From an uncultured Candidatus Saccharibacteria bacterium (GTDB lineage: Bacteria; Patescibacteriota; Saccharimonadia; Saccharimonadales; Saccharimonadaceae), in contig CANBEI010000002.1 in NCBI GenBank assembly GCA_947367565.1, positions 1 through 60,888 of the forward strand: 60,888 nt of DNA, written 5' to 3'. The notes beneath the pieces were generated by a model, which saw only the letters and a list, made by a program, of their open reading frames with translations, ran no database searches and was not told the origin of the DNA. The position numbers were made by a program, and so were the translations under genes. How positions within the stretch are numbered: position 1 is the first letter of the stretch; the number at the start of each line of letters is the position of its first letter. Shown here piece by piece: positions 1 through 60,888 of this stretch.

Positions 1-76
1 TGGTGGTTCCGGGCGGACTTGAACCGTCGACACAAGGCTCTTCAGGCCTCTGCTCTACCAACTGAGCTACAGAACC
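1..76 (-). tRNA. tRNA-Phe (GAA)
   Basis: Reverse complement GGTTCTGTAGCTC...CTGAAGA...GGTTCAAGTCC...CGGAACCACCA; full cloverleaf, encoded CCA, anticodon GAA. Confidence 0.95.
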
Positions 77-150
77 ATACGTATCTATATTAACACACTT
101 TTTGCGAAAAATAAACCCCCAGTCGGAACTGCGGGTTCATTTCATGGCCT

Positions 151-744
151 TTAGACTTCCGGAGGCTCATCGTAATGCAACACGGCGCGGACCGGAACAT
201 CTGCCGGAAGCTGAAAAACGCCGCGCGGTAAATAATCCAGACTAGCCAAAGCCGCAACGCCGACCAACCGAGCACCAGTGCGCTGAACGAGACGGACGAG
301 TGCCGCGGTCATTTGACCAGTAGCGATAACGCTATTAACGATTAATACTTTGCCATTGGCATCCAATTTGTTGGCTTCAAGCTCCAGCGTACGCGTTCCC
401 TGCGGGGACTGATAATCCTCGCAAATCGCCCGATAAGGTAAACCACTCAACCGGCGAGCCAAGACAATCTCCTTGCCATACTCCAGCGCCAGAGGCTGGG
501 CGTAAAGCCAAGCGTCGCCTTCGACAGCCACGATCGTGTCGTAGCTATGCTTATCAAAGAGTGATTTCATGCCGTCGTAAGCGGTCATGTTGACCATATG
601 CGGCGATACCACTGACGCGATATCCAGATAACCAACGCCAGGTTGCTCTCCTTTGAAGAAGCGAATATGTTTCAATAACAACTCTTCCTGACATTTCATA
701 AATTTTTGATGCGTATTCATGCGCGCATCCCCCTTTCTCCTCAT
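151..744 (-). CDS. phosphoribosyltransferase (adenine PRTase-like)
   Basis: ORF with PRTase fold features, degenerate PRPP loop VLIVNSVIATGQMTAA; likely start at MNTHQ (~720). Confidence 0.7.
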   Translation of the reverse strand: MRRKGDARMNTHQKFMKCQEELLLKHIRFFKGEQPGVGYLDIASVVSPHMVNMTAYDGMKSLFDKHSYDTIVAVEGDAWLYAQPLALEYGKEIVLARRLSGLPYRAICEDYQSPQGTRTLELEANKLDANGKVLIVNSVIATGQMTAALVRLVQRTGARLVGVAALASLDYLPRGVFQLPADVPVRAVLHYDEPPEV

Positions 745-891
745 TGATTTATCAGAGATAAATCAATGGCTAATTAGCCATGTCAAGGTGCGATCAGTGT
801 TTAAACTGACATTTTCACCTCGCATGACGACACTGCAGATAATGCCTCTATTTGAGGTTCATTATCAGTATAGCACAGGTTACGATTTTTG

Positions 892-1374
892 TCAAGCCTC
901 TCGGCGACCATACAATGTAACGCCGACCAAAGCCGCGGCGTCAATCAAAACCAGAATTAACCCAGCAAGTTCGCTACCCTGGAGAAGGAGCATACCGCCG
1001 AGAATACCGATACTAAGCGCAAGGACGAAGCCGATAATGGTGCGAACTTGGCCGGATTTAATCTCGGATTCCAGGGCGCGGCGCTCAGTCGCCTCGCGAT
1101 GAGCGGCGCGCTGCTCGGCGAGTTCAATCAAGCGTTCCGCGCCTCCGGGGACGATTTTCTCGTACTTGGCCAACTCCTCTGGAGAGGGGAGGCCCTCGAA
1201 GATTGAACTCGCCGAAGGCGCTGGAGACGTCGCAGGCATCGCAGATGCCGGAGAAGTCGGAGGCGCCACGGGCGGCGTGGCTTCAGCCGACGCCGCCCGA
1301 CTTGCGCCCGAGCGCTCCGCGGTAACGGATTTAGATCTAGTTTTGGTAGTGGACTGCGTTTTTGGGCTAGCCAT
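892..1374 (-). CDS. small membrane protein, Ala/Pro/Ser-rich N-terminus, two C-terminal TM segments
   Basis: Hydrophobic segments IIGFVLALSIGILGGMLLL and LAGLILVLIDAAALVGVTLY. Confidence 0.6.
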   Translation of the reverse strand: MASPKTQSTTKTRSKSVTAERSGASRAASAEATPPVAPPTSPASAMPATSPAPSASSIFEGLPSPEELAKYEKIVPGGAERLIELAEQRAAHREATERRALESEIKSGQVRTIIGFVLALSIGILGGMLLLQGSELAGLILVLIDAAALVGVTLYGRREA

Positions 1375-1489
1375 GAATTTTCTCCTCTATGTCTGCTTGC
1401 GCGGATGCCCACCACCGCTAGTTAATATTCTAAATACCCACCATTTTGCTTTTTTGCATTACATTGTAATGCAAATGTCTTACATACTA

Positions 1490-2815
1490 TTACTGCTTAA
1501 TCCCTGGCACTGGGAACTTGAGCGCAGTACTGCGGACTTCGTCGCGGATACCGTCGAGCTCAGCGCGATGCGCGTTTAGCCCATCTTCATTCCCTGCTGC
1601 GACGCAAATGTCAACAACACGGCGCATCCAATCGGCGAGCTGTCGCATTTCTGCTACACCTAGACCACGAGTGGTCATGGCCGGCGTGCCAAGTCGGACG
1701 CCAGATGGGCGGAAAGCTGCACCCTTGTCGCCCGGTAGAGAGTTCGCATTCAAAGTCAAGCCGACCTGATCGAGCGCCGCCTCGTAAAACTTGCCGTCAA
1801 TGCCGAAGCTGCCCTGGACATTGACGAGGATAAGATGATTCTCAGTGCCACCGCCTTGAAGCTGGAAGCCGCGCTCCATCAGCTCCGCCGCGAGAACTTT
1901 GGCATTCTCAACGATATTCTTCGCATAAACCTGGAACTCCGGCTGCAAATCTTCGCCGAACGCCACGGCCTTCGCCGCAATAACATGTTCCAACGGACCA
2001 CCTTGCGTACCCGGGAAGACCGCACGGTCAATCAAAGTCGGGATATTTTCTAGCGTATGCTCGCACTTTTTCAGAGGATTGCCAACCTTGCCCATGCTCA
2101 TGATCAAGCCGCCGCGCGGACCACGCAAGGTCTTATGCGTCGTACTAGTCATGACATGAAAACCATGCTCAAGCGGGTTCGGATGAACGCCGCCTGCAAT
2201 CAAGCCGGCGACGTGCGCCATGTCGGCCATGAGCAAAACCTCTTCGCCAGATTCCTGGCTTACCGCCTCGGCAATCCGCTTCACGCGGTCAAAATCTGGC
2301 AATTTCATGAAAGCGGAATAGCCGACCAAGATTAGCTTCGGATGATGTTCATGGGCAAGTTTTTCCAGTTCGTCATAATCAATATCACCCTCCGCCGTCA
2401 CACCATAGCCGACGAAATTATAAATTTTCGCACTGCGAGTTACTGGAGAGCCGTGTGTCAAATGACCGCCGGCCGGGAGCGCCATAGCGAGGACGGTGTC
2501 ACCAGGTTGTAGCCAGGCGAAATAAACCGCTTCGTTCGCATTCGCACCGGAGTGGGGCTGAACGTTCGCATGATCAGCATGGAAAAGCTGTTTCGCGCGG
2601 TCGATGGCAAGATTCTCAATCTGGTCGACGTTTTCATTGCCGCCATAGTAACGCTTGCCGGGGTAGCCCTCGCTGTATTTATTAGTCAAAACTGAGCCCA
2701 TGGCCTCCAAAACTGCGCTAGAGACGTAATTTTCGCTCGGGATAAGTTCCAAGCCTTCGCTCTGGCGACGCTGTTCGGCAGCAATAATCTCAAAAACTGG
2801 ATCTTTAGTTGTCAT
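1490..2815 (-). CDS. glyA: serine hydroxymethyltransferase
   Basis: Canonical SHMT motifs: SENYVSSAVLEAMGSVLTNKYSEGYPGKRYYGG, TSTTHKTLRGPRGG, FPGTQGGPLEH. Confidence 0.97.
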   Translation of the reverse strand: MTTKDPVFEIIAAEQRRQSEGLELIPSENYVSSAVLEAMGSVLTNKYSEGYPGKRYYGGNENVDQIENLAIDRAKQLFHADHANVQPHSGANANEAVYFAWLQPGDTVLAMALPAGGHLTHGSPVTRSAKIYNFVGYGVTAEGDIDYDELEKLAHEHHPKLILVGYSAFMKLPDFDRVKRIAEAVSQESGEEVLLMADMAHVAGLIAGGVHPNPLEHGFHVMTSTTHKTLRGPRGGLIMSMGKVGNPLKKCEHTLENIPTLIDRAVFPGTQGGPLEHVIAAKAVAFGEDLQPEFQVYAKNIVENAKVLAAELMERGFQLQGGGTENHLILVNVQGSFGIDGKFYEAALDQVGLTLNANSLPGDKGAAFRPSGVRLGTPAMTTRGLGVAEMRQLADWMRRVVDICVAAGNEDGLNAHRAELDGIRDEVRSTALKFPVPGIKQ

Positions 2816-3070
2816 GTAATACCTCCTAGATTGAATAAACGATTATCTGAGATTATGCTGAATTAAACCATACCTATACTCCACTTTTCTCCATTGTATC
2901 ATGACTAGGCAAGGCGAGAAGTCTTGACTTTTTAGATAATGTGTGCTATAATGAGGGTATGCCTCGGTTTTTGCCGGGCAAAATTCATTTTTGGAGGTGG
3001 TTCTTTGAGATTTTGGACAATTTTAGCAACTATTTTTGCGCGTTTTTCGGTACGTCGATGGAACAGAATT

Positions 3071-3607
3071 CGAGTACTGAGAGGGATTTGTCGGGCGGCT
3101 TATCGGGGGATGGGTAATGTCTATACTGCCAGGCGGCAGAAAAGGCATCCGGGGATGGCTTATTACGGAGCGGTGGTAAACACCTATCCGTGGCCGTATT
3201 CTGACCCAAAATTTGCGCCTTGGGAAGAAGATGACCAGCCAGAGACTTATACGCTAGTGTCGGATCCGGCGGGATTTGTCATCCGGCGGAGCACGAGCTA
3301 TGTCGCTTGGAAAATCTTCGAGTTGACGGGGCGGTGGCCACTGGAGCGCGGCGATGAAGGCAAAATCTTTCACGCTAAGTATTGGCAGGAATTCCTGGCG
3401 CTGAACGGATACGACAAGGTCGTAGCGCAGCCGGAGCACGGACGTCATTATGTCGGAATTATCCCCAGCGAGGGAGAATTCGGTCAGGTAATTTGGTTCG
3501 AGGGCGTATATAAGGGGAAGTATATGACATCAACATATCTGAACTTCCGGCACGAGCTTGATCGAAATTACGATATTAGCCAGGCAACATGGATAGAAAT
3601 TTACTGA
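3071..3607 (+). CDS. conserved hypothetical protein
   Basis: C-terminal part of ORF 2939-3607; coding-like composition (YTLVSDPAGFVIRRSTSYVAWKIFELTGRWP). Start uncertain. Confidence 0.5.
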   Translation, partial: RVLRGICRAAYRGMGNVYTARRQKRHPGMAYYGAVVNTYPWPYSDPKFAPWEEDDQPETYTLVSDPAGFVIRRSTSYVAWKIFELTGRWPLERGDEGKIFHAKYWQEFLALNGYDKVVAQPEHGRHYVGIIPSEGEFGQVIWFEGVYKGKYMTSTYLNFRHELDRNYDISQATWIEIY

Positions 3608-3692
3608 AAGGAATGAGAGCTGGCCGCAGGGTTGGCTCTTTTTATGGCGGAAGGTTTTATTTTTAGCGGGATTGTGTTATACTGGTGGCAAT

Positions 3693-3768
3693 GGGGACGT
3701 AGCTCATCTGGTAGAGCGCGGCATTCGCATTGCCGAGGTGGTCGGTTCGAGTCCGATCGTCTCCACCA
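3693..3768 (+). tRNA. tRNA-Ala (CGC)
   Basis: GGGGACGTAGCTCATCTGGTAGAGCGCGGCATTCGCATTGCCGAGGTGGTCGGTTCGAGTCCGATCGTCTCCACCA; cloverleaf and CCA. Confidence 0.93.
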
Positions 3769-5512
3769 GAAAGTCCTTACTCCAACCTTTACCAAAAAAA
3801 TTTGATAAACGGTTGGGTATTGAAGATAGGAAGCTCGTGAGCAAATGCTCACGAGCTTCTGCGTTGTTTACAGAGTTATATTGCGCCACCTCGTCTTTCA
3901 TCGGCTCTACCAGCATGGTAAACGGTTCGGCAAATTCCGCCGTTACTTTTCCATCAGAGCCAATTAGCAGACGTTTAAAAATTGCCTGGTTCATCATTTT
4001 CTTCATATTGTCATTAGCCATGCGGTAAGTCCTGCCGCAGTTCTCAATCAGGTCTATCGCATCGCCAAGCCTCTCTATGACTGTAGTAAAGGTATAATCA
4101 TAGGCTTTTATCTGGTGGTCAATCGCAGCAAGCTGTTTCGCAATTTTCTGCTGCTCGCTCTTAAGTAGGTCGAGAGGGATAGCGTCATTATAATGCGCCT
4201 CCAATAACTTTTTACGCTGACGTTCCAGCTTATCTTTTTCCCTGCGCAGTCCATCCAATTCCGTAGCATATTTATCCTGTTCAGCTTCTATATTCTGCCT
4301 TAGCCATTTTTCCAGATAGTCAGCGATTTTGGGTGGAAAAGAATAGCTGTCATAAATCTGCTCCACCTGCCGCTCAACGTCCGCTATTAAGACTGCCCGT
4401 TGCTTACAGTCTGTACGTTTGTTATGCCGTCCGCCGCAAATGAAGTACGGATAGCGAACTCCGGTATGGGATTTTGTGTAGTTGATAAACATCCGTGACC
4501 CGCAGTTTTTGCAGAAAACGCTGCCTTTTAAAAAATGAGGGTGTTCACGAGTGCGTTCGCCATTGATGTGAGACAACAGAATATCCTGTACTTGCTGCCA
4601 GGTATCGGGATTCACAAGAGCCGGGTGTGTTCCATCATACTCTACTCCTTGGTATGACACAATGCCTTTGTAGTAAGGGTTTATCAATACGCTGTTCAGG
4701 GATTTTTTGTTAATAGGCTGTGACGGAATTCTGGGTGTGGCGCGGGTAGTTAAACCGCAGGCTGCCAGATGTTCCGCTAAATCCTGCACCGTCCAATTAC
4801 CAGTGGCATATTCCTCAAACGCCAGCTTAATGAGCGGCGCACGCTCTTCGTCCAGTATTACGGTACGTTCCTCACGCCCCTTCTCGTCCATGCGTCGGAT
4901 ATTGAGATAGCCAAGCGGTGCGCGGCTGGGCGTGCCACCGCTCTTCACTTTCTCATTCAGCCCCTTTTTGACCTCATTTGCCAGGTTCTGTGAGTAAAAT
5001 TCTGCGATGGAACTCATGATGCCGTGGAGCAGCATTCCTGCTGGAGTGTCATCAATGCTTTCCGAGGCGGATACCAGTTGAACTCCGCATTCACGCAAAG
5101 TGCGCATAATATCAACGTCATCACCGCGATTCCGAGCGAGACGGTCAACCTTATGTACAATTACGTAGTCTACCCTGTCAGCATTTTCCTTCACGTATTC
5201 CAGCATTTTCTGGAGTTCCGGGCGGTCAGCGGATTTAGCGGAAGTTCCCCGGTCAACAAACTCCTTACCGACCATTGCGCCCATGGAGAGCGCCTTTTTC
5301 TTGTTGGCTTCCCGCTGGGCTGGAATAGAAAAACCCTCATCAGCACCGCCGCCACGCTCTGCCTGCCCGCGCGTAGAGACACGGAGGTAGGACACGGCGA
5401 ATTTGGGCGTCATAGCGTTTGCCAGTGATTCCATGGGGTTACTAGCTGCATAGTCCATAAAAACCTCTCCTTTCTGGGTATTTGTGCGATTATAGCGCTG
5501 TTTGCGCATCAC
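3704..5512 (-). CDS. large serine recombinase (resolvase + recombinase + zinc ribbon)
   Basis: YLRVSTRGQAERGGGADEGFSIPAQ, DRPELQKMLEY, HKVDRLARNRGDD, zinc ribbon FCKNCGSRM, C-terminal coiled coil. Last ~22 codons are antisense to tRNA-Ala. Confidence 0.95.
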   Translation of the reverse strand: MMRKQRYNRTNTQKGEVFMDYAASNPMESLANAMTPKFAVSYLRVSTRGQAERGGGADEGFSIPAQREANKKKALSMGAMVGKEFVDRGTSAKSADRPELQKMLEYVKENADRVDYVIVHKVDRLARNRGDDVDIMRTLRECGVQLVSASESIDDTPAGMLLHGIMSSIAEFYSQNLANEVKKGLNEKVKSGGTPSRAPLGYLNIRRMDEKGREERTVILDEERAPLIKLAFEEYATGNWTVQDLAEHLAACGLTTRATPRIPSQPINKKSLNSVLINPYYKGIVSYQGVEYDGTHPALVNPDTWQQVQDILLSHINGERTREHPHFLKGSVFCKNCGSRMFINYTKSHTGVRYPYFICGGRHNKRTDCKQRAVLIADVERQVEQIYDSYSFPPKIADYLEKWLRQNIEAEQDKYATELDGLRREKDKLERQRKKLLEAHYNDAIPLDLLKSEQQKIAKQLAAIDHQIKAYDYTFTTVIERLGDAIDLIENCGRTYRMANDNMKKMMNQAIFKRLLIGSDGKVTAEFAEPFTMLVEPMKDEVAQYNSVNNAEAREHLLTSFLSSIPNRLSNFFGKGWSKDFLVETIGLEPTTSAMRMPRSTR

Positions 5513-5641
5513 ATCAAGTCGTTTATGCCTTTGTTATCTGTTTGTTAATAATATCATTTTCTTAGAGAGTCTGCCCACTATGGGGCAGACTAATCTGTCT
5601 AGTAGCGTTTGTTTGCCACGTTTAAGGTACTGGTGTAAGAA

Positions 5642-5872
5642 TTATAGTTTCTTCACCTGGTCTTCGCCATATACGATGCCAAGCCCAGAACCTGAGTCCC
5701 AGTCCACGAATACCGTTGCAGCATCGTCGACAAAGCGGACCGTGCCTCTGTCACCGGGTTTTAGGCGGGAGTACGGGTCCTCCATTTGGATAAGTTCTAT
5801 CCGTGTGCCTTTAGGATACATTTTCCGTACCCGTTCCACTGTTTCTCGGCTGGGGAATCCGTTATTTGCCAT
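5642..5872 (-). CDS. DUF4314-like protein
   Basis: MANNGFPSRETVERVRKMYPKGTRIELIQMEDPYSRLKPGDRGTVRFVDD...; ATG at 5872, overlaps the upstream gene end. Confidence 0.75.
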   Translation of the reverse strand: MANNGFPSRETVERVRKMYPKGTRIELIQMEDPYSRLKPGDRGTVRFVDDAATVFVDWDSGSGLGIVYGEDQVKKL

Positions 5873-6827
5873 AAGCGTCGCCTCCTTCATCTTCCTTTTG
5901 CGGTTCGGTCTCCGCAGTATCCGCTTCCTCCAGCGGCATCGTAAGCTCCTGCTCCGTTGAAGTCGCTGCTTCGGCTGGGTTTGGCGGAATTGTGGCCGCT
6001 GTGTTCCGCTCCGGCTTATGTCCAGATTTCCAGCTGGCATTGCCGCTAAGGTTGCGCAGCAGGATTTTCCGGGCGGTTTTATATTCATCGCCGATAAATC
6101 CCAGCCGGATGAGGAACAGGCGCATCGTAAACTTCTCATTTTCTATTGGTTTTTCTGTGGCCGTTACCCGTTTCTGCTCTTTTGCCATTTTGCAGATAGC
6201 AGTAACTAAGCGGCTGTAAGCGTCGGCTTCACCATCTATGTCATGGAGTGTAAACCATGGGAAGGTGATTTTACCATCTTTTTCTACAATCGGTAAACCG
6301 TCAGATCCAAGAGCTTTTTCCAGCACAGTCTTTTTACTGGCCACGATTTTCTTAATGTTTTCCTTTGCTTCTGGGGTGAACCCGGTATCGGGAACCTCAA
6401 TCGTTAGAATATCCGGCGATTCGGCATCGTTTGCCTCAGTGCTGGCTATATTTTCCGTTACGACCGTATCATCTGCCGTCTCAGTGCCTGCTTCTACATC
6501 GTCTGCCTCAAGTGAGGCCTCTGTTGTAGCAGTAGAATTGTCCGTTGCAGCAGCGTTCTCCGCTGTGAGTTCATCATTATTATCTGTATCGCTGATGATT
6601 TCCGCCACAAAGCCGCGTTCCTGTAAATCACTAATAAGTACCGCCGCAAAGTCGGGATGGATATTGTTGTTGTATGACAATATGCCGTTTCGGTCTACGG
6701 TATAATCCCCGACCGTATAGGCAAAACTTGGCGCGCCCTGGTAAACAGCAGGCTTGTCCAGTATCTGGCTGGCAGCCTCCACCAAGGGTTTCCGGTCGCT
6801 ACCGCTTAAGCTGTAATTGTATCGCAT
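5862..6827 (-). CDS. mobile-element accessory protein
   Basis: ORF 321 aa; contains FTMRLFLIRLGFIGDEYKTARKILLRNLSGNASWKSG, also seen as a related motif at 7591-7992. Confidence 0.65.
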   Translation of the reverse strand: MRYNYSLSGSDRKPLVEAASQILDKPAVYQGAPSFAYTVGDYTVDRNGILSYNNNIHPDFAAVLISDLQERGFVAEIISDTDNNDELTAENAAATDNSTATTEASLEADDVEAGTETADDTVVTENIASTEANDAESPDILTIEVPDTGFTPEAKENIKKIVASKKTVLEKALGSDGLPIVEKDGKITFPWFTLHDIDGEADAYSRLVTAICKMAKEQKRVTATEKPIENEKFTMRLFLIRLGFIGDEYKTARKILLRNLSGNASWKSGHKPERNTAATIPPNPAEAATSTEQELTMPLEEADTAETEPQKEDEGGDAYGK

Positions 6828-6925
6828 ATTTTTGCTCCTTTCGTTTTATTACACACACATCTATCACTCTGTTCGCTTCACAAAGCAAGTCTTGTTTTTA
6901 GCTGAACAATATGGATTAGTATGTG

Positions 6926-7120
6926 TTATTCTACCGGAGCCTCGCCGGTAAAGAGATAATTAACATATTCTTTCCGGTGTTCTTCCAGATAAATTACTAA
7001 CTCAAAATAATTTTCCCGGTTTGCAATCCACTGCACCATGTTCACATCCAGCATATTTGTTTCTCCGCTCCTGCGGATGGCTTCAATCTGGGTCTTAACA
7101 GTCTCGGTCATAGCCATCAC
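6926..7120 (-). CDS. DUF5049-like small protein
   Basis: TVKTQIEAIRRSGETNMLDVNMVQWIANRENYFELVIYLEEHRKEYVNYLFTG. Confidence 0.6.
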   Translation of the reverse strand: MMAMTETVKTQIEAIRRSGETNMLDVNMVQWIANRENYFELVIYLEEHRKEYVNYLFTGEAPVE

Positions 7121-7616
7121 CTCCTCCCTGATACTTTTTGGCGAGATATCCCTCCCATACCGAGTTCAGTACGCCTTGGCGCAGGATTTTGATGTCAAAC
7201 CCAGCAGATTCATATCCCTGCCGGATGGTCTCAAAGTAACTGCGTGACGGGGTGTCGTAAGGGTGTTTTGCTGCGTTCATGATATAAATCATGGCAGACA
7301 TCCGCTTGCCGTTTACGGAGATTCTCAGCATTTCTTTGCGATAAAAATTAGGATAACCCTCGTACAGATCGAGATTATACTCATCGCTTGGCTGTAACCG
7401 CCAGACCAACACCGGTACTTTATTTCCGTCTTGCTTTTCTACTGTTGCGACTGCTGTGCTTTTGCCTCGGAACATCAGACGATAATTATGCAGATAGGTT
7501 TTACCGACAACTTCCGCAGTGGGGCAGCGTTTTGCCATCTGCTCCAGATTAAGGTTGGAACCATAGGCGATGTATAGGCGTTCAGTTTTCTTATTGCTCA
7601 TTCTGACTTCCTCCAT
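7095..7616 (-). CDS. gamma-glutamylcyclotransferase-like (AIG2/GGCT)
   Basis: YIAYGSNLNLEQMAKRCPTAEVVGKTYLHNYRLMFRG, YEGYPNFYRKE. Confidence 0.85.
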   Translation of the reverse strand: MEEVRMSNKKTERLYIAYGSNLNLEQMAKRCPTAEVVGKTYLHNYRLMFRGKSTAVATVEKQDGNKVPVLVWRLQPSDEYNLDLYEGYPNFYRKEMLRISVNGKRMSAMIYIMNAAKHPYDTPSRSYFETIRQGYESAGFDIKILRQGVLNSVWEGYLAKKYQGGGDGYDRDC

Positions 7617-8542
7617 TCTGTATGTTTCTGGTACTTACATGGCTTCTGACATTTTCTCTTGAACCGTACCTCCAGGCGGCGTTGCCGTCTAAATGCCGGT
7701 ACAAATGCTCCCGGCAACTCTTGAACTCATCACCAATGAATCCGATGCGGTTCAGCCACACACGCATGGCGAACTTCTCATTTTCCTCCTGGACTTTGCG
7801 ATAACTGGCGCTTTTCTGCGTCAGCGCCTGATGGTTGAGCGCGAGAGCCAGCACGATATATGCCCGGATTTTTCCGGCGTGCAGTGTGCTATTGAAGCCT
7901 CGGAGTTCCACCGTATGGTTACAATGGAAGAAACTATGCAGGTTAACGGCTTTGATGGTAATGACCGTTGTGGCTGCCTGAGTAATTCTCATACCAGATT
8001 GATTCGATTTGCCTCAGCGTTTTTGGCTTCGCTTGGTTCATCCGTTCCACGAGATATGCATCCATTTTCTTGCAGTAGCGCATCCGCTCCGGCGCAATTT
8101 GTAGCGCTTTATAAAGCAGATCATTATGCGCATAGATGATGTTCACAAAGTTACGGATGCTCCGTGGCGTATGGCTGACTCCGTCGAGATGGATATGGAT
8201 ACCGCAGGATTTATTCGCAAATCCTCCGGCTTTTCTCAACATCCTTGCGAGTGCCTGTACCATGTCAATATCTTCCCGATACAACAAGATCGGACTGACC
8301 AGTTCCACGCTGTAGTTGCTCCCTGCGGATACTGTCCTCCGCCCATCCTTTTTCTGGCAGTTAATACTGCCGTCGTACATCAGTTTCCAGATACGCCCAT
8401 CGGGTGTGGTGATTTTCTGGGTATCGTAATAATCCCCGGTAATCGTAGCAGTGCCGCCGAGATAATGTGCGACAGTTTCTGCTGCTTTTTCCCGGCTAAT
8501 GCCGGTAAACTCGATCTCCAGACCGAACTGTTTGGTAAACAT
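7591..8542 (-). pseudogene. amidoligase family protein, apparently frameshifted
   Basis: N-terminal ORF 7943-8542 (FGLEIEFTGIS..., CGIHIHLD) ends ...YSGSHNGHYHQSR*; the continuation NLHSFFHCNHTVELRGFNSTLHAGKIRAYI is in another frame (ORF 7591-7992). Confidence 0.7.
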
Positions 8543-8761
8543 TTACCCTCCTTTCTTGCGGCTTGTGAGGCGTAGGAGGGGCGGCTATGATGCGCCCCAA
8601 CCTGGCTGCGCATCATGCCGCAATGTTTACTTAATGTTTATATTGCTCTTATTTTTTATCCTCCTTCCTGCCCTGACGGCAGCTACTATACTTTGGCGAA
8701 TTGATAGCGGCCACTGTCTTCTGGGCGTTATTTGTATAAGTAGGGGAATGCAAAATCGGCT

Positions 8762-8986
8762 CTATGTCATCGCATCCCCCTTTCTGTTTTCTGGAAAAGA
8801 TATTGTTGCTTGGGGTTCTGTTAGAACTGCTGCTTCATTGACAGCTTCTTTTCTTTTTGCATTATCTAGTGCGATAGCAATCAAAACACGGCCCAATTTT
8901 TCTATATCTGGCTCTTCCCTAAACTCCGGCGTAACAGATACATTATGTGAGGACATTGGACGTCCACGTTTCTTTTTTGGTTTCAT
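8762..8986 (-). CDS. hypothetical protein upstream-overlapping the methyltransferase operon
   Basis: ORF 74 aa, 4-nt overlap with 8983-10197. Confidence 0.45.
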   Translation of the reverse strand: MKPKKKRGRPMSSHNVSVTPEFREEPDIEKLGRVLIAIALDNAKRKEAVNEAAVLTEPQATISFPENRKGDAMT

Positions 8987-10197
8987 ATTGTCTCCTTTTC
9001 TGCTCCTGCCGCCTCCATAATAGCCGCGTGTGCGGTTTTCAGGCGAAGACCGAGGGCGTGTACGACATTGACGGTTACGGCGTTTCCGGCTTGTTTGTAG
9101 GCTTGAGTATCGGAATCTACGGAGAGGAACTTATCAATCTGTAGTTCAGAAAAACCTTGTAAGCGGAAACATTCCCGCGGAGTAAGACGACGGATACGCA
9201 GATTGGGTGTAACTACGCCTTGCGAACTGCCCGTATCAAGTGTGTGGGCGATATTCTTTCCCACCCGTCCCCGGCGGGTATTTTGGTCTGCAAAACTCAG
9301 GTCTATGGAGTCCCCCGGATGGGCAGCCTTACAGCCGGATTTGGTGGCTTCTTTTATCATCAGTATGCCGTGGCGGTCTTGGGAGGTGAGGGTAAACATC
9401 GGCTCATTTTCTGACTTGATGCGCCTGCCATTCTGCCGCACTTTTTTCCGCTCCGGGTTAAGCACGGCATGAGTCCCTGTTTTTTGTGTATCTTCTTCCA
9501 CGGGAGTTTCGGAAACTGCATATAGTCCTGTCCTTCCGCCAATTCCGCCGGATTTGGCAAGTAGTGTCTTTCCAACCCCAGACGGATCATATACCCGCGA
9601 ATCCTGCCGCCCGTCTATGAGGCACTTAAGAGTTTCCGGGTTTGTTCCTCGGAAAGGTAGTATCTTTCCGACACATCCGGAGTTAAGATATCCGACAATG
9701 TACACCCGGCGTCTGGACTGGGGAACGCCAAAATCTTTGCTGTTAAGCACCTGGAATTCGACACTGTACCCCAGGTCGCAAAGCGTATCGAGGATGGCCG
9801 CAAATGTCCGGCCTTGGTCATGCGATAGCAGTCCTGGGACGTTTTCAAGGAGAAGATACGGAGGCCGTCTTTCTCGAGCCAGTCTGGCAATCTCAAAGAA
9901 GATAGTACCTCTGGCATCGTCAAATCCTTTTCTCCTGCCAGCGACAGAAAATGCCTGGCAGGGGAATCCTCCACAGAGTAAATCGAATTCTGGCATGGTT
10001 TCTGGGTTGATTTCTCTTGCGTCTTCATAAAACACCTCGTTTTCTTTGATATTGTACGCCGCCCGGTATGCTTTTTCTGCGTATTTGTCAATCTCTGAGT
10101 GGCCGATGCAGGTAAACCCGCCGGCTCGCTCCAGCCCGGCGCGGAACCCGCCGATGCCGGAGAACATGTCAAAAAACCGGATATCCTGGTTTGTCAT
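8983..10197 (-). CDS. DNA (cytosine-5-)-methyltransferase
   Basis: FDMFSGIGGFRAGLERAG, GGFPCQAFSVAGRRKGF, ENVPGL, QSRRRVYIVGY, QAGNAV. Confidence 0.96.
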   Translation of the reverse strand: MTNQDIRFFDMFSGIGGFRAGLERAGGFTCIGHSEIDKYAEKAYRAAYNIKENEVFYEDAREINPETMPEFDLLCGGFPCQAFSVAGRRKGFDDARGTIFFEIARLARERRPPYLLLENVPGLLSHDQGRTFAAILDTLCDLGYSVEFQVLNSKDFGVPQSRRRVYIVGYLNSGCVGKILPFRGTNPETLKCLIDGRQDSRVYDPSGVGKTLLAKSGGIGGRTGLYAVSETPVEEDTQKTGTHAVLNPERKKVRQNGRRIKSENEPMFTLTSQDRHGILMIKEATKSGCKAAHPGDSIDLSFADQNTRRGRVGKNIAHTLDTGSSQGVVTPNLRIRRLTPRECFRLQGFSELQIDKFLSVDSDTQAYKQAGNAVTVNVVHALGLRLKTAHAAIMEAAGAEKETI

Positions 10198-10253
10198 GGT
10201 AAACCTCCTTTAATTGATGAATGGCTGTTCATATTTCTTCAATATAAAATTAC

Positions 10254-11225
10254 TTAACAAAGCATCTCTCGGTCGCCGCCCTCCAGAATCAGATGCTCCA
10301 ACTCTTCGTCAGTAATTACGGCAAACAACTTTGCCTGTTTGTCGAAAGCCTCTCTTATGTATCGTTTAAGCCTTTCTTTCCGAGCGGTGCTCGGAACAAT
10401 CCAGACTGTGAGTGGAAACATCCCGGATTCTTCCTGTTCTAAGCCGCTGCGGTAATAGGCATGGTATTTTTGGCATTTTTCTATAATTTTGGCGGGCGAT
10501 TCGGTATCAAGATCAACTTCTATAAAAAAGCGGTCTTCATATTCCGCTGTTGCGGTCGCAGCATAGAGGTCAGGCTTGAGGGATAATGACACTCCGGCAT
10601 TGCTGTATGTACGCCAGCATACTGGCTCTAATTGAATATCCGTAAGCTGCAGTTCGTATTTCCAGCAGATTTCCATGAGACGGATAGCGGTTTCTGCAAC
10701 TGCCAGAGTATGGGCCAAGAAGTAGGGAGAAACCTCAAAATGCCTGCGGATAGGATATGGGCGCTGTTCGTTAAGCCGCAACAACCTTTCTCCGGCATGG
10801 GTGATATGCCAGATGAGGGAGCCCGACCCGGCGCGTACTCCGCCAATTCTCCGGGAAAGACTGTCAAGCAGTCCAAGCTCGCTTAGTTTTTTGAGGTTGC
10901 GGTTGGCTGCCCGAAGCCCGGCAGAAGAATTAGCGGCATCTGTAAATAATAACCGCTGTATCTGCCCGGTCATTAGATAGCGATATTTTTGTACCGCTAC
11001 GAGCAGTTGTCGGTCGCGCTCCCCTAAACGCCTGTCAATCTCCAGCAAATGTCTCTTGGATACACGCCGGGGTGTTTGGCTGTCAGCAATAGGGGTGCCG
11101 CCTGCGACAGCGGAGTCCGTAGCGGGTACGCTAAAGGAATCTCGAACGTTAAATTGCGCAAAACCCTGTATTCCGGGTGTTTCCGCTTGTGTTTTCCTCT
11201 CCCCATTCGTCAGTCGGTTCGTCAT
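10254..11225 (-). CDS. replication-relaxation family protein
   Basis: Winged-helix N-terminus (RDRQLLVAVQKYRYLMTGQIQRLLF...), directly upstream of a conjugation-type ATPase; family assignment by recall. Confidence 0.7.
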   Translation of the reverse strand: MTNRLTNGERKTQAETPGIQGFAQFNVRDSFSVPATDSAVAGGTPIADSQTPRRVSKRHLLEIDRRLGERDRQLLVAVQKYRYLMTGQIQRLLFTDAANSSAGLRAANRNLKKLSELGLLDSLSRRIGGVRAGSGSLIWHITHAGERLLRLNEQRPYPIRRHFEVSPYFLAHTLAVAETAIRLMEICWKYELQLTDIQLEPVCWRTYSNAGVSLSLKPDLYAATATAEYEDRFFIEVDLDTESPAKIIEKCQKYHAYYRSGLEQEESGMFPLTVWIVPSTARKERLKRYIREAFDKQAKLFAVITDEELEHLILEGGDREMLC

Positions 11226-13447
11226 GCCTTTTTCCTCCTTCCAATGTTCACGTCACCGGGATTTTCCGCGGAAGCACTGTTGACTGTGAACAGATTGAGA
11301 TAATCTTTTTCTATTTGTTCTGCCGGGATGCCGTAGGCTGTCTGGCTCATCGCTTTAAGCTCCGTTGCTTCTCTTAGAGCTGGTGGCGGCGGTAAGGTCT
11401 TGCCTTGCACCCAGCCAGTGCTGCGGCCATTGGTTTGAATGGATGCATAAATCTGGTAGCGGGGCAGCACCATAAAATCCTCAGCTGTAAGTTCCGGCGC
11501 CATTGCCGCCATATCCTTTGCATCCCGGCTGTTCAAACCGAAGACGATTTTATTACGGGCGTTGGCATCTATGCCGGAGCGGATGTTAAGCGGTAGCTGA
11601 TCGCGGTACTGATGCGCTAGCGTCAAGCCAACGCCCAAGCCTCTCGCCTGCGCTAAAGCGTCAGAAATATCTCCTGGCAGACTGAGGTAATCCTGAAGCT
11701 CGTCTATGTAGATAGAAGCAATATGTCGCTTTTCTGCCGGAATACCCGCCCGCGATAGCGCCAGCGTCCAAGTCAAGCCGACAATCAGGCTTCCAATGAG
11801 GCGACTCGTCTCTCCTCCAGAGACACCCTTATTCAACTGAACCAAAACTATCCTGCGTTTGTAAAATAAATCCGTCAGCGAGAACTTTGGTTTTGCCTGT
11901 CCTAACACATTCCGAAGCCCTGGCCTGAGTAAAAATTGCCTGATTTTATTGAGCACAGGTTCTATCTGAACCCTTCGCGCCGCATCCGTTAATGCATCGT
12001 ACTGCTCCCAAAACGGTCTTAATGCGACTTTGTCTTTAATCTGTCTGGTGATTTTATGCCGAAAACTATCATCTGTCAGTAGTGGCGGCAGCCACAGTAG
12101 AGTAGCGTTATCAACTTCTGTCAGCGTTAAGAGCGCTGCATTTAGAATATCTGCGATTCTGACGCCCCAGCTATCACTCCAAATTTCTTTGAGAACCGAG
12201 AGAATCGCATCGGCAATTAGTGATGGGTTTCCATAATCCTTGAACGCCAGCGGATTAAACCCGCAAGGGCAGGGGTCTGACGGGTCGATAATTACGACCT
12301 CGCCCACACGTTCCTCTGGAATCCGCATTAAAATATCCGTCACCAAGTCTGCTTTAGGATCGAGAACTAACACGCTTCTTCCAGCCTTAATATCCGCCAG
12401 AATCAGATGAAGCATGGCAGTAGACTTGCCGCTACCGGTTGGGCCGATCAAATGGCAATGTTCCAAACTATCTCTCGGAGAAATGCTCAGTTTCTTCGGA
12501 TTTATAGTATCCATACTGATAGCAAAACTGCGGTCAGACTTTTTATTGGTCGGACTTCGATACCAGCTCGGCGGCAGTGTGCGTTTGGGATGTAGTCCCG
12601 GTGTTCCAGGTAATTCCTCCTCCCCAGCCGGAAGCAGCAAGAAATTAGCCAGTTCCTTTACTGATAGCATTAGAGGAAAATGCCAAGGTACATGCGCCGT
12701 GTTAAGGTCAGCGGGTTTGATACTTTCTGCCCGTATTCTTACTCCAGCAGATTCCAAGACTTTGAATGCACTCATAATGCTGTTTAGCCGGATAATTGCT
12801 CCATCGCCAACTATACCGATACGGATTGCCGCTTGGAACGTATGTTGCTCCGCTTTTTCCCGGACATTTTTCCGGCTCTCTGCCGAAGCTTTCTGGACAT
12901 CGCCTAGCAGAATCTGCAGCCATGTCGCATTCGGATCGAACAGATTGGCTGGCACCGGGGAAGGAGCGTAGCCCCTCCCCAGCACAATCTGTACCACAGC
13001 CTCCGTGCCACCTGTCTCTTCCGTGAGTGCCGCCAGCCCCGCCCGGATCACAGCTCCAGTGATATCGGTCTTGAGCGAGAGCGTAGGATGGCTAATTCTA
13101 AGCTGCCGGGCAGTGGTAACTGGTGTGCGTTCGCTCTCATCCATAGCATGGAACTGGATATCGCCATGAGCTTTTATCGCTTCTTCCACGTTCCTGATAT
13201 ACCTCCCGGCTGCTCCGAGCAAGTAATTTACCTGTCCGTTTTTACTCCGCACCTCCCAGACTACTGCACCTCGTGGCGATGTGGCGGCAAGATGTGCCAG
13301 CATTTCCCAAATGGTCTCAATTTTGTAAGGTCGAGTCCAGAGGACTTTCCTCCAGTTAATATCTTCGATTTGGTGTTTACCCAAGATTGCCCACTCCTTT
13401 CGGTATTTTTTATACTTCCTCCTACCATTCTCCCAAATCTTTATCAT
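11222..13447 (-). CDS. conjugative-transfer type ATPase (VirD4/TraG/DUF87-like)
   Basis: Walker A HLIGPTGSGKSTAMLHLILADI, Walker B SIYIDELQDYLSLP, FGLNSRDAKDMAAMAPELT. Confidence 0.85.
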   Translation of the reverse strand: MIKIWENGRRKYKKYRKEWAILGKHQIEDINWRKVLWTRPYKIETIWEMLAHLAATSPRGAVVWEVRSKNGQVNYLLGAAGRYIRNVEEAIKAHGDIQFHAMDESERTPVTTARQLRISHPTLSLKTDITGAVIRAGLAALTEETGGTEAVVQIVLGRGYAPSPVPANLFDPNATWLQILLGDVQKASAESRKNVREKAEQHTFQAAIRIGIVGDGAIIRLNSIMSAFKVLESAGVRIRAESIKPADLNTAHVPWHFPLMLSVKELANFLLLPAGEEELPGTPGLHPKRTLPPSWYRSPTNKKSDRSFAISMDTINPKKLSISPRDSLEHCHLIGPTGSGKSTAMLHLILADIKAGRSVLVLDPKADLVTDILMRIPEERVGEVVIIDPSDPCPCGFNPLAFKDYGNPSLIADAILSVLKEIWSDSWGVRIADILNAALLTLTEVDNATLLWLPPLLTDDSFRHKITRQIKDKVALRPFWEQYDALTDAARRVQIEPVLNKIRQFLLRPGLRNVLGQAKPKFSLTDLFYKRRIVLVQLNKGVSGGETSRLIGSLIVGLTWTLALSRAGIPAEKRHIASIYIDELQDYLSLPGDISDALAQARGLGVGLTLAHQYRDQLPLNIRSGIDANARNKIVFGLNSRDAKDMAAMAPELTAEDFMVLPRYQIYASIQTNGRSTGWVQGKTLPPPPALREATELKAMSQTAYGIPAEQIEKDYLNLFTVNSASAENPGDVNIGRRKKA

Positions 13448-13622
13448 GCTTGTGCCTCCAGATACGGAAACCGATTATGGCGATAGCGACGATGATTGCA
13501 ATGGCGAGCAGCACTGGCCAGATTTCCAGAATCCATCCGACTGCGGTTTTGATGAGGAAAGCCGCGAGCGCCAGCATGAAGGCAGTTTCCAAAATCTGGG
13601 TGATTAGGTTCTTTGGATACAC
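13422..13622 (-). CDS. small membrane protein
   Basis: 66 aa, two hydrophobic segments. Confidence 0.45.
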   Translation of the reverse strand: MYPKNLITQILETAFMLALAAFLIKTAVGWILEIWPVLLAIAIIVAIAIIGFRIWRHKHDKDLGEW

Positions 13623-13628
13623 TTAGCA

Positions 13629-14246
13629 TTACGCCTCCTTTCCAAGTGCTTTGGCACTGTATTTTGGCACAGGGTAGTCTCCCGGCATGATAATGTCTGA
13701 CCCGCCTGGCGCTTCGTAGCCCCAGCAATCAAAATCAGGTTCCCGATGTCGAGCAAATAATTCTAGGTATGGTCCATATGACATACGTCTAATAAGAGGA
13801 TATTGCTCCTCTGGCTTCTGGCTATGTCGTTGCTGAGGGCAGAATATCCAGTTGGGCTGACCGTGGAATTTGACCGGTGCTTTGCCACGTGTCGCGAACA
13901 GACACGTTTCCGAGGCATTCCGAAAGTAGTTTCCTAGTAATAATCTGGGCTTTATCCAATAAAGCGGGCTGCGGAATGTAAAGCCCCAAGCCTTAATGAC
14001 ATCCAAACCCTCCTGTAACAGAGCATTGGGAATCCAAAGGTAAAGGTGACTGTTCTCTTCCGCCAAATCTGGTACTGGCATTGCCATAATGCGATCTAGC
14101 GGCATGAGCTCGTAGTGGCTCTCTGCGGAACGGTTGCTGTTCCTGCCGCGCTGCGATGGAACTCCCCATGGCGGATCGGCCAAAATTGTCCGATATTTCT
14201 TTGAAGAGTGATTTTTGATTTCTGAATAGGGGATAACTGTTTCCAT
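13629..14246 (-). CDS. MT-A70 family adenine-specific methyltransferase
   Basis: TILADPPWGVPSQRGRNSNRSAESHYELM, HLYLWIPNALLQEGLDVIKAWGF. Confidence 0.9.
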   Translation of the reverse strand: METVIPYSEIKNHSSKKYRTILADPPWGVPSQRGRNSNRSAESHYELMPLDRIMAMPVPDLAEENSHLYLWIPNALLQEGLDVIKAWGFTFRSPLYWIKPRLLLGNYFRNASETCLFATRGKAPVKFHGQPNWIFCPQQRHSQKPEEQYPLIRRMSYGPYLELFARHREPDFDCWGYEAPGGSDIIMPGDYPVPKYSAKALGKEA

Positions 14247-14429
14247 TAAATTTCCTTTCTTTTGCTTGGTGTGGCTTTGACGGTATTTAAGCGCAAAACC
14301 ACACCGAATAATAATTGTTATGCCTAAAACTTTTGCAGCGATGCGACACTATCTAACAGAGGTAAAGTGTCAATTAAGGTGTAGCAAATAACGCTGTTGT
14401 AATATTGTCAAGAATATGTTGACAACGGC

Positions 14430-14675
14430 TCAATCCTCCTCATACCCATCATCGTATTCCTCTGCCTGCGAACGGCAAGCCTCCCGAAGTAAATCCTCCT
14501 GCGCTTTAAGTCTCGCCGCATCCAGTTCCAGTTGTTTACGCATCAATTTCTCAAAATCGTCGCTTTCTTCTACTCGTTTCTTAAGTTCACAGTAGTCAAA
14601 AAACCATTCAGATATGGCTACGCATACAATACTGCCTAATACAATTACAATGATGATGTCAATGATTTCCAACAT
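14430..14675 (-). CDS. small membrane-anchored protein
   Basis: 81 aa, N-terminal TM, charged C-terminus. Confidence 0.45.
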   Translation of the reverse strand: MLEIIDIIIVIVLGSIVCVAISEWFFDYCELKKRVEESDDFEKLMRKQLELDAARLKAQEDLLREACRSQAEEYDDGYEED

Positions 14676-14681
14676 GCCCCA

Positions 14682-15059
14682 TCACCGCCTTTCTATTGTC
14701 TTTGCGGCATTATCAGCATAAGCTGCGAGAATTTTGTGGTAATACGGTTTTCCGAGCGGAGCAACGTGCGACAGCCGGTCAACCGACATGGCCAGGCTGG
14801 CCGTATCGTTGATGGCTGAGTTAGCCAAAATTGCTCTACATCTGTTTTCGCTGGCTGTGAGCAGTGCATTCTCCTGCAGCAGCTTCAATGAGCGCGGGGC
14901 GAACATCATATTGCGTTTGGTGGGGATGGTATCGACCACATCTCCGCTCAAGGCTTCAACAACTGATTCTACATTTGGACACTTCATAATAGGTTCCTCC
15001 TTGTGATATATTTTTGTAAAGAGAACTGTTATTTTCTCCTTACATTTGGAAGTCAGCAA
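14682..15059 (-). CDS. hypothetical mobile-element protein (likely start ~14986)
   Basis: Coding-like MKCPNVESVVEALSGDVVDTIPTKRNMMFAPRSLKLLQENA. Confidence 0.5.
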   Translation of the reverse strand: MLTSKCKEKITVLFTKIYHKEEPIMKCPNVESVVEALSGDVVDTIPTKRNMMFAPRSLKLLQENALLTASENRCRAILANSAINDTASLAMSVDRLSHVAPLGKPYYHKILAAYADNAAKTIERR

Positions 15060-15188
15060 AGGGACGCGGGAATTAACTTTTGGATAGAAATTTTTTAGAA
15101 AAGTTTTTGATGAAGATATAGATTAGGATAGAAAATGAAATTGCGAACATCAAAAAAGGACGCCGTAAGAGCGCCCATGAAATGTAAT

Positions 15189-16511
15189 TTATTTATGGTG
15201 ACGTTTTATATGCCTTTTATAAAGCAATAGCGTAACAATGATAACTATGCAAATAGCAATCAAAACTCTAAGCGTGAGTGTTACGCCAGAGAACCAACTT
15301 GGATTTTTATATAAAATAACAGAAGCATAATCCTGTATCGTTTTTTGGCCTACTCCGGCTTGCGACCAATTTGTGAGAGTGTTCACACCTACTTCAAGAT
15401 TCTCGTCTACGACCTCAGCAGTGAAGTAGACCAGAGCATTTGCATCTTTGCCATAGTCACCAATACGAATACCATTTTCTACGAGAGAATCTCGGATAAC
15501 TTTGGCATCGTCTGAATGATTGGCATTTTTAAGAATAGTCGAACCGGCAACATATTTTAAGTTAGCTGGAAGAATATCTTTAATCGCAACACCAATCTGG
15601 CTCGTATCGCTAGTGTTTTTATATTCAATGCGGAAATCTACCTTATCACCGACTTCAGCTTCGATTACATCTCCCCAATCGTCATTACTTCCAACAAGCC
15701 GGACTTTTTGTTCTACCGTATATTCGTAGTCGAACATAGCCCTCACTTTTATTGTTACATAATTATCATATTGATAACATCCGGGTATCCTGCCATCAAG
15801 TGCATCGTAGCCTATTAAAACGCCGCCACTTTTGGCTTTTACGATATCATCACTCAAAATCAAACCGCCAAGACCAATCCCATTATTCTCGAGCAGGCCG
15901 GAATTATTGACGAAATCAAGATGAAAAGGCACCTCGCTGTTGAAATTTACATAATCCCAATACTCAGATGGAGTAGCGTTTGAGGAATCAATAAACCCAT
16001 TAACTTGGATGCGCTTGTTTTCTTTGTCGTATTCATTTGGAATGCTAAAGGATACATGGACATCTTCTGCGACCGCATCCCAACCGTTTGGATTGTTATT
16101 ATGTACATATAAACGGATAATATAGTATTTCCCATCCTCAACCGTTATGTCATTGCCACTCCAAATAGTGTCCTTGGTGGCACCCTCCCAGCTTCCATCC
16201 TCAAGCAGGACGCACTCCCTGGCGGCAACATAATTTTTCTCGCTACCAATCGTGCTGTCAGAAATCGTATTGAAGATAATCTGGCCTGGGTAGTTGTCGC
16301 TGTTCTTGTAGTCTTCACCATCAGAAACCGACGTAGCACCAATAGCCCCATTATTTATTTCTTCAATCGTATAGCTTGGGCGCCCTTTCTCTCCAGTTTC
16401 CGGGTCAGTATAGTTATCGCCCCAAGCGAAAGCCGTTACAGGGTTCAAGAGAACCGCCACGACACTGGCTATTGCTCCAACTTTTATAAATGAAGTTATA
16501 GAAACTTTCAT
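15189..16511 (-). CDS. secreted, C-terminally anchored surface protein with DUF11-like domain (Saccharibacteria family)
   Basis: Signal peptide MKVSITSFIKVGAIASVVAVLLNPVTAFAWG; IIRLYVHNNNPNGWDAVAEDVHVSFSIP; C-terminal TM and RHIKRHHK tail. Confidence 0.75.
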   Translation of the reverse strand: MKVSITSFIKVGAIASVVAVLLNPVTAFAWGDNYTDPETGEKGRPSYTIEEINNGAIGATSVSDGEDYKNSDNYPGQIIFNTISDSTIGSEKNYVAARECVLLEDGSWEGATKDTIWSGNDITVEDGKYYIIRLYVHNNNPNGWDAVAEDVHVSFSIPNEYDKENKRIQVNGFIDSSNATPSEYWDYVNFNSEVPFHLDFVNNSGLLENNGIGLGGLILSDDIVKAKSGGVLIGYDALDGRIPGCYQYDNYVTIKVRAMFDYEYTVEQKVRLVGSNDDWGDVIEAEVGDKVDFRIEYKNTSDTSQIGVAIKDILPANLKYVAGSTILKNANHSDDAKVIRDSLVENGIRIGDYGKDANALVYFTAEVVDENLEVGVNTLTNWSQAGVGQKTIQDYASVILYKNPSWFSGVTLTLRVLIAICIVIIVTLLLYKRHIKRHHK

Positions 16512-16540
16512 ACAGCATCATCCCTCCTTGCCAGTCTATG

Positions 16541-17701
16541 TCAGTCAGCCTTTTGGCTATAATCACCTGAAGATTTGTCGTGAATCTCGCCCTCACCCGT
16601 AGATTCGTTTTGCCCGTCTTTTATTATATAAATCGTCATCACGTCTTTAATGTTCTCGTTGTAATCCATGTAAGCCTCTATATCAACGGGGCATCTTTCA
16701 CTATCCTCTGACTCCTTTACGGCTTTTATATGTAAATTTTGTTCAGATAGCACCTCTATCATATGGGCATTATCCCCTTTGCTGCCACATCTCAGCCCTT
16801 CCAGACTAGCATCCGCTGGTTCAGGTTTTACTTCCAATTTCATATCCTCTCCGTAAGGAAGCCATCGACCCGTTCTTTCAAACTCAATACTGTATGGCCT
16901 CGGAGATTCCGTTAACCTTGCTAAAAATAATGAAATTGGCTTAATTAATAATACGACTACTAAAAGTAATATTGCGACTATAACTACACGAGAAAATCTC
17001 TTTATCCAGTTTGTTATTTTAATGAGCACATTATCAGGTTCAAGAGTTGGTGGTTCTGGAGGGTTTGGTTCAACGGAGCCATCTTCATTACCATCATCTG
17101 TCAGTTCTTGCCGAGTGTTCTTGAGCTCTTGTAATTTTACATCTACAATATTGCCCTTTTTATCATAAATCAGATATTCTTTTACCTCATCCAAATACTC
17201 ATTGATCTTTACTTTTTTGCTATAGAGCTTCTGGGCAACCGCATTAATAGCATCCCCGTCTTCAGTGTTTAACGCTTTAACAACAGCCTTAATAGCATCT
17301 TCACCAGCCGCTTCTAGGTCTTCACAGGATTCGTAAAATACTTTACGACGTTTATTAGAAGAACTGTGCCTATCTGCAATATAGCTACTTGTCCATATAA
17401 ACTTTTTTCGCCGTACTGTGATGAGGTCGATGCCACTTCGATTTTCCGAACTATCGCGTGAACTGGGAAATTCCTTAAGTAAACCTAGCGCCATTAACGC
17501 CATATCTGCATCAAGGCTTTCTTTAAACTTTTCTCTGGTTGCCGCAATCAGCAAAGCCTCTATTTCATAATCTGTTACAGAAGCTGGTAATCCCAAATAT
17601 TTCCCTATAATACCAAGGGGGACGGAATAATCGCTTGAGCTACGAATGCTACGCGCTGTTTTCTGAAATTTTTCCAGCTCTGAAGATTCTGATTCTGTCA
17701 T
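16541..17701 (-). CDS. membrane protein of unknown function
   Basis: Single TM VVIVAILLLVVVLLIKPISLFL between cytoplasmic and extracytoplasmic parts. Confidence 0.6.
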   Translation of the reverse strand: MTESESSELEKFQKTARSIRSSSDYSVPLGIIGKYLGLPASVTDYEIEALLIAATREKFKESLDADMALMALGLLKEFPSSRDSSENRSGIDLITVRRKKFIWTSSYIADRHSSSNKRRKVFYESCEDLEAAGEDAIKAVVKALNTEDGDAINAVAQKLYSKKVKINEYLDEVKEYLIYDKKGNIVDVKLQELKNTRQELTDDGNEDGSVEPNPPEPPTLEPDNVLIKITNWIKRFSRVVIVAILLLVVVLLIKPISLFLARLTESPRPYSIEFERTGRWLPYGEDMKLEVKPEPADASLEGLRCGSKGDNAHMIEVLSEQNLHIKAVKESEDSERCPVDIEAYMDYNENIKDVMTIYIIKDGQNESTGEGEIHDKSSGDYSQKAD

Positions 17702-17816
17702 CCATATCCACCTCCAAACAAAAACAAATTATGACAATAATATACTATAAAATGTCTATCTGCACAAATAGAAAAGCCACGAAGAAATCCGTGGCTTTGT
17801 GGTTGCCAATGCTGTA

Positions 17817-18440
17817 TTACACATGCTCAGTGACATAAGCGGAACAATTAGGATACTCTCCCGACGAGTCGAGTTCAAAAACGCGTTTTTTATTCCCATC
17901 ATACTCTGTAACCGTAGCACCATAGTGACTGGTTGGAGAAAGCGACACGCCTATCGTCTCACCCGCAGCATTCCCGCAAGGCGGAATCTCAAATTGCAGA
18001 TCCACTTGTAAAGCCTTAGTAGACAAAGTGGCATAGTCGATGTACTCCGGCAGGCTGTCCAGAAAACGGTTCTCTTCCTCGTTGGTCATTTTGCTGGTGT
18101 CCGTTGTCTCATTGAACATTTTGTTATGTTCCTTATAGTAATGCTCACTGGCGAATTGAAGATCGACAGAATGACAGTCAATCATAACCCTGACAATTTT
18201 CCAGCGTGGATTTTCTCCTCGCAGGATCTGTCGGAAGTTCTCTTCGAAATCCGGGTTGCCTTTGTCTGTAACAAACTCGAAAGCGTCTGCTACTTCCGCG
18301 AGGCTGCTATGGGCGGTGGCACTCATACGGATACCCGGCCCATTGGGATTCCCCTCACTATTTTCTACGCTTGTAGCGTCCGGATCGTTAATGAACACAT
18401 AGCCACCAACTAATGTTACTGGATATTGAATTATGCGCAT
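17817..18440 (-). CDS. hypothetical protein
   Basis: 207 aa uninterrupted ORF, coding-like. Confidence 0.55.
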   Translation of the reverse strand: MRIIQYPVTLVGGYVFINDPDATSVENSEGNPNGPGIRMSATAHSSLAEVADAFEFVTDKGNPDFEENFRQILRGENPRWKIVRVMIDCHSVDLQFASEHYYKEHNKMFNETTDTSKMTNEEENRFLDSLPEYIDYATLSTKALQVDLQFEIPPCGNAAGETIGVSLSPTSHYGATVTEYDGNKKRVFELDSSGEYPNCSAYVTEHV

Positions 18441-18785
18441 ACCTATACCTCCCTTGATTAAAATTCAGGTTATTGCATCATCGCCTACCTTGTAAAAGTA
18501 AGCGAAATCTGCAATAACCCAGGATAGTATAGGATTATTGGCAAACTAACAATGTACAGTATGATTAGTCGTGACTAACCATACTGTTATTCATAATAGC
18601 ACACATGTTCTTTTTTGTCAATACTAATTACGCTTTTCACTCTAAAAAGCAAAAAATCTGCAAAATCTCTGAAAAATAATGCTCGATCGACCTCGAGTGA
18701 GTTCGGTCGAGAAGCTGTTTTTTCCCAGCTATATTACAATCAAACTGTAACTGATATCCAGAAACTTATCAAAGGAGGGCTCATC

Positions 18786-18956
18786 ATGAAACAATCAACT
18801 GTAACAGAACTTCGTAACGCCATGGGTAAACTGGTCGCTAAGTGGTATCCGGATGAAGGGGTGATAGAGATTGTAGTTAGAGGATGCCGCTATGTGATTG
18901 CCGTGCCTCCGGGCACGCCAATCACATGTCAATCTAACATGCTACTTACAAAGTAG
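18786..18956 (+). CDS. small hypothetical protein
   Basis: Preceded by aaaggaggg RBS; MKQSTVTELRNAMGKLVAKWYPDEGVIEIVVRG. Confidence 0.5.
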   Translation: MKQSTVTELRNAMGKLVAKWYPDEGVIEIVVRGCRYVIAVPPGTPITCQSNMLLTK

Positions 18957-19124
18957 GCAGTGGTAGTAGCTAAAACTTAACAATACCGTGAGACCGCAGC
19001 CATATGGCTCTAAGCGACGGCAACGGACACCAAACAAAACACAGGTGTTCCGCTGCCGTCTTTTATTTCTGTATTTTTCCAAAGACGCTCCAGCGGAACA
19101 TCGCCAACAGAAAGGAGCAGGAAT

Positions 19125-19694
19125 ATGAGATTCCCATACGGAAAGAACAGAAGGACTATGGAGAAAGAGCACAGCGAAATGGCAGTTATTTGCCGCAAAG
19201 AAAACGAGTCTGAAGAGATGATTGAGCAGATGCATGATTTGCTATTGCACCAACTTAATCGTGACCGGGCGTATATTACCCACACTCAGCCCTACGAATG
19301 CTACAATTCTTCGGACAAAAGCAAGAGCGGCGCTCAAACACAAAATAGAAAACGACTAGAAGATGAGGGCAGTGACATCATTGATGAAGGGCGGTCACCG
19401 CTGTTGAAAAAGTTCTCAGCACAGCTCAGCGTAACACAGGGAGAGATCTGGGAATGGGGGCGCATGGACTGGATCGAGGATTTAGATACCGTTGAGATTA
19501 TTGTGTGGGTTAGAGAGCAGTCTGAGAAAGATATCGAACTTCTGACTTTGCTTAGCGTAGATGGGTTGAAGCAAAAAGAAGTGGCAGAGATGTGGGGTGT
19601 ATCCGACGCTGCTATCTCCAAGCGGATGAAAAAAATCCGTGAAAGTTTAGCAGAAGTTTTGCCAGAGTGGTTAAGAACGAGTTATGGAATCTGA
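19125..19694 (+). CDS. sigma-70 region 4-like / HTH protein
   Basis: LLTLLSVDGLKQKEVAEMWGVSDAAISKRMKKIRESLA. Confidence 0.6.
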   Translation: MRFPYGKNRRTMEKEHSEMAVICRKENESEEMIEQMHDLLLHQLNRDRAYITHTQPYECYNSSDKSKSGAQTQNRKRLEDEGSDIIDEGRSPLLKKFSAQLSVTQGEIWEWGRMDWIEDLDTVEIIVWVREQSEKDIELLTLLSVDGLKQKEVAEMWGVSDAAISKRMKKIRESLAEVLPEWLRTSYGI

Positions 19695-19748
19695 CTACCA
19701 GATGAGGGGGCTCGCTCCCTCAATAAAAAATCAAGGAGGAACAACAAT

Positions 19749-20309
19749 ATGGTGAACAGAAACAAAAAAGGCTTTAAGAAACTGGGGAAAATGTATTTGC
19801 CATCTCTTGAAAAAGTGAAGAGCACTACAACTCCTGGTCTGAGGATTATGTTTGACGTTGACAACATTCTGACCTTAATCGACCGAGAACATTTTGACCG
19901 GGAACTCTCTGTATCAGATAGTGGTCTTTACACACTAAGACTTGGAGTGTTTCGTGAGATGGAAAAAGGGGCAATGGAAGAATCCGCCTTATTTTTTACC
20001 ATTCCCACTAAGGCAGACTGTGAGCAGAGGATTACAGCGTCATTTGAACTCCCCGGCGCATCAGCAAGGTTTCTGGACGAAGTCGTCCTAACAGCGTCAA
20101 AACCCTTCGTCGTAGAGCTTGTTATCGGCAGTCCTATGCTCGAAAGCCATAACAATCCATGGGGAATACCGTTGAGCTATGACAGCATACGGACTAACAA
20201 GAATGTGACGGTAATTACGCGAACTGAAATACGAAAGGGTGTACCAAATCAGTATAAAGTTTGTTTCGATACGCTACGTATTCAGGTGAGGATTTTGTTT
20301 GCAAAATAA
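19749..20309 (+). CDS. hypothetical protein
   Basis: 186 aa ORF, RBS tcaaggagg. Confidence 0.5.
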   Translation: MVNRNKKGFKKLGKMYLPSLEKVKSTTTPGLRIMFDVDNILTLIDREHFDRELSVSDSGLYTLRLGVFREMEKGAMEESALFFTIPTKADCEQRITASFELPGASARFLDEVVLTASKPFVVELVIGSPMLESHNNPWGIPLSYDSIRTNKNVTVITRTEIRKGVPNQYKVCFDTLRIQVRILFAK

Positions 20310-20404
20310 TCTACATAGCCATTAGAGCGCCACCGCATATGTTTTGTTGCGGTGGCACTCTGATCATATTTTTAAGTGTGTGCGATAAAGCCTATAATAC
20401 GTAG

Positions 20405-20662
20405 AATGCGGATAATTCTGCTCAGAGTAACACCAAATATCATGATTTACCACTGGCTTTTGTCCGTAGCGGGCACGTTAACCTAGACTTCGGTTTCGCT
20501 CTCGACGTCGGTGAGGGTGGACTTAGTCGATCGCGTACGGCCAGCAATTATCCTACCTACGCCTACTACCTGTACTTCGCTCCTACGGGCGTCGCCTCGT
20601 CAGGCAGCGACAACCGCGATCACGGTATCCCCCTCCGCTGCCTCTACCCAGGTAGTGCCTAA
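20405..20662 (+). other. DGR-variable-region-like C-terminal cassette (VR1), open frame without ATG
   Basis: Frame: LPLAFVRSGHVNLDFGFALDVGEGGLSRSRTASNYPTYAYYLYFAPTGVASSGSDNRDHGIPLRCLYPGSA*; variable positions almost all NNC/NNT codons. Confidence 0.6.
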
Positions 20663-20757
20663 TGGAGGAAAAGGAAGATAAGGCGCCACAAAAAAGCAGG
20701 AGCATTGGCGAATTATTATTTCTCTAATACTCCTGCTAAGATTATTTCTGTTTTCTG

Positions 20758-21216
20758 TTACTCTATTCGCTTCAAACTTGCTCCTGCGATTTCTATATTG
20801 TCGTCATCTATGATATTGACAGTCTGACTTAGGCTTTCCCCTAAAACACTTGTGATGTCTAAAACATACCTATCATCTTCCTTATAAAAAGCATACGTAT
20901 CGTTTGGGCTATAGAAGTTGCAGTTATTTCCATCAAATATCACAATTGCTCCCGGTTGTGCCTGTCCGAATCCGCTATCGCCAATACTTTTCCATTTGCC
21001 AGTAATATCATAAGAATCCGGAACTATATAGGAAGAGTCTGAGGATTCTATATCTAATTCTGCATTACTGGATGTCAGTTTAGCACAATCAATAGTCCTG
21101 CTCCCATCCAAACTGACATATTTCCAATCTTTAGTATTAGCCGCATCATCCATACAAATTAACCCGTCACCGACATCACCAAATGTATGTAAGCCCATCA
21201 AGCATAGACAAGTCAT
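20758..21216 (-). CDS. hypothetical protein, continues the WG-like protein in another frame
   Basis: ORF overlaps the end of 21176-22498; coding-like. Confidence 0.4.
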   Translation of the reverse strand: MTCLCLMGLHTFGDVGDGLICMDDAANTKDWKYVSLDGSRTIDCAKLTSSNAELDIESSDSSYIVPDSYDITGKWKSIGDSGFGQAQPGAIVIFDGNNCNFYSPNDTYAFYKEDDRYVLDITSVLGESLSQTVNIIDDDNIEIAGASLKRIE

Positions 21217-22498
21217 CCACTCCGGGAGTATAAATTGTGCCGTCTGGACCTATGATTTTTGTCATCTGGTCTATTGTCGCTTGCAAATATCCATTAGCTG
21301 AATCATTGGGGTTAGCATTATCAATTCTAATTGGTGTATATGAAAGATTTCCTTGTTTATCTATAATGGATGCATACCAATCCCCATCTGCCCCCGTCAT
21401 AACTATCGGAGCGTATCCATCGCTAAATGATCCACCGCTGATATCATTCTCCTTATACTGTTCTAAGGATATGACGAGATTCCAATCTTTATCGTAATAG
21501 CCAACCTCATTCGGATGATAATACGTTGTGCCAAATATCAGCCCTTCGCCATAGCTGGAATCTGAGAGAAAATCATCTTTTTTAGAGATTGCGTTTTCTA
21601 ATGCCCCACACCCATCTCGCCACGGTTCTTCGTAGTCACTATTAATTATGTACGCAAATTTAGTATTTCCATCCTTAATAACAATGGCTGTATATCCTTC
21701 GTAGAAATTTCCTACCACCTTTTCCATGCACCAACCACGAGCATATGGAAATGGAGAAAAATATTCTGTTGCGACATTGTACAACCCAGAAGGTAAAACG
21801 ATGTAGTTTTCTCCTATGTATCGAATGGACGAACAGTAATTAAATTCATCTATCCATTTTTCCGGACGAAATTGTTCATCACTTACTTGCATTTCGTTTA
21901 AGATGTTTCCGTCCTTGTCTATAGTGCCGTAACGCCACTCATCTGTATCAAAATTTCGGATGTGTTGAGCCACGAAAAAATGGCCATTCCCATATGCTAG
22001 GATCAAATAACCGCCATCAGGAGTGATTTGGCTTTCATAAAGCACATTTCCCTCTGAATCGATAATTCCGCAGGGAGATTCCTCGGTATTATTTTCTCTG
22101 TAAAACGCAACTCCATCCTGAAACGGGGAGACATAAAATAATTGGCTGTCTGCTTGGTACACTAATTTTCCGTCAGTATCTATAACTCCTGTACAAAAAC
22201 TATAATAACTGTCCTTGGAAAAATCTACCCATGCACGTTCATCAGAAAACGGGCGCAACTTCGTAAATGGATAAGTTTCTAGAACTACTTCTTCAGGTTC
22301 TTCGTAGATATCTTCCTCATAATCCGTGTCCATTTCTTCATACTCCGAATCATCTTCCCATGCGTCCGTATTATCTACTGCGGCGGAACTGCTATCTGCA
22401 GAACTGCCGCATCCACTAAGCAGTATGCTAAACAACAACGCTACTGTTAAAAGTTTGTTTTTCATGTCGTTTTTCTCCTTTAAACTATTCCCAATCAA
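21176..22498 (-). CDS. lipoprotein with WG-like repeats
   Basis: Lipobox LLSGCGSSADSS; repeats such as GVIDTDGKLVYQ, GIIDSEGNVLYE, GTIDKDGNILNE. Confidence 0.65.
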   Translation of the reverse strand: MIGNSLKEKNDMKNKLLTVALLFSILLSGCGSSADSSSAAVDNTDAWEDDSEYEEMDTDYEEDIYEEPEEVVLETYPFTKLRPFSDERAWVDFSKDSYYSFCTGVIDTDGKLVYQADSQLFYVSPFQDGVAFYRENNTEESPCGIIDSEGNVLYESQITPDGGYLILAYGNGHFFVAQHIRNFDTDEWRYGTIDKDGNILNEMQVSDEQFRPEKWIDEFNYCSSIRYIGENYIVLPSGLYNVATEYFSPFPYARGWCMEKVVGNFYEGYTAIVIKDGNTKFAYIINSDYEEPWRDGCGALENAISKKDDFLSDSSYGEGLIFGTTYYHPNEVGYYDKDWNLVISLEQYKENDISGGSFSDGYAPIVMTGADGDWYASIIDKQGNLSYTPIRIDNANPNDSANGYLQATIDQMTKIIGPDGTIYTPGVDDLSMLDGLTYIW

Positions 22499-23702
22499 TT
22501 AAATGGCAGGAGTATTGATCTGATTCTAATAAACCTATAGTATTATTAGATATTTCAGGATGACCCTCCCAAGTAGAAAACTGATACTCCTCTCCATCTG
22601 TAATTTCGACACTCTTAGCAAAGGAGAGGTCTTCCATATTTACTATATAAATCTCAAAAAGATGTTGCTCCTCATCCGTACAGGCTAAGCATGCAAACTG
22701 CGTCCCATCAGGATTCCCGATACCGAATTGACAACCATAATTTTCAGGCTTATAACGATAAATACCTGTTTCAGCAAAGATGTCAATAGACCGTTCAGAC
22801 GTAGTCCCACTGCCTACATTGTAAAACATCCAATCCTCATCCTCGTTTATCCAAGAGCACCCGCTACCAAGGCCCCTTTCTGTAAAAGGATTTGAACTTT
22901 GTACAACATTTTCAATGCTCATATCGGAACTTTGTACAACATTTTCAATGCTCATATCGGAAATTGGCACAGAATAGAATTGAAGACGAGTCTCATGTAT
23001 ATATTCGCCAAATACAAAATAGTCGTCGAGGAATCCAACCGCACTATATCCAATTCCATACTCTGACTCTAAGCCGAGATAGTCAGTTACATCAAAGAAC
23101 TCTCCATTCTTATCCATCCATCCCGCTGTGCGTAACCCGGTCTCTGCGGAATATTTGTCAAGAGCCATCCTGCTGTAATTTTCATTAAACATTTCCCTAT
23201 TCGCAATCTCACCCACTAAGCGTGGTGAATATGGTATGATATAGCCATCTACACCATCTTTAGGGAGATCAAAACTAAAGTCGTTAACTGAATCGCTTGC
23301 GCCAGTGTCAATGTTAAGGCAAGTTAGAGAAACTGTTGCATGGTAGTTCTCTGAATCGGGGCTGTCAATGAAGATTCTTTGGATGATAAGACCATTGTAC
23401 TCTATTGCTTCTTCTTCATCTTCTTGATATGGATTAAAATCACTTTCTGTCTCCCAATCATTTTCTGCCTCCGCTTGGCTATTTTCGTTCATGTTAAGAG
23501 GCTCGTCAGAAATGGTTTCATTAGTATCATTTTTCGCACAAGCGCATAATGACAATGTCAACAATACCGTCAACAACGCCGTAAATCCTTTTCTCAATTT
23601 TCTTCTCCTCCTTTTCGTAGTCGGTTCATATAAAATACGCCAATTATTTTGACGTAGCATAAGCCTCCTCCCTGCTTTTATTGAACCCTGTCTTAACAAC
23701 AA
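22485..23702 (-). CDS. lipoprotein of unknown function
   Basis: TLSLCACAKNDTNE lipobox; contains tandem duplication SDMSIENVVQS. Confidence 0.6.
   Translation of the reverse strand: MLLRQGSIKAGRRLMLRQNNWRILYEPTTKRRRRKLRKGFTALLTVLLTLSLCACAKNDTNETISDEPLNMNENSQAEAENDWETESDFNPYQEDEEEAIEYNGLIIQRIFIDSPDSENYHATVSLTCLNIDTGASDSVNDFSFDLPKDGVDGYIIPYSPRLVGEIANREMFNENYSRMALDKYSAETGLRTAGWMDKNGEFFDVTDYLGLESEYGIGYSAVGFLDDYFVFGEYIHETRLQFYSVPISDMSIENVVQSSDMSIENVVQSSNPFTERGLGSGCSWINEDEDWMFYNVGSGTTSERSIDIFAETGIYRYKPENYGCQFGIGNPDGTQFACLACTDEEQHLFEIYIVNMEDLSFAKSVEITDGEEYQFSTWEGHPEISNNTIGLLESDQYSCHLIDWE
22894..22959. repeat. 33-bp perfect tandem duplication (2 copies) within CDS
   Basis: gaactttgtacaacattttcaatgctcatatcg at 22894-22926 and 22927-22959. 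Confidence 0.95.
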
Positions 23703-23976
23703 AAAATCACGGTCTCCAAACCGCTAAAAAATAAGATGTAACACAATAGTGATATTGATACAATTTTAACATCAAATCAGGCTATATTCAAGAGAATGTT
23801 CATACTAAAATAAAGAAAATTTGCAAATCCTATAAAAATAACGACTGATTTATGGCAAAAACAGCGGATGTTGGGCGAGCAAGATGTAACATACTCACTA
23901 ATATGTTACAAAAGCCCCCTTGTCCGGGGATACGCTATAATCAGCCGTATCTTACGACAAGGGGGCTTTATCAATT

Positions 23977-24549
23977 ATGGCAGCAACAGAACCGATTAGA
24001 GACAAGAAACAGTTAAAGGAACTCGCTGATTATTTTTTACGCAAAGGACAGCTTCGTAACTATATACTGGTTGTTATGGGAACATATACCGTGCTTCGTA
24101 TCAGCGACTTACTCCGGCTAAAGTGGTCGGATGTATATGATGAGGAAAGGCAGGAGTTCCGTGACCATATTACTGTAGTAGAAAAGAAAACTAAGAAAGA
24201 GCGCACGATTGCCCTGAATCCGCAACTACTTGGCGCGCTCCGGCAGTATTACGCTCATCGCCGGGGAGAATATGTATTTGCCAATAACCGCAAAGAGCCA
24301 AAAGCTATCAGCCGAGTGCAGGCGTGGCGGATAATCCATGCGGCAGTGGCAGAGCTTGGGATTGCCGGGAAGATTGCCTGCCATTCTTTAAGGAAGACCT
24401 GGGGGTATCATACCGTGAAAGATAATAAAGTGGCATTGGCCGTAGTTGTAGACATTTATAATCACAGTAGTTATGAGATTACGAAGCGTTACCTTGGAAT
24501 TACACAAGATGAACGGGATGAAGCATATCTGGGGATGAAGCTGTTCTGA
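23977..24549 (+). CDS. short tyrosine recombinase (FimB/XerD-like catalytic domain)
   Basis: YTVLRISDLLRLKWSDV, ACHSLRKTWGYHTVK, YNHSSYEITKRYLGI. Confidence 0.88.
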   Translation: MAATEPIRDKKQLKELADYFLRKGQLRNYILVVMGTYTVLRISDLLRLKWSDVYDEERQEFRDHITVVEKKTKKERTIALNPQLLGALRQYYAHRRGEYVFANNRKEPKAISRVQAWRIIHAAVAELGIAGKIACHSLRKTWGYHTVKDNKVALAVVVDIYNHSSYEITKRYLGITQDERDEAYLGMKLF

Positions 24550-24651
24550 GATGTTAATTGAATGAAATTTTTCCAATTAGGAGGGCGTGAAAATAAGTGC
24601 GCTCTGTTTTGTAATGGAAAAATATATCCGGTATCTATCTTCTTTTCTCCA

Positions 24652-24960
24652 TTAGGCACTACCTGGGTAGAGGCAGCGGAGGGAGAAACCACCATAGCGA
24701 ATGTAGTAGTCTGACGGATTAACATACGTAGGATGCATGCCCAAGTAGTAGGCGTGGGTAGACGATTTGGGGGTACGTGACCAAGCACGACCATACTCAC
24801 CAACGTTGCTAACATAACCATAGCTGAGGTAGACATACCCGCTACGGACAAAAGCCAATGGTAATTGTACTATGGTGGTGGCGCCGGAGGTACTGATTAT
24901 ATTGGAGCATTCATCTCCCTTGTCAATTTTCGCCAGACCATGACTGCTATTTTTGGTGAT
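24652..24960 (-). other. DGR-variable-region-like C-terminal cassette (VR2), open frame without ATG
   Basis: Frame after an upstream TGA: ITKNSSHGLAKIDKGDECSNIISTSGATTIVQLPLAFVRSGYVYLSYGYVSNVGEYGRAWSRTPKSSTHAYYLGMHPTYVNPSDYYIRYGGFSLRCLYPGSA*. Confidence 0.6.
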
Positions 24961-25024
24961 TCATGGTATGGACGCCCACACCATCTTGTCATATGATGTC
25001 GTCCTGTAAAGGAGGCGTACAAAA

Positions 25025-25321
25025 ATGGATGAGAAAGATTTTATGGAACTGCTTATAACAGAACGGATGGGAATGCACTGCGAGAAGTTTAAGGAGGACT
25101 ATCCACCCACACCGGAGCAACTGGAAGAGGCAGAAAAAGCCAGTATTGCTCATGACAAAGTATTCTCAGTGCTGGATGCCGAACACCGCAAACTACTGGA
25201 GTTTTGTGAGGATGTGGAAATTGAGGAATCTTCACGAGAAAACAAGTATTATTACAGGGCGGGGATTAAAGATGGGGTAAATCTTGACCGTTTGGTAAAA
25301 CAGATGAAAAGCACTGATTAG
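25025..25321 (+). CDS. hypothetical mobile-element protein
   Basis: RBS aaaggaggcg; 98 aa charged protein. Confidence 0.55.
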   Translation: MDEKDFMELLITERMGMHCEKFKEDYPPTPEQLEEAEKASIAHDKVFSVLDAEHRKLLEFCEDVEIEESSRENKYYYRAGIKDGVNLDRLVKQMKSTD

Positions 25322-25575
25322 CTATCTTCATGTATTGGCAGTAGCAATTTCTATAAGCGGCAATATAATCTATGTTAGAATTGAATCGTGGATAGTTTTG
25401 TCCATGGAAACTACTGCCAGCCATTGAGATCAGGCTCCGACTGCCAAAGGTTTTCTAGTTCAAAGATCGTGAAGTTTCTCTTCCTATTATTTCATAGGAA
25501 AACATGGAAGACTGGGATTTAGCTACAGCTATGGCTGCGGCTAAAAATAGCAAACTTCTTCACCTGCGCTTGTTC

Positions 25576-25759
25576 TGGCTTTTGTCCGTAGCGATGCTAT
25601 CAATGTTAACGATGGTAAGATGTGGAATCTGGGCAACTGGGGTAACGGCTGGTCGCGTACGGCTTTATCATCTACCAACGCCTACAACCTTGCGTTTAAT
25701 CCTACAGAGGTCTACCCATCAAACAACAACAACCGTTGGAACGGTCTCCCCCTCCGCTG
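25576..25759 (+). other. Asn-codon-rich, DGR-template-repeat-like cassette
   Basis: Frame LAFVRSDAINVNDGKMWNLGNWGNGWSRTALSSTNAYNLAFNPTEVYPSNNNNRWNGLPLR*; AAC/AAT at 13 positions; shares TGGCTTTTGTCCGTAGCG and CCCTCCGCTG ends with VR1/VR2. Confidence 0.5.
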
Positions 25760-25795
25760 AAGTTTTGGCCGGTTTCGGTGCCGATCTTGGAGAAA

Positions 25796-25821
25796 AGCCC
25801 CTGCTAACTGTAGCGGGGGCT
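25796..25821. terminator. 11-bp hairpin downstream of the template-like cassette
   Basis: AGCCCCTGCTA-ACTG-TAGCGGGGGCT followed by ATAATTTTAT. Confidence 0.7.
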
Positions 25822-25917
25822 ATAATTTTATAAGTGTTACTGGGGCGAGAGATAATACGCAGTTTGCGGATAGTTCGTATATTTTACTTAGCGCAATTTA
25901 TATCCCTTGTGGGTAAT

Positions 25918-26403
25918 TTATTCTTGTTTATAATCCCATCGGCTTCTAATTTTCACACCATGGCTCCTTAAGCAATTAAGAATAGTTTGTGGATTTACGC
26001 CAAACTGTTTCGCAATTTTTTCAGCAGTAATTTCATTTTTATACATTGCAATTACCTCATCCGCATCTAGCCTGGCTTGTACTTTGCTCCTAGTGACGTT
26101 CACACCTTGCCTCCTTAACATATTTGCTATAGTGGTTTTACAGACTCCGAACATTTCTCCTATTTTACGGGTACTCTTTCCGGCTTGATATAAGGAAACT
26201 ATTTCTTGTAATTCATCCTCGTTAAACTCTCTGTGAGTTTGAGTTAAATGTTTTACTGCCAATTCTCCATATTCATCAACTTGTTTGTTGCCAGCCGTGA
26301 TGTTTTCTGATAAAATATGTTCAGGCGGACAATCAGGAAGCTGAGATTTGAATTTCAGTATGGTTTGATATTTTTTGGAGTCAAGCCCTGATAATTCCAC
26401 CAT
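25918..26403 (-). CDS. DNA-binding protein with two resolvase-type HTH repeats
   Basis: EIVSLYQAGKSTRKIGEMFGVCKTTIANMLRRQGV and EVIAMYKNEITAEKIAKQFGVNPQTILNCLRSHGVKIR. Confidence 0.65.
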   Translation of the reverse strand: MVELSGLDSKKYQTILKFKSQLPDCPPEHILSENITAGNKQVDEYGELAVKHLTQTHREFNEDELQEIVSLYQAGKSTRKIGEMFGVCKTTIANMLRRQGVNVTRSKVQARLDADEVIAMYKNEITAEKIAKQFGVNPQTILNCLRSHGVKIRSRWDYKQE

Positions 26404-26516
26404 TCGACTCGCTATAATGGGTCACTTTGGTTTTTCGGAGCCTCGCTCGTCTAAAGACGCGCTTTGTCTCCTCAAAATCCAAATTGCCGCCATTCTAGCA
26501 TCGTCTCTAGCTTCGT

Positions 26517-26591
<75 letters not shown>

Positions 26592-26700
26592 TAAAGAATG
26601 ACTATTTTTATATAATCTTTCATCATACTTTTATGGTGTAAAGGTTCTGTTTATTGTTCCTATGTTATCACTCGCTTATGCTTTTGTCAAGCATAAATTG

Positions 26701-27258
26701 TTAAGTGGAGTGATATTTTTTGTATTGCTCCTCTAAATCATTGTCTACCACATAAGCATACATCATAGTCGTATCTAGCGATCTGTGCCCCATCATGGCG
26801 CTTAAATACCTCATATTACCGTTGTTCCGTAAGAAATTCGTGGCATAGCTATGGCGCAGAGTATGCGGCGTTACATGTTTTACGATTCCTGCCCTACGTG
26901 CGGCGTTTTTGACTAATAGCTCTACGTTAGTTCTGGTCATCCGCTCCTGAGATTGGAATGACACGACTAAAGCATTAGAACGGTCTTTCCTTGCTTCAAG
27001 ATATTGCTCCATGAGTTTTTCAGTGCGCGAGTCAATAAAACATAATCTAACCTTCCCTCCTTTGCCAGTAACGGTAAACTTACGCTGATAAATTTGGTCT
27101 CGGTTGAGGCTGGTAAATTCAGCCAATCGGATTCCGAAGCTATATAGCAATGAGATGACGAATTTAGCTCTTAAATTAGGCGCGCTACTAATCATTCTCG
27201 ACACTTCCTCCTCCGTCAAAAATGTGGGGTTGGCATCCGCTCTCTGAGGCACTGGCAC
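26701..27258 (-). CDS. tyrosine integrase, catalytic part (GTG start)
   Basis: FGIRLAEFTSLNRDQI, TPHTLRHSYATNFLRNNGNMRYLSAMMGHRSLDTTMMYAYV. Confidence 0.85.
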   Translation of the reverse strand: MPVPQRADANPTFLTEEEVSRMISSAPNLRAKFVISLLYSFGIRLAEFTSLNRDQIYQRKFTVTGKGGKVRLCFIDSRTEKLMEQYLEARKDRSNALVVSFQSQERMTRTNVELLVKNAARRAGIVKHVTPHTLRHSYATNFLRNNGNMRYLSAMMGHRSLDTTMMYAYVVDNDLEEQYKKYHST

Positions 27259-27500
27259 TAAGCGAGTACCCTACGTAATTTTATGATATATCCGCGCACG
27301 GTGTTCGATGATCTTGTTTTGTTAATACATTCTACCCACCTCCGAATATCCTCTATAGTTAAGCTCTCTATAGTTTTATTCTTGAAGAAAGCTGATAGAT
27401 TTTTGGAAACATAATCGTGTGTTTCCTCTGTTCTGGGAGACTGCCTACGCATCCGCATGTAATCATTCTTATACATATTGAATGCTTCCGAAATTAACAT
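27258..27500 (-). CDS. tyrosine integrase N-terminal SAM-like part
   Basis: DYVSKNLSAFFKNKTIESLTIEDIRRWVECINKTRSSNTVRGYIIKLRRVLA*; stop overlaps the GTG of 26701-27258. Confidence 0.7.
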   Translation of the reverse strand: MLISEAFNMYKNDYMRMRRQSPRTEETHDYVSKNLSAFFKNKTIESLTIEDIRRWVECINKTRSSNTVRGYIIKLRRVLA

Positions 27501-27566
27501 AAAAATACTCCTCCCACCGCTTAAGGTTTGATATTGCGAGGGGAGGAGTTGAACCTTTTTGAGATA

Positions 27567-27941
27567 TTAGGCTGCCGAGTAGGCGTGGCGATAGTATTGC
27601 CGCTTCGCCTTTTGTTCCTGGTAAAGTCGTGATTTTACCAGTTGTTTGTAGCAGAGCTTATTAAACCGTGCTGCCGGACATCTTATTCCTGGCTGAGTCG
27701 CCATTTTAAGCGCCCAATCAATGTAGTTGCTGCTAATAAATCGTACTACGTCACAAAATAGTGCGCGACCGGCGTCTGAGCCAAGTTGCTTAACGATGTC
27801 GTCTACTCTGGCATCGACTAGTTCTTCCGCTAGCGCCTCTTTCCTAATTGCTCCACTCAATGTCATTGTCATTGGAGATTTCTTTAGAAATCTACCATTG
27901 CCATTGTCAATGAGTTCATTGATTCCCTGTACGCTCCCCAT
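27567..27941 (-). CDS. hypothetical prophage protein
   Basis: 124 aa, between integrase and invertible segment. Confidence 0.5.
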   Translation of the reverse strand: MGSVQGINELIDNGNGRFLKKSPMTMTLSGAIRKEALAEELVDARVDDIVKQLGSDAGRALFCDVVRFISSNYIDWALKMATQPGIRCPAARFNKLCYKQLVKSRLYQEQKAKRQYYRHAYSAA

Positions 27942-28094
27942 ATCTACCTCCTGTTAAATTATTGCACCAAAAAGCCCGACCGCTCGTCATCACGGCTTTT
28001 GGTTGTTTGCTTTCGTGGGTTCACAAAAACATTATGTACGGTTAGACGTGATTCGAGCGCGACCTGCGTCTGAGCCGAGTTGTACCTATGGAGC

Positions 28095-28131
28095 CTAAAA
28101 AGCCCCAACCTCTCATCGAGAGGCGGGGCTT
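28095..28131. terminator. strong hairpin
   Basis: AAAGCCCC-aa-CCTCTC-atc-GAGAGG-c-GGGGCTT. Confidence 0.7.
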
Positions 28132-28204
28132 CAAAGTTCGTTATCTTATGCTTCTATAATAGCGCACTTTAGTCTCATTGTCAATAGTGGCTAGTCTACT
28201 TTTC

Positions 28205-28908
28205 AATGTCGCACAACGTTGATTGGGAGACGTTTGGAGAGACGATAACGGTTAAGAAATATAGTTTAACCTTACAATCTAATCCCTACGTAGCGCCGTT
28301 CACGGCACAACATTATATTGATTTGGCACCCGATATGAAAACTTATGGCACGCCAATCGCGGTATCAGCGCGTGGCGGAAGTGGTGAAGGTATACCAGCC
28401 TATATAGATTACAGCAGTAAAAGAGTTAATGTAACAGGTATGGCCGAGCGGTCCAAGGCAACGGCCTGCGTTACATTTGCCAAGAGCGATATTGTGCAGC
28501 TCCTTACTGCTCAATAGTTGTTCGCGTTAGATAAATACGGTCTATGAAAACTCGAATTTCTAAACCCATTTTCCCGGGATGAAATAGCCTCGCCTAAAGT
28601 TCCAGTTCGGATTATTACCACTAATCTCAATTACATCACCTTTTGCAACCGGTATTATGCCGTAGACGGCATTTGGCGTAGCTCCGTTGCTACCTTTAAT
28701 TTCCGTGATATAATCAACGATTTGCTTACCGTTAACTTTTACAATCACCTCGGTCTGATTAAAGGTATAAGCATTGAGATTGAGAGACACCCACCCGTTG
28801 CCAGGAACAGTGAGGATACCTCCACCGGTGATAAGGTTGTCTGTACTCATATTCGCATAGTCAGGAACAAAAGCTTTCATTGTCTCCCAATCAACGTTGT
28901 GCGACATT
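28205..28908. other. putative invertible tail-fibre segment bounded by 27-bp perfect inverted repeats
   Basis: aatgtcgcacaacgttgattgggagac at 28205-28231 (+) and 28882-28908 (-), in-frame in both ORFs (MSHNVDWET). Confidence 0.85.
28206..28517 (+). CDS. silent alternative tail-fibre C-terminal cassette (103 aa)
   Basis: Begins MSHNVDWET, identical to codons 188-196 of the convergent gene; no upstream fibre domain in this orientation. Confidence 0.75.
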   Translation: MSHNVDWETFGETITVKKYSLTLQSNPYVAPFTAQHYIDLAPDMKTYGTPIAVSARGGSGEGIPAYIDYSSKRVNVTGMAERSKATACVTFAKSDIVQLLTAQ

Positions 28909-29468
28909 ATTTTACCTGCCAAAGTCGCTCTTTGGATACCGATATTGGTGTTCGTAATTGTCGTTGCGTTTGACGCAACCGTTACATTCGCAATGACGCC
29001 GTAGCAGGCCTGTGAGCCGGTAGCGCCATCCGCAGTAATCGCTGTCCGGATTTCCGTTTCGGTAGGGGGTATAGGGTTGGCCGACGCTGCGCCATTGACG
29101 ATGATGAGGCCGCAAGACGCTGGACTACCCGTTACGTTACTTTGGTTGGTTGCGAGCGACAAGTCGTCCGTATACGCAACAATACTGGAAATACGCGAAT
29201 TGGATGCAGGTGTCGTGAGCGTAATCGCTTGCTGGCCGACGAGGTCGAGTGCAATGCGATACCCGGCCGGATTCTTCGCCAAGACGACGTCCGGGCAGCT
29301 TGGCGTGCCGCCGATCAAGACGTTCAGGTCAGCCACCGTATTTGGGATTACGCCGTTACCGTCCAGCAAACCATCAGTAAACCCTTGACACCAACCGTTT
29401 GCTTCATAGATACTTGCGCGACCGCCGCGCCGCGCTCGTACTCGTACAATATCACCAGGATTCGTCAT
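28560..29468 (-). CDS. tail-fibre / receptor-binding-like protein with switchable C-terminus
   Basis: 302 aa; internal GKIMSHNVDWETMKAF at codon ~188; followed by cell-lysis gene; Thr/Asn/Gly-rich. Confidence 0.65.
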   Translation of the reverse strand: MTNPGDIVRVRARRGGRASIYEANGWCQGFTDGLLDGNGVIPNTVADLNVLIGGTPSCPDVVLAKNPAGYRIALDLVGQQAITLTTPASNSRISSIVAYTDDLSLATNQSNVTGSPASCGLIIVNGAASANPIPPTETEIRTAITADGATGSQACYGVIANVTVASNATTITNTNIGIQRATLAGKIMSHNVDWETMKAFVPDYANMSTDNLITGGGILTVPGNGWVSLNLNAYTFNQTEVIVKVNGKQIVDYITEIKGSNGATPNAVYGIIPVAKGDVIEISGNNPNWNFRRGYFIPGKWV

Positions 29469-29470
29469 GC

Positions 29471-30469
29471 CTACTCCTCCACCCGATGTTCAATATCATC
29501 GTTATAGTACAATCCATAGCCCGTACCACTCGTCCAGCCATCGTAGACGCTCTGGCCGGGCTTGATGACGAGGCTATACCAAGTTTTCGCATAGGCATCC
29601 ATGGCTTCGCCATATTGAACGGTGTTTTCGCATTCGAGCATGATTTTGCTCATAGTGTCGCCCTGCTCGACATGCCACTGGACGCAGCCGCTGACGGGGA
29701 TTTCTGGCTGCGGTTCGGGTTCTGGAGCCGGATCAGGTTTGACGTAAGTCTTTGGTCGGAAAGCGCCACGGAAAGTCTTGAGAGACATATTAATGATGTT
29801 GGCTGACGAGCCGCCACCAATACAGCTTGAGCCGCCTTGATTCTCTCCAAGTAGAGCAACGTAGCCATTGTTGTAGTAGCCAAGGCTCATCCCAACGTGA
29901 CCGTATTGGCCACCAGAGAAAATCACCCAGTCGCCCGGTTGGAGCTGAGTAGCATCAGTAATAAGTACATAATCATCGCCCGCATTATAATCGCGCGCAT
30001 CCCAGAGACCATACGCTGCGCCCGTGCCATTTGTCGAGAGCCAACGCCCAGTGTAGTTATAGTGAAAGTCGGCGAAGAGGTCGACGCACTGTGCGCCATA
30101 GAGACCGTCTAAGTCGATACATTTACCGAGGACGGCGTTCTTATAGGCGTCTGGGCTCGAGATGTCGTGATACTCTCCGCGTCCGAAATCCAGCTTCTCT
30201 TCGTCAATCGCCTGCTTCCCGTCGATGCTCTCAACGGTCGGTGCGGCTAGTTCTTCAATCTCGCCCTCGGCATTCTCGACAAGCGTTGGCACTTGCTCGT
30301 CGGACAGCTCGATAGCGTAGTCGGTCTCTATCGTGATATCGCCGTCTGGTGCGATGTTAAGACCGATGCCGGAGCCAGCGAGTAAGCCGAGCAATAGAAT
30401 GGCTACAGCGCTAATAATCGATTTTAGGTTGATATTGTAGAGATTAAGTTTTGACACCAACTTTCCCAT
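29471..30469 (-). CDS. endolysin-like protein: N-terminal TM, CHAP amidase domain, C-terminal LysM-like region
   Basis: TM SIISAVAILLLGLLAGSGIGL; CHAP GAQCVDLFADFHYNYTG and QLQPGDWVIFSGGQYGHVGMSLGY; VEQGDTMSKIMLE. Confidence 0.8.
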   Translation of the reverse strand: MGKLVSKLNLYNINLKSIISAVAILLLGLLAGSGIGLNIAPDGDITIETDYAIELSDEQVPTLVENAEGEIEELAAPTVESIDGKQAIDEEKLDFGRGEYHDISSPDAYKNAVLGKCIDLDGLYGAQCVDLFADFHYNYTGRWLSTNGTGAAYGLWDARDYNAGDDYVLITDATQLQPGDWVIFSGGQYGHVGMSLGYYNNGYVALLGENQGGSSCIGGGSSANIINMSLKTFRGAFRPKTYVKPDPAPEPEPQPEIPVSGCVQWHVEQGDTMSKIMLECENTVQYGEAMDAYAKTWYSLVIKPGQSVYDGWTSGTGYGLYYNDDIEHRVEE

Positions 30470-30526
30470 AACAGTCTCCTGCTTAGATAATAAAAGCAGT
30501 TGGTGTATTGGTTAAATTATACCACA

Positions 30527-31003
30527 CTAGGAGATTCTCGTAAAAGTACCAGCCGTAGTCCCAAGGGCTGTAACTTGAAGTTCTACAGTGGTAGTTTCCA
30601 GTAAGGCGCCGGGGAGCATAGCAACTAGCATCAGGGTGCCGTCACCATTTTGCGGGCTGACATAGTAGGAGCATGGCCATTTTAGACCAGTAGTTTCAGC
30701 CGCGAGGGTGATGAGATTATTCTGTCCTAAATTCTTATCTGGTGTGAACTTCACTCTAACAGTAGTTGTCACATTAGCTGGTAGAGTAACACCAAATACT
30801 TGTGATTTGTTGACGGTGAATTGTACCAGTGATCCAGCGACCGGGAAGGTTGCCTTGAGGGATTTTATCAAACTTTCTAGCGTATTAAGACGCTGCTCTA
30901 CGGTTCTACTCATGATGTCATACTCTCTACGCTTAAAGATCCTCTGACGAGTGACTGCACCTGAAAATGATAATGGGTTGCTTCCCAAGTTCCAGACTGC
31001 CAA
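30527..31003 (-). CDS. phage structural/tail-associated hypothetical
   Basis: ORF with repeated start motif MSRTVEQRLNTLESLIKSL (start ~30914). Confidence 0.5.
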   Translation of the reverse strand: MAVWNLGSNPLSFSGAVTRQRIFKRREYDIMSRTVEQRLNTLESLIKSLKATFPVAGSLVQFTVNKSQVFGVTLPANVTTTVRVKFTPDKNLGQNNLITLAAETTGLKWPCSYYVSPQNGDGTLMLVAMLPGALLETTTVELQVTALGTTAGTFTRIS

Positions 31004-31341
31004 CTACCGGACTGAACCTTGGGTTGATTGGTCACAATCCAGCGCGCGCCGCCTTTATATACCGTACGACGGATATTCGGTGCAGAATCGGCGTCAGTGC
31101 TAAGCTCGAGTGTCGCTAACGTATTAGCGCCGCTTTCAGTATCCAATGTAACGATAACGCGCTCGATCCCGTTTTCCGTCCTACCTGCCGCTCCATAAGT
31201 CATCTGTAGCTCGTTACGTGTAGTTGTGAAGTCGGCGCCGACGGTAAAGACTGGCAACGAGGTTGCAGCCTGCTCGTAGGCTACCTTTTGAGCGTTAGCT
31301 TCATATTCTAGTGTGGTTAGTTGTTGCTCTACTCTAGCCAT
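30910..31341 (-). CDS. phage hypothetical (tail region)
   Basis: 143 aa MARVEQQLTTLEYEANAQKVAYEQ...; overlaps neighbours. Confidence 0.55.
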   Translation of the reverse strand: MARVEQQLTTLEYEANAQKVAYEQAATSLPVFTVGADFTTTRNELQMTYGAAGRTENGIERVIVTLDTESGANTLATLELSTDADSAPNIRRTVYKGGARWIVTNQPKVQSGSWQSGTWEATHYHFQVQSLVRGSLSVESMTS

Positions 31342-31834
31342 AAACTCTCTCCAATGTTAATTTGCCTTCAACCGGTGACAAGGCTTGAACGTTGAGCGTG
31401 ACAGTTGCTTGCGCATTGCTAGTCAATGTATACCAATAGTTATTAGCGTCGATTGCGTAAACGACGTAGTTACTCCCGGTTTCTATGATATGACCTGTAA
31501 AACACCGCTCGTACCACGCCTCAACGTCACGTCCGGTGATTGAGTAGCCGAGCGCAACATATTGCTGTCTGAGGTTCGGGTTGACAGTGTAATCAAACGC
31601 AAAGTCGACATACGGCGTTAAGTTTACGCCATCAGTACGAGTAAATCGCGCCAAAAAGCGAGCAAAGATCATGTTGTTCAGAATCGGCTCGTAGTCATGG
31701 ACAATACCGGAAATCGTTCCGCCGGGCGTTGTTTCCGGATGAGTGAGTGCGCCATAGTTCAGTGGGCTAGACACTTTATAAGCATTTAGTTCATTCCTAA
31801 GTTTAACTAGCCGGTGCTGGGTATTATCAAACAT
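31334..31834 (-). CDS. phage tail-region protein
   Basis: MFDNTQHRLVKLRNELNAYKVSSPLNYGALTHPETTPGG...; ATG at 31834, 8-nt overlap with upstream gene. Confidence 0.6.
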   Translation of the reverse strand: MFDNTQHRLVKLRNELNAYKVSSPLNYGALTHPETTPGGTISGIVHDYEPILNNMIFARFLARFTRTDGVNLTPYVDFAFDYTVNPNLRQQYVALGYSITGRDVEAWYERCFTGHIIETGSNYVVYAIDANNYWYTLTSNAQATVTLNVQALSPVEGKLTLERVYG

Positions 31835-33020
31835 CCGACTCCTTAAGTAAGGTCGGCTGCACGGTTGCCACACCATTGTCGTCCCATGAAATATCAAGCG
31901 CAATAATTCGATAATAACCGCTATTATCCGACCCGTCAGAAGTCGTTTCCTTAAAATAAAATGTATCCCCAAGCGCAAGGCCACTATCTTCGTTCGCGTC
32001 ATCGCCCCAGGCAATAGGTCGTCCGATAAGCACAATTTTTGGCGTTTTTTGACCGAACGAGAGTTGTTCCAGCCGTGTAGCCGCGTAATCGTCGACGGCT
32101 GTTTGTGATTCAAGATTTGAAGCGGTTTCATATCGCCGATAGTAGCAGTAGTCTCTAACCGAACTTGTATCAATGGCTACGCCGAGTTTCGCGGTCATTT
32201 CGTCGGGGCTGCCAATTTGTCCGTTACCAGCGATCAAAGTTTCGCTAGCAAAATCATTAGTCTCTTCTGTCGAATAGTCGCTCGCCCAGAGTTTGTATAC
32301 GCCCTCGCCGGGATATTCGATGATGATATTTTTAGCCTTGCCTCGAGGCTTGAGAATATCAATAAACTGATGGTCATAGTTCTCCGGATTGGTACGAAAT
32401 ACAACATCAAACTTTCCAGCGCCTTGGACATTATTCATGGCGTCACAAAGTGCCTTGGCCACAGTCGGGAAATCTTTGTAAGTGATCGTCTTATTGCCAA
32501 GTGCGTTAACTTTGCCAAAGCTCCAGTTTAAGGTTTCGCCCGCCTCTTTCACTCGTGTCATGAATTCGTTAATCAGTTGCTGAACATAGAGGTGTGCTGG
32601 CACGCTATTGAAAATTCTCACTGGCGACATCTTATCGTCGGCCGCACAAACAACATCGCCAGAAAGCCGGGCAAAATGTTCGTAAAAAGTGAGGCTAAGC
32701 GTCTGGTTTGAGGCTACGCCGCTACGCTGTGGGTCGGAGGCAAGCCACCCCGCAAAGCGCACGCGTCCGTCTTCCTCAAACACCATTCTTGTCTTACCAA
32801 ACCTTAGCAGACTGGCCGGATTGTCGTCAAAATAAACCCGCACAAGGTCTTGGAACTTTTTCCAGCTCATCTCGAAAGTGAATGTATCGGCCGACGGACT
32901 CGAGGCTTCGCTTTTAAGAGTTTCGGCGAGATGACGATTTTTGGAGAACTTATTGACGTCGCCAATTAACGTATTTCCCAGATAAAGCAATAGTCTATGC
33001 GCCATACTCCTCCTATCCAA
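31827..33020 (-). CDS. minor tail protein (Gp37/siphovirus tail-like)
   Basis: 397 aa, FLIGNTLIGDVNKF..., KLGVAIDTSSVRDYCYYRRYETASNLESQTAVDDYAATRLEQL. Confidence 0.65.
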   Translation of the reverse strand: MDRRSMAHRLLLYLGNTLIGDVNKFSKNRHLAETLKSEASSPSADTFTFEMSWKKFQDLVRVYFDDNPASLLRFGKTRMVFEEDGRVRFAGWLASDPQRSGVASNQTLSLTFYEHFARLSGDVVCAADDKMSPVRIFNSVPAHLYVQQLINEFMTRVKEAGETLNWSFGKVNALGNKTITYKDFPTVAKALCDAMNNVQGAGKFDVVFRTNPENYDHQFIDILKPRGKAKNIIIEYPGEGVYKLWASDYSTEETNDFASETLIAGNGQIGSPDEMTAKLGVAIDTSSVRDYCYYRRYETASNLESQTAVDDYAATRLEQLSFGQKTPKIVLIGRPIAWGDDANEDSGLALGDTFYFKETTSDGSDNSGYYRIIALDISWDDNGVATVQPTLLKESDV

Positions 33021-33897
33021 TAATGTTGTTCCAGCTTAGCAGAGCCGAATCGGTCGACCCGCCGTCGCTATTGAATCCAATCAGATTTTCTCCCGGCACG
33101 CAAGAAATTATGCCGGTGACCAACCGAGTGACGAGCGCTCCGTCAAGCCTTGCTTCGCCGCTTTCAAAGTCAATAATCAGTGTCTGTCCATCTGCGACCG
33201 TGCCGTTGTAAACCGCCTCTGTATCCGTGGTATTATTTTGAATTCTTGGATTAACGCACGGCCCAACGATTTTACAAATTGGATAAATCGTCGTAGTCGA
33301 GCTAATCATAATGGACTGAATTCCGCCCCCGCCCGCAATCCAGACTTCACCTACGTCGTCGAGAACGAGACCGACATCATCCCAGTCTTCTCCGCCCACT
33401 GCGCTAGTGAGCAAGGGAATTTCTACGGAGTTGGCGTAGGTTTCCTCGCCGCTGGCGTTTTCCGTGTATTCGCGCCAATAATCGTTGCCAAGCGTAAGAC
33501 CAAGCGTCCATCTCGAATACTCTTCGCGTGCGGTCGGCGGAATTTGGAGTGACGTGCTAATCCAAGCATTACTAACCGCGAACATGGCGCCATCTTTTTT
33601 GACATAGATAATTTTGTAAATGTGATTGATTTTGAAGAATCCGACTAGCTTCTCTACTAGAGACCAGTACGGCGTCGTCTTTGGAACGATTACGCCGTTG
33701 ATGACCTGCTCGGTTACATCAAGGCGCTGACGCAACATCTCCCCGCCATCGGCCTCCGTAAAACTGACAGCCGTCGTATTTGGTTCAGGTCGGACGAGCA
33801 GAGTATTATCGACGTCGAGATACAATTCTTCGGCGTCAAGTTCGAGACTCATGCCATCGTCGCGGATGAATTTTTCGATGTAAAACTTATCATACAT
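33013..33897 (-). CDS. distal tail-like protein
   Basis: 294 aa immediately downstream of the tape measure; position and composition. Confidence 0.6.
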   Translation of the reverse strand: MYDKFYIEKFIRDDGMSLELDAEELYLDVDNTLLVRPEPNTTAVSFTEADGGEMLRQRLDVTEQVINGVIVPKTTPYWSLVEKLVGFFKINHIYKIIYVKKDGAMFAVSNAWISTSLQIPPTAREEYSRWTLGLTLGNDYWREYTENASGEETYANSVEIPLLTSAVGGEDWDDVGLVLDDVGEVWIAGGGGIQSIMISSTTTIYPICKIVGPCVNPRIQNNTTDTEAVYNGTVADGQTLIIDFESGEARLDGALVTRLVTGIISCVPGENLIGFNSDGGSTDSALLSWNNIIG

Positions 33898-33898
33898 T

Positions 33899-36376
33899 TT
33901 AATATACTCCCTGCGTCTTTAAGGCAATTTTTCGACTAATGATATTGGCGAGCTCTTCTGGATCTTTGTTGTAACCATCGATAGAAATTGACACGTTATA
34001 AGTATTGCCGCTGTTCATACTGCCGGTCTCATTAAGCTGGTCGAGATTATCATATCCAGCCCGACGCGCCGCAGCCGCACGGATAACGTATTCGCCCTTC
34101 GAGAGCGCATAAAGATTTGAATCGCTGGTATCAGTGCCGATGCCCTCGACGCAGCCACCCATCGCCGCCTTGCTGATATGGGCGAACCCAGTGCCATAAT
34201 CAATACTCTGGCCGGTTGCGAGTGCGACCACGGCGACGATAGCGTCAGCAATACTCATAATCATATCACGGAAGGTGCTGAGGATGCCGTTTACGCCGTT
34301 GAGAGCATTTCTGATTGCCTCACCCATTTTCGTGAAGCCGTCGCTGACTTTTTCGATGATGTTTGCAATACCGCCTAACGCTGCGTTAAGAGTTCCAGTA
34401 ATAAGACCCGAGACCGAGTTCAAGACGTTAGTAAATGTTCCGCTGAGAGTCTCGAGCAATGGAATGACTGCGCCTTGAGTTAGATTAACGATTGAGGCAG
34501 TTACAGCGTCAATAATCGCAATGAATGAGCCAGTCATGAATTCGCCAAGCGGGATGAGCGCCGAATTAGTCAAGTTAATCATGAGGTCGGTTAGCGTCGT
34601 AATGGTAAGTAGCACAGTCTCTGCGATAAAGGTCGCAAGAGGCATTAGCACCTCATTGAACAATGTCGTAATGGTTGGCATAACGACGCCAATCGCCGCG
34701 CCGATGAGTAGAACAGCGGCTGCAATAGCCGCAGCTGCAACTGTAAACATGGCTGCGCCAACTGCAATCATCGGGTCGGCGAAAGCCTTGAAGAATCCGG
34801 CAACCGCTTCACCAATACCCTTGAAGGCAACTTTGATCGGCTCTAGGACGGTGCCTACGACAGAGCCTAAGATATCCCCCAGCGCCTTGAACGCCGAACT
34901 AATTGTATTGCCGAGATTGGTGATTTTTGAGGCAAGCGAGCTACCAACTTTAGAAACCGATGAGCTGGCTTCGTTCGCAACGTCGGTTCCAATGTTCTTT
35001 TTGAAAAACTTTGAGAATGGATTGCCGATATGCTCCTTGAGACCGGAGAGCAAGTTCGTGCCAACGGTTTTGAGCACGGTGCTACCAACTAGAAGTCCGA
35101 AGCCAGCTAGGATCGGTTCGGTATTTTCCGGTTTCGCAAATTCCTCGCCGAGACTATTAACAATTTGACCAACGATTTCTGGCAGTAATGGAATAATGGC
35201 AGTAACGATACGACCCGCCCCAGCCGCTACCGCAACAAATAATTTTACGAACCCATCAATGATAGTTGTTACATTATCGGCATTAGAAATGAAGTCTACA
35301 ATTCCGTCGACGAGAGCTCCGATGATATCGGGCAAAACCTCAAGCACTGGAGGAATAATGCTAGTTAGCATAGATATAATACTGCTGACTAAATCCGGTA
35401 ACACACCAACTAGGATTGGCGCAAGTTCGCCGAACAGGTTTCCAATATTAGATACGATGTCATGAATGGCTGGCTCGAGGTTTGTGGCTGCGGTTTTAAT
35501 ACTGCTTACAAAGGCTGGGAAAATATCATTCCATGCCATTGTAGTCCCGCCACCCATAAAGGCTAGTAAATTCTTCCAAGAGGCTTTGACCATATTGAGG
35601 CTACCAGAGATAGTACCCTCAGCCTCTTCCGCTGTTGTATTCGTGATTTTTCGAAAATCCTGAATGACGTGAATGGCTTTCGTGATATCGGCAAAGCTGT
35701 CAATACTAAACTTTGTACCAGACAATTTCTCTGCGTCAGCCAGCAATCGCTCCATCTCCGTCTTTGTGCCACCATAGCCGAGTTTAAGGTTATCAAGCAT
35801 AGTGTAATTCTGCTTGGAGAAACCTCTGTACGCATCTTGTATGCTCTCTATACTAGTTCCCATTTTATTAGCATTGTCTGACATATCGATAATCGCATCG
35901 TTAGCGTATTCAGCCGCCTTAGCCGTATCATTGCCTAAACTTTGAAGGAGGCTGGCGGAGAAGTCGGTTGCCATTTCCATATACTCATTCGCAGAGAGCC
36001 CAGCCGTTCTATATGCCTTTTGTGCATAATTATCGACCGTGTCTAGCGCATCGCCAAATAGCGTTTCGATACCACCGTATAGTTGTTCCCAATCGGCGTA
36101 AGCCGTGAGTGCGCTCTTGCCAATCCCAGCGAAGGCTGCGGTTGCGGCCGTGCCTGCGGCGGCGAAAGTTCCCATAGCAACCTTGCCAACACCCGAAAAC
36201 ACAGTTTTTAGGTTACTGCCAAGCCCACTAAAAATCCCAGTAATTTTGTTACTGCTACTCGTAGCCGCTGTTTCTGCGCCAGCTAGTTCTTGTTTGAGGT
36301 CATTCGTTATACCTTTAAGCGACGGCTTGATTTGAATCCATGCCGTGCCGATAGAAGTTCCTGCCACGGTTCCCAC
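33899..36376 (-). CDS. tape measure protein
   Basis: 825 aa, GGIETLFGDALDTVDNYAQKAYRTAGLSANEYMEMATDFSASLLQSLG, long hydrophobic stretches. Confidence 0.93.
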   Translation of the reverse strand: MGTVAGTSIGTAWIQIKPSLKGITNDLKQELAGAETAATSSSNKITGIFSGLGSNLKTVFSGVGKVAMGTFAAAGTAATAAFAGIGKSALTAYADWEQLYGGIETLFGDALDTVDNYAQKAYRTAGLSANEYMEMATDFSASLLQSLGNDTAKAAEYANDAIIDMSDNANKMGTSIESIQDAYRGFSKQNYTMLDNLKLGYGGTKTEMERLLADAEKLSGTKFSIDSFADITKAIHVIQDFRKITNTTAEEAEGTISGSLNMVKASWKNLLAFMGGGTTMAWNDIFPAFVSSIKTAATNLEPAIHDIVSNIGNLFGELAPILVGVLPDLVSSIISMLTSIIPPVLEVLPDIIGALVDGIVDFISNADNVTTIIDGFVKLFVAVAAGAGRIVTAIIPLLPEIVGQIVNSLGEEFAKPENTEPILAGFGLLVGSTVLKTVGTNLLSGLKEHIGNPFSKFFKKNIGTDVANEASSSVSKVGSSLASKITNLGNTISSAFKALGDILGSVVGTVLEPIKVAFKGIGEAVAGFFKAFADPMIAVGAAMFTVAAAAIAAAVLLIGAAIGVVMPTITTLFNEVLMPLATFIAETVLLTITTLTDLMINLTNSALIPLGEFMTGSFIAIIDAVTASIVNLTQGAVIPLLETLSGTFTNVLNSVSGLITGTLNAALGGIANIIEKVSDGFTKMGEAIRNALNGVNGILSTFRDMIMSIADAIVAVVALATGQSIDYGTGFAHISKAAMGGCVEGIGTDTSDSNLYALSKGEYVIRAAAARRAGYDNLDQLNETGSMNSGNTYNVSISIDGYNKDPEELANIISRKIALKTQGVY

Positions 36377-36399
36377 CCTGCGAAATTAGTTGCTAAATT

Positions 36400-36435
36400 C
36401 CGCTTTGACCGTGCGTGTACGTTACTTATATTATA
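36400..36435 (-). promoter_or_regulatory. promoter + conserved leader box (copy 3)
   Basis: RC TATAAT ... GTAACGTACACGCACGGTCAAAGCGG. Confidence 0.6.
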
Positions 36436-36517
36436 TCACAAAATAGGCCTGTTTTTCGATACGTTTCATAGGTACGCTCACTGTAAGCATAATCTTTACA
36501 AATGTTGGAAAAAATTG

Positions 36518-36546
36518 TTGACACGCGCTAGCACTTCCTATATAAT
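36518..36546 (+). promoter_or_regulatory. consensus sigma70 promoter with overlapping CIRCE-like palindrome
   Basis: TTGACA-17 nt-TATAAT; CTAGCACT (36528-36535) / AGTGCTAG (36548-36555). Confidence 0.75.
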
Positions 36547-36741
36547 GAGTGCTAGTAGGGAGGAATACAAACAGGTACAGTTCTCTACTTTAACAAATAC
36601 GCCGTGGTAAGCGTCATAGTCGTAAAAGCAGCAAGAACGCAGCTGCTGGGGAGCGTAGGTTTAATTACCACCTCCTTAATGGAGTAGAAGTCTTTTACGG
36701 CGCCTACTCTCTCCGACAGGTGCGTTTTTACGTACCGAAAA

Positions 36742-36853
36742 GGCAGGTTGGTAGAGCGGTTTAATACACTGGTCTCCAAAACCAGCGCGTGAAATTGAAG
36801 ATTTACTCCCAGATAAATTAGCGCCAAGGGTTCAAATCCCTTACCTGCCGCCA
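36742..36853 (+). tRNA. class II tRNA with anticodon CCA (Trp-type) and 40-nt variable region
   Basis: GGCAGGT-TG-GTA-GAGCGGTTTAA-TAC-A-CTGGT-CTCCAAA-ACCAG-[40 nt]-AAGGG-TTCAAAT-CCCTT-ACCTGCC-G-CCA. Confidence 0.75.
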
Positions 36854-36884
36854 TCAAAAAATACCCTTAATGGGTATTTTTTGA
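36854..36884. terminator. 13-bp terminator hairpin after tRNA
   Basis: TCAAAAAATACCC-TTAAT-GGGTATTTTTTGA. Confidence 0.8.
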
Positions 36885-37097
36885 TACTCCCAGATAAATT
36901 ATCTGTTCGCCAATAGGCGACTGTGGATCTACAAAATAAAAAATTATAGCCCCGCAGTCGACTATTTAATACACTTTTGAAAGTTCTTCAATACCTTGAT
37001 TATATAGCGTTTTGAACAAAAAAACAATACAAAAAGTATGATATAATGCGCCGGTAGCGGCACCAATCTTCTTTTTGCCGGCGGCACCGCCGCGTTT

Positions 37098-37448
37098 CTA
37101 TAATTTTCCGGCGGACTTTAGTTTTTCGACTTTATTATGAATATACGAATTGCCGCCTAGTTCCGGGCTAGTGTAACGACTGTAGACTTCGTAGAAACGT
37201 TCACGTTCGATTTCGTCAATAGGTTGCCCCTGCTCGACATCAGCAAGAAATCGTACGAGGAAGTTTTTATGCGCTTCCAATTCAATGCGTTTATTATTGT
37301 CAGCGATAGCGTCAACTTTGTCGTTGAGCGGTTTTAATGCGACTTTCAGCCCCGCATTGAATAACTTACATAATCCCCCGAGAGTAGCCGCGGCGCCCAC
37401 AAGCCACGCGGCTACTTCCATGATTTGACCGAGTGTTACTCCGTCCAT
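37098..37448 (-). CDS. holin-like membrane protein
   Basis: N-terminal TM EVAAWLVGAAATLGGLCKLF; NFLVRFLADVEQGQPIDEIERERFYEVYSRYTSPELGGNSYIHNKVEKL. Confidence 0.6.
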   Translation of the reverse strand: MDGVTLGQIMEVAAWLVGAAATLGGLCKLFNAGLKVALKPLNDKVDAIADNNKRIELEAHKNFLVRFLADVEQGQPIDEIERERFYEVYSRYTSPELGGNSYIHNKVEKLKSAGKL

Positions 37449-37453
37449 AGACT

Positions 37454-38095
37454 TTACTCCGTCGGTTCGGTTGGTGCCGGCGTAGTCGTAGTTTCCAATG
37501 CCGACAGATATTCAATATCATACGTCATTGTCGTCTCGTCTTCCGGATCCTTGAACTTAAAGGCCTTCATGTTGATCGGATACGATACGGCGTCTGTATT
37601 GTTGTAGGTGCGGTCACCAGACCGGTCGACAAACTGGCAGTCACCCAGGATGTGACGATGGATACGTGGTTTCTCGCCACCGTTATTCTGGAGAGTATCG
37701 ACGACCAAAACACCGCGCGGTAACTGCGAACCGGTATTGCGCCAACGTAAACTGCCATCTTCGTTGACTTTGACATTGTCTTTGCCATAGACGAACTGCA
37801 AGACCGTCACGCGGCTGGTTTCCAGCAAATTGAAAGTCGCATTGACGCCATAGCTGGATTGACTCGTCATGACTGTTTCTGGACCCCAGGCTTCGATTTC
37901 GTTGGTTTCTTCGGCGTCGGAGATCGTCAAGCCATCAGACGTGACGTAGCCGAGATTTACGAAGGCGTCAGAGAGTGAATCCTTGGCGTTAGTTGGCAAA
38001 TCCGTGCCAAGCGGCGCCCAATAAACTGCGCCACCCGGCTTCGGTAGCCCAATGGTGATATTGTCCTTATTATTCTCTTTAGTATTTTCGTTCAT
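37454..38095 (-). CDS. major tail protein
   Basis: GYVTSDGLTISDAEETNEIEAWGPETVMTSQ, position after the capsid gene. Confidence 0.8.
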   Translation of the reverse strand: MNENTKENNKDNITIGLPKPGGAVYWAPLGTDLPTNAKDSLSDAFVNLGYVTSDGLTISDAEETNEIEAWGPETVMTSQSSYGVNATFNLLETSRVTVLQFVYGKDNVKVNEDGSLRWRNTGSQLPRGVLVVDTLQNNGGEKPRIHRHILGDCQFVDRSGDRTYNNTDAVSYPINMKAFKFKDPEDETTMTYDIEYLSALETTTTPAPTEPTE

Positions 38096-38152
38096 ATTCC
38101 CATCCTTTTACGCTTAAATTGGCGGAGGCGGGATAACCCGCCTCCTGTTTGG

Positions 38153-39049
38153 CTAGTCCGTAGTTGGCGGCGTCATGATGACGGCGAGAGCGTCCGGATT
38201 GGCAATGCCGAAGCCGAAGATGACTTCATAGCGCAAAGCGACTTGGTTGTAGCGACGGAGATCGCCTTGGCCGTCCGGGTCACCGTATTGAATGAGGTCT
38301 ACCGGGAATTCGGCAGCAATACCCCAACGCAGGGCATCCCAATCACCGACGATAGCCTGTACCCCGTTATATTCGCCGACTTCCTTCGAGGCAGCAGCTT
38401 TAAGCCCCTCGAATGATTCGACATTGAGGCCGAACGAGCCGAGCGACGGATAGACCGGAGCGCCAGCTGCCGTTTTAAGTCCGGCAAGTTTAGCTGCGGC
38501 TGTGTTCGAGAAAGCGATACCGTTAGCTCCGAATTCATCTGCGATATCGGCAATGGCAGTCTTGAGGTCGGTATTGATGGCGTCGGCAGTCGTACCGGTA
38601 GATGGAACGAGAATGCTTGAACCGGTCTTCGTAATGTAGTCCGAAACGACCGTAGAGAGCTGACCACTTAGCGGGTTGATACCATGAATGACGATCGTAT
38701 CAAGGTCACGTTGGAAGTCGGAACCCATCCACTTTGCCGCCAGTTCGTTAATAATGTTCAACTTTTTCTGATCGTTAAACACCAAGAACTCGTCGGAAAA
38801 ACGCTCTGTATATTGGAGCTTGACAGTCTTGATGTGGCGCAAAGGATGCGCGGTCGGGGTTGGGGATTTAGCAGCCGCTTCTCCTACAACTTCACCTTTA
38901 GTTCGTCCGCTGAGGTCGAAGTATTCGGTGTCGCCGATCATAACCTGCGGTAGACGGTTAGTTAATTTAGAAATGACGCCGCCACGAATTTTGGCGACAA
39001 AAGATTCGTCACTAAATTGTTTAGCGACATCGACAGTAGCAAATGCCAT
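38153..39049 (-). CDS. major capsid protein (HK97-fold type)
   Basis: NRLPQVMIGDTEYFDLSGRTKGEVVGEAAAKSPT, VALRYEVIFGFGIANPDALAVI. Confidence 0.87.
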   Translation of the reverse strand: MAFATVDVAKQFSDESFVAKIRGGVISKLTNRLPQVMIGDTEYFDLSGRTKGEVVGEAAAKSPTPTAHPLRHIKTVKLQYTERFSDEFLVFNDQKKLNIINELAAKWMGSDFQRDLDTIVIHGINPLSGQLSTVVSDYITKTGSSILVPSTGTTADAINTDLKTAIADIADEFGANGIAFSNTAAAKLAGLKTAAGAPVYPSLGSFGLNVESFEGLKAAASKEVGEYNGVQAIVGDWDALRWGIAAEFPVDLIQYGDPDGQGDLRRYNQVALRYEVIFGFGIANPDALAVIMTPPTTD

Positions 39050-39101
39050 AAAGTTTCTCCTATATTATTGATAAATATATGAGAACTTTTACTAAGTTAG
39101 C

Positions 39102-39590
39102 CTACGAGTTGAGAGTAACGCAGCCAGTCGTTTCCGGCTCGCTAGTTTTCTTCTCGATTCCTTGATTGGAGGACTGACTTGGCGCAAAACTATCTTTCAG
39201 AGCATCGGCCTTGGCGCGCATTTCGTCGTCAGTACCATCTCCCAAGAATTGTTCAGCGTCCACCTTAAAACCATACTCAGCGGCAATGGTCTTTCGGCGT
39301 AGTTCAATATCCAATTTTTTCGCTTTCGATTCGGACTCAGAGAGCTTTTTCTGATATTCCGTTTCTACTTCTTTACGAGTCTCCGCTTTGATGGAATCAC
39401 CGATTTCCGCTTTGACTTTCTCAGAAAGTTCATTACGCAATTCTTCTTCCATTTCAGCACGCATCTTCTCCCGACGCGTTTTGAGCTTCGCAGAAACGAT
39501 TTTTTCAGATTTCTCTTTGAATAGCTCTTCGATCTGTTGCTCAGTCGCTTTACTATATTCCCCCGAATCGTTCTTAACGTAAAAGTCCAC
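39102..39590 (-). CDS. scaffold protein (DUF4355-like)
   Basis: Charged coiled-coil ORF immediately upstream of the capsid gene. Confidence 0.75.
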   Translation of the reverse strand: MDFYVKNDSGEYSKATEQQIEELFKEKSEKIVSAKLKTRREKMRAEMEEELRNELSEKVKAEIGDSIKAETRKEVETEYQKKLSESESKAKKLDIELRRKTIAAEYGFKVDAEQFLGDGTDDEMRAKADALKDSFAPSQSSNQGIEKKTSEPETTGCVTLNS

Positions 39591-39673
39591 CCTTTTTCCT
39601 CCGAAAAGTTATAACGTTATTTTTATTGTAGCGCATATTTGCTATGGCGTCAAGAATATGTATTTGCTTATGC

Positions 39674-40912
39674 TTACAATGTTGAATTCCCAACAGAGTT
39701 CACCATAACATCGATTTCCTCGGAACTGAGGCCGAGATTGCGCCAAATCGAACGAGCCTTGATAATTTCTGGCACATTTTGCGCGATTTTGGTCAAGCCA
39801 TCACCAAACTTACTTACATCGGCAGCAAATACCGGCTTCCAGATCGGCGTGGCGGCATTGATTCTTGCTTGTAGGTTATCGTCAATTTCTTTAATCTCGT
39901 TATCGTACATCCATAATGTAATAACGAAGTATTTGAGCTGCTCGCCCAATTCCAACTGCCAGGCCAGAATATCATCCTTAAGATCGTCATTGACGATTTC
40001 TAGAGCTTCGGTTGACTGTGGCGCGTCGGTCGTAATGCCGAGGTTGACGAGGCTAAGTTTGGTGTCAGCACAGAAATTATTGGCCGAGATGAGAATCGTT
40101 TCCTTGAATGGCGCCATAGCGTGTTGGGCGAATTCGCCGACCTTGGGAATCTGACCGTCTTCATTCATGCCGATCTTGAGAATATCGCCAGCGCGGGTTT
40201 CTACCTTATCAATCGGGGTGTCGACGTCGGCGCCTAGAATTACATCCACCTTCGTATTGTAATAATAGGCCGCAATCATAGCCTGACGAGTAGTCCGACT
40301 GGCGTCGATAATTGAATCTCGCACCGGGCGCGAGAGTACTGAGCGCCCAAAAGGTCGCTTGGTAGTGGAATTATAAGTTAGTAGTCCGATTAGCGGTCGT
40401 CCAGTCGGGTTAGTGTCGGTCTTATCTTTCTTATCCTCATGTGTGATAGTCTCGCCGGGTTCGTATTCAATATAGGCATCGGGTCGGGCTGGAGTCGGCG
40501 TATCCTTAGAGTTGCGCGCAAACACCGCATATCCATCTTTCAAATTCTGCTCGCGCCAACTATAGGTTCCGGTCGCCTCTTCGGCCGTAAAAGGCATTAC
40601 TTTGTCGTAAGCGAGCGCGAGGAACCCGCAACCAGCTACCAAAATATCTTCCTTTACTTTATCAAAAGCCTCGATGACATTATATTTACGCAGAATCTCA
40701 TTCAGTCCGAGCGCGTCGTTCTCGAAGCAGTCGAAGTGAGTTTTATTGGCGCGCATCTCCACGGCGCGCTTGCCCCAGCCGAGGTGAGATTTAGGAACTT
40801 CGCTAGCCAGTTTGCCCTTGGCGCAGTCATGATAATCATAATTGCCGAAATAAAATTTATATTTCTCTGACGACCGTTTTAGTCTGCCGTCGATTTCCTT
40901 ACTCCATTTCAT
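39674..40912 (-). CDS. portal protein
   Basis: YNSTTKRPFGRSVLSRPVRDSIIDASRTTRQAMIAAYYYNTKVDVILG; upstream of scaffold/capsid. Confidence 0.8.
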   Translation of the reverse strand: MKWSKEIDGRLKRSSEKYKFYFGNYDYHDCAKGKLASEVPKSHLGWGKRAVEMRANKTHFDCFENDALGLNEILRKYNVIEAFDKVKEDILVAGCGFLALAYDKVMPFTAEEATGTYSWREQNLKDGYAVFARNSKDTPTPARPDAYIEYEPGETITHEDKKDKTDTNPTGRPLIGLLTYNSTTKRPFGRSVLSRPVRDSIIDASRTTRQAMIAAYYYNTKVDVILGADVDTPIDKVETRAGDILKIGMNEDGQIPKVGEFAQHAMAPFKETILISANNFCADTKLSLVNLGITTDAPQSTEALEIVNDDLKDDILAWQLELGEQLKYFVITLWMYDNEIKEIDDNLQARINAATPIWKPVFAADVSKFGDGLTKIAQNVPEIIKARSIWRNLGLSSEEIDVMVNSVGNSTL

Positions 40913-41358
40913 CAGCGTACTCCTCTTAAAATTCCAATTGTTGGTCGGCCAGATATTGAGCCTAACCCAATCAACTCTAACTCGCGCGTTTTGAAGAATA
41001 GGTTGCTGGAAGCCGCACCGCTACTGAGGCCGATTGACTGCGAGTATGGCGTCGCGCTCTGCGTCCATTGCGTCGCGTCGTCTGGCATTCCTTCCGGCAA
41101 ACTCACGACGCGCTGGGCGGCGTTTACGACGACCATCTTTACATTCTCTTCCAAAATTCCAGTGGTATCCGCCGCAATCCGATCGTCGAGATTGGTCTGA
41201 TGGTTCATGGCAATTTGGCGGAGATAATTTGAGGCTTGTGCCAACAAGGCTTCTACCCGTGATTCCTCCTCAGCACTCAGTGCGTGCCAAACCGCCGCCA
41301 AGTCCGCTGGTGTGGCGTAGCTTTTTAGCTCAATTTGATTATCTCCGCCTTCGTTCAT
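40912..41358 (-). CDS. head-tail connector-like protein
   Basis: 148 aa, EEESRVEALLAQASNYLRQIA...VKMVVVNAAQRVV. Confidence 0.65.
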   Translation of the reverse strand: MNEGGDNQIELKSYATPADLAAVWHALSAEEESRVEALLAQASNYLRQIAMNHQTNLDDRIAADTTGILEENVKMVVVNAAQRVVSLPEGMPDDATQWTQSATPYSQSIGLSSGAASSNLFFKTRELELIGLGSISGRPTIGILRGVR

Positions 41359-41367
41359 ACCTTCTCC

Positions 41368-41646
41368 TTACTCTTTCGTTTCGTCTGACTTAGCGCCGTC
41401 AGTGCCGTCTTTGGTCTTGTCCTTCGCATTTACCCCCTTGCCTTTGGCATTGGAGGTTTTTGGTTTAGCCTGCGCTTTATCTGTCTTAGCGCTTTTCGTT
41501 TCGTCTGACTTAGCGCCGTCAGCATTCGGCTTATTGCCACTTTTGGTAGCCGATTTTTTGTCGATTTTCTCGTAAACCTTTGGTAGACGAGTTCCAGACA
41601 TCACTTCGACTTCGTGACCAGTTTCTTTGTTGCGATAAATAGGCAT
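41368..41646 (-). CDS. Lys/Asp-rich small head protein
   Basis: 92 aa with repeated DGAKSDETK. Confidence 0.5.
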   Translation of the reverse strand: MPIYRNKETGHEVEVMSGTRLPKVYEKIDKKSATKSGNKPNADGAKSDETKSAKTDKAQAKPKTSNAKGKGVNAKDKTKDGTDGAKSDETKE

Positions 41647-41673
41647 ATTTTTCTCCTTTCGTTATTTTATTAC

Positions 41674-41961
41674 CTATAACATCCTAATCCGCTCAGCAAT
41701 CGCATAGCGATTCCAGCGAGTTGGGGTGTTCGAATCCATTTGCGCCGCAGTCGTGTCTACGACGTGATAATCATGCCCGGCATATTCCACGAAGGCTCCG
41801 TTGACGTCTCGATTGTCGGCTTTAGGCAGGTGAATCATAATCTGAGGCTTGGCGGCAGTCGGCGAGCCAGTATTGGCCACCAAGCAGCCCGCCATCGTAA
41901 AAGTCACAACAGTGCCGTCTGACATTGGTTTATTTTTGAAGGTCACCGAAATCGACTTCAT
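41674..41961 (-). CDS. head-tail stopper-like small protein
   Basis: 95 aa, AFVEYAGHDYHVVDTTAAQMDSNTPTRWNRYAIAERI. Confidence 0.5.
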   Translation of the reverse strand: MKSISVTFKNKPMSDGTVVTFTMAGCLVANTGSPTAAKPQIMIHLPKADNRDVNGAFVEYAGHDYHVVDTTAAQMDSNTPTRWNRYAIAERIRML

Positions 41962-42096
41962 AATTTACTCCTGTTTTGTGATATAATTGGTCTAGGCATA
42001 CCGATCTGTTTCGGACGTTAGACTGAGGGCTCGTACACTCTATCGTCGGTGTGATTAGAGACTGCTGGTAATAGCGGTCTCGCCTTTTTCTGTCGG

Positions 42097-43143
42097 TCAT
42101 CCTTGAATCTCCTTAATGTATTTCTCACAGCGGGATTCGCTGACTTTATATGAGGTCACTATATTAATCTCTTTTCTGCTAGTACGTTCAACAATTACTA
42201 TTTGCCGGTCTTCTGCGTTACCCAAAATCGTAAAACGCTGATTCCCGTATTTTTTACGGCCAATCAGAGTATTTTCGCGATTAGCCCCTTTAACGATTTT
42301 TGAAATGTCAGATATATTTTTAGTTGTCAGCGGACGACTGTCATCGTGCCCGTTCACAGTAAAACCCGTACCAGAAAAATGCCCAGAGTTATCCATATGT
42401 AGTGCGGCACTGCGTGTTATTTTGATGTCTGTCTTACGATTAACGCCTAACGTTTTTGCGGCATCTGAATGTAAGTTACCAATTTTCGCCTCTTTTCTTT
42501 GTCCTTCAAGAACTTGTGAGAGTGCGACTGTGGTTTCGGTTGGCTCGGTTTGACGTAGTTTTTCTAGAGTTGGCACAAGATGTTCTTGCCGGGCTGGCGT
42601 ATTTTTATGTTTGACGTAATTATTAAGAACTCCATTCCGGCTATTGTATCCGGATGTTGTGAATAAACAGTCACAATTATCGTGTCGGGCAAAATCTTCG
42701 CCCTTTGGGTAGGTATATGTCCCTTGTTTCTTGTCGCACCATTCGCAACACTTTCCAACTACTGTACGAGTCAAAGTGGGGTGTTTATCGAGTGATATCG
42801 CGTTCCGAAATGCCTCTTCTTGCGCCTTACCGAGCGCCGAATCATAAAATTCTTGGACGATCGGGTCAATTACTCTACTGAGGGCATGCTGTCGGACGAG
42901 CTTCGTGGCCAAATTATCAATCTGGTCGGTCATCTGCGAATAATCCGTCGTACCGATTGCCGTGCTATCAAAAACTTGACTGTTGGCGTCGAACATCTGC
43001 GTATAAAAATCTGAGCCAATGAGGTTAATGACTTTGGCGATTCTGGATTCTTTGTCGTCTGGGGAAATATCCAAGCCGAGGATGTATTTTACAGCAGGCA
43101 AGATACTGCTGGCGGTGTCGATTGCTACTGGGTGAAAGTCCAT
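42097..43143 (-). CDS. MuF-type minor head protein with C-terminal toxin/nuclease-like domain
   Basis: CCEWCDKKQGTYTYPKGEDFARHDNCDCLFT (MuF-like) then ...GRKKYGNQRFTILGNAEDRQIVIVERTSRKEINIVTSYK. Confidence 0.7.
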   Translation of the reverse strand: MDFHPVAIDTASSILPAVKYILGLDISPDDKESRIAKVINLIGSDFYTQMFDANSQVFDSTAIGTTDYSQMTDQIDNLATKLVRQHALSRVIDPIVQEFYDSALGKAQEEAFRNAISLDKHPTLTRTVVGKCCEWCDKKQGTYTYPKGEDFARHDNCDCLFTTSGYNSRNGVLNNYVKHKNTPARQEHLVPTLEKLRQTEPTETTVALSQVLEGQRKEAKIGNLHSDAAKTLGVNRKTDIKITRSAALHMDNSGHFSGTGFTVNGHDDSRPLTTKNISDISKIVKGANRENTLIGRKKYGNQRFTILGNAEDRQIVIVERTSRKEINIVTSYKVSESRCEKYIKEIQG

Positions 43144-43352
43144 TGCTTGAGCTCCTCCCTAGTTTTATCGACGATTTTTTGGATATGCGCGACCTCGTCT
43201 TCGGTAATCTCCCGAAACTCTGCGTCCGGCAAAGCCTTCAACCCCTCGATTTTGGCCGATGCGGCACTAACCGACAGATTGTCAGTGTCCTTCAGTCTAA
43301 CGCCTTTTCGTGCGGCCAAATCCGCCAAGTAATTGCGCTGCGTTTCGGTCAT
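43125..43352 (-). CDS. small phage protein
   Basis: 75 aa; preceded by promoter/leader box copy 2. Confidence 0.5.
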   Translation of the reverse strand: MTETQRNYLADLAARKGVRLKDTDNLSVSAASAKIEGLKALPDAEFREITEDEVAHIQKIVDKTREELKQWTFTQ

Positions 43353-43375
43353 GCGCTATCCCTTTAGTAGTGATT

Positions 43376-43418
43376 CCGCTTAACCGTGCGTAAACGTAGT
43401 GATATTAAGATTATTATA
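43376..43418 (-). promoter_or_regulatory. promoter + conserved leader box (copy 2)
   Basis: RC TATAAT ... CTACGTTTACGCACGGTTAAGCGG. Confidence 0.65.
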
Positions 43419-43436
43419 CCATGACATCTCTAATTT

Positions 43437-43565
43437 TGGTATAATAGGAGTGTCTAGAATATATTTTAATCCGGTCTCAGCGTAAGATGGGTTAATGTTG
43501 GTCTTAATTACTGAGACCTGAAATATATTCTAGACAAATATATCAACATTGACCCATTTTTGGGT
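43437..43565 (+). promoter_or_regulatory. extended -10 promoter and structured, pseudoknot-capable leader
   Basis: TGGTATAAT; 16-bp stem 43451-43466/43521-43536, inner 8-bp stem 43473-43480/43511-43518, loop 43487-43500 pairs 43544-43557. Confidence 0.65.
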
Positions 43566-43603
43566 TTTAGCGAGATTCTCAGTGAGAGTTTTAGAGAGGT
43601 CTT

Positions 43604-44311
43604 ATGTTTTTTAACCTAAGTAGAAAAAGCAAAAATAGCGCCCCGGAGATACCGCAAATCCCCGCTGGCGCCGCGAAATATGAAGTTTCGGGATGTGAGT
43701 ATCGACAAGAACAGCTGCGCAAATTATATAAAAAATATGAGGAATCTACTATACTTTTCACTCTTACTCCAAGATCGCGTTATCAGGTTACTCGTAATTG
43801 GCCTGAGATGCCTTTTGTTAATGTCAATATTGCCGGATCGACGGGTACGACCGAAAAAAACTGGCTTGGGTATGTGCGCACGAGTTTTTTTAGTGAAGCC
43901 GACTTGACTGGTATCGTTCGCAAACATGGTCCAGTTTCCGTGTACGGCAAGATTACAAAAAAAAGCGGAGAGTATTCTATTGTTCTGACTATCGCAGAGA
44001 CAAGCGATGTTTTTGAGTCCAGCATTACCTATTCATCATCTATAATCCCAGAAATTACCAAAATAGCCGATAAAACTTTTCAGGGGTGGGTATCAGTACG
44101 CGCTAAGAGATGTAAAACTCCTAAGGGGTTTGAATACCGTTTTTATTATGCAAAATCCAGTGTAGGACTCTTATCGATGAAAAAATCCAAAGAATTAGAT
44201 GAATGGCTAAACGGTCGGGGTATTATATCGGCGCGCCTTGGCATCGCAACTTTTCGTCAGCAAAGACCTCAGCCATACACTAAAATTGTAATAACCCCCG
44301 ATATCGTCTAG
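43604..44311 (+). CDS. prophage moron/cargo protein, possibly HIRAN-like
   Basis: 235 aa on the strand opposite to the structural genes; own promoter; weak similarity to HIRAN motif (VSGCEYRQEQLRKL). Confidence 0.55.
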   Translation: MFFNLSRKSKNSAPEIPQIPAGAAKYEVSGCEYRQEQLRKLYKKYEESTILFTLTPRSRYQVTRNWPEMPFVNVNIAGSTGTTEKNWLGYVRTSFFSEADLTGIVRKHGPVSVYGKITKKSGEYSIVLTIAETSDVFESSITYSSSIIPEITKIADKTFQGWVSVRAKRCKTPKGFEYRFYYAKSSVGLLSMKKSKELDEWLNGRGIISARLGIATFRQQRPQPYTKIVITPDIV

Positions 44312-44595
44312 TCAATAAATTTTCCTAGCCATCCAGGATGTTGTTTAAGCATTGCCCCAGTTTTAACATCTGCCGCCACAATCTTGAACTTTGTGCGCGT
44401 CGTACCGTATTTTCCAGGTTGAGCCTCTCCAGATTCGATTTTGAATTTACCTGTGAACCCAAAATCAACAATGAACTGCCCCTGAATTTCCGATAGTTTC
44501 TGCTCCATCACCTCGCGCTCAACTCGCTCTATCCCAGACCCGGTGAGCATTGCCTGCTCTAACCCTTTGTAGTTGTATTGAATCTTAGTTGTCAC
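44308..44595 (-). CDS. small tail-completion-like phage protein
   Basis: 95 aa between chaperone and MuF genes. Confidence 0.45.
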   Translation of the reverse strand: MTTKIQYNYKGLEQAMLTGSGIERVEREVMEQKLSEIQGQFIVDFGFTGKFKIESGEAQPGKYGTTRTKFKIVAADVKTGAMLKQHPGWLGKFID

Positions 44596-45328
44596 TTTTG
44601 AGCTTCCTTTACATTACAGTTATACGCTTGCCAAAATTCTTTCATCTCGTCGTAATCCTTAACCGACATACGCTCCGTCTCCTTTCGGTTCGTCTCCACC
44701 TCAGCCTTAGCCTTCTTAACATACTCTGGTTGGAGTTGTGGCTGCGGTTTTGCTGGTGATTTACCCTCCTTTTTCGTCATATTGGCAAGTTGACAGCTGA
44801 TAACATCCAACGCATGTAGAATCTGGGACTGAACCTCTTTGTCCCAATCCCAGTCCTTGGTCGGGCTATATTTTTGGATAAACCGTGACTCGAACGGTAA
44901 GTTGAGCAGAAGTCGGCAAAAACGTCGAAAACGTTTTTGTACGATTCTCTCTCTTTCGACATCGATATGATAATACTGCTGGAAGTCAGCCTCGATTATC
45001 TCCGCTTCCAGCTCTGACGCCGCGAGGCACGATTCCCAGCTTTTGGGAAACGATCCTCAATCTTGTCAGTAATTTCACGCAATTCTTTCATCGAAAAATA
45101 GCCACATTTATCTGTAATGTATTTACGGGCATCTTCGTACGTCTTTTCTCCCCCAACGATTGCGAACAACATCATTATGACCTCACTAGCTTTGCCTTCT
45201 TGAGCCGCCTCCGCAAAATCACTTAGAAAATCTGCGTCGTCGAAAAGCTGTTCATCGATTTCAACTTCATACCCATCCCAAAGTTCAATGGTTTTATTAT
45301 TCGTTTTTGCCATACGATCCCTTTGCAA
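44592..45328 (-). CDS. tail assembly chaperone pair G/GT via -1 frameshift
   Basis: Frame 0 ORF 44996-45328 (MAKTNNKTIELWDGYEVEID...); C_CCA_AAA slippery site; -1 frame SWESCLAASELEAEIIEADFQQYYHIDV... runs open to 44592. Confidence 0.7.
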
Positions 45329-45335
45329 AAGATTA

Positions 45336-45381
45336 CCCGCTTTAACCGTGCGTAAACGTAGCTAATATTGCTTCTATTATA
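45336..45381 (-). promoter_or_regulatory. promoter + conserved leader box (copy 1)
   Basis: RC TATAAT ... GCTACGTTTACGCACGGTTAAAGCGGG. Confidence 0.65.
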
Positions 45382-45507
45382 ACATATTACCCCTGATATA
45401 GGGCGATTTTGGCGCAGTCCACTTTTTCGATTTTTTCTCTCGTGTGAAAAATGTCCCAATACACGCGGGTGGATTAAGGGAGGGAGGGTACACCCACCTA
45501 CCCCCCT

Positions 45508-45873
45508 ATGCTTTCCAAACCAAAAAGTACATTATGTTATAATTATTTTATGGCTCAAACTCGCAAATACTCGTCACCAAAAGACCCGCGAAAGCGCTAT
45601 CCCAAGCTCCGTAGCGACTTGCGCAAGCGCGTTTTCGCCTCACAAGATGTTTGCGGCATTTGTGGGCGCGAAGTAGATAAAACTTTGCCACCAGGCACGC
45701 CATTAAGTCCGGAACTTGATGAAATTATCCCAGTGTCTCGGGGAGGGTCGCCATATGATATTGAGAATCTCCAGCTCGTTCATCGTGGCTGTAATCAGCG
45801 TAAAGGCGCTAAGATGCCGGGCGACAACATAGGGGCGGTCGAGAACCCACTACCAGTATCTAAGAATTGGTGA
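45508..45873 (+). CDS. HNH endonuclease (start ~45550)
   Basis: CGICGREVDKTLPPGTPLSPELDEIIPVSRGGSPYDIENLQLVHRGCNQRKG. Confidence 0.9.
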   Translation: MLSKPKSTLCYNYFMAQTRKYSSPKDPRKRYPKLRSDLRKRVFASQDVCGICGREVDKTLPPGTPLSPELDEIIPVSRGGSPYDIENLQLVHRGCNQRKGAKMPGDNIGAVENPLPVSKNW

Positions 45874-45891
45874 CAAAAGCAAAGTGGGGGG

Positions 45892-46131
45892 TTATTTTTT
45901 TGTCTTCTGCCCGTACTTCTTAATCCGCGCCTCGACTGCTTTCTTCGCCCGAGCAGAGCGCTCTTCGGGAGTGAGGTTAGCCCAAGCTTTTTTGCCGCCA
46001 ACACTAGCACCAATATTCATTTTGTCATATGCCTCAGCCTTGCGTATTAGCTCGTCATACAGTGATTTGGGGATAGCAATAGTTGGATCATTATCCATAA
46101 GTTCTTCCTTTCTTATCGGCGGCTTTAGCAA
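45892..46131 (-). CDS. small basic phage protein
   Basis: 79 aa NDPTIAIPKSLYDELIRKAEAYDKM...GKKAWANLTPEERSARAKKAVEARIKKYG. Confidence 0.55.
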   Translation of the reverse strand: MLKPPIRKEELMDNDPTIAIPKSLYDELIRKAEAYDKMNIGASVGGKKAWANLTPEERSARAKKAVEARIKKYGQKTKK

Positions 46132-46411
46132 GGGGTCGACATTATCTTTCCGTTATGTTATCATTAAGTGAAGTTACTTCTTCTTCGCTGGAGTGGTAAC
46201 TTTTTTGATTTTGAAGTAATCAAGTTCGTAACCTTCTGGGATAATAATCTTTATCTCCATTTTCCTCCTTTCTACCGCCGATTTTTAATTTTGCTATCCC
46301 CTTGCTATATTCTCATTATATCAAAGCGACTTTGATAAGTCAATAGGTTTTGTGAAGATTATTGCGTTTTTTATTGTTGTAACTAATGGAATCACAATAA
46401 ACGTGTTCCCT

Positions 46412-47893
46412 CTATAGATTCGAGAGGATGTCGTGCCATTTTTTATTATTTTCTTCGATAGTAGCGCGCGACTTCGACTTCTTTCCAAAGACTTTTTGCC
46501 CCCAATAGGCAAATGTGGCCGCATCTAAAGCGCAGGTCGACAAATCCTTGCTCATCGACTCCCATCCAAACCCGCCATAGCGCCCCATAGATCGCTGTTT
46601 AGTGATGCGCACTGTCTGATTTAGCAAGGGTTGGTCGTAGTGGCTCAGTTCGCCGCGTGTGATCGCGTCATAGGTGAATTGGTGCGCGGAGACAATATCC
46701 TTCATGGTTGGTTGGACGATTTTGCGTTTAGGTACACCTTTACTTACTAAGTCTTCAAATAGTATTGCTTGTCCCGTCGCTCCGTCAATAATAATCTGAG
46801 CGCAATTCCGTCGCCTTTCGTAGAGCCAGTTCGTCAGTCTACCGAAGCCCTCGTCCATTGGACGTTGTTTAATTATTTCAACATGTATGCGACCATTCTT
46901 GAGTGGCTGGGCTGCCGCTAGGCTAAATGCCGAGCGGTCTGGCGCGAATTTGACTGCGAAAACTGGCAGGTAGCTATCGTCATAATCTGGCTTTTCCGTC
47001 ACGCACGCATCCCATTCCTTCTGCGATATTGCGCGCTTAGATTCGGCTTCGCTCCACCACCCGAGCCTCATGTGGTTAAAGTTGTCGGGGCTGAGCGAAC
47101 GCGCCTCGGCTTCCAGAACCCGCTGTAGTAAGGTTTTGCCGAGCGATGGATTCGTCTTATACCACGCCTCAACGTCGTTTTTGTCAGTCAACTCCTTGAC
47201 GCCCCACTCCGTCCAAACACCTTCGCCCGTTTTAATGATTTGCTGCCGAACACGCGCAAAGACTTCGCCAACCGTTTCCGCCATTGGCGGCGTTCCACAA
47301 TAAATAATCTGTGGATTGCCGCTTGGCGCAGCAGACGTTGTTGGGACAAGCGTTGCCTGGTGCGCGTCGAGCATGTCGGCCGCCTCGTCGTTAATAAGAT
47401 CGTCAACCGTCATGCCGAGACCGCCAAGTCGCGTCCGAGTAATAAATTGATACCTGGCGCCATTGTCAAATTCAATATAATCGTAGTTGCGGGGTTTGTC
47501 TCTAAATCTTGGTGTTAGTAAGTTGAAAATCTCTTTATACGGACTCTCGTAGAAGAAATCTTGAACACGTTTTTTGACGACGTCGACCGTCTTCTGTTTT
47601 TGCGCAGTAAACAGACCGATCCTGCGTCCAAAAATAATACCATAAATAATGCGAGCAACGATGATTTCCGTTTTGCCGTTTTGGCGCGGAACTGACAAGC
47701 CACAGTCGAGGTTTACAAACTTGCCGTCGTCATCCTCTGCTAGCCAACGCCTTAAGACTAATTTTTGCCATTCATGGAGCGGCGTGCCGTACTCATCGAG
47801 TAAATCGAATAGAAGTTCGGCTTTACGCGTGTCACCGTCTCGGTAAATATCCAGCCTTGGCTCCTGACAGGCTTTATAGCTCTTTTTAGCCAT
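46412..47893 (-). CDS. terminase large subunit
   Basis: Walker A-like GLSVPRQNGKTEIIVARI, DDLINDEAADM, IYCGTPPM, nuclease domain with DGATGQ. Confidence 0.93.
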   Translation of the reverse strand: MAKKSYKACQEPRLDIYRDGDTRKAELLFDLLDEYGTPLHEWQKLVLRRWLAEDDDGKFVNLDCGLSVPRQNGKTEIIVARIIYGIIFGRRIGLFTAQKQKTVDVVKKRVQDFFYESPYKEIFNLLTPRFRDKPRNYDYIEFDNGARYQFITRTRLGGLGMTVDDLINDEAADMLDAHQATLVPTTSAAPSGNPQIIYCGTPPMAETVGEVFARVRQQIIKTGEGVWTEWGVKELTDKNDVEAWYKTNPSLGKTLLQRVLEAEARSLSPDNFNHMRLGWWSEAESKRAISQKEWDACVTEKPDYDDSYLPVFAVKFAPDRSAFSLAAAQPLKNGRIHVEIIKQRPMDEGFGRLTNWLYERRRNCAQIIIDGATGQAILFEDLVSKGVPKRKIVQPTMKDIVSAHQFTYDAITRGELSHYDQPLLNQTVRITKQRSMGRYGGFGWESMSKDLSTCALDAATFAYWGQKVFGKKSKSRATIEENNKKWHDILSNL

Positions 47894-48485
47894 CTTTTTC
47901 TCCAGACGCCTTACTTATCGTTTTAACGCTTTTCTTAGCCTTAGGCGGCGTTTTAGAGGGGTCTTTTTTCTGAGTGATACGTTTTTTCGCGGTTTTGGTC
48001 GTAGTTTTGCGCTTCGCCGCCGGTTTTGGTGTTTTGTTGTCCGCCTTCATCAAATCTGCCGCTTTTAAGACGCGACTGAGCGTTGAGTTCGCCTTCGGCT
48101 TATGCGAGCGAATCTCTTGGAGCTGCTTACGATAGATATTGATATTCTGGCTCAGCCTCGCCACTTCTTGTGGGCTTGCGCCTTCGAGTTCCGATACATT
48201 TTTACGAATGAGGTCCATGTAGAATGCCTCATCATCATCGCCAACCGCAACTTCCATAATACTGGCTTCCTTTTGTGCTTTGATTCGACCCTGCGAGAGT
48301 TTATCCATCTTTGACGGATTCTCAAAAATTTCAAGCCACCGCATCAGCGCGGCGTAGCCCTCGCTCGGTAGAGTGTCGGCTAACTCTTCTTGAGATTTTT
48401 GCAACTCTGCCGCCGGCAACTGACCAAAATACTCTAGCCAGTCGTTGTAACGGTAGTTTTTAGTCTTTTTCGCGTCGATTTTCAT
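47886..48485 (-). CDS. terminase small subunit-like, Lys-rich C-terminus
   Basis: Directly upstream of terL; helical N-terminus, basic tail. Confidence 0.55.
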   Translation of the reverse strand: MKIDAKKTKNYRYNDWLEYFGQLPAAELQKSQEELADTLPSEGYAALMRWLEIFENPSKMDKLSQGRIKAQKEASIMEVAVGDDDEAFYMDLIRKNVSELEGASPQEVARLSQNINIYRKQLQEIRSHKPKANSTLSRVLKAADLMKADNKTPKPAAKRKTTTKTAKKRITQKKDPSKTPPKAKKSVKTISKASGEKDG

Positions 48486-48915
48486 AGTTTAGTACCCTTG
48501 CCTCACACTTAACCCCCTCTTCATGGTCGATGTGTATGATTGCTCGTGGGTTACTTTTGTCTATACCGGCCAATCCGACAGTATATCCAATGACATGGCG
48601 AAAATTGTCATTTTCGATTATCCCGGCCCGAACGAGTGCATCGAGAATTGATGTCGCCTGATTATCGAGATCCCGCAGCACAAAGTTCGGCTCATACATA
48701 TCGAACGTAATAAAGACCGGTGAAGGCATCTTCTTTCCTCGGGTTTGCGACTTGAATTGCTTAATCATGTCATTTTCATTTTCTAGTGCCTTGGCGCTAG
48801 AAATCAAATTCACTCGTCCAGTCCTACTATTAGGTATAATACGTTTGCTATTCTTCTTGGAATAGACGATTCCGTGATAGACTAGCGTCATCTCATTCTG
48901 CTGATCGTTTTTCAC
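48460..48915 (-). CDS. RusA-like Holliday junction resolvase
   Basis: YSKKNSKRI...RDLDNQATSILDALVRAGIIENDN. Confidence 0.75.
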   Translation of the reverse strand: MKNDQQNEMTLVYHGIVYSKKNSKRIIPNSRTGRVNLISSAKALENENDMIKQFKSQTRGKKMPSPVFITFDMYEPNFVLRDLDNQATSILDALVRAGIIENDNFRHVIGYTVGLAGIDKSNPRAIIHIDHEEGVKCEARVLNYENRREKD

Positions 48916-49015
48916 TTCTCTTCCCCTTATTGCTTCTTTGCCAGAGACACCCCGATTATGCAGATTCCCACCACTCCGATGATAATCCCCGCTAAAAGTC
49001 CTAACATAAATTCCA

Positions 49016-49207
49016 TTATTTTCCTCCTAACAAATAATTATCATCCTTCGCAATAGCGCAGTTCCGAGCTGGATGAACTTCACCTTCATGCGGTCCGTCC
49101 AAGAACTTAATGCCATACGCTCCATGGTCATAATAGTTATCTAGCCATTCGGCTTTATGATACGTCACCTCGCCACGAAGACGAGTGCGAGCAGTGAAGT
49201 TACTCAT
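49016..49207 (-). CDS. small early phage protein
   Basis: 63 aa ORF in a tightly packed operon. Confidence 0.4.
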   Translation of the reverse strand: MSNFTARTRLRGEVTYHKAEWLDNYYDHGAYGIKFLDGPHEGEVHPARNCAIAKDDNYLLGGK

Positions 49208-49443
49208 TTTCTCTCCTCCTTCTTAATTACGCAGCACTTTGATGGATAGTCCTTGTCGAAACAATAATAAACTTCGTCGCCAACCTCCAGCTCCTCGTTT
49301 ACGAACCCAGAGATCTTTATGTAATCAATTTTCTTCTTCCCGAACAAGGTAGTTCTCATGACGCCCACTCCCATAGAATACTCTATCGTACTGTTGGGCG
49401 CATCCATATACCGCATAAGATAAATAATTTTACCGTGCTTCAT
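49204..49443 (-). CDS. small early phage protein
   Basis: 79 aa, 4-nt overlaps with neighbours. Confidence 0.45.
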   Translation of the reverse strand: MKHGKIIYLMRYMDAPNSTIEYSMGVGVMRTTLFGKKKIDYIKISGFVNEELEVGDEVYYCFDKDYPSKCCVIKKEERK

Positions 49444-49685
49444 AGTTTTATCTCCTCAACAACCGTCTCAATTCGAGACTCATGCCATCTCTTTATAAAT
49501 TTCCTCGCCCTACGAGCAGTCCTAAACCTGACAGTACGCCAATAAAAGAGTTTGCGCCTAAAACAACTGTAAATACTACTTCCTTCATATGTAGACGCTG
49601 CAGGATAATATCTACCGTCGCGTTTAATAATTCTATATTTCATTACTCCTCCCAACATTCCCAGGTATCGGTTAATGAGAACCAC
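49440..49685 (-). CDS. small early phage protein
   Basis: 81 aa, 4-nt overlap with the downstream ORF. Confidence 0.4.
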   Translation of the reverse strand: MVLINRYLGMLGGVMKYRIIKRDGRYYPAASTYEGSSIYSCFRRKLFYWRTVRFRTARRARKFIKRWHESRIETVVEEIKL

Positions 49686-49948
49686 TTTTTACGACAGACT
49701 TGTTTCGGTTTACGCTCAGACTCGGAATTATCTGACGCATCAGAGCTCATAGGGGCGGCTTCCGGAGTAGGGTTGCTTAACCTCAAAGCGATCACTATAA
49801 TACAGATCATGATTATAGAAAGTATTTTTGCGACTATATCCAGACGGTCGATAATGAAATGACCTATACTTCTTAAAAAATTCAACATATTATTTCTCCT
49901 CCAATAACCTTGGGTTCGATAGGATGTGGCCGATAATCTTATATTCAT
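49643..49948 (-). CDS. small membrane phage protein
   Basis: TM IVAKILSIIMICIIVIALRL. Confidence 0.4.
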   Translation of the reverse strand: MNIRLSATSYRTQGYWRRNNMLNFLRSIGHFIIDRLDIVAKILSIIMICIIVIALRLSNPTPEAAPMSSDASDNSESERKPKQVCRKKWFSLTDTWECWEE

Positions 49949-50306
49949 TCAGCCACGATTTAACTTGGTCGCCCCCCTTAACCATTTCAAAATCAAACTC
50001 AGCATTGGAGTTATCCCATACACAAACAGCACGACATTCACCATTGCTTACAATACTCCCCTCAAATATCTCCTTACCGTCTTTAGCGAAGAGGTTTGTG
50101 GATTGAAGAATTCTATAATTATTGATATTTGTACCGCAGTACGAGCGGTCAGAAAGATAGACGGCGAGTTCAATGATTGTGAACACATTGCTATCGTTGT
50201 TGATATTGCGGCAAAATCTTTCACTGAGTTTATCCCACACCATAAACCGTTTTGGCATAGGCTGAAATTTAATTCCGTGTGGTTCCGTTGAATTAGAATT
50301 AGTCAT
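49890..50306 (-). CDS. YopX family protein
   Basis: KFQPMPKRFMVWDKLSERF...FAKDGKEIFEGSIVSNGECRAVCVWDNSNAEFDFEM...YKIIGHILSNPRLL. Confidence 0.75.
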   Translation of the reverse strand: MTNSNSTEPHGIKFQPMPKRFMVWDKLSERFCRNINNDSNVFTIIELAVYLSDRSYCGTNINNYRILQSTNLFAKDGKEIFEGSIVSNGECRAVCVWDNSNAEFDFEMVKGGDQVKSWLNEYKIIGHILSNPRLLEEK

Positions 50307-50571
50307 TTTTTCTCCATTCTGCCCGCATTTTACGCACTAGGTCTTCCTTAGCTTTTTCCACTTTATCTACAAACTTCTCCCAGACAGTATCTTCAATCGG
50401 CTCAAACCACTCTGGACTGTTTTCCACGATTCGGCTGGATATATATTCGCAACCGGTATTCGGTAGGGTATGTAAATCATCTACGGCAACATAGCCGTCA
50501 AGATGGTGATTCAGCTCCAGAACTGCGTCTTTTTTCCAAAGGAAGTTATCCTTTAGTACTCGATATTTCAT
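50299..50571 (-). CDS. early phage hypothetical
   Basis: 90 aa, MKYRVLKDNFLWKKDAVLEL; same opening style as 51223-51834. Confidence 0.45.
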   Translation of the reverse strand: MKYRVLKDNFLWKKDAVLELNHHLDGYVAVDDLHTLPNTGCEYISSRIVENSPEWFEPIEDTVWEKFVDKVEKAKEDLVRKMRAEWRKND

Positions 50572-50731
50572 TCACTTCTCCTTTTACATTTATACTTAGG
50601 CTTAGTCTTTGGTCGCTTTTGATAATGCCGCCAGTTACACCCCCTGTGGGGTGGGCATAGCGTACATGGGGCAAACGCACGTCTCCACGACATCTTCTCG
50701 GCTCGACTGTTGGTATTATCTTCACCAAGTT

Positions 50732-51349
50732 TTAATCCTCGATTCCTGGCAATGTTGCGGGTAAATTTTCGACTGTGCCCCATTTGCACCCCTGTTCTCC
50801 TGTTCCTAGAAGTTGATTTTTAACAACGCTCTCATACAGCGTTTCTCCGCTTTGCGTGATAGCATATGGTAGAAATACCTGCTCCGGCTTAACCATCTGG
50901 GTCTCTATGATGGCGAGCTGTGCCTCGACCCAGTCCTTGATGATGCGCCAAGCTACACGCTTGGCTTGCTCTGGCGTTTTATATCGCGTCTCTACTCCAC
51001 GCTGGCCACGCAGTACAGTCAAAACTTTCTCTGGGGCGATTGGCAGCTGAAAACCGACTTCATTGCCATTAACTAGCATTTTGAAGCTGACTGCCGATGC
51101 CTCGCCCTCGTTGTCATATTCTGAGAGAATTGCCTTTGCGCCAGCTTTAGCTAACATCTTTTGAATTTCTCCGACGGTCCGATCGGTTGAGATTTTAGTC
51201 GTATAGTTTAGTAGCGGCATACCTACTCCTCTATACCCAGATATATTTTCCATTCGCTCGAATGAGCCTTGATGGAGGCTTCGGCGTCGTCTATAGTAGC
51301 AAAATTGATTGGAGATGTTAGTTCGCCACCACAACAATTTGTTTCCCAC
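50732..51349 (-). CDS. phage hypothetical (likely start MPLLNYTTKIS ~51220)
   Basis: TVGEIQKMLAKAGAKAILSEYDNEGEASAVSFKMLVNG; coding-like. Confidence 0.6.
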   Translation of the reverse strand: MGNKLLWWRTNISNQFCYYRRRRSLHQGSFERMENISGYRGVGMPLLNYTTKISTDRTVGEIQKMLAKAGAKAILSEYDNEGEASAVSFKMLVNGNEVGFQLPIAPEKVLTVLRGQRGVETRYKTPEQAKRVAWRIIKDWVEAQLAIIETQMVKPEQVFLPYAITQSGETLYESVVKNQLLGTGEQGCKWGTVENLPATLPGIED

Positions 51350-51834
51350 CGACCAACTTCAAATCTATGATCGTATATGTCATAGCTAACATAGTAAAAA
51401 CTTCCGCAGTCCCTTGAGGCTTTAAACCCTTTAGTATCCCGCTCGAGGATTACTTTGGCCTTGCGGCGAGCAAGTTCTTTCTCCCCCTCTTCTCTGGTGA
51501 GAAAAATATCACCTGTTTCTACCATGAGGCTTTCTCTAATCCCGAACTCAAAATCATCTACACTAAAGCCCGTGAGAGGAGAAAGTGTAATGCACCAACA
51601 TCTGTCCCCTCCCCTCAAATCATCCACCGTCTTTGGCTTCTCTGGGATTTCCTCGATATATCCATGCTCAAGCAAAGCCCGAATCCTAGAACTACTCGGA
51701 GTCGCCTCAAACTCTTCGCCTGGCTTAAGCCATCGGGGATTCTTCACGGTTAGGATTTCTTTTAGTACCTTGTATCGTTTCACGTTAGTTATCATTCTTG
51801 ACCTCCTCACAAAAACTCGAGTACTCGCCGCCAA
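51223..51834 (-). CDS. phage hypothetical, paralogue of 52179-52772
   Basis: Shared architecture PKTVDDLRGGDRCWCI ... FLTREEGEKELARRKAKVILERDTKGF. Confidence 0.55.
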   Translation of the reverse strand: MAASTRVFVRRSRMITNVKRYKVLKEILTVKNPRWLKPGEEFEATPSSSRIRALLEHGYIEEIPEKPKTVDDLRGGDRCWCITLSPLTGFSVDDFEFGIRESLMVETGDIFLTREEGEKELARRKAKVILERDTKGFKASRDCGSFYYVSYDIYDHRFEVGRWETNCCGGELTSPINFATIDDAEASIKAHSSEWKIYLGIEE

Positions 51835-51997
51835 GACAAACCATTGGACGAGTCTGAATTACATCCTTAGTGACGATAATAGCTGCGCAGCCGCCAATGA
51901 AGGAACCAAGGATAATTATCACTAATGTTACTGACCAATCTTTGATAGTCTCTTTGAGATAGTAATTCATGCCGCACCTCCATGTTCCGCTTCCCAT
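51785..51997 (-). CDS. small membrane phage protein
   Basis: TM WSVTLVIIILGSFIGGCAAIIV. Confidence 0.45.
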   Translation of the reverse strand: MGSGTWRCGMNYYLKETIKDWSVTLVIIILGSFIGGCAAIIVTKDVIQTRPMVCLGGEYSSFCEEVKNDN

Positions 51998-52176
51998 AGT
52001 CGTTGCTGCTCGATTAGTGATAACTTCTTCTTTTGGCCTTGATTGCGAATTTTCTGGAACTCGATCAATACATTCGCCGGGATTCGGATATAATTACCTT
52101 CACACGCAATAGGTTTCTTCTCGCGCTTCCTTCTGTCGATCCAATGTTCGACGGCCGCGCCGGCTAGAACCTTCAT
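51967..52176 (-). CDS. small phage protein
   Basis: 69 aa basic ORF. Confidence 0.4.
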   Translation of the reverse strand: MKVLAGAAVEHWIDRRKREKKPIACEGNYIRIPANVLIEFQKIRNQGQKKKLSLIEQQRLWEAEHGGAA

Positions 52177-52178
52177 TT

Positions 52179-52772
52179 CTACACCCCCACGCCAAACAGT
52201 TGTTCCCAGTATTTCGTATCATCGTCTATACTCTCCTGCGCCTCTTTCTCGCTGGCGAAGTAGATATTGTGAATCGACTTAAAATCATGGCATTGAGACG
52301 TAAAGAACACATTTCTCTCCGAATCATAACAAACTTCATACTGTTTATCGCCGCATTCTTCAAAACGTTTGGAATGGGCCTCAAGATAAATGCGTGCTTT
52401 ATCGAGTTCGAGTTCCCGTTTTAACTCTGCTTCAGTCATAAAGACTCCGCCAATACTCCGTGCTAGTCTTTGATCTATCGTATCGAACCAGATCTGCTCG
52501 ACAGCAATTATCTCTCCGCAGCAGGTTTTCGCCATGTAAAATATATCGCCCTCTTTCAGGTCAAACACTGTTTTTGCCTTTTCTGGCATTACTTTGAATT
52601 CTTCCATTAGCTCGAATAGGTCTTTTTTCCAAATTCGACCTTCAGAATCTTTAAGTGTAATCTTTACCTGCGAGCCTTCGTTAGTGAATCTAGTAAATTC
52701 ACCATGGCCGCTTGAGATGCCGATACTGGATAGTGAAAACTCTTCTCCGCTCTTTTTGCTTTTTAATTTCAT
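52179..52772 (-). CDS. phage hypothetical, paralogue of 51223-51834
   Basis: AKTVFDLKEGDIFYMA ... FMTEAELKRELELDKARIYLEAHSKRF. Confidence 0.55.
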   Translation of the reverse strand: MKLKSKKSGEEFSLSSIGISSGHGEFTRFTNEGSQVKITLKDSEGRIWKKDLFELMEEFKVMPEKAKTVFDLKEGDIFYMAKTCCGEIIAVEQIWFDTIDQRLARSIGGVFMTEAELKRELELDKARIYLEAHSKRFEECGDKQYEVCYDSERNVFFTSQCHDFKSIHNIYFASEKEAQESIDDDTKYWEQLFGVGV

Positions 52773-52797
52773 TATTACCTCTCTTATTTTAATTATT

Positions 52798-52885
52798 TGG
52801 TGCTGGAACTAGGATTCGAACCTAGGAAGTCCATATGGACGGCAGGTTTACAGCCTGCTGCGGTTGCCCTCTGCGCTATTCCAGC
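52798..52885 (-). tRNA. tRNA-Tyr (GTA), class II
   Basis: RC GCTGGAATAGCGCAGAGGGCAACCGCAGCAGGCTGTAAACCTGCCGTCCATATGGACTTCCTAGGTTCGAATCCTAGTTCCAGCACCA. Confidence 0.93.
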
Positions 52886-52890
52886 ATGTT

Positions 52891-52959
52891 GATCAGACCG
52901 ACCGGAGGACTTTATGACGACTTACCTCTACCCGGTTTATGCCATTTTCTGGTCTGATC
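52891..52959. ncRNA. small structured element with 9-bp terminal stem, between tRNAs
   Basis: GATCAGACC...GGTCTGATC with inner GAGG/CCTC and ACCGG/CCGGT pairing. Confidence 0.4.
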
Positions 52960-52967
52960 TGCGCGCG

Positions 52968-53046
52968 TCACGACGACGGGATTCGAACCCGTAGCTGAAA
53001 CGCACAAGCTAAACGTTCCCGTTTTGACCAATTAAACTACGTCGCG
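52968..53046 (-). tRNA. non-canonical tRNA-like gene (anticodon arm 6 bp with 11-nt loop)
   Basis: RC CGCGACG-TA-GTTTAATTGGTCAAAAC-G-GGAACG-TTTAGCTTGTG-CGTTTC-AGCT-ACGGG-TTCGAAT-CCCGT-CGTCGTG-A. Confidence 0.6.
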
Positions 53047-53050
53047 TACT

Positions 53051-53126
53051 TGGTGCCACCCTCCGGTGTCTAACCGGCGTCCCCGAGAACTACGTTCTGG
53101 CGCTCTACCGTTGAGCTATGGGTAGC
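53051..53126 (-). tRNA. non-canonical tRNA-like gene with encoded CCA
   Basis: RC GCTACCC...GCTCAACGGTAGAGC...AGAACGTAGTTCT...CCGGTTAGACACCGG...GGGTGGCACCA; non-consensus T-loop. Confidence 0.5.
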
Positions 53127-53220
53127 ATGAGCGACAGCGTGTTACACCAACTGCGAGATCTGCCGCTCATACATTAGTGGAAAAGAATCCGTGGCTGCTG
53201 CGATGGTCGATTATCGCCAT

Positions 53221-53496
53221 TTAACTCTTTCGAGCACCACCTTCTTCTACTATCTTTTGCGCCATTTCCTTGGCGCGTGTCTGAATACATTTTTTCCAGT
53301 CATGTTCAAATTGCTCAGCTAGTAGATACTCGCCATGTCGACGTTTAATCGCACCAAACATCGCTATTTGGATTGTCGCCGAGCCGGTTTTATCGATGAT
53401 AGCGTTGCCAAATTTAAGTCGGTATTCGCTTGTCTCGTAGTTATACTCAGCATAGACGACCTTAACTTGAGTCGTTGGTCTAGTCTTAGATTCCAT
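53221..53496 (-). CDS. phage hypothetical
   Basis: 91 aa ORF. Confidence 0.5.
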   Translation of the reverse strand: MESKTRPTTQVKVVYAEYNYETSEYRLKFGNAIIDKTGSATIQIAMFGAIKRRHGEYLLAEQFEHDWKKCIQTRAKEMAQKIVEEGGARKS

Positions 53497-53971
53497 AGAA
53501 TTCCTTGAATACTAGCCAGACGACTATGACCGCCAGAATGAGTAGTACAACTAAGACCGCTGCGCCAACTCCGCCCAACATAATTACCGAGCTGTCGAAT
53601 TGTTGCTTTCTGATCGGCAGCTCCTCCAACGGCAAACCCGACGTCGGCATTATCGCCCGTCGCCCGCGGTTCGCTTGTTTCGGTTTATGATAAGCCTTAT
53701 TTTTAGCCTGGTATTCCTCGTAGTCGCGCGTATTTCGAATCATACGTATTGTTGATCGTCCAACGCCAAACACCTTGCCCACCACCACATCGTCGTTACA
53801 GCTTAAATCACGTTCTTCAATGTAGCGCTTGATCGTCATATAGCGTTCAGCCGTAACTTTATTGACTATCCCGCTTTTGCTCACTATTACCTCCTTTTTG
53901 TTCCGTTTTGCCCTCAGACTCTGACATTGACTCAGGGGCTGGATTTTCCTGCGGCTTCTTTGCCCGGCCAC
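53486..53971 (-). CDS. HTH DNA-binding protein with C-terminal TM
   Basis: DVVVGKVFGVGRSTIRMIRNTRDYEEYQ; TM VIMLGGVGAAVLVVLLILAVIVVWLVF. Confidence 0.55.
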   Translation of the reverse strand: MAGQRSRRKIQPLSQCQSLRAKRNKKEVIVSKSGIVNKVTAERYMTIKRYIEERDLSCNDDVVVGKVFGVGRSTIRMIRNTRDYEEYQAKNKAYHKPKQANRGRRAIMPTSGLPLEELPIRKQQFDSSVIMLGGVGAAVLVVLLILAVIVVWLVFKEFYGI

Positions 53972-54155
53972 GACGAGACTTTAATCCGCCTTTTCGTCCG
54001 GCGGTGCGCGCTAGCTCTGGATTGGCCGCGAAGCCGCCTGTATGACCGTTTTGGCCGCCTTTCTGGCCGATATTCTTGTAGAAGTCTTCGCCATGTTTTC
54101 TCAGATTAGTATCACGAGCTTTTAACCCGCCTGCTTTAGTTCCGCTCATTTTCAT
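53859..54155 (-). CDS. KGG-motif (GsiB/con-10-like) small protein
   Basis: IGQKGGQNGHTGGFAANPELARTAGRKGGLKSRRG. Confidence 0.6.
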   Translation of the reverse strand: MKMSGTKAGGLKARDTNLRKHGEDFYKNIGQKGGQNGHTGGFAANPELARTAGRKGGLKSRRGRAKKPQENPAPESMSESEGKTEQKGGNSEQKRDSQ

Positions 54156-54170
54156 TTCTCCTGTTCCGCT

Positions 54171-54359
54171 CTACCTACAAACGAAGTCGCGGTCGTCGCC
54201 GTAGCTCGTACCTTGCCAGACCCATTCGCAGTCGTTCGCCAAGGCATATTGTTCAAACTGCGCATCTCGCTCGCGATTTATTATGACGCCGAGCAGTAGC
54301 ATGACAGTTAGGACAATTACGCCTACAATGGCTACCTTGTTATCTTTTTGTTTCTTCAT
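54171..54359 (-). CDS. small membrane protein
   Basis: 62 aa, N-terminal TM VAIVGVIVLTVMLLLGVII. Confidence 0.45.
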   Translation of the reverse strand: MKKQKDNKVAIVGVIVLTVMLLLGVIINRERDAQFEQYALANDCEWVWQGTSYGDDRDFVCR

Positions 54360-54694
54360 ATTGTTTGTTTTTCCTCTCGATTATCGACACGATCAAGGCT
54401 TCACCTAGCACGAAATTATAGCTAGAAGTTTGTGAAGGTAAAAGCACAAAATATGAGTGAGAGTTTATTGAAAGAGAAATTTCATGCTAGCCCATCTTGG
54501 CAAAGCCTTAATTGTGCCGATAAAATTATTGTTATTCTTATCAGCTTCCAAATTGTTAATCATCCTAAACTATCGGGTACTCCGTAGCCGTTTCTTAATT
54601 CTACGGAGCCTCCAAGATAACGAACTTTGAAGCCCCGATGGAACAAAAAACTACCTATTTCTAGGTAGTATGATGAAAGTTCGCCAATTGGACT

Positions 54695-54752
54695 GTAGAG
54701 CACTTCCATGGTAAGGAAGGGGTCTCGGGTTCAAATCCCGATCGCGGCTCCA
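54695..54752 (+). repeat. attR core (58 bp; 3' part of tRNA-Thr)
   Basis: Identical to 26534-26591. Confidence 0.93.
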
Positions 54753-54754
54753 GA

Positions 54755-54788
54755 GTAAATACAGTAGCATTAGCTACTGTATTTACTT
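54755..54788. terminator. perfect 15-bp hairpin + T tract
   Basis: AGTAAATACAGTAGC-att-AGCTACTGTATTTACTTTTT. Confidence 0.7.
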
Positions 54789-55052
54789 TTTATGAGACGT
54801 GTCGGGAATGCACTCGAGACCGTAGGTCGAGGGTGCATAGCGAGGAGGAGCGTGAGGAAAATCCAGAGTCTACTCTGGATTTTTTGAATCGACGACGAGC
54901 GCTGAGCAAAGCGAAGTTTCCCGATCGCGGCTCCATAGAAAGGTGCTGACTTAGCCGGCGCTTTTCTATGCCTACAGAAGCATAAAATAAACCCCGCAGC
55001 CTAGGCCCGGGGTTTAAGTTTAAAACATTTTGTTGCGATTAGATTTTTCTGC

Positions 55053-56837
55053 TTAGTCGAGATCATCTTCAGCGTCGAAGGACGCATTATCCGACGTATT
55101 CTCTTCGATCGGTTGCGTGATCTTGGTAGAAGCGTCTATGTCTTCCGGAATTTCGGCGGCAGCATCCCTGACGACCGTTTTCTTCTCGGCCAAAGCCTGG
55201 AACGGATCAACGACAGCTTTAACCAGATCATTGATCGTTTCCGTCACAGGTTTGCCGTTCAGAGCTTCGTTCTCCAGATTAGCTTTCTTCATCAGCTGGG
55301 GAATATCTCCTAAAACACTGGTCAAGAGATTACCTTCGCCGCTACTATTGCCGTTGAAATCATAGAAGGTAGCCTTCTCGCCAACGCTTGCCATAGCCTG
55401 GGCAACATTCGTTGCAACCTGAATCTGAATATCGCGCTCGATCTCAAGCTTCTTGATCTCAAAGTTAACGCGATCATTCGCAGCCTGCGCATCAGACAAA
55501 GCACGAGCGGCTTCAGCCTCAGCCTTACCTTTGGCTTCGATCGCTTCAGCTTCAGCTTTACCTTTAGCGCTAATTGCAGCAGCTTCGGCTTCACCGGTCA
55601 AACGAGTCTTCTCGGCTTCAGCATTCGCCTCCATGCGAATTGCTTCGGCGTCGGCCGCAGCCTGAGTTTTCTTGGCTTCTGCCTGTCCAGTTGCTTCAGC
55701 CTTGCGAGCGTTAGCTTCACCTTCAGCTTTCTTCAATGCAACACTGGCTTCGGCGTCGGCCGTGATCTGTTTCTGCTGAGATTCGGATTCGGCGCTGATA
55801 ATTGCCTCTTTCTTGGCCGTCTCGGCCTGGGTAATTTTCACAACCTGTTCTTTCTCAGCTGCAAGATTAGCCTGTTCCTGACGCATGACTTCAACCTGTC
55901 CGTTCTTCTCCACGACTTCGCGTTCACGCTCAGCCGCGCGGAGTTTACCGGCTACCGCAGCGTCAGCTTCTGCCTGATCCTGCTCAGCCTTGAAAGCGGA
56001 CTTCTTTACCGAAGTCTCCTTTTCTTTCGCAGCGATCGTCACCTGAGACTCCAACTCAGCCTCTTTGGCGGCACGTTCGGTCTCGGCAGCTTTTTCGCGG
56101 ATTTCCTGATCAGCTTTGGCCGTGATGTTCGCAGCATCGCGCTTCAGAGTTTCACGATCTTCGGCTGCCAAATCCTTGTAATACGTACTGCCATTCGCGT
56201 CGCGTACTTCCTGGATGTAGATCTGGACTTTATAGCCCAGTTCGGCCATCTGCGTAGAGATGTTTTTCTGCACCAAATCATCCAGAGTTTCCTTGCCGAC
56301 CATAACTTCCTTGGGGCTCATAGTTGAGATAACTGCACGCATGCCGCCGGCAACCGCGTTCTTGATAATCTCCTGAATCTCGTCTTTTTTCTTATCCAAA
56401 AATTGACGAATACAAGGCAGGAGACTTTCTACGGTGTCAGCGTTCGGCGCATAGGAAATACCCCAGTCGAGTACAATCTCAACACCGGTGACAGTTTTCA
56501 TAGTGTCATTCGTAACGTTGGCTTTTTCGACGCAAATGTCGAATTTGCGCGCCCGCTGAATAAACGGAATGACGATACTGGCGCCAGCGATTCGGACTCT
56601 GGGAACATAAGTAATCTGCTCTTCGCCGTTTTCGGCTTTGACAGTGACCTTCTTAGTTGCACCGACACCGGTGACGACCAGAACTTCATTGCCGGTGACA
56701 ACTTTCACCATTAAGAGCAGCAGAGCGATAATAAGGATTATTATCGCTGCCCAGGGCAGGATTGGAAGAATAGCAGTAAAGAAATTTTGTATCATACAGA
56801 TACCTCCTTTGAAGAATATTTGCACCCTAATCAACAA
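55053..56837 (-). CDS. SPFH/flotillin family protein
   Basis: N-terminal TM, SPFH domain, long Ala/Glu/Lys coiled coil with AEAEAIEAKGKAEAEA. Confidence 0.92.
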   Translation of the reverse strand: MLIRVQIFFKGGICMIQNFFTAILPILPWAAIIILIIALLLLMVKVVTGNEVLVVTGVGATKKVTVKAENGEEQITYVPRVRIAGASIVIPFIQRARKFDICVEKANVTNDTMKTVTGVEIVLDWGISYAPNADTVESLLPCIRQFLDKKKDEIQEIIKNAVAGGMRAVISTMSPKEVMVGKETLDDLVQKNISTQMAELGYKVQIYIQEVRDANGSTYYKDLAAEDRETLKRDAANITAKADQEIREKAAETERAAKEAELESQVTIAAKEKETSVKKSAFKAEQDQAEADAAVAGKLRAAEREREVVEKNGQVEVMRQEQANLAAEKEQVVKITQAETAKKEAIISAESESQQKQITADAEASVALKKAEGEANARKAEATGQAEAKKTQAAADAEAIRMEANAEAEKTRLTGEAEAAAISAKGKAEAEAIEAKGKAEAEAARALSDAQAANDRVNFEIKKLEIERDIQIQVATNVAQAMASVGEKATFYDFNGNSSGEGNLLTSVLGDIPQLMKKANLENEALNGKPVTETINDLVKAVVDPFQALAEKKTVVRDAAAEIPEDIDASTKITQPIEENTSDNASFDAEDDLD

Positions 56838-56933
56838 AAAACGTTTTTAAGGTGCATAAAATATCTGAGCGAAATTGCTCATTACTTCCATTGTATCACA
56901 CTTTTTATAAAAAGTCAATAGTTATAACACGCC

Positions 56934-58181
56934 TTACCGCGCTCGCCAGATTTGTTCGAGGAAACGAGTACGCATAGTATTGAAATTGCGCTCGGAGATT
57001 GGCATAGTATGGGCGTGAAGACCCCTGAGGAAATCGGCAAAATGGCGATTATCAAGATAATCGGCGGCGTGACGGCGGAAAAATTGATGGATTTCGCTAT
57101 ATTTCACAATACGATAAGGCTTCGCGAGGTGATATTTTTCCAGATTGAAGAGATTATAATCAGGGGTGAAGACGAAATAATGCGCGGTTTTACCATAAAC
57201 TGCATCCGCGGAGTCAGAAATCCGCCCTTCGGTGTATTCTTGATATTTGTTCAGCTGAGAATAATGATCGGATTTAATGCCATTAAGACTGGATTTAATC
57301 TTGTTTTCGATCACGAGGATACTGTCTTCGCTTTCGATCCAGAGGTCGATGTTATGATTGCTTTCGCGGACGATAGCGAAATCGCGACTAAAATCAGCAA
57401 CGCCGAAAATATCGTGCGCAAACTTCGGGAATAAATCTGGGCGATACTGAAAATAGTAGGCGAGTAGATTAGAAAAGGCCAGTTCATCGTTCTCCTTACG
57501 GATAATCTCAAGAAAAGTCGGGTCGGTAGTGCGAGTCGTCTGGCTGGCCGTGAGCTTAGTGGTAGTGTTTTTGGATACCCAGAGATTGCCGTCATCTAGG
57601 ACAGCACGCAAAACGCGATAGGCCTCGGGATCGTTCGCAAGCGAATAATATTTACGCGAGGATTGATTGTCGATTGCTTTGCTGACGGAATTGAGATAGA
57701 AAACCCGCGCCGATGGGTCGTCAGTTGCAAAGTCAGCATCAATCGTCAAGATTAGGCGCGTATCCGGGCGGGGCGTGCGAACCTCGGAGGCGCGAAATGA
57801 GGCGACGGTCGTCGCCAAATCTTTTTCGCCGCCATGATAGATATTGTCACGAAAAATCCGGCTGAGCTGTACCCCAGCGTAGGTAATCTCGCCCGCAGAC
57901 GATGCATCGACCGGAGTCAGACCAGTGGCTCGCGCGATGACTTCGACCGTAGTTTTGCCCTCGAGATTGCGGACGAAGATGACATCAGAAATTGGATGCG
58001 TATCGAGGTCGACTGCTCCGCTCGGAGTAATATAGAGGTAATTCTGGCCGTCATCAGCGCGAAACAAATTGATAACTTCGTGGCCGATGTTCTCGCCCTC
58101 GTCGAGGTAAGCACCAGCGAAAAGCTTATTGATTAAAATTTCAGGAGAAGAATTAGTGTCCATATCTCTATTATACCACAA
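56934..58181 (-). CDS. PD-(D/E)XK nuclease superfamily-like protein
   Basis: NIDLWIESEDSILVIENKIKSSLNGIKSDHYSQLNKYQEY. Confidence 0.65.
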   Translation of the reverse strand: MWYNRDMDTNSSPEILINKLFAGAYLDEGENIGHEVINLFRADDGQNYLYITPSGAVDLDTHPISDVIFVRNLEGKTTVEVIARATGLTPVDASSAGEITYAGVQLSRIFRDNIYHGGEKDLATTVASFRASEVRTPRPDTRLILTIDADFATDDPSARVFYLNSVSKAIDNQSSRKYYSLANDPEAYRVLRAVLDDGNLWVSKNTTTKLTASQTTRTTDPTFLEIIRKENDELAFSNLLAYYFQYRPDLFPKFAHDIFGVADFSRDFAIVRESNHNIDLWIESEDSILVIENKIKSSLNGIKSDHYSQLNKYQEYTEGRISDSADAVYGKTAHYFVFTPDYNLFNLEKYHLAKPYRIVKYSEIHQFFRRHAADYLDNRHFADFLRGLHAHTMPISERNFNTMRTRFLEQIWRAR

Positions 58182-58319
58182 AATCTATTTTTGTCTAGAG
58201 GCGAGGCGGTTTTCGCGAGGCATTGGCACCGCTTTATGACATTTTATGACAAAACCCCGCCGAAGCGGGGTGTCTGTCGTAAAAAGTTGCTTGCCGATAT
58301 GTGATTTAGTCTCCGATCT

Positions 58320-59156
58320 CTAATCGGAGACTTTCCACTGGCCAAGGCATGCCTTGGCCAGTCCGGCAATATGAGCCTGCTTAGAATCGACAACGGAGAG
58401 AGGGCGGTCGCCGTTAGAGTTCAAGATCGACGTCAGGTGAGCCAGGTTAAACTCATCGTAGAGCAACGACAACTCCGTGCAGCCGAGGATAATCGCGTCA
58501 ACTGGCTGCACAGTCAAGATACCCTGAATCATACGCAGGTACCACTTCTGGGTACTTTCAGTGATTTTACCATGGCAGAGCTCACTAAAGATACAATCGT
58601 TCAATATGCTCGCATCAAGACTGCCTGGGGTATCCACGGTTAAATCATACTTCTTGAGGCGGTCTTTTAGAAAATCTCCTTCCATCGTCTCGAGCGTACC
58701 GAGCAGCAAAACCCGGCGCGGTTCGTCCTTACTGTACGCATTCGGATATTTTGCGCGGTTACCGTCAATTAGTTCGACACAGCGCTGACCAATGCAATCG
58801 GCGATATGAATGAAGCGATCAGACCCGATACGCGCCTCAATAGTCGGCGCAATCTTATGAATGGTATTGCTCGCAACCGCAACATATTCCGCGCCAATAA
58901 AAGTCAGCGAATCGGCGACGTTTGCTAAGTAGTAGCCAACATCCTCCCAATCGCCCGCCAGCATATCTTCCCGAACTTCAGCGAAATTAACATCGCGCTG
59001 GATCAGCTCGGCGTTATTGAGCCCGCCAAGTGTTTGGTTAACTAAGTTATGAATGCCAGCAGAGTAGCCGTCCGAAGACTCGTGGCTTAATCCGCCAATG
59101 ACACCAACCGTGTGTAAAATAGAATCCATATGAGATCCCCCTTTCAAAAACTTCAA
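58320..59156 (-). CDS. aspartate/glutamate racemase family protein
   Basis: VGVIGGLSHESS, VAVASNTIHKIAPTIE, AIILGCTELSLL. Confidence 0.85.
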   Translation of the reverse strand: MKFLKGGSHMDSILHTVGVIGGLSHESSDGYSAGIHNLVNQTLGGLNNAELIQRDVNFAEVREDMLAGDWEDVGYYLANVADSLTFIGAEYVAVASNTIHKIAPTIEARIGSDRFIHIADCIGQRCVELIDGNRAKYPNAYSKDEPRRVLLLGTLETMEGDFLKDRLKKYDLTVDTPGSLDASILNDCIFSELCHGKITESTQKWYLRMIQGILTVQPVDAIILGCTELSLLYDEFNLAHLTSILNSNGDRPLSVVDSKQAHIAGLAKACLGQWKVSD

Positions 59157-59277
59157 TTTATGGATTTAGCATCAACAAAGCAACTTCTTGTTTTGACATT
59201 AAGCTGCAATAGTGACACTATATTCTTCTATTATAGCACACCTTGCTCAAAATGTCAATGTATAGTATAATCCATAC

Positions 59278-60588
59278 ATGAGTAAACTAGAAAATATCGT
59301 AAGTCTATGTAAAAGAAGGGGGTTTATATTTCCGGGATCCGACGTTTATGGCGGTATGGCCGGTACATGGGATTACGGTCCTCTAGGCACGATCTTGAAA
59401 CGTAATATGATGGATGCGTGGTGGAATTATTGGGTCGACCAGCGCGATGACATGTATGGGGTGGATGCAGCGATTATTATGAATCCGCAAGTTTGGGAGG
59501 CGTCGGGACATGTCGCGACGTTCGCTGATCCGTTAGTCGAGTGTAAAGAATGCCACGGGCGATTCCGGGCAGACAAATTAGTCGACGGGGCGACGGAGAG
59601 TATTACGACCGAGGAGTTTCTGAAAGCGGACGTGAAATGCCCGACCTGCGGGAAGAAGAATTGGGGTGAGATTCGGAAGTTTAACATGATGTTTAAGACG
59701 CATGTCGGCCCGATTGACGATGATTCAGGCATTGCGTATCTCCGACCAGAGACGGCGCAAGGGATTTTTACGAACTTCAAAAATGTCGTCGATACGATTT
59801 ATCCAGATATGCCGTTTGGGATTGCGCAACAGGGGAAAGCCTTCCGAAATGAGATTTCGCCACGGGATTTCATCTTGCGCGACCGCGAATGCAGCCAGAT
59901 GGAGATTGAGTATTTTGTGAAACCAGACGATTGGGAGCGAGCATTCGAGGAACTGCGCGCGGGTCAGCACGACTTCTTGGAGAATGTAATCGGCTTGCCG
60001 GCAAGTGCGATCCATGAATTGGACGTGCCAGAAGCGGACCGGGCGCATTATTCAAAGCGGACGATTGACTTTATGTTTGATTATCCAAACGGCGAAGAAG
60101 AGCTGATGGGGTTAGCGTATCGGACAGACTTCGACCTGAGCAACATCCAGCGAGCAAGTGGGAAAAATATGGAGTATCGCGACAAGGTGACGGGTGAGAC
60201 GTTTGTGCCGCACGTGATCGAACCTTCGATCGGAGTGGAGCGGTTGTTCCTCGCGATCTTGAGTAATGCGTATACAGAGGAGGAAGGCCGGATCGTATTG
60301 AAATTACCTGCTGGGTTAGCACCATATAAGTACTGCGTGAGTCCGTTGCTAAAGAATAAGCCGGAATTGGTGGAGCGAGCGAAAGAAGTTTATGAGACAT
60401 TGAAGAAGAAATACACGTTCGTGACTTGGGATGATTCGGGCAACATCGGGAAACGCTATAAAAAACAGGACGAAATCGGAACACCGAAGTGTGTCGTCGT
60501 GGACTTTGAGGGGCTGGAAGATGGAACCGTAACCGTACGTGACCGGGATACGACGGAGCAGGTGCGGGTGAAGGTGGAAGAGTTATAA
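59278..60588 (+). CDS. glyQS: glycyl-tRNA synthetase (alpha2 type)
   Basis: LCKRRGFIFPGSDVYGGMAGTWDYGPLG, RPETAQGIFTNFKNV, GIAQQGKAFRNEISPR, EPSIGVERL. Confidence 0.96.
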   Translation: MSKLENIVSLCKRRGFIFPGSDVYGGMAGTWDYGPLGTILKRNMMDAWWNYWVDQRDDMYGVDAAIIMNPQVWEASGHVATFADPLVECKECHGRFRADKLVDGATESITTEEFLKADVKCPTCGKKNWGEIRKFNMMFKTHVGPIDDDSGIAYLRPETAQGIFTNFKNVVDTIYPDMPFGIAQQGKAFRNEISPRDFILRDRECSQMEIEYFVKPDDWERAFEELRAGQHDFLENVIGLPASAIHELDVPEADRAHYSKRTIDFMFDYPNGEEELMGLAYRTDFDLSNIQRASGKNMEYRDKVTGETFVPHVIEPSIGVERLFLAILSNAYTEEEGRIVLKLPAGLAPYKYCVSPLLKNKPELVERAKEVYETLKKKYTFVTWDDSGNIGKRYKKQDEIGTPKCVVVDFEGLEDGTVTVRDRDTTEQVRVKVEEL

Positions 60589-60590
60589 AG

Positions 60591-60773
60591 AAGGATAGGT
60601 GGAGTAGTTAATTCTGGAATGGGAGCCTCGCGCAGGGGCTTCCTTTTGGATTTTGCTCTAGAGAGCCGCGAAAGTTCCGGAGGCGTAACTCCGCTGACTT
60701 TCGCTAAAATCCAAAAAGGAATCCTCTGGCTTAGCTCTTTTATATTCCAGAATTAACTACTCCACCTATCCTT
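60591..60773. repeat. 183-bp nested inverted repeat (30-bp perfect outer arms)
   Basis: AAGGATAGGTGGAGTAGTTAATTCTGGAAT at 60591-60620 is the exact reverse complement of 60744-60773. Confidence 0.9.
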
Positions 60774-60888
60774 CCCTACTGTTTTTTCACATATACTCGT
60801 AAGACGACATGAATAACCATCCACCGGCTTAGCCGGTGGTTTTTCTCTGGACGGGCAGTAGCCCTCTTATTACTAGCAGCCACCAGAG

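Follow-up and report, generated by a model that had tools for sequence, protein, structure and literature searches.

The window analysed here, the whole 60,888-nt stretch of a Saccharibacteria contig, carries a 28.16-kb prophage within a tRNA-Thr, 58 nt of which are repeated perfectly and in direct orientation at the two prophage ends: attL (26534..26591, plus strand), which according to the tRNA call is the tRNA-Thr 3' part, and attR (54695..54752, plus strand). At the left end of the prophage lies a 704-bp segment organized as an inversion cassette. On one side its tail gene is adjoined by a CHAP-domain endolysin gene (29471..30469, minus strand; PF05257, E 5.5e-07; phrog_7887 endolysin, E 4.4e-16), followed by the gene of the tail tape measure protein (33899..36376, minus strand), whose match to phrog_6900 (E 2.9e-74) assigns the cassette to the tail module, and so the endolysin and tail genes that an earlier sequence-only reading had placed beside the cassette are both matched. 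On the other side lies a phage tyrosine integrase split between two frames into an N-terminal part (27258..27500, minus strand; PF13495, E 2.4e-06) and a catalytic part (26701..27258, minus strand; PF00589, E 1.3e-28); an intact 278-aa homologue occupies the same place in the related phage L084. Between the integrase and the cassette there is a 124-aa open reading frame (ORF; 27567-27941), and small ORFs are likewise placed in L084 and L005. Just right of attR the tRNA-Thr 3' end occurs a third time as a partial copy (54919-54941; TCCCGATCGCGGCTCCA), which is perhaps an older integration scar.

The cassette is delimited by two inverted arms, 28205-28231 and 28882-28908, which are complementary at 27/27 positions and separated by 650 nt. 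They form the longest inverted repeat within 24-34 kb of the window, where the runner-up has 22 nt at 73%, and the 27-mer has exactly two copies in the 914-kb genome even with up to three mismatches allowed; the chance of a 27-bp perfect repeat within 10 kb is, by our own estimate, of the order of 1e-9. The tail gene 28560-29468 (minus strand) encodes 302 aa and consists of a constant N-terminal domain (28908..29468, codons 1-187), which is kept in viral contigs and related genomes, and an expressed variable C-terminal tip (28560..28907, codons 188-302 and stop). The expressed recombination site lies within this gene (28882..28908, minus strand; dif-like core 28882-28905) and encodes codons 187-196, of which codons 188-196 read MSHNVDWET. 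The silent site (28205..28231, plus strand) has the dif-like core GTCGCACAA-CGTTGA-TTGGGAGAC at 28208-28231 and opens the convergent ORF 28206-28517 (plus strand), a silent alternative tip of 103 aa, which begins with the same MSHNVDWET and shares its reading frame through the repeat with the tail gene, so that inversion would swap the tips. All coordinates of the sequence-only reading proved to be correct, translation confirmed the nonapeptide at both places, and the predicted change from 302 to 290 aa after inversion holds arithmetically (187 + 103). The complete segment, 28205..28908, is delimited as putatively invertible by this anatomy and by the spacing in relatives. A tRNA-like stretch was also observed within the silent ORF (VTGMAERSKAT).

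The product of 28560-29468 looks like a receptor-binding tail protein. Its AlphaFold model has a pLDDT of 79.8, with blocks of residues 31-180 mostly at 90-98, and Foldseek comparison with BFVD gave viral matches, many of them named receptor binding protein or minor tail protein (best match E 8e-12, with modest TM-scores). The expressed tip weakly resembles C1q/TNF-like jelly-roll trimers in the structure search, and family members and relatives match PHROG tail fibre and receptor-binding families; from the fold and these matches the tip may be assigned a role in receptor binding. The search of PDB sequences with the tail protein family found no match, and the single-sequence model of the silent tail was unusable (pLDDT 45.5).

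The same anatomy recurs in other phages. With a profile of the N-terminal domain 59 viral contigs were retrieved, to which a second profile added eight, and the constant domain of about 187 aa is also conserved in related genomes; no match was obtained with this domain among INPHARED phages. Homologues of the 302-aa protein cover only residues 1-183 to 1-198, which indicates that homology ends at the repeat. The search of viral contigs with the 302-aa and 103-aa proteins gave no close relative, and the exact 24-bp core was absent from these contigs. Junction scanning revealed a second, inverted site followed by an alternative tail, open over 97-131 aa, in 10 independent relatives, which makes 11 phages including the window. 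The layout is downstream and convergent, as in the window, in L005, L034, L068/69, L070, L073/75, L080/81, L084, and L141, and upstream and divergent in L009 and L033; the latter is shufflon-like, since it possesses a third site and a third tail. In L053 the inverted pair is retained with a silent tail decayed to 29 aa. The site-to-site spacing in convergent phages is mostly about 675-780 bp (about 870 in L141 and about 450 in the decayed L053), and L080/L081 carry, like the window, a 27-bp perfect repeat, which differs in sequence (GTCGCAAAATATAGATTTTACGACATT). A stop codon abuts the silent site directly upstream in L084 and L068, and the silent frame has no start codon in L070 and L033, so these frames are meaningful only once fused to the N-terminal domain.

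The silent tails are related to tails that other phages express. The L034 silent tail has homologues among expressed tails in at least 12 phages (E down to 1e-30), the L009 silent tail resembles the L141 expressed tail (1e-35), and the silent tail of L141 has expressed counterparts in L049 (5e-42) and the window (2e-11). The window's expressed tip has homologues in the expressed tips of L049 and L054 and in the silent tips of L141 and L033. Thus, the expectation that silent tails would have homologues joined to fibre N-termini stands for several relatives, but not for the window's own 103-aa silent tail, for which no homologue was detected. Together with the recurrence in 10 other phages, the homology of silent and expressed tails supports well the C-terminal switching cassette that had been predicted from the window alone. 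One further candidate, L076:6574-7162, was rejected as a cassette: its tail tip duplication is direct (101/107 nt) and lies downstream of the gene, and its centres differ.

In each recombination site a 6-bp centre is flanked by inverted arms of 11 bp. Tyrosine recombinases require identical centres in partner sites, and in the set of cassettes the centre varies among phages and is identical within each pair (CGTTGA in the window). In 11 independent pairs the variable centre positions agree in 33/33 cells, compared with a mean of 13.7 and a maximum of 29 in 20,000 shuffles, where it should be taken into account that most pairs were detected through pairwise similarity, a bias toward agreement. 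The exceptions are L068, L073, and L141, which were found without pairwise comparison and show agreement at all nine variable positions; L141 was added after the 11-pair test, and its centres also agree. The left and right arms within pairs agree no better than in random pairing (p 0.33 and 0.09, respectively), and the matched core is about 10 bp. In the right arm, at motif position +4, the Thr/Ala codon is xCG in 15 of 18 genes, where 3.4 would be expected, and this codon bias is a constraint at the DNA level that the protein does not explain.

The described geometry is that of dif, in which half-sites of 11 bp lie on both sides of a 6-bp central region (PMC5357621). A pattern derived from the cassette arms matches 37 of 61 genomes of the order, compared with 9 for the reversed control, and the sequence GTCGYACAA-N6-TTTTRCGAC is present in 35 of the 61, nearly always as one copy. 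This chromosomal site is intergenic and flanked by convergent genes; its downstream neighbour is orthologous at 27 of 31 loci, and it is read as the dif site. In two contigs the GC-skew maximum lies 80 kb (G402) and 157 kb (G401) from it, and the identification as dif therefore depends on conservation, genomic context, and an integrated element. This element, L233:4883-9253 (G000:C14:5883-10253), is inserted into the window's own genome at its dif-like site and encodes a Zot-domain protein (PF05707, E 1.1e-11), filamentous-phage-like small ORFs including a coat-like one, and a 414-aa ORF. At its far end the centre and right arm are repeated (TACAGATTTTGCGACACTA), and the left arm is different; by analogy with IMEX phages, this duplication would be what Xer integration at dif leaves.

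With a matrix of the chromosomal arms both cassette sites score 17.2 and the next place in the window 11.3, although the matrix is partly dependent on the cassettes, since 12 fixed positions of the chromosomal search pattern were taken from their arms; copy number, location, and flanking genes of the chromosomal site are independent of this choice. In the shuffled control one position among 4.87 million reaches 17. The left arm of the window agrees with dif at 9/9 positions and the right arm at 6/9, the latter being 9/9 in most relatives. Among the relatives the cassette sites nearly always lead the dif matches, with the exception of the L009 silent site (rank 12), and in nine control phages a score above 14 is reached only by one site each in L040 and L045, two phages whose own tail junctions contain the motif.

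It is likely that the host Xer recombinase, acting at these dif-mimic sites, inverts the 704-bp cassette and switches the receptor-binding tip on the constant 187-aa N-terminal domain. By this mechanism the 704-bp segment would swap two alternative C-termini on one N-terminal domain. Each boundary would imitate the chromosomal dif of the host with its 11-bp inverted arms and 6-bp centre, the housekeeping tyrosine recombinase Xer would occupy the arms at both site copies, and strand exchange inside the identical centre would invert the intervening DNA. Inversion of this kind would be expected to operate in present-day phages and to change their host range. As to the enzyme, neither a tyrosine (PF00589) nor a serine (PF00239) recombinase was found in the virus records of L033, L034, L068, L070, and L073, which are possibly fragments; no tyrosine invertase was found near the cassette in L009, L033, L034, and L070; and no phage gene was found that all cassette phages share and the controls lack. 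The genome of L009 contains a single tyrosine recombinase, which is nearest to XerC/XerD (E 5e-74, under the equivalog cut-off), and the window's genome has a syntenic Xer gene at L236:4132-5091. The records without a recombinase, the lack of a cassette-specific gene in this comparison, and the lone Xer-like enzyme of L009 make the host Xer recombinase the most likely invertase, and the enzyme is probably neither of the Gin/Cin type nor the adjacent frame-split integrase.

Inversion by the phage's own adjacent tyrosine integrase is the alternative that retains most, though it is unlikely. This integrase is itself Xer-like, and its distance from the cassette is 0.7-1.5 kb in the window and likewise short in L005 and L084. 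Against it, the window's integrase is split across two frames, the tRNA-Thr att core that it uses is unlike dif and is absent from the dif-like matches, and the distribution of the two elements is discordant: the cassette is present with no integrase detected in L033, L034, L068, L070, and L073, and an adjacent integrase is present with no second site in L032, L047, L065, and L079. On these grounds (frame split, unrelated att core, absence from other cassette phages) it was rejected as the invertase.

Slightly less probable again is the absence of any active switch, where the silent tail would be left by modular tail exchange through homologous recombination at a conserved linker (NIDFTT). Exchange of tail modules does take place: L059/L064 and L063 are 95-98% identical over about 7.6 kb and have wholly different tail tips from about codon 177, and this difference is tip exchange among strains, entire tail modules having been swapped without inversion. 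The decayed silent tail of L053 also fits this explanation, as does the orientation of the cassettes, since no opposite-orientation version of the same cassette was present in any contig or genome examined; the comparison of related genomes for both orientations, which the sequence-only reading had offered as a check, gave a single one, including the near-identical pairs L080/81, L068/69, and L073/75, in each of which the orientation agrees. But mere exchange does not account for the recurring inverted orientation and spacing, for silent frames that are open yet headless, or for centre identity within pairs and a codon choice that the protein cannot explain.

A dedicated invertase of another kind acting in trans, either a serine enzyme of the Gin/Hin group, a DEDD/Piv enzyme, or an undetected recombinase, is a still more doubtful explanation than modular exchange. 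The window's genome has serine recombinases, with three PF00239 matches, all outside the prophage; they include a large one (609-aa open frame) at 4934-5398, about 23 kb left of the cassette, where it is probably part of another mobile element. Serine invertases need an identical central dinucleotide, whereas the cassette pairs share a matched block of 6-10 bp; moreover, a PF00239 match is absent from the genome of L009, and the cassette arms match the chromosomal site. Finally, it is scarcely credible that a small independent gene or a chance frame accounts for the silent ORF and a regulatory palindrome for the repeat, as the ATG at the window's silent site and the lack of a detected homologue might suggest, because this ATG is the sole start of an ORF with only a short open stretch upstream and no ribosome-binding site seen there, and relatives have silent frames without a start or with a stop abutting the site.

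Similar structures were observed in host genes. In two related host genomes, G126 and G293, dif-like inverted pairs about 1.2-1.4 kb apart lie within FISUMP (PF09603) surface-protein genes (L226:4860-6755, L227:4171-5683, L230:3005-5548, and L231:4335-6787), with a full-length gene on one side and a headless convergent C-terminus on the other, and the site reads VAQxTL[YR]D in both. The centres differ by cassette (GCTACA, CGCACA, CATACA, and TCTACA) and match within each pair, and several G126/G293 contigs break beside these sites. Xer-driven phase variation of host surface proteins is a probable interpretation of these pairs. Separately, a short tyrosine recombinase (190 aa, start inside the catalytic domain) was noticed at 23977-24858 of the window beside small ORFs that have a FISUMP-like motif (SLRCLYPGSA) at their end, where the Pfam search of 24655-24858 found no match, and a similar small ORF lies at L236:6004-6210 near the host Xer gene.

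It is somewhat likely that one genome-wide inversion code, run by housekeeping Xer on many dif-like cassettes whose private 6-bp centres permit recombination with their own partner only, switches both the host FISUMP proteins and the phage tips and so diversifies attacker and target. If host Xer does invert the tail cassette, the phage outsources its host-range switch to the chromosome-dimer recombinase of the host, which the host could hardly discard. A candidate dif site is also obtained for Saccharibacteria. The proposal singles out one enzyme that can be tested, and which cassettes can recombine together is predictable from their 6-bp centres alone. Phage-host specificity in the mostly uncultured Saccharibacteria parasites thereby becomes partly testable with existing metagenome reads.

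Among known systems, the G segment of Mu, the C segment of P1, and Min of p15B (with Gin, Cin, and Min, respectively) are alike in that inversion switches the C-termini of tail proteins. Gin, Cin, and Hin sites are 26-bp sequences with a central dinucleotide, assisted by a Fis enhancer. The Mu, P1, and p15B systems use a serine recombinase, whereas none was found with the Saccharibacteria cassette, no PF00239 match above cut-off being present in the virus records of the cassette phages, so the cassette is not of the Gin/Cin type. The analogy with Mu G and P1 C drawn in the sequence-only reading therefore holds for the switching logic and fails for the enzyme, since a serine invertase is lacking and the sites indicate host Xer.

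The Rin shufflon of bifidophages is prophage-borne and joins a constant 168-aa N-terminus of the receptor-binding protein to alternative C-termini of 95-100 aa; it has several tails, rix sites of 11 bp, and a dedicated rin gene next to the array (PMC6109161). The tyrosine-family logic, the constant N-terminus with alternative tips, and the prophage location are shared, while the Saccharibacteria cassette differs in its dif-like 11-6-11 site and in the absence of a dedicated invertase gene, by which it is not of the Rin type; the window's genome has just two sites and hence two tails. The same account describes a second locus in the tRNA-Met-integrated bifidophages 689b-1 and Bb423phi2, where a segment of about 500 bp, which comprises a small gene and the 3' end of another, is inverted between the two phages with no adjacent recombinase, and where its authors propose an invertase in trans (PMC6109161). 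This locus differs in its 8-bp site (CAGGGTTA), in genes of unidentified function, and in its actinobacterial host, and no dif link is proposed for it in the available part of that source (PMC6109161).

In the literature searched, neither Xer-driven tail-protein switching, nor a phage tail switch at dif mimics, nor tail inversion in phages of CPR bacteria was reported. Inversion of a surface-antigen locus by an Xer-family recombinase is known from mba of Ureaplasma parvum, where XerC mediates inversion at short inverted repeats, and this was reproduced with xerC in Mycoplasma pneumoniae; it differs in that the antigen belongs to the host and that binding is divided between CodV, at the putative dif, and XerC, at the inversion repeats (PMC3599477). 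The IMEX phages CTXphi, VGJphi, and TLCphi and the pdif modules of Acinetobacter likewise use dif-like sites and host Xer, but these serve integration or module mobility and not tail-protein switching (PMC5357621, PMC12907356). Judged by its sites, the Saccharibacteria cassette appears to belong with these elements that exploit the Xer/dif system.
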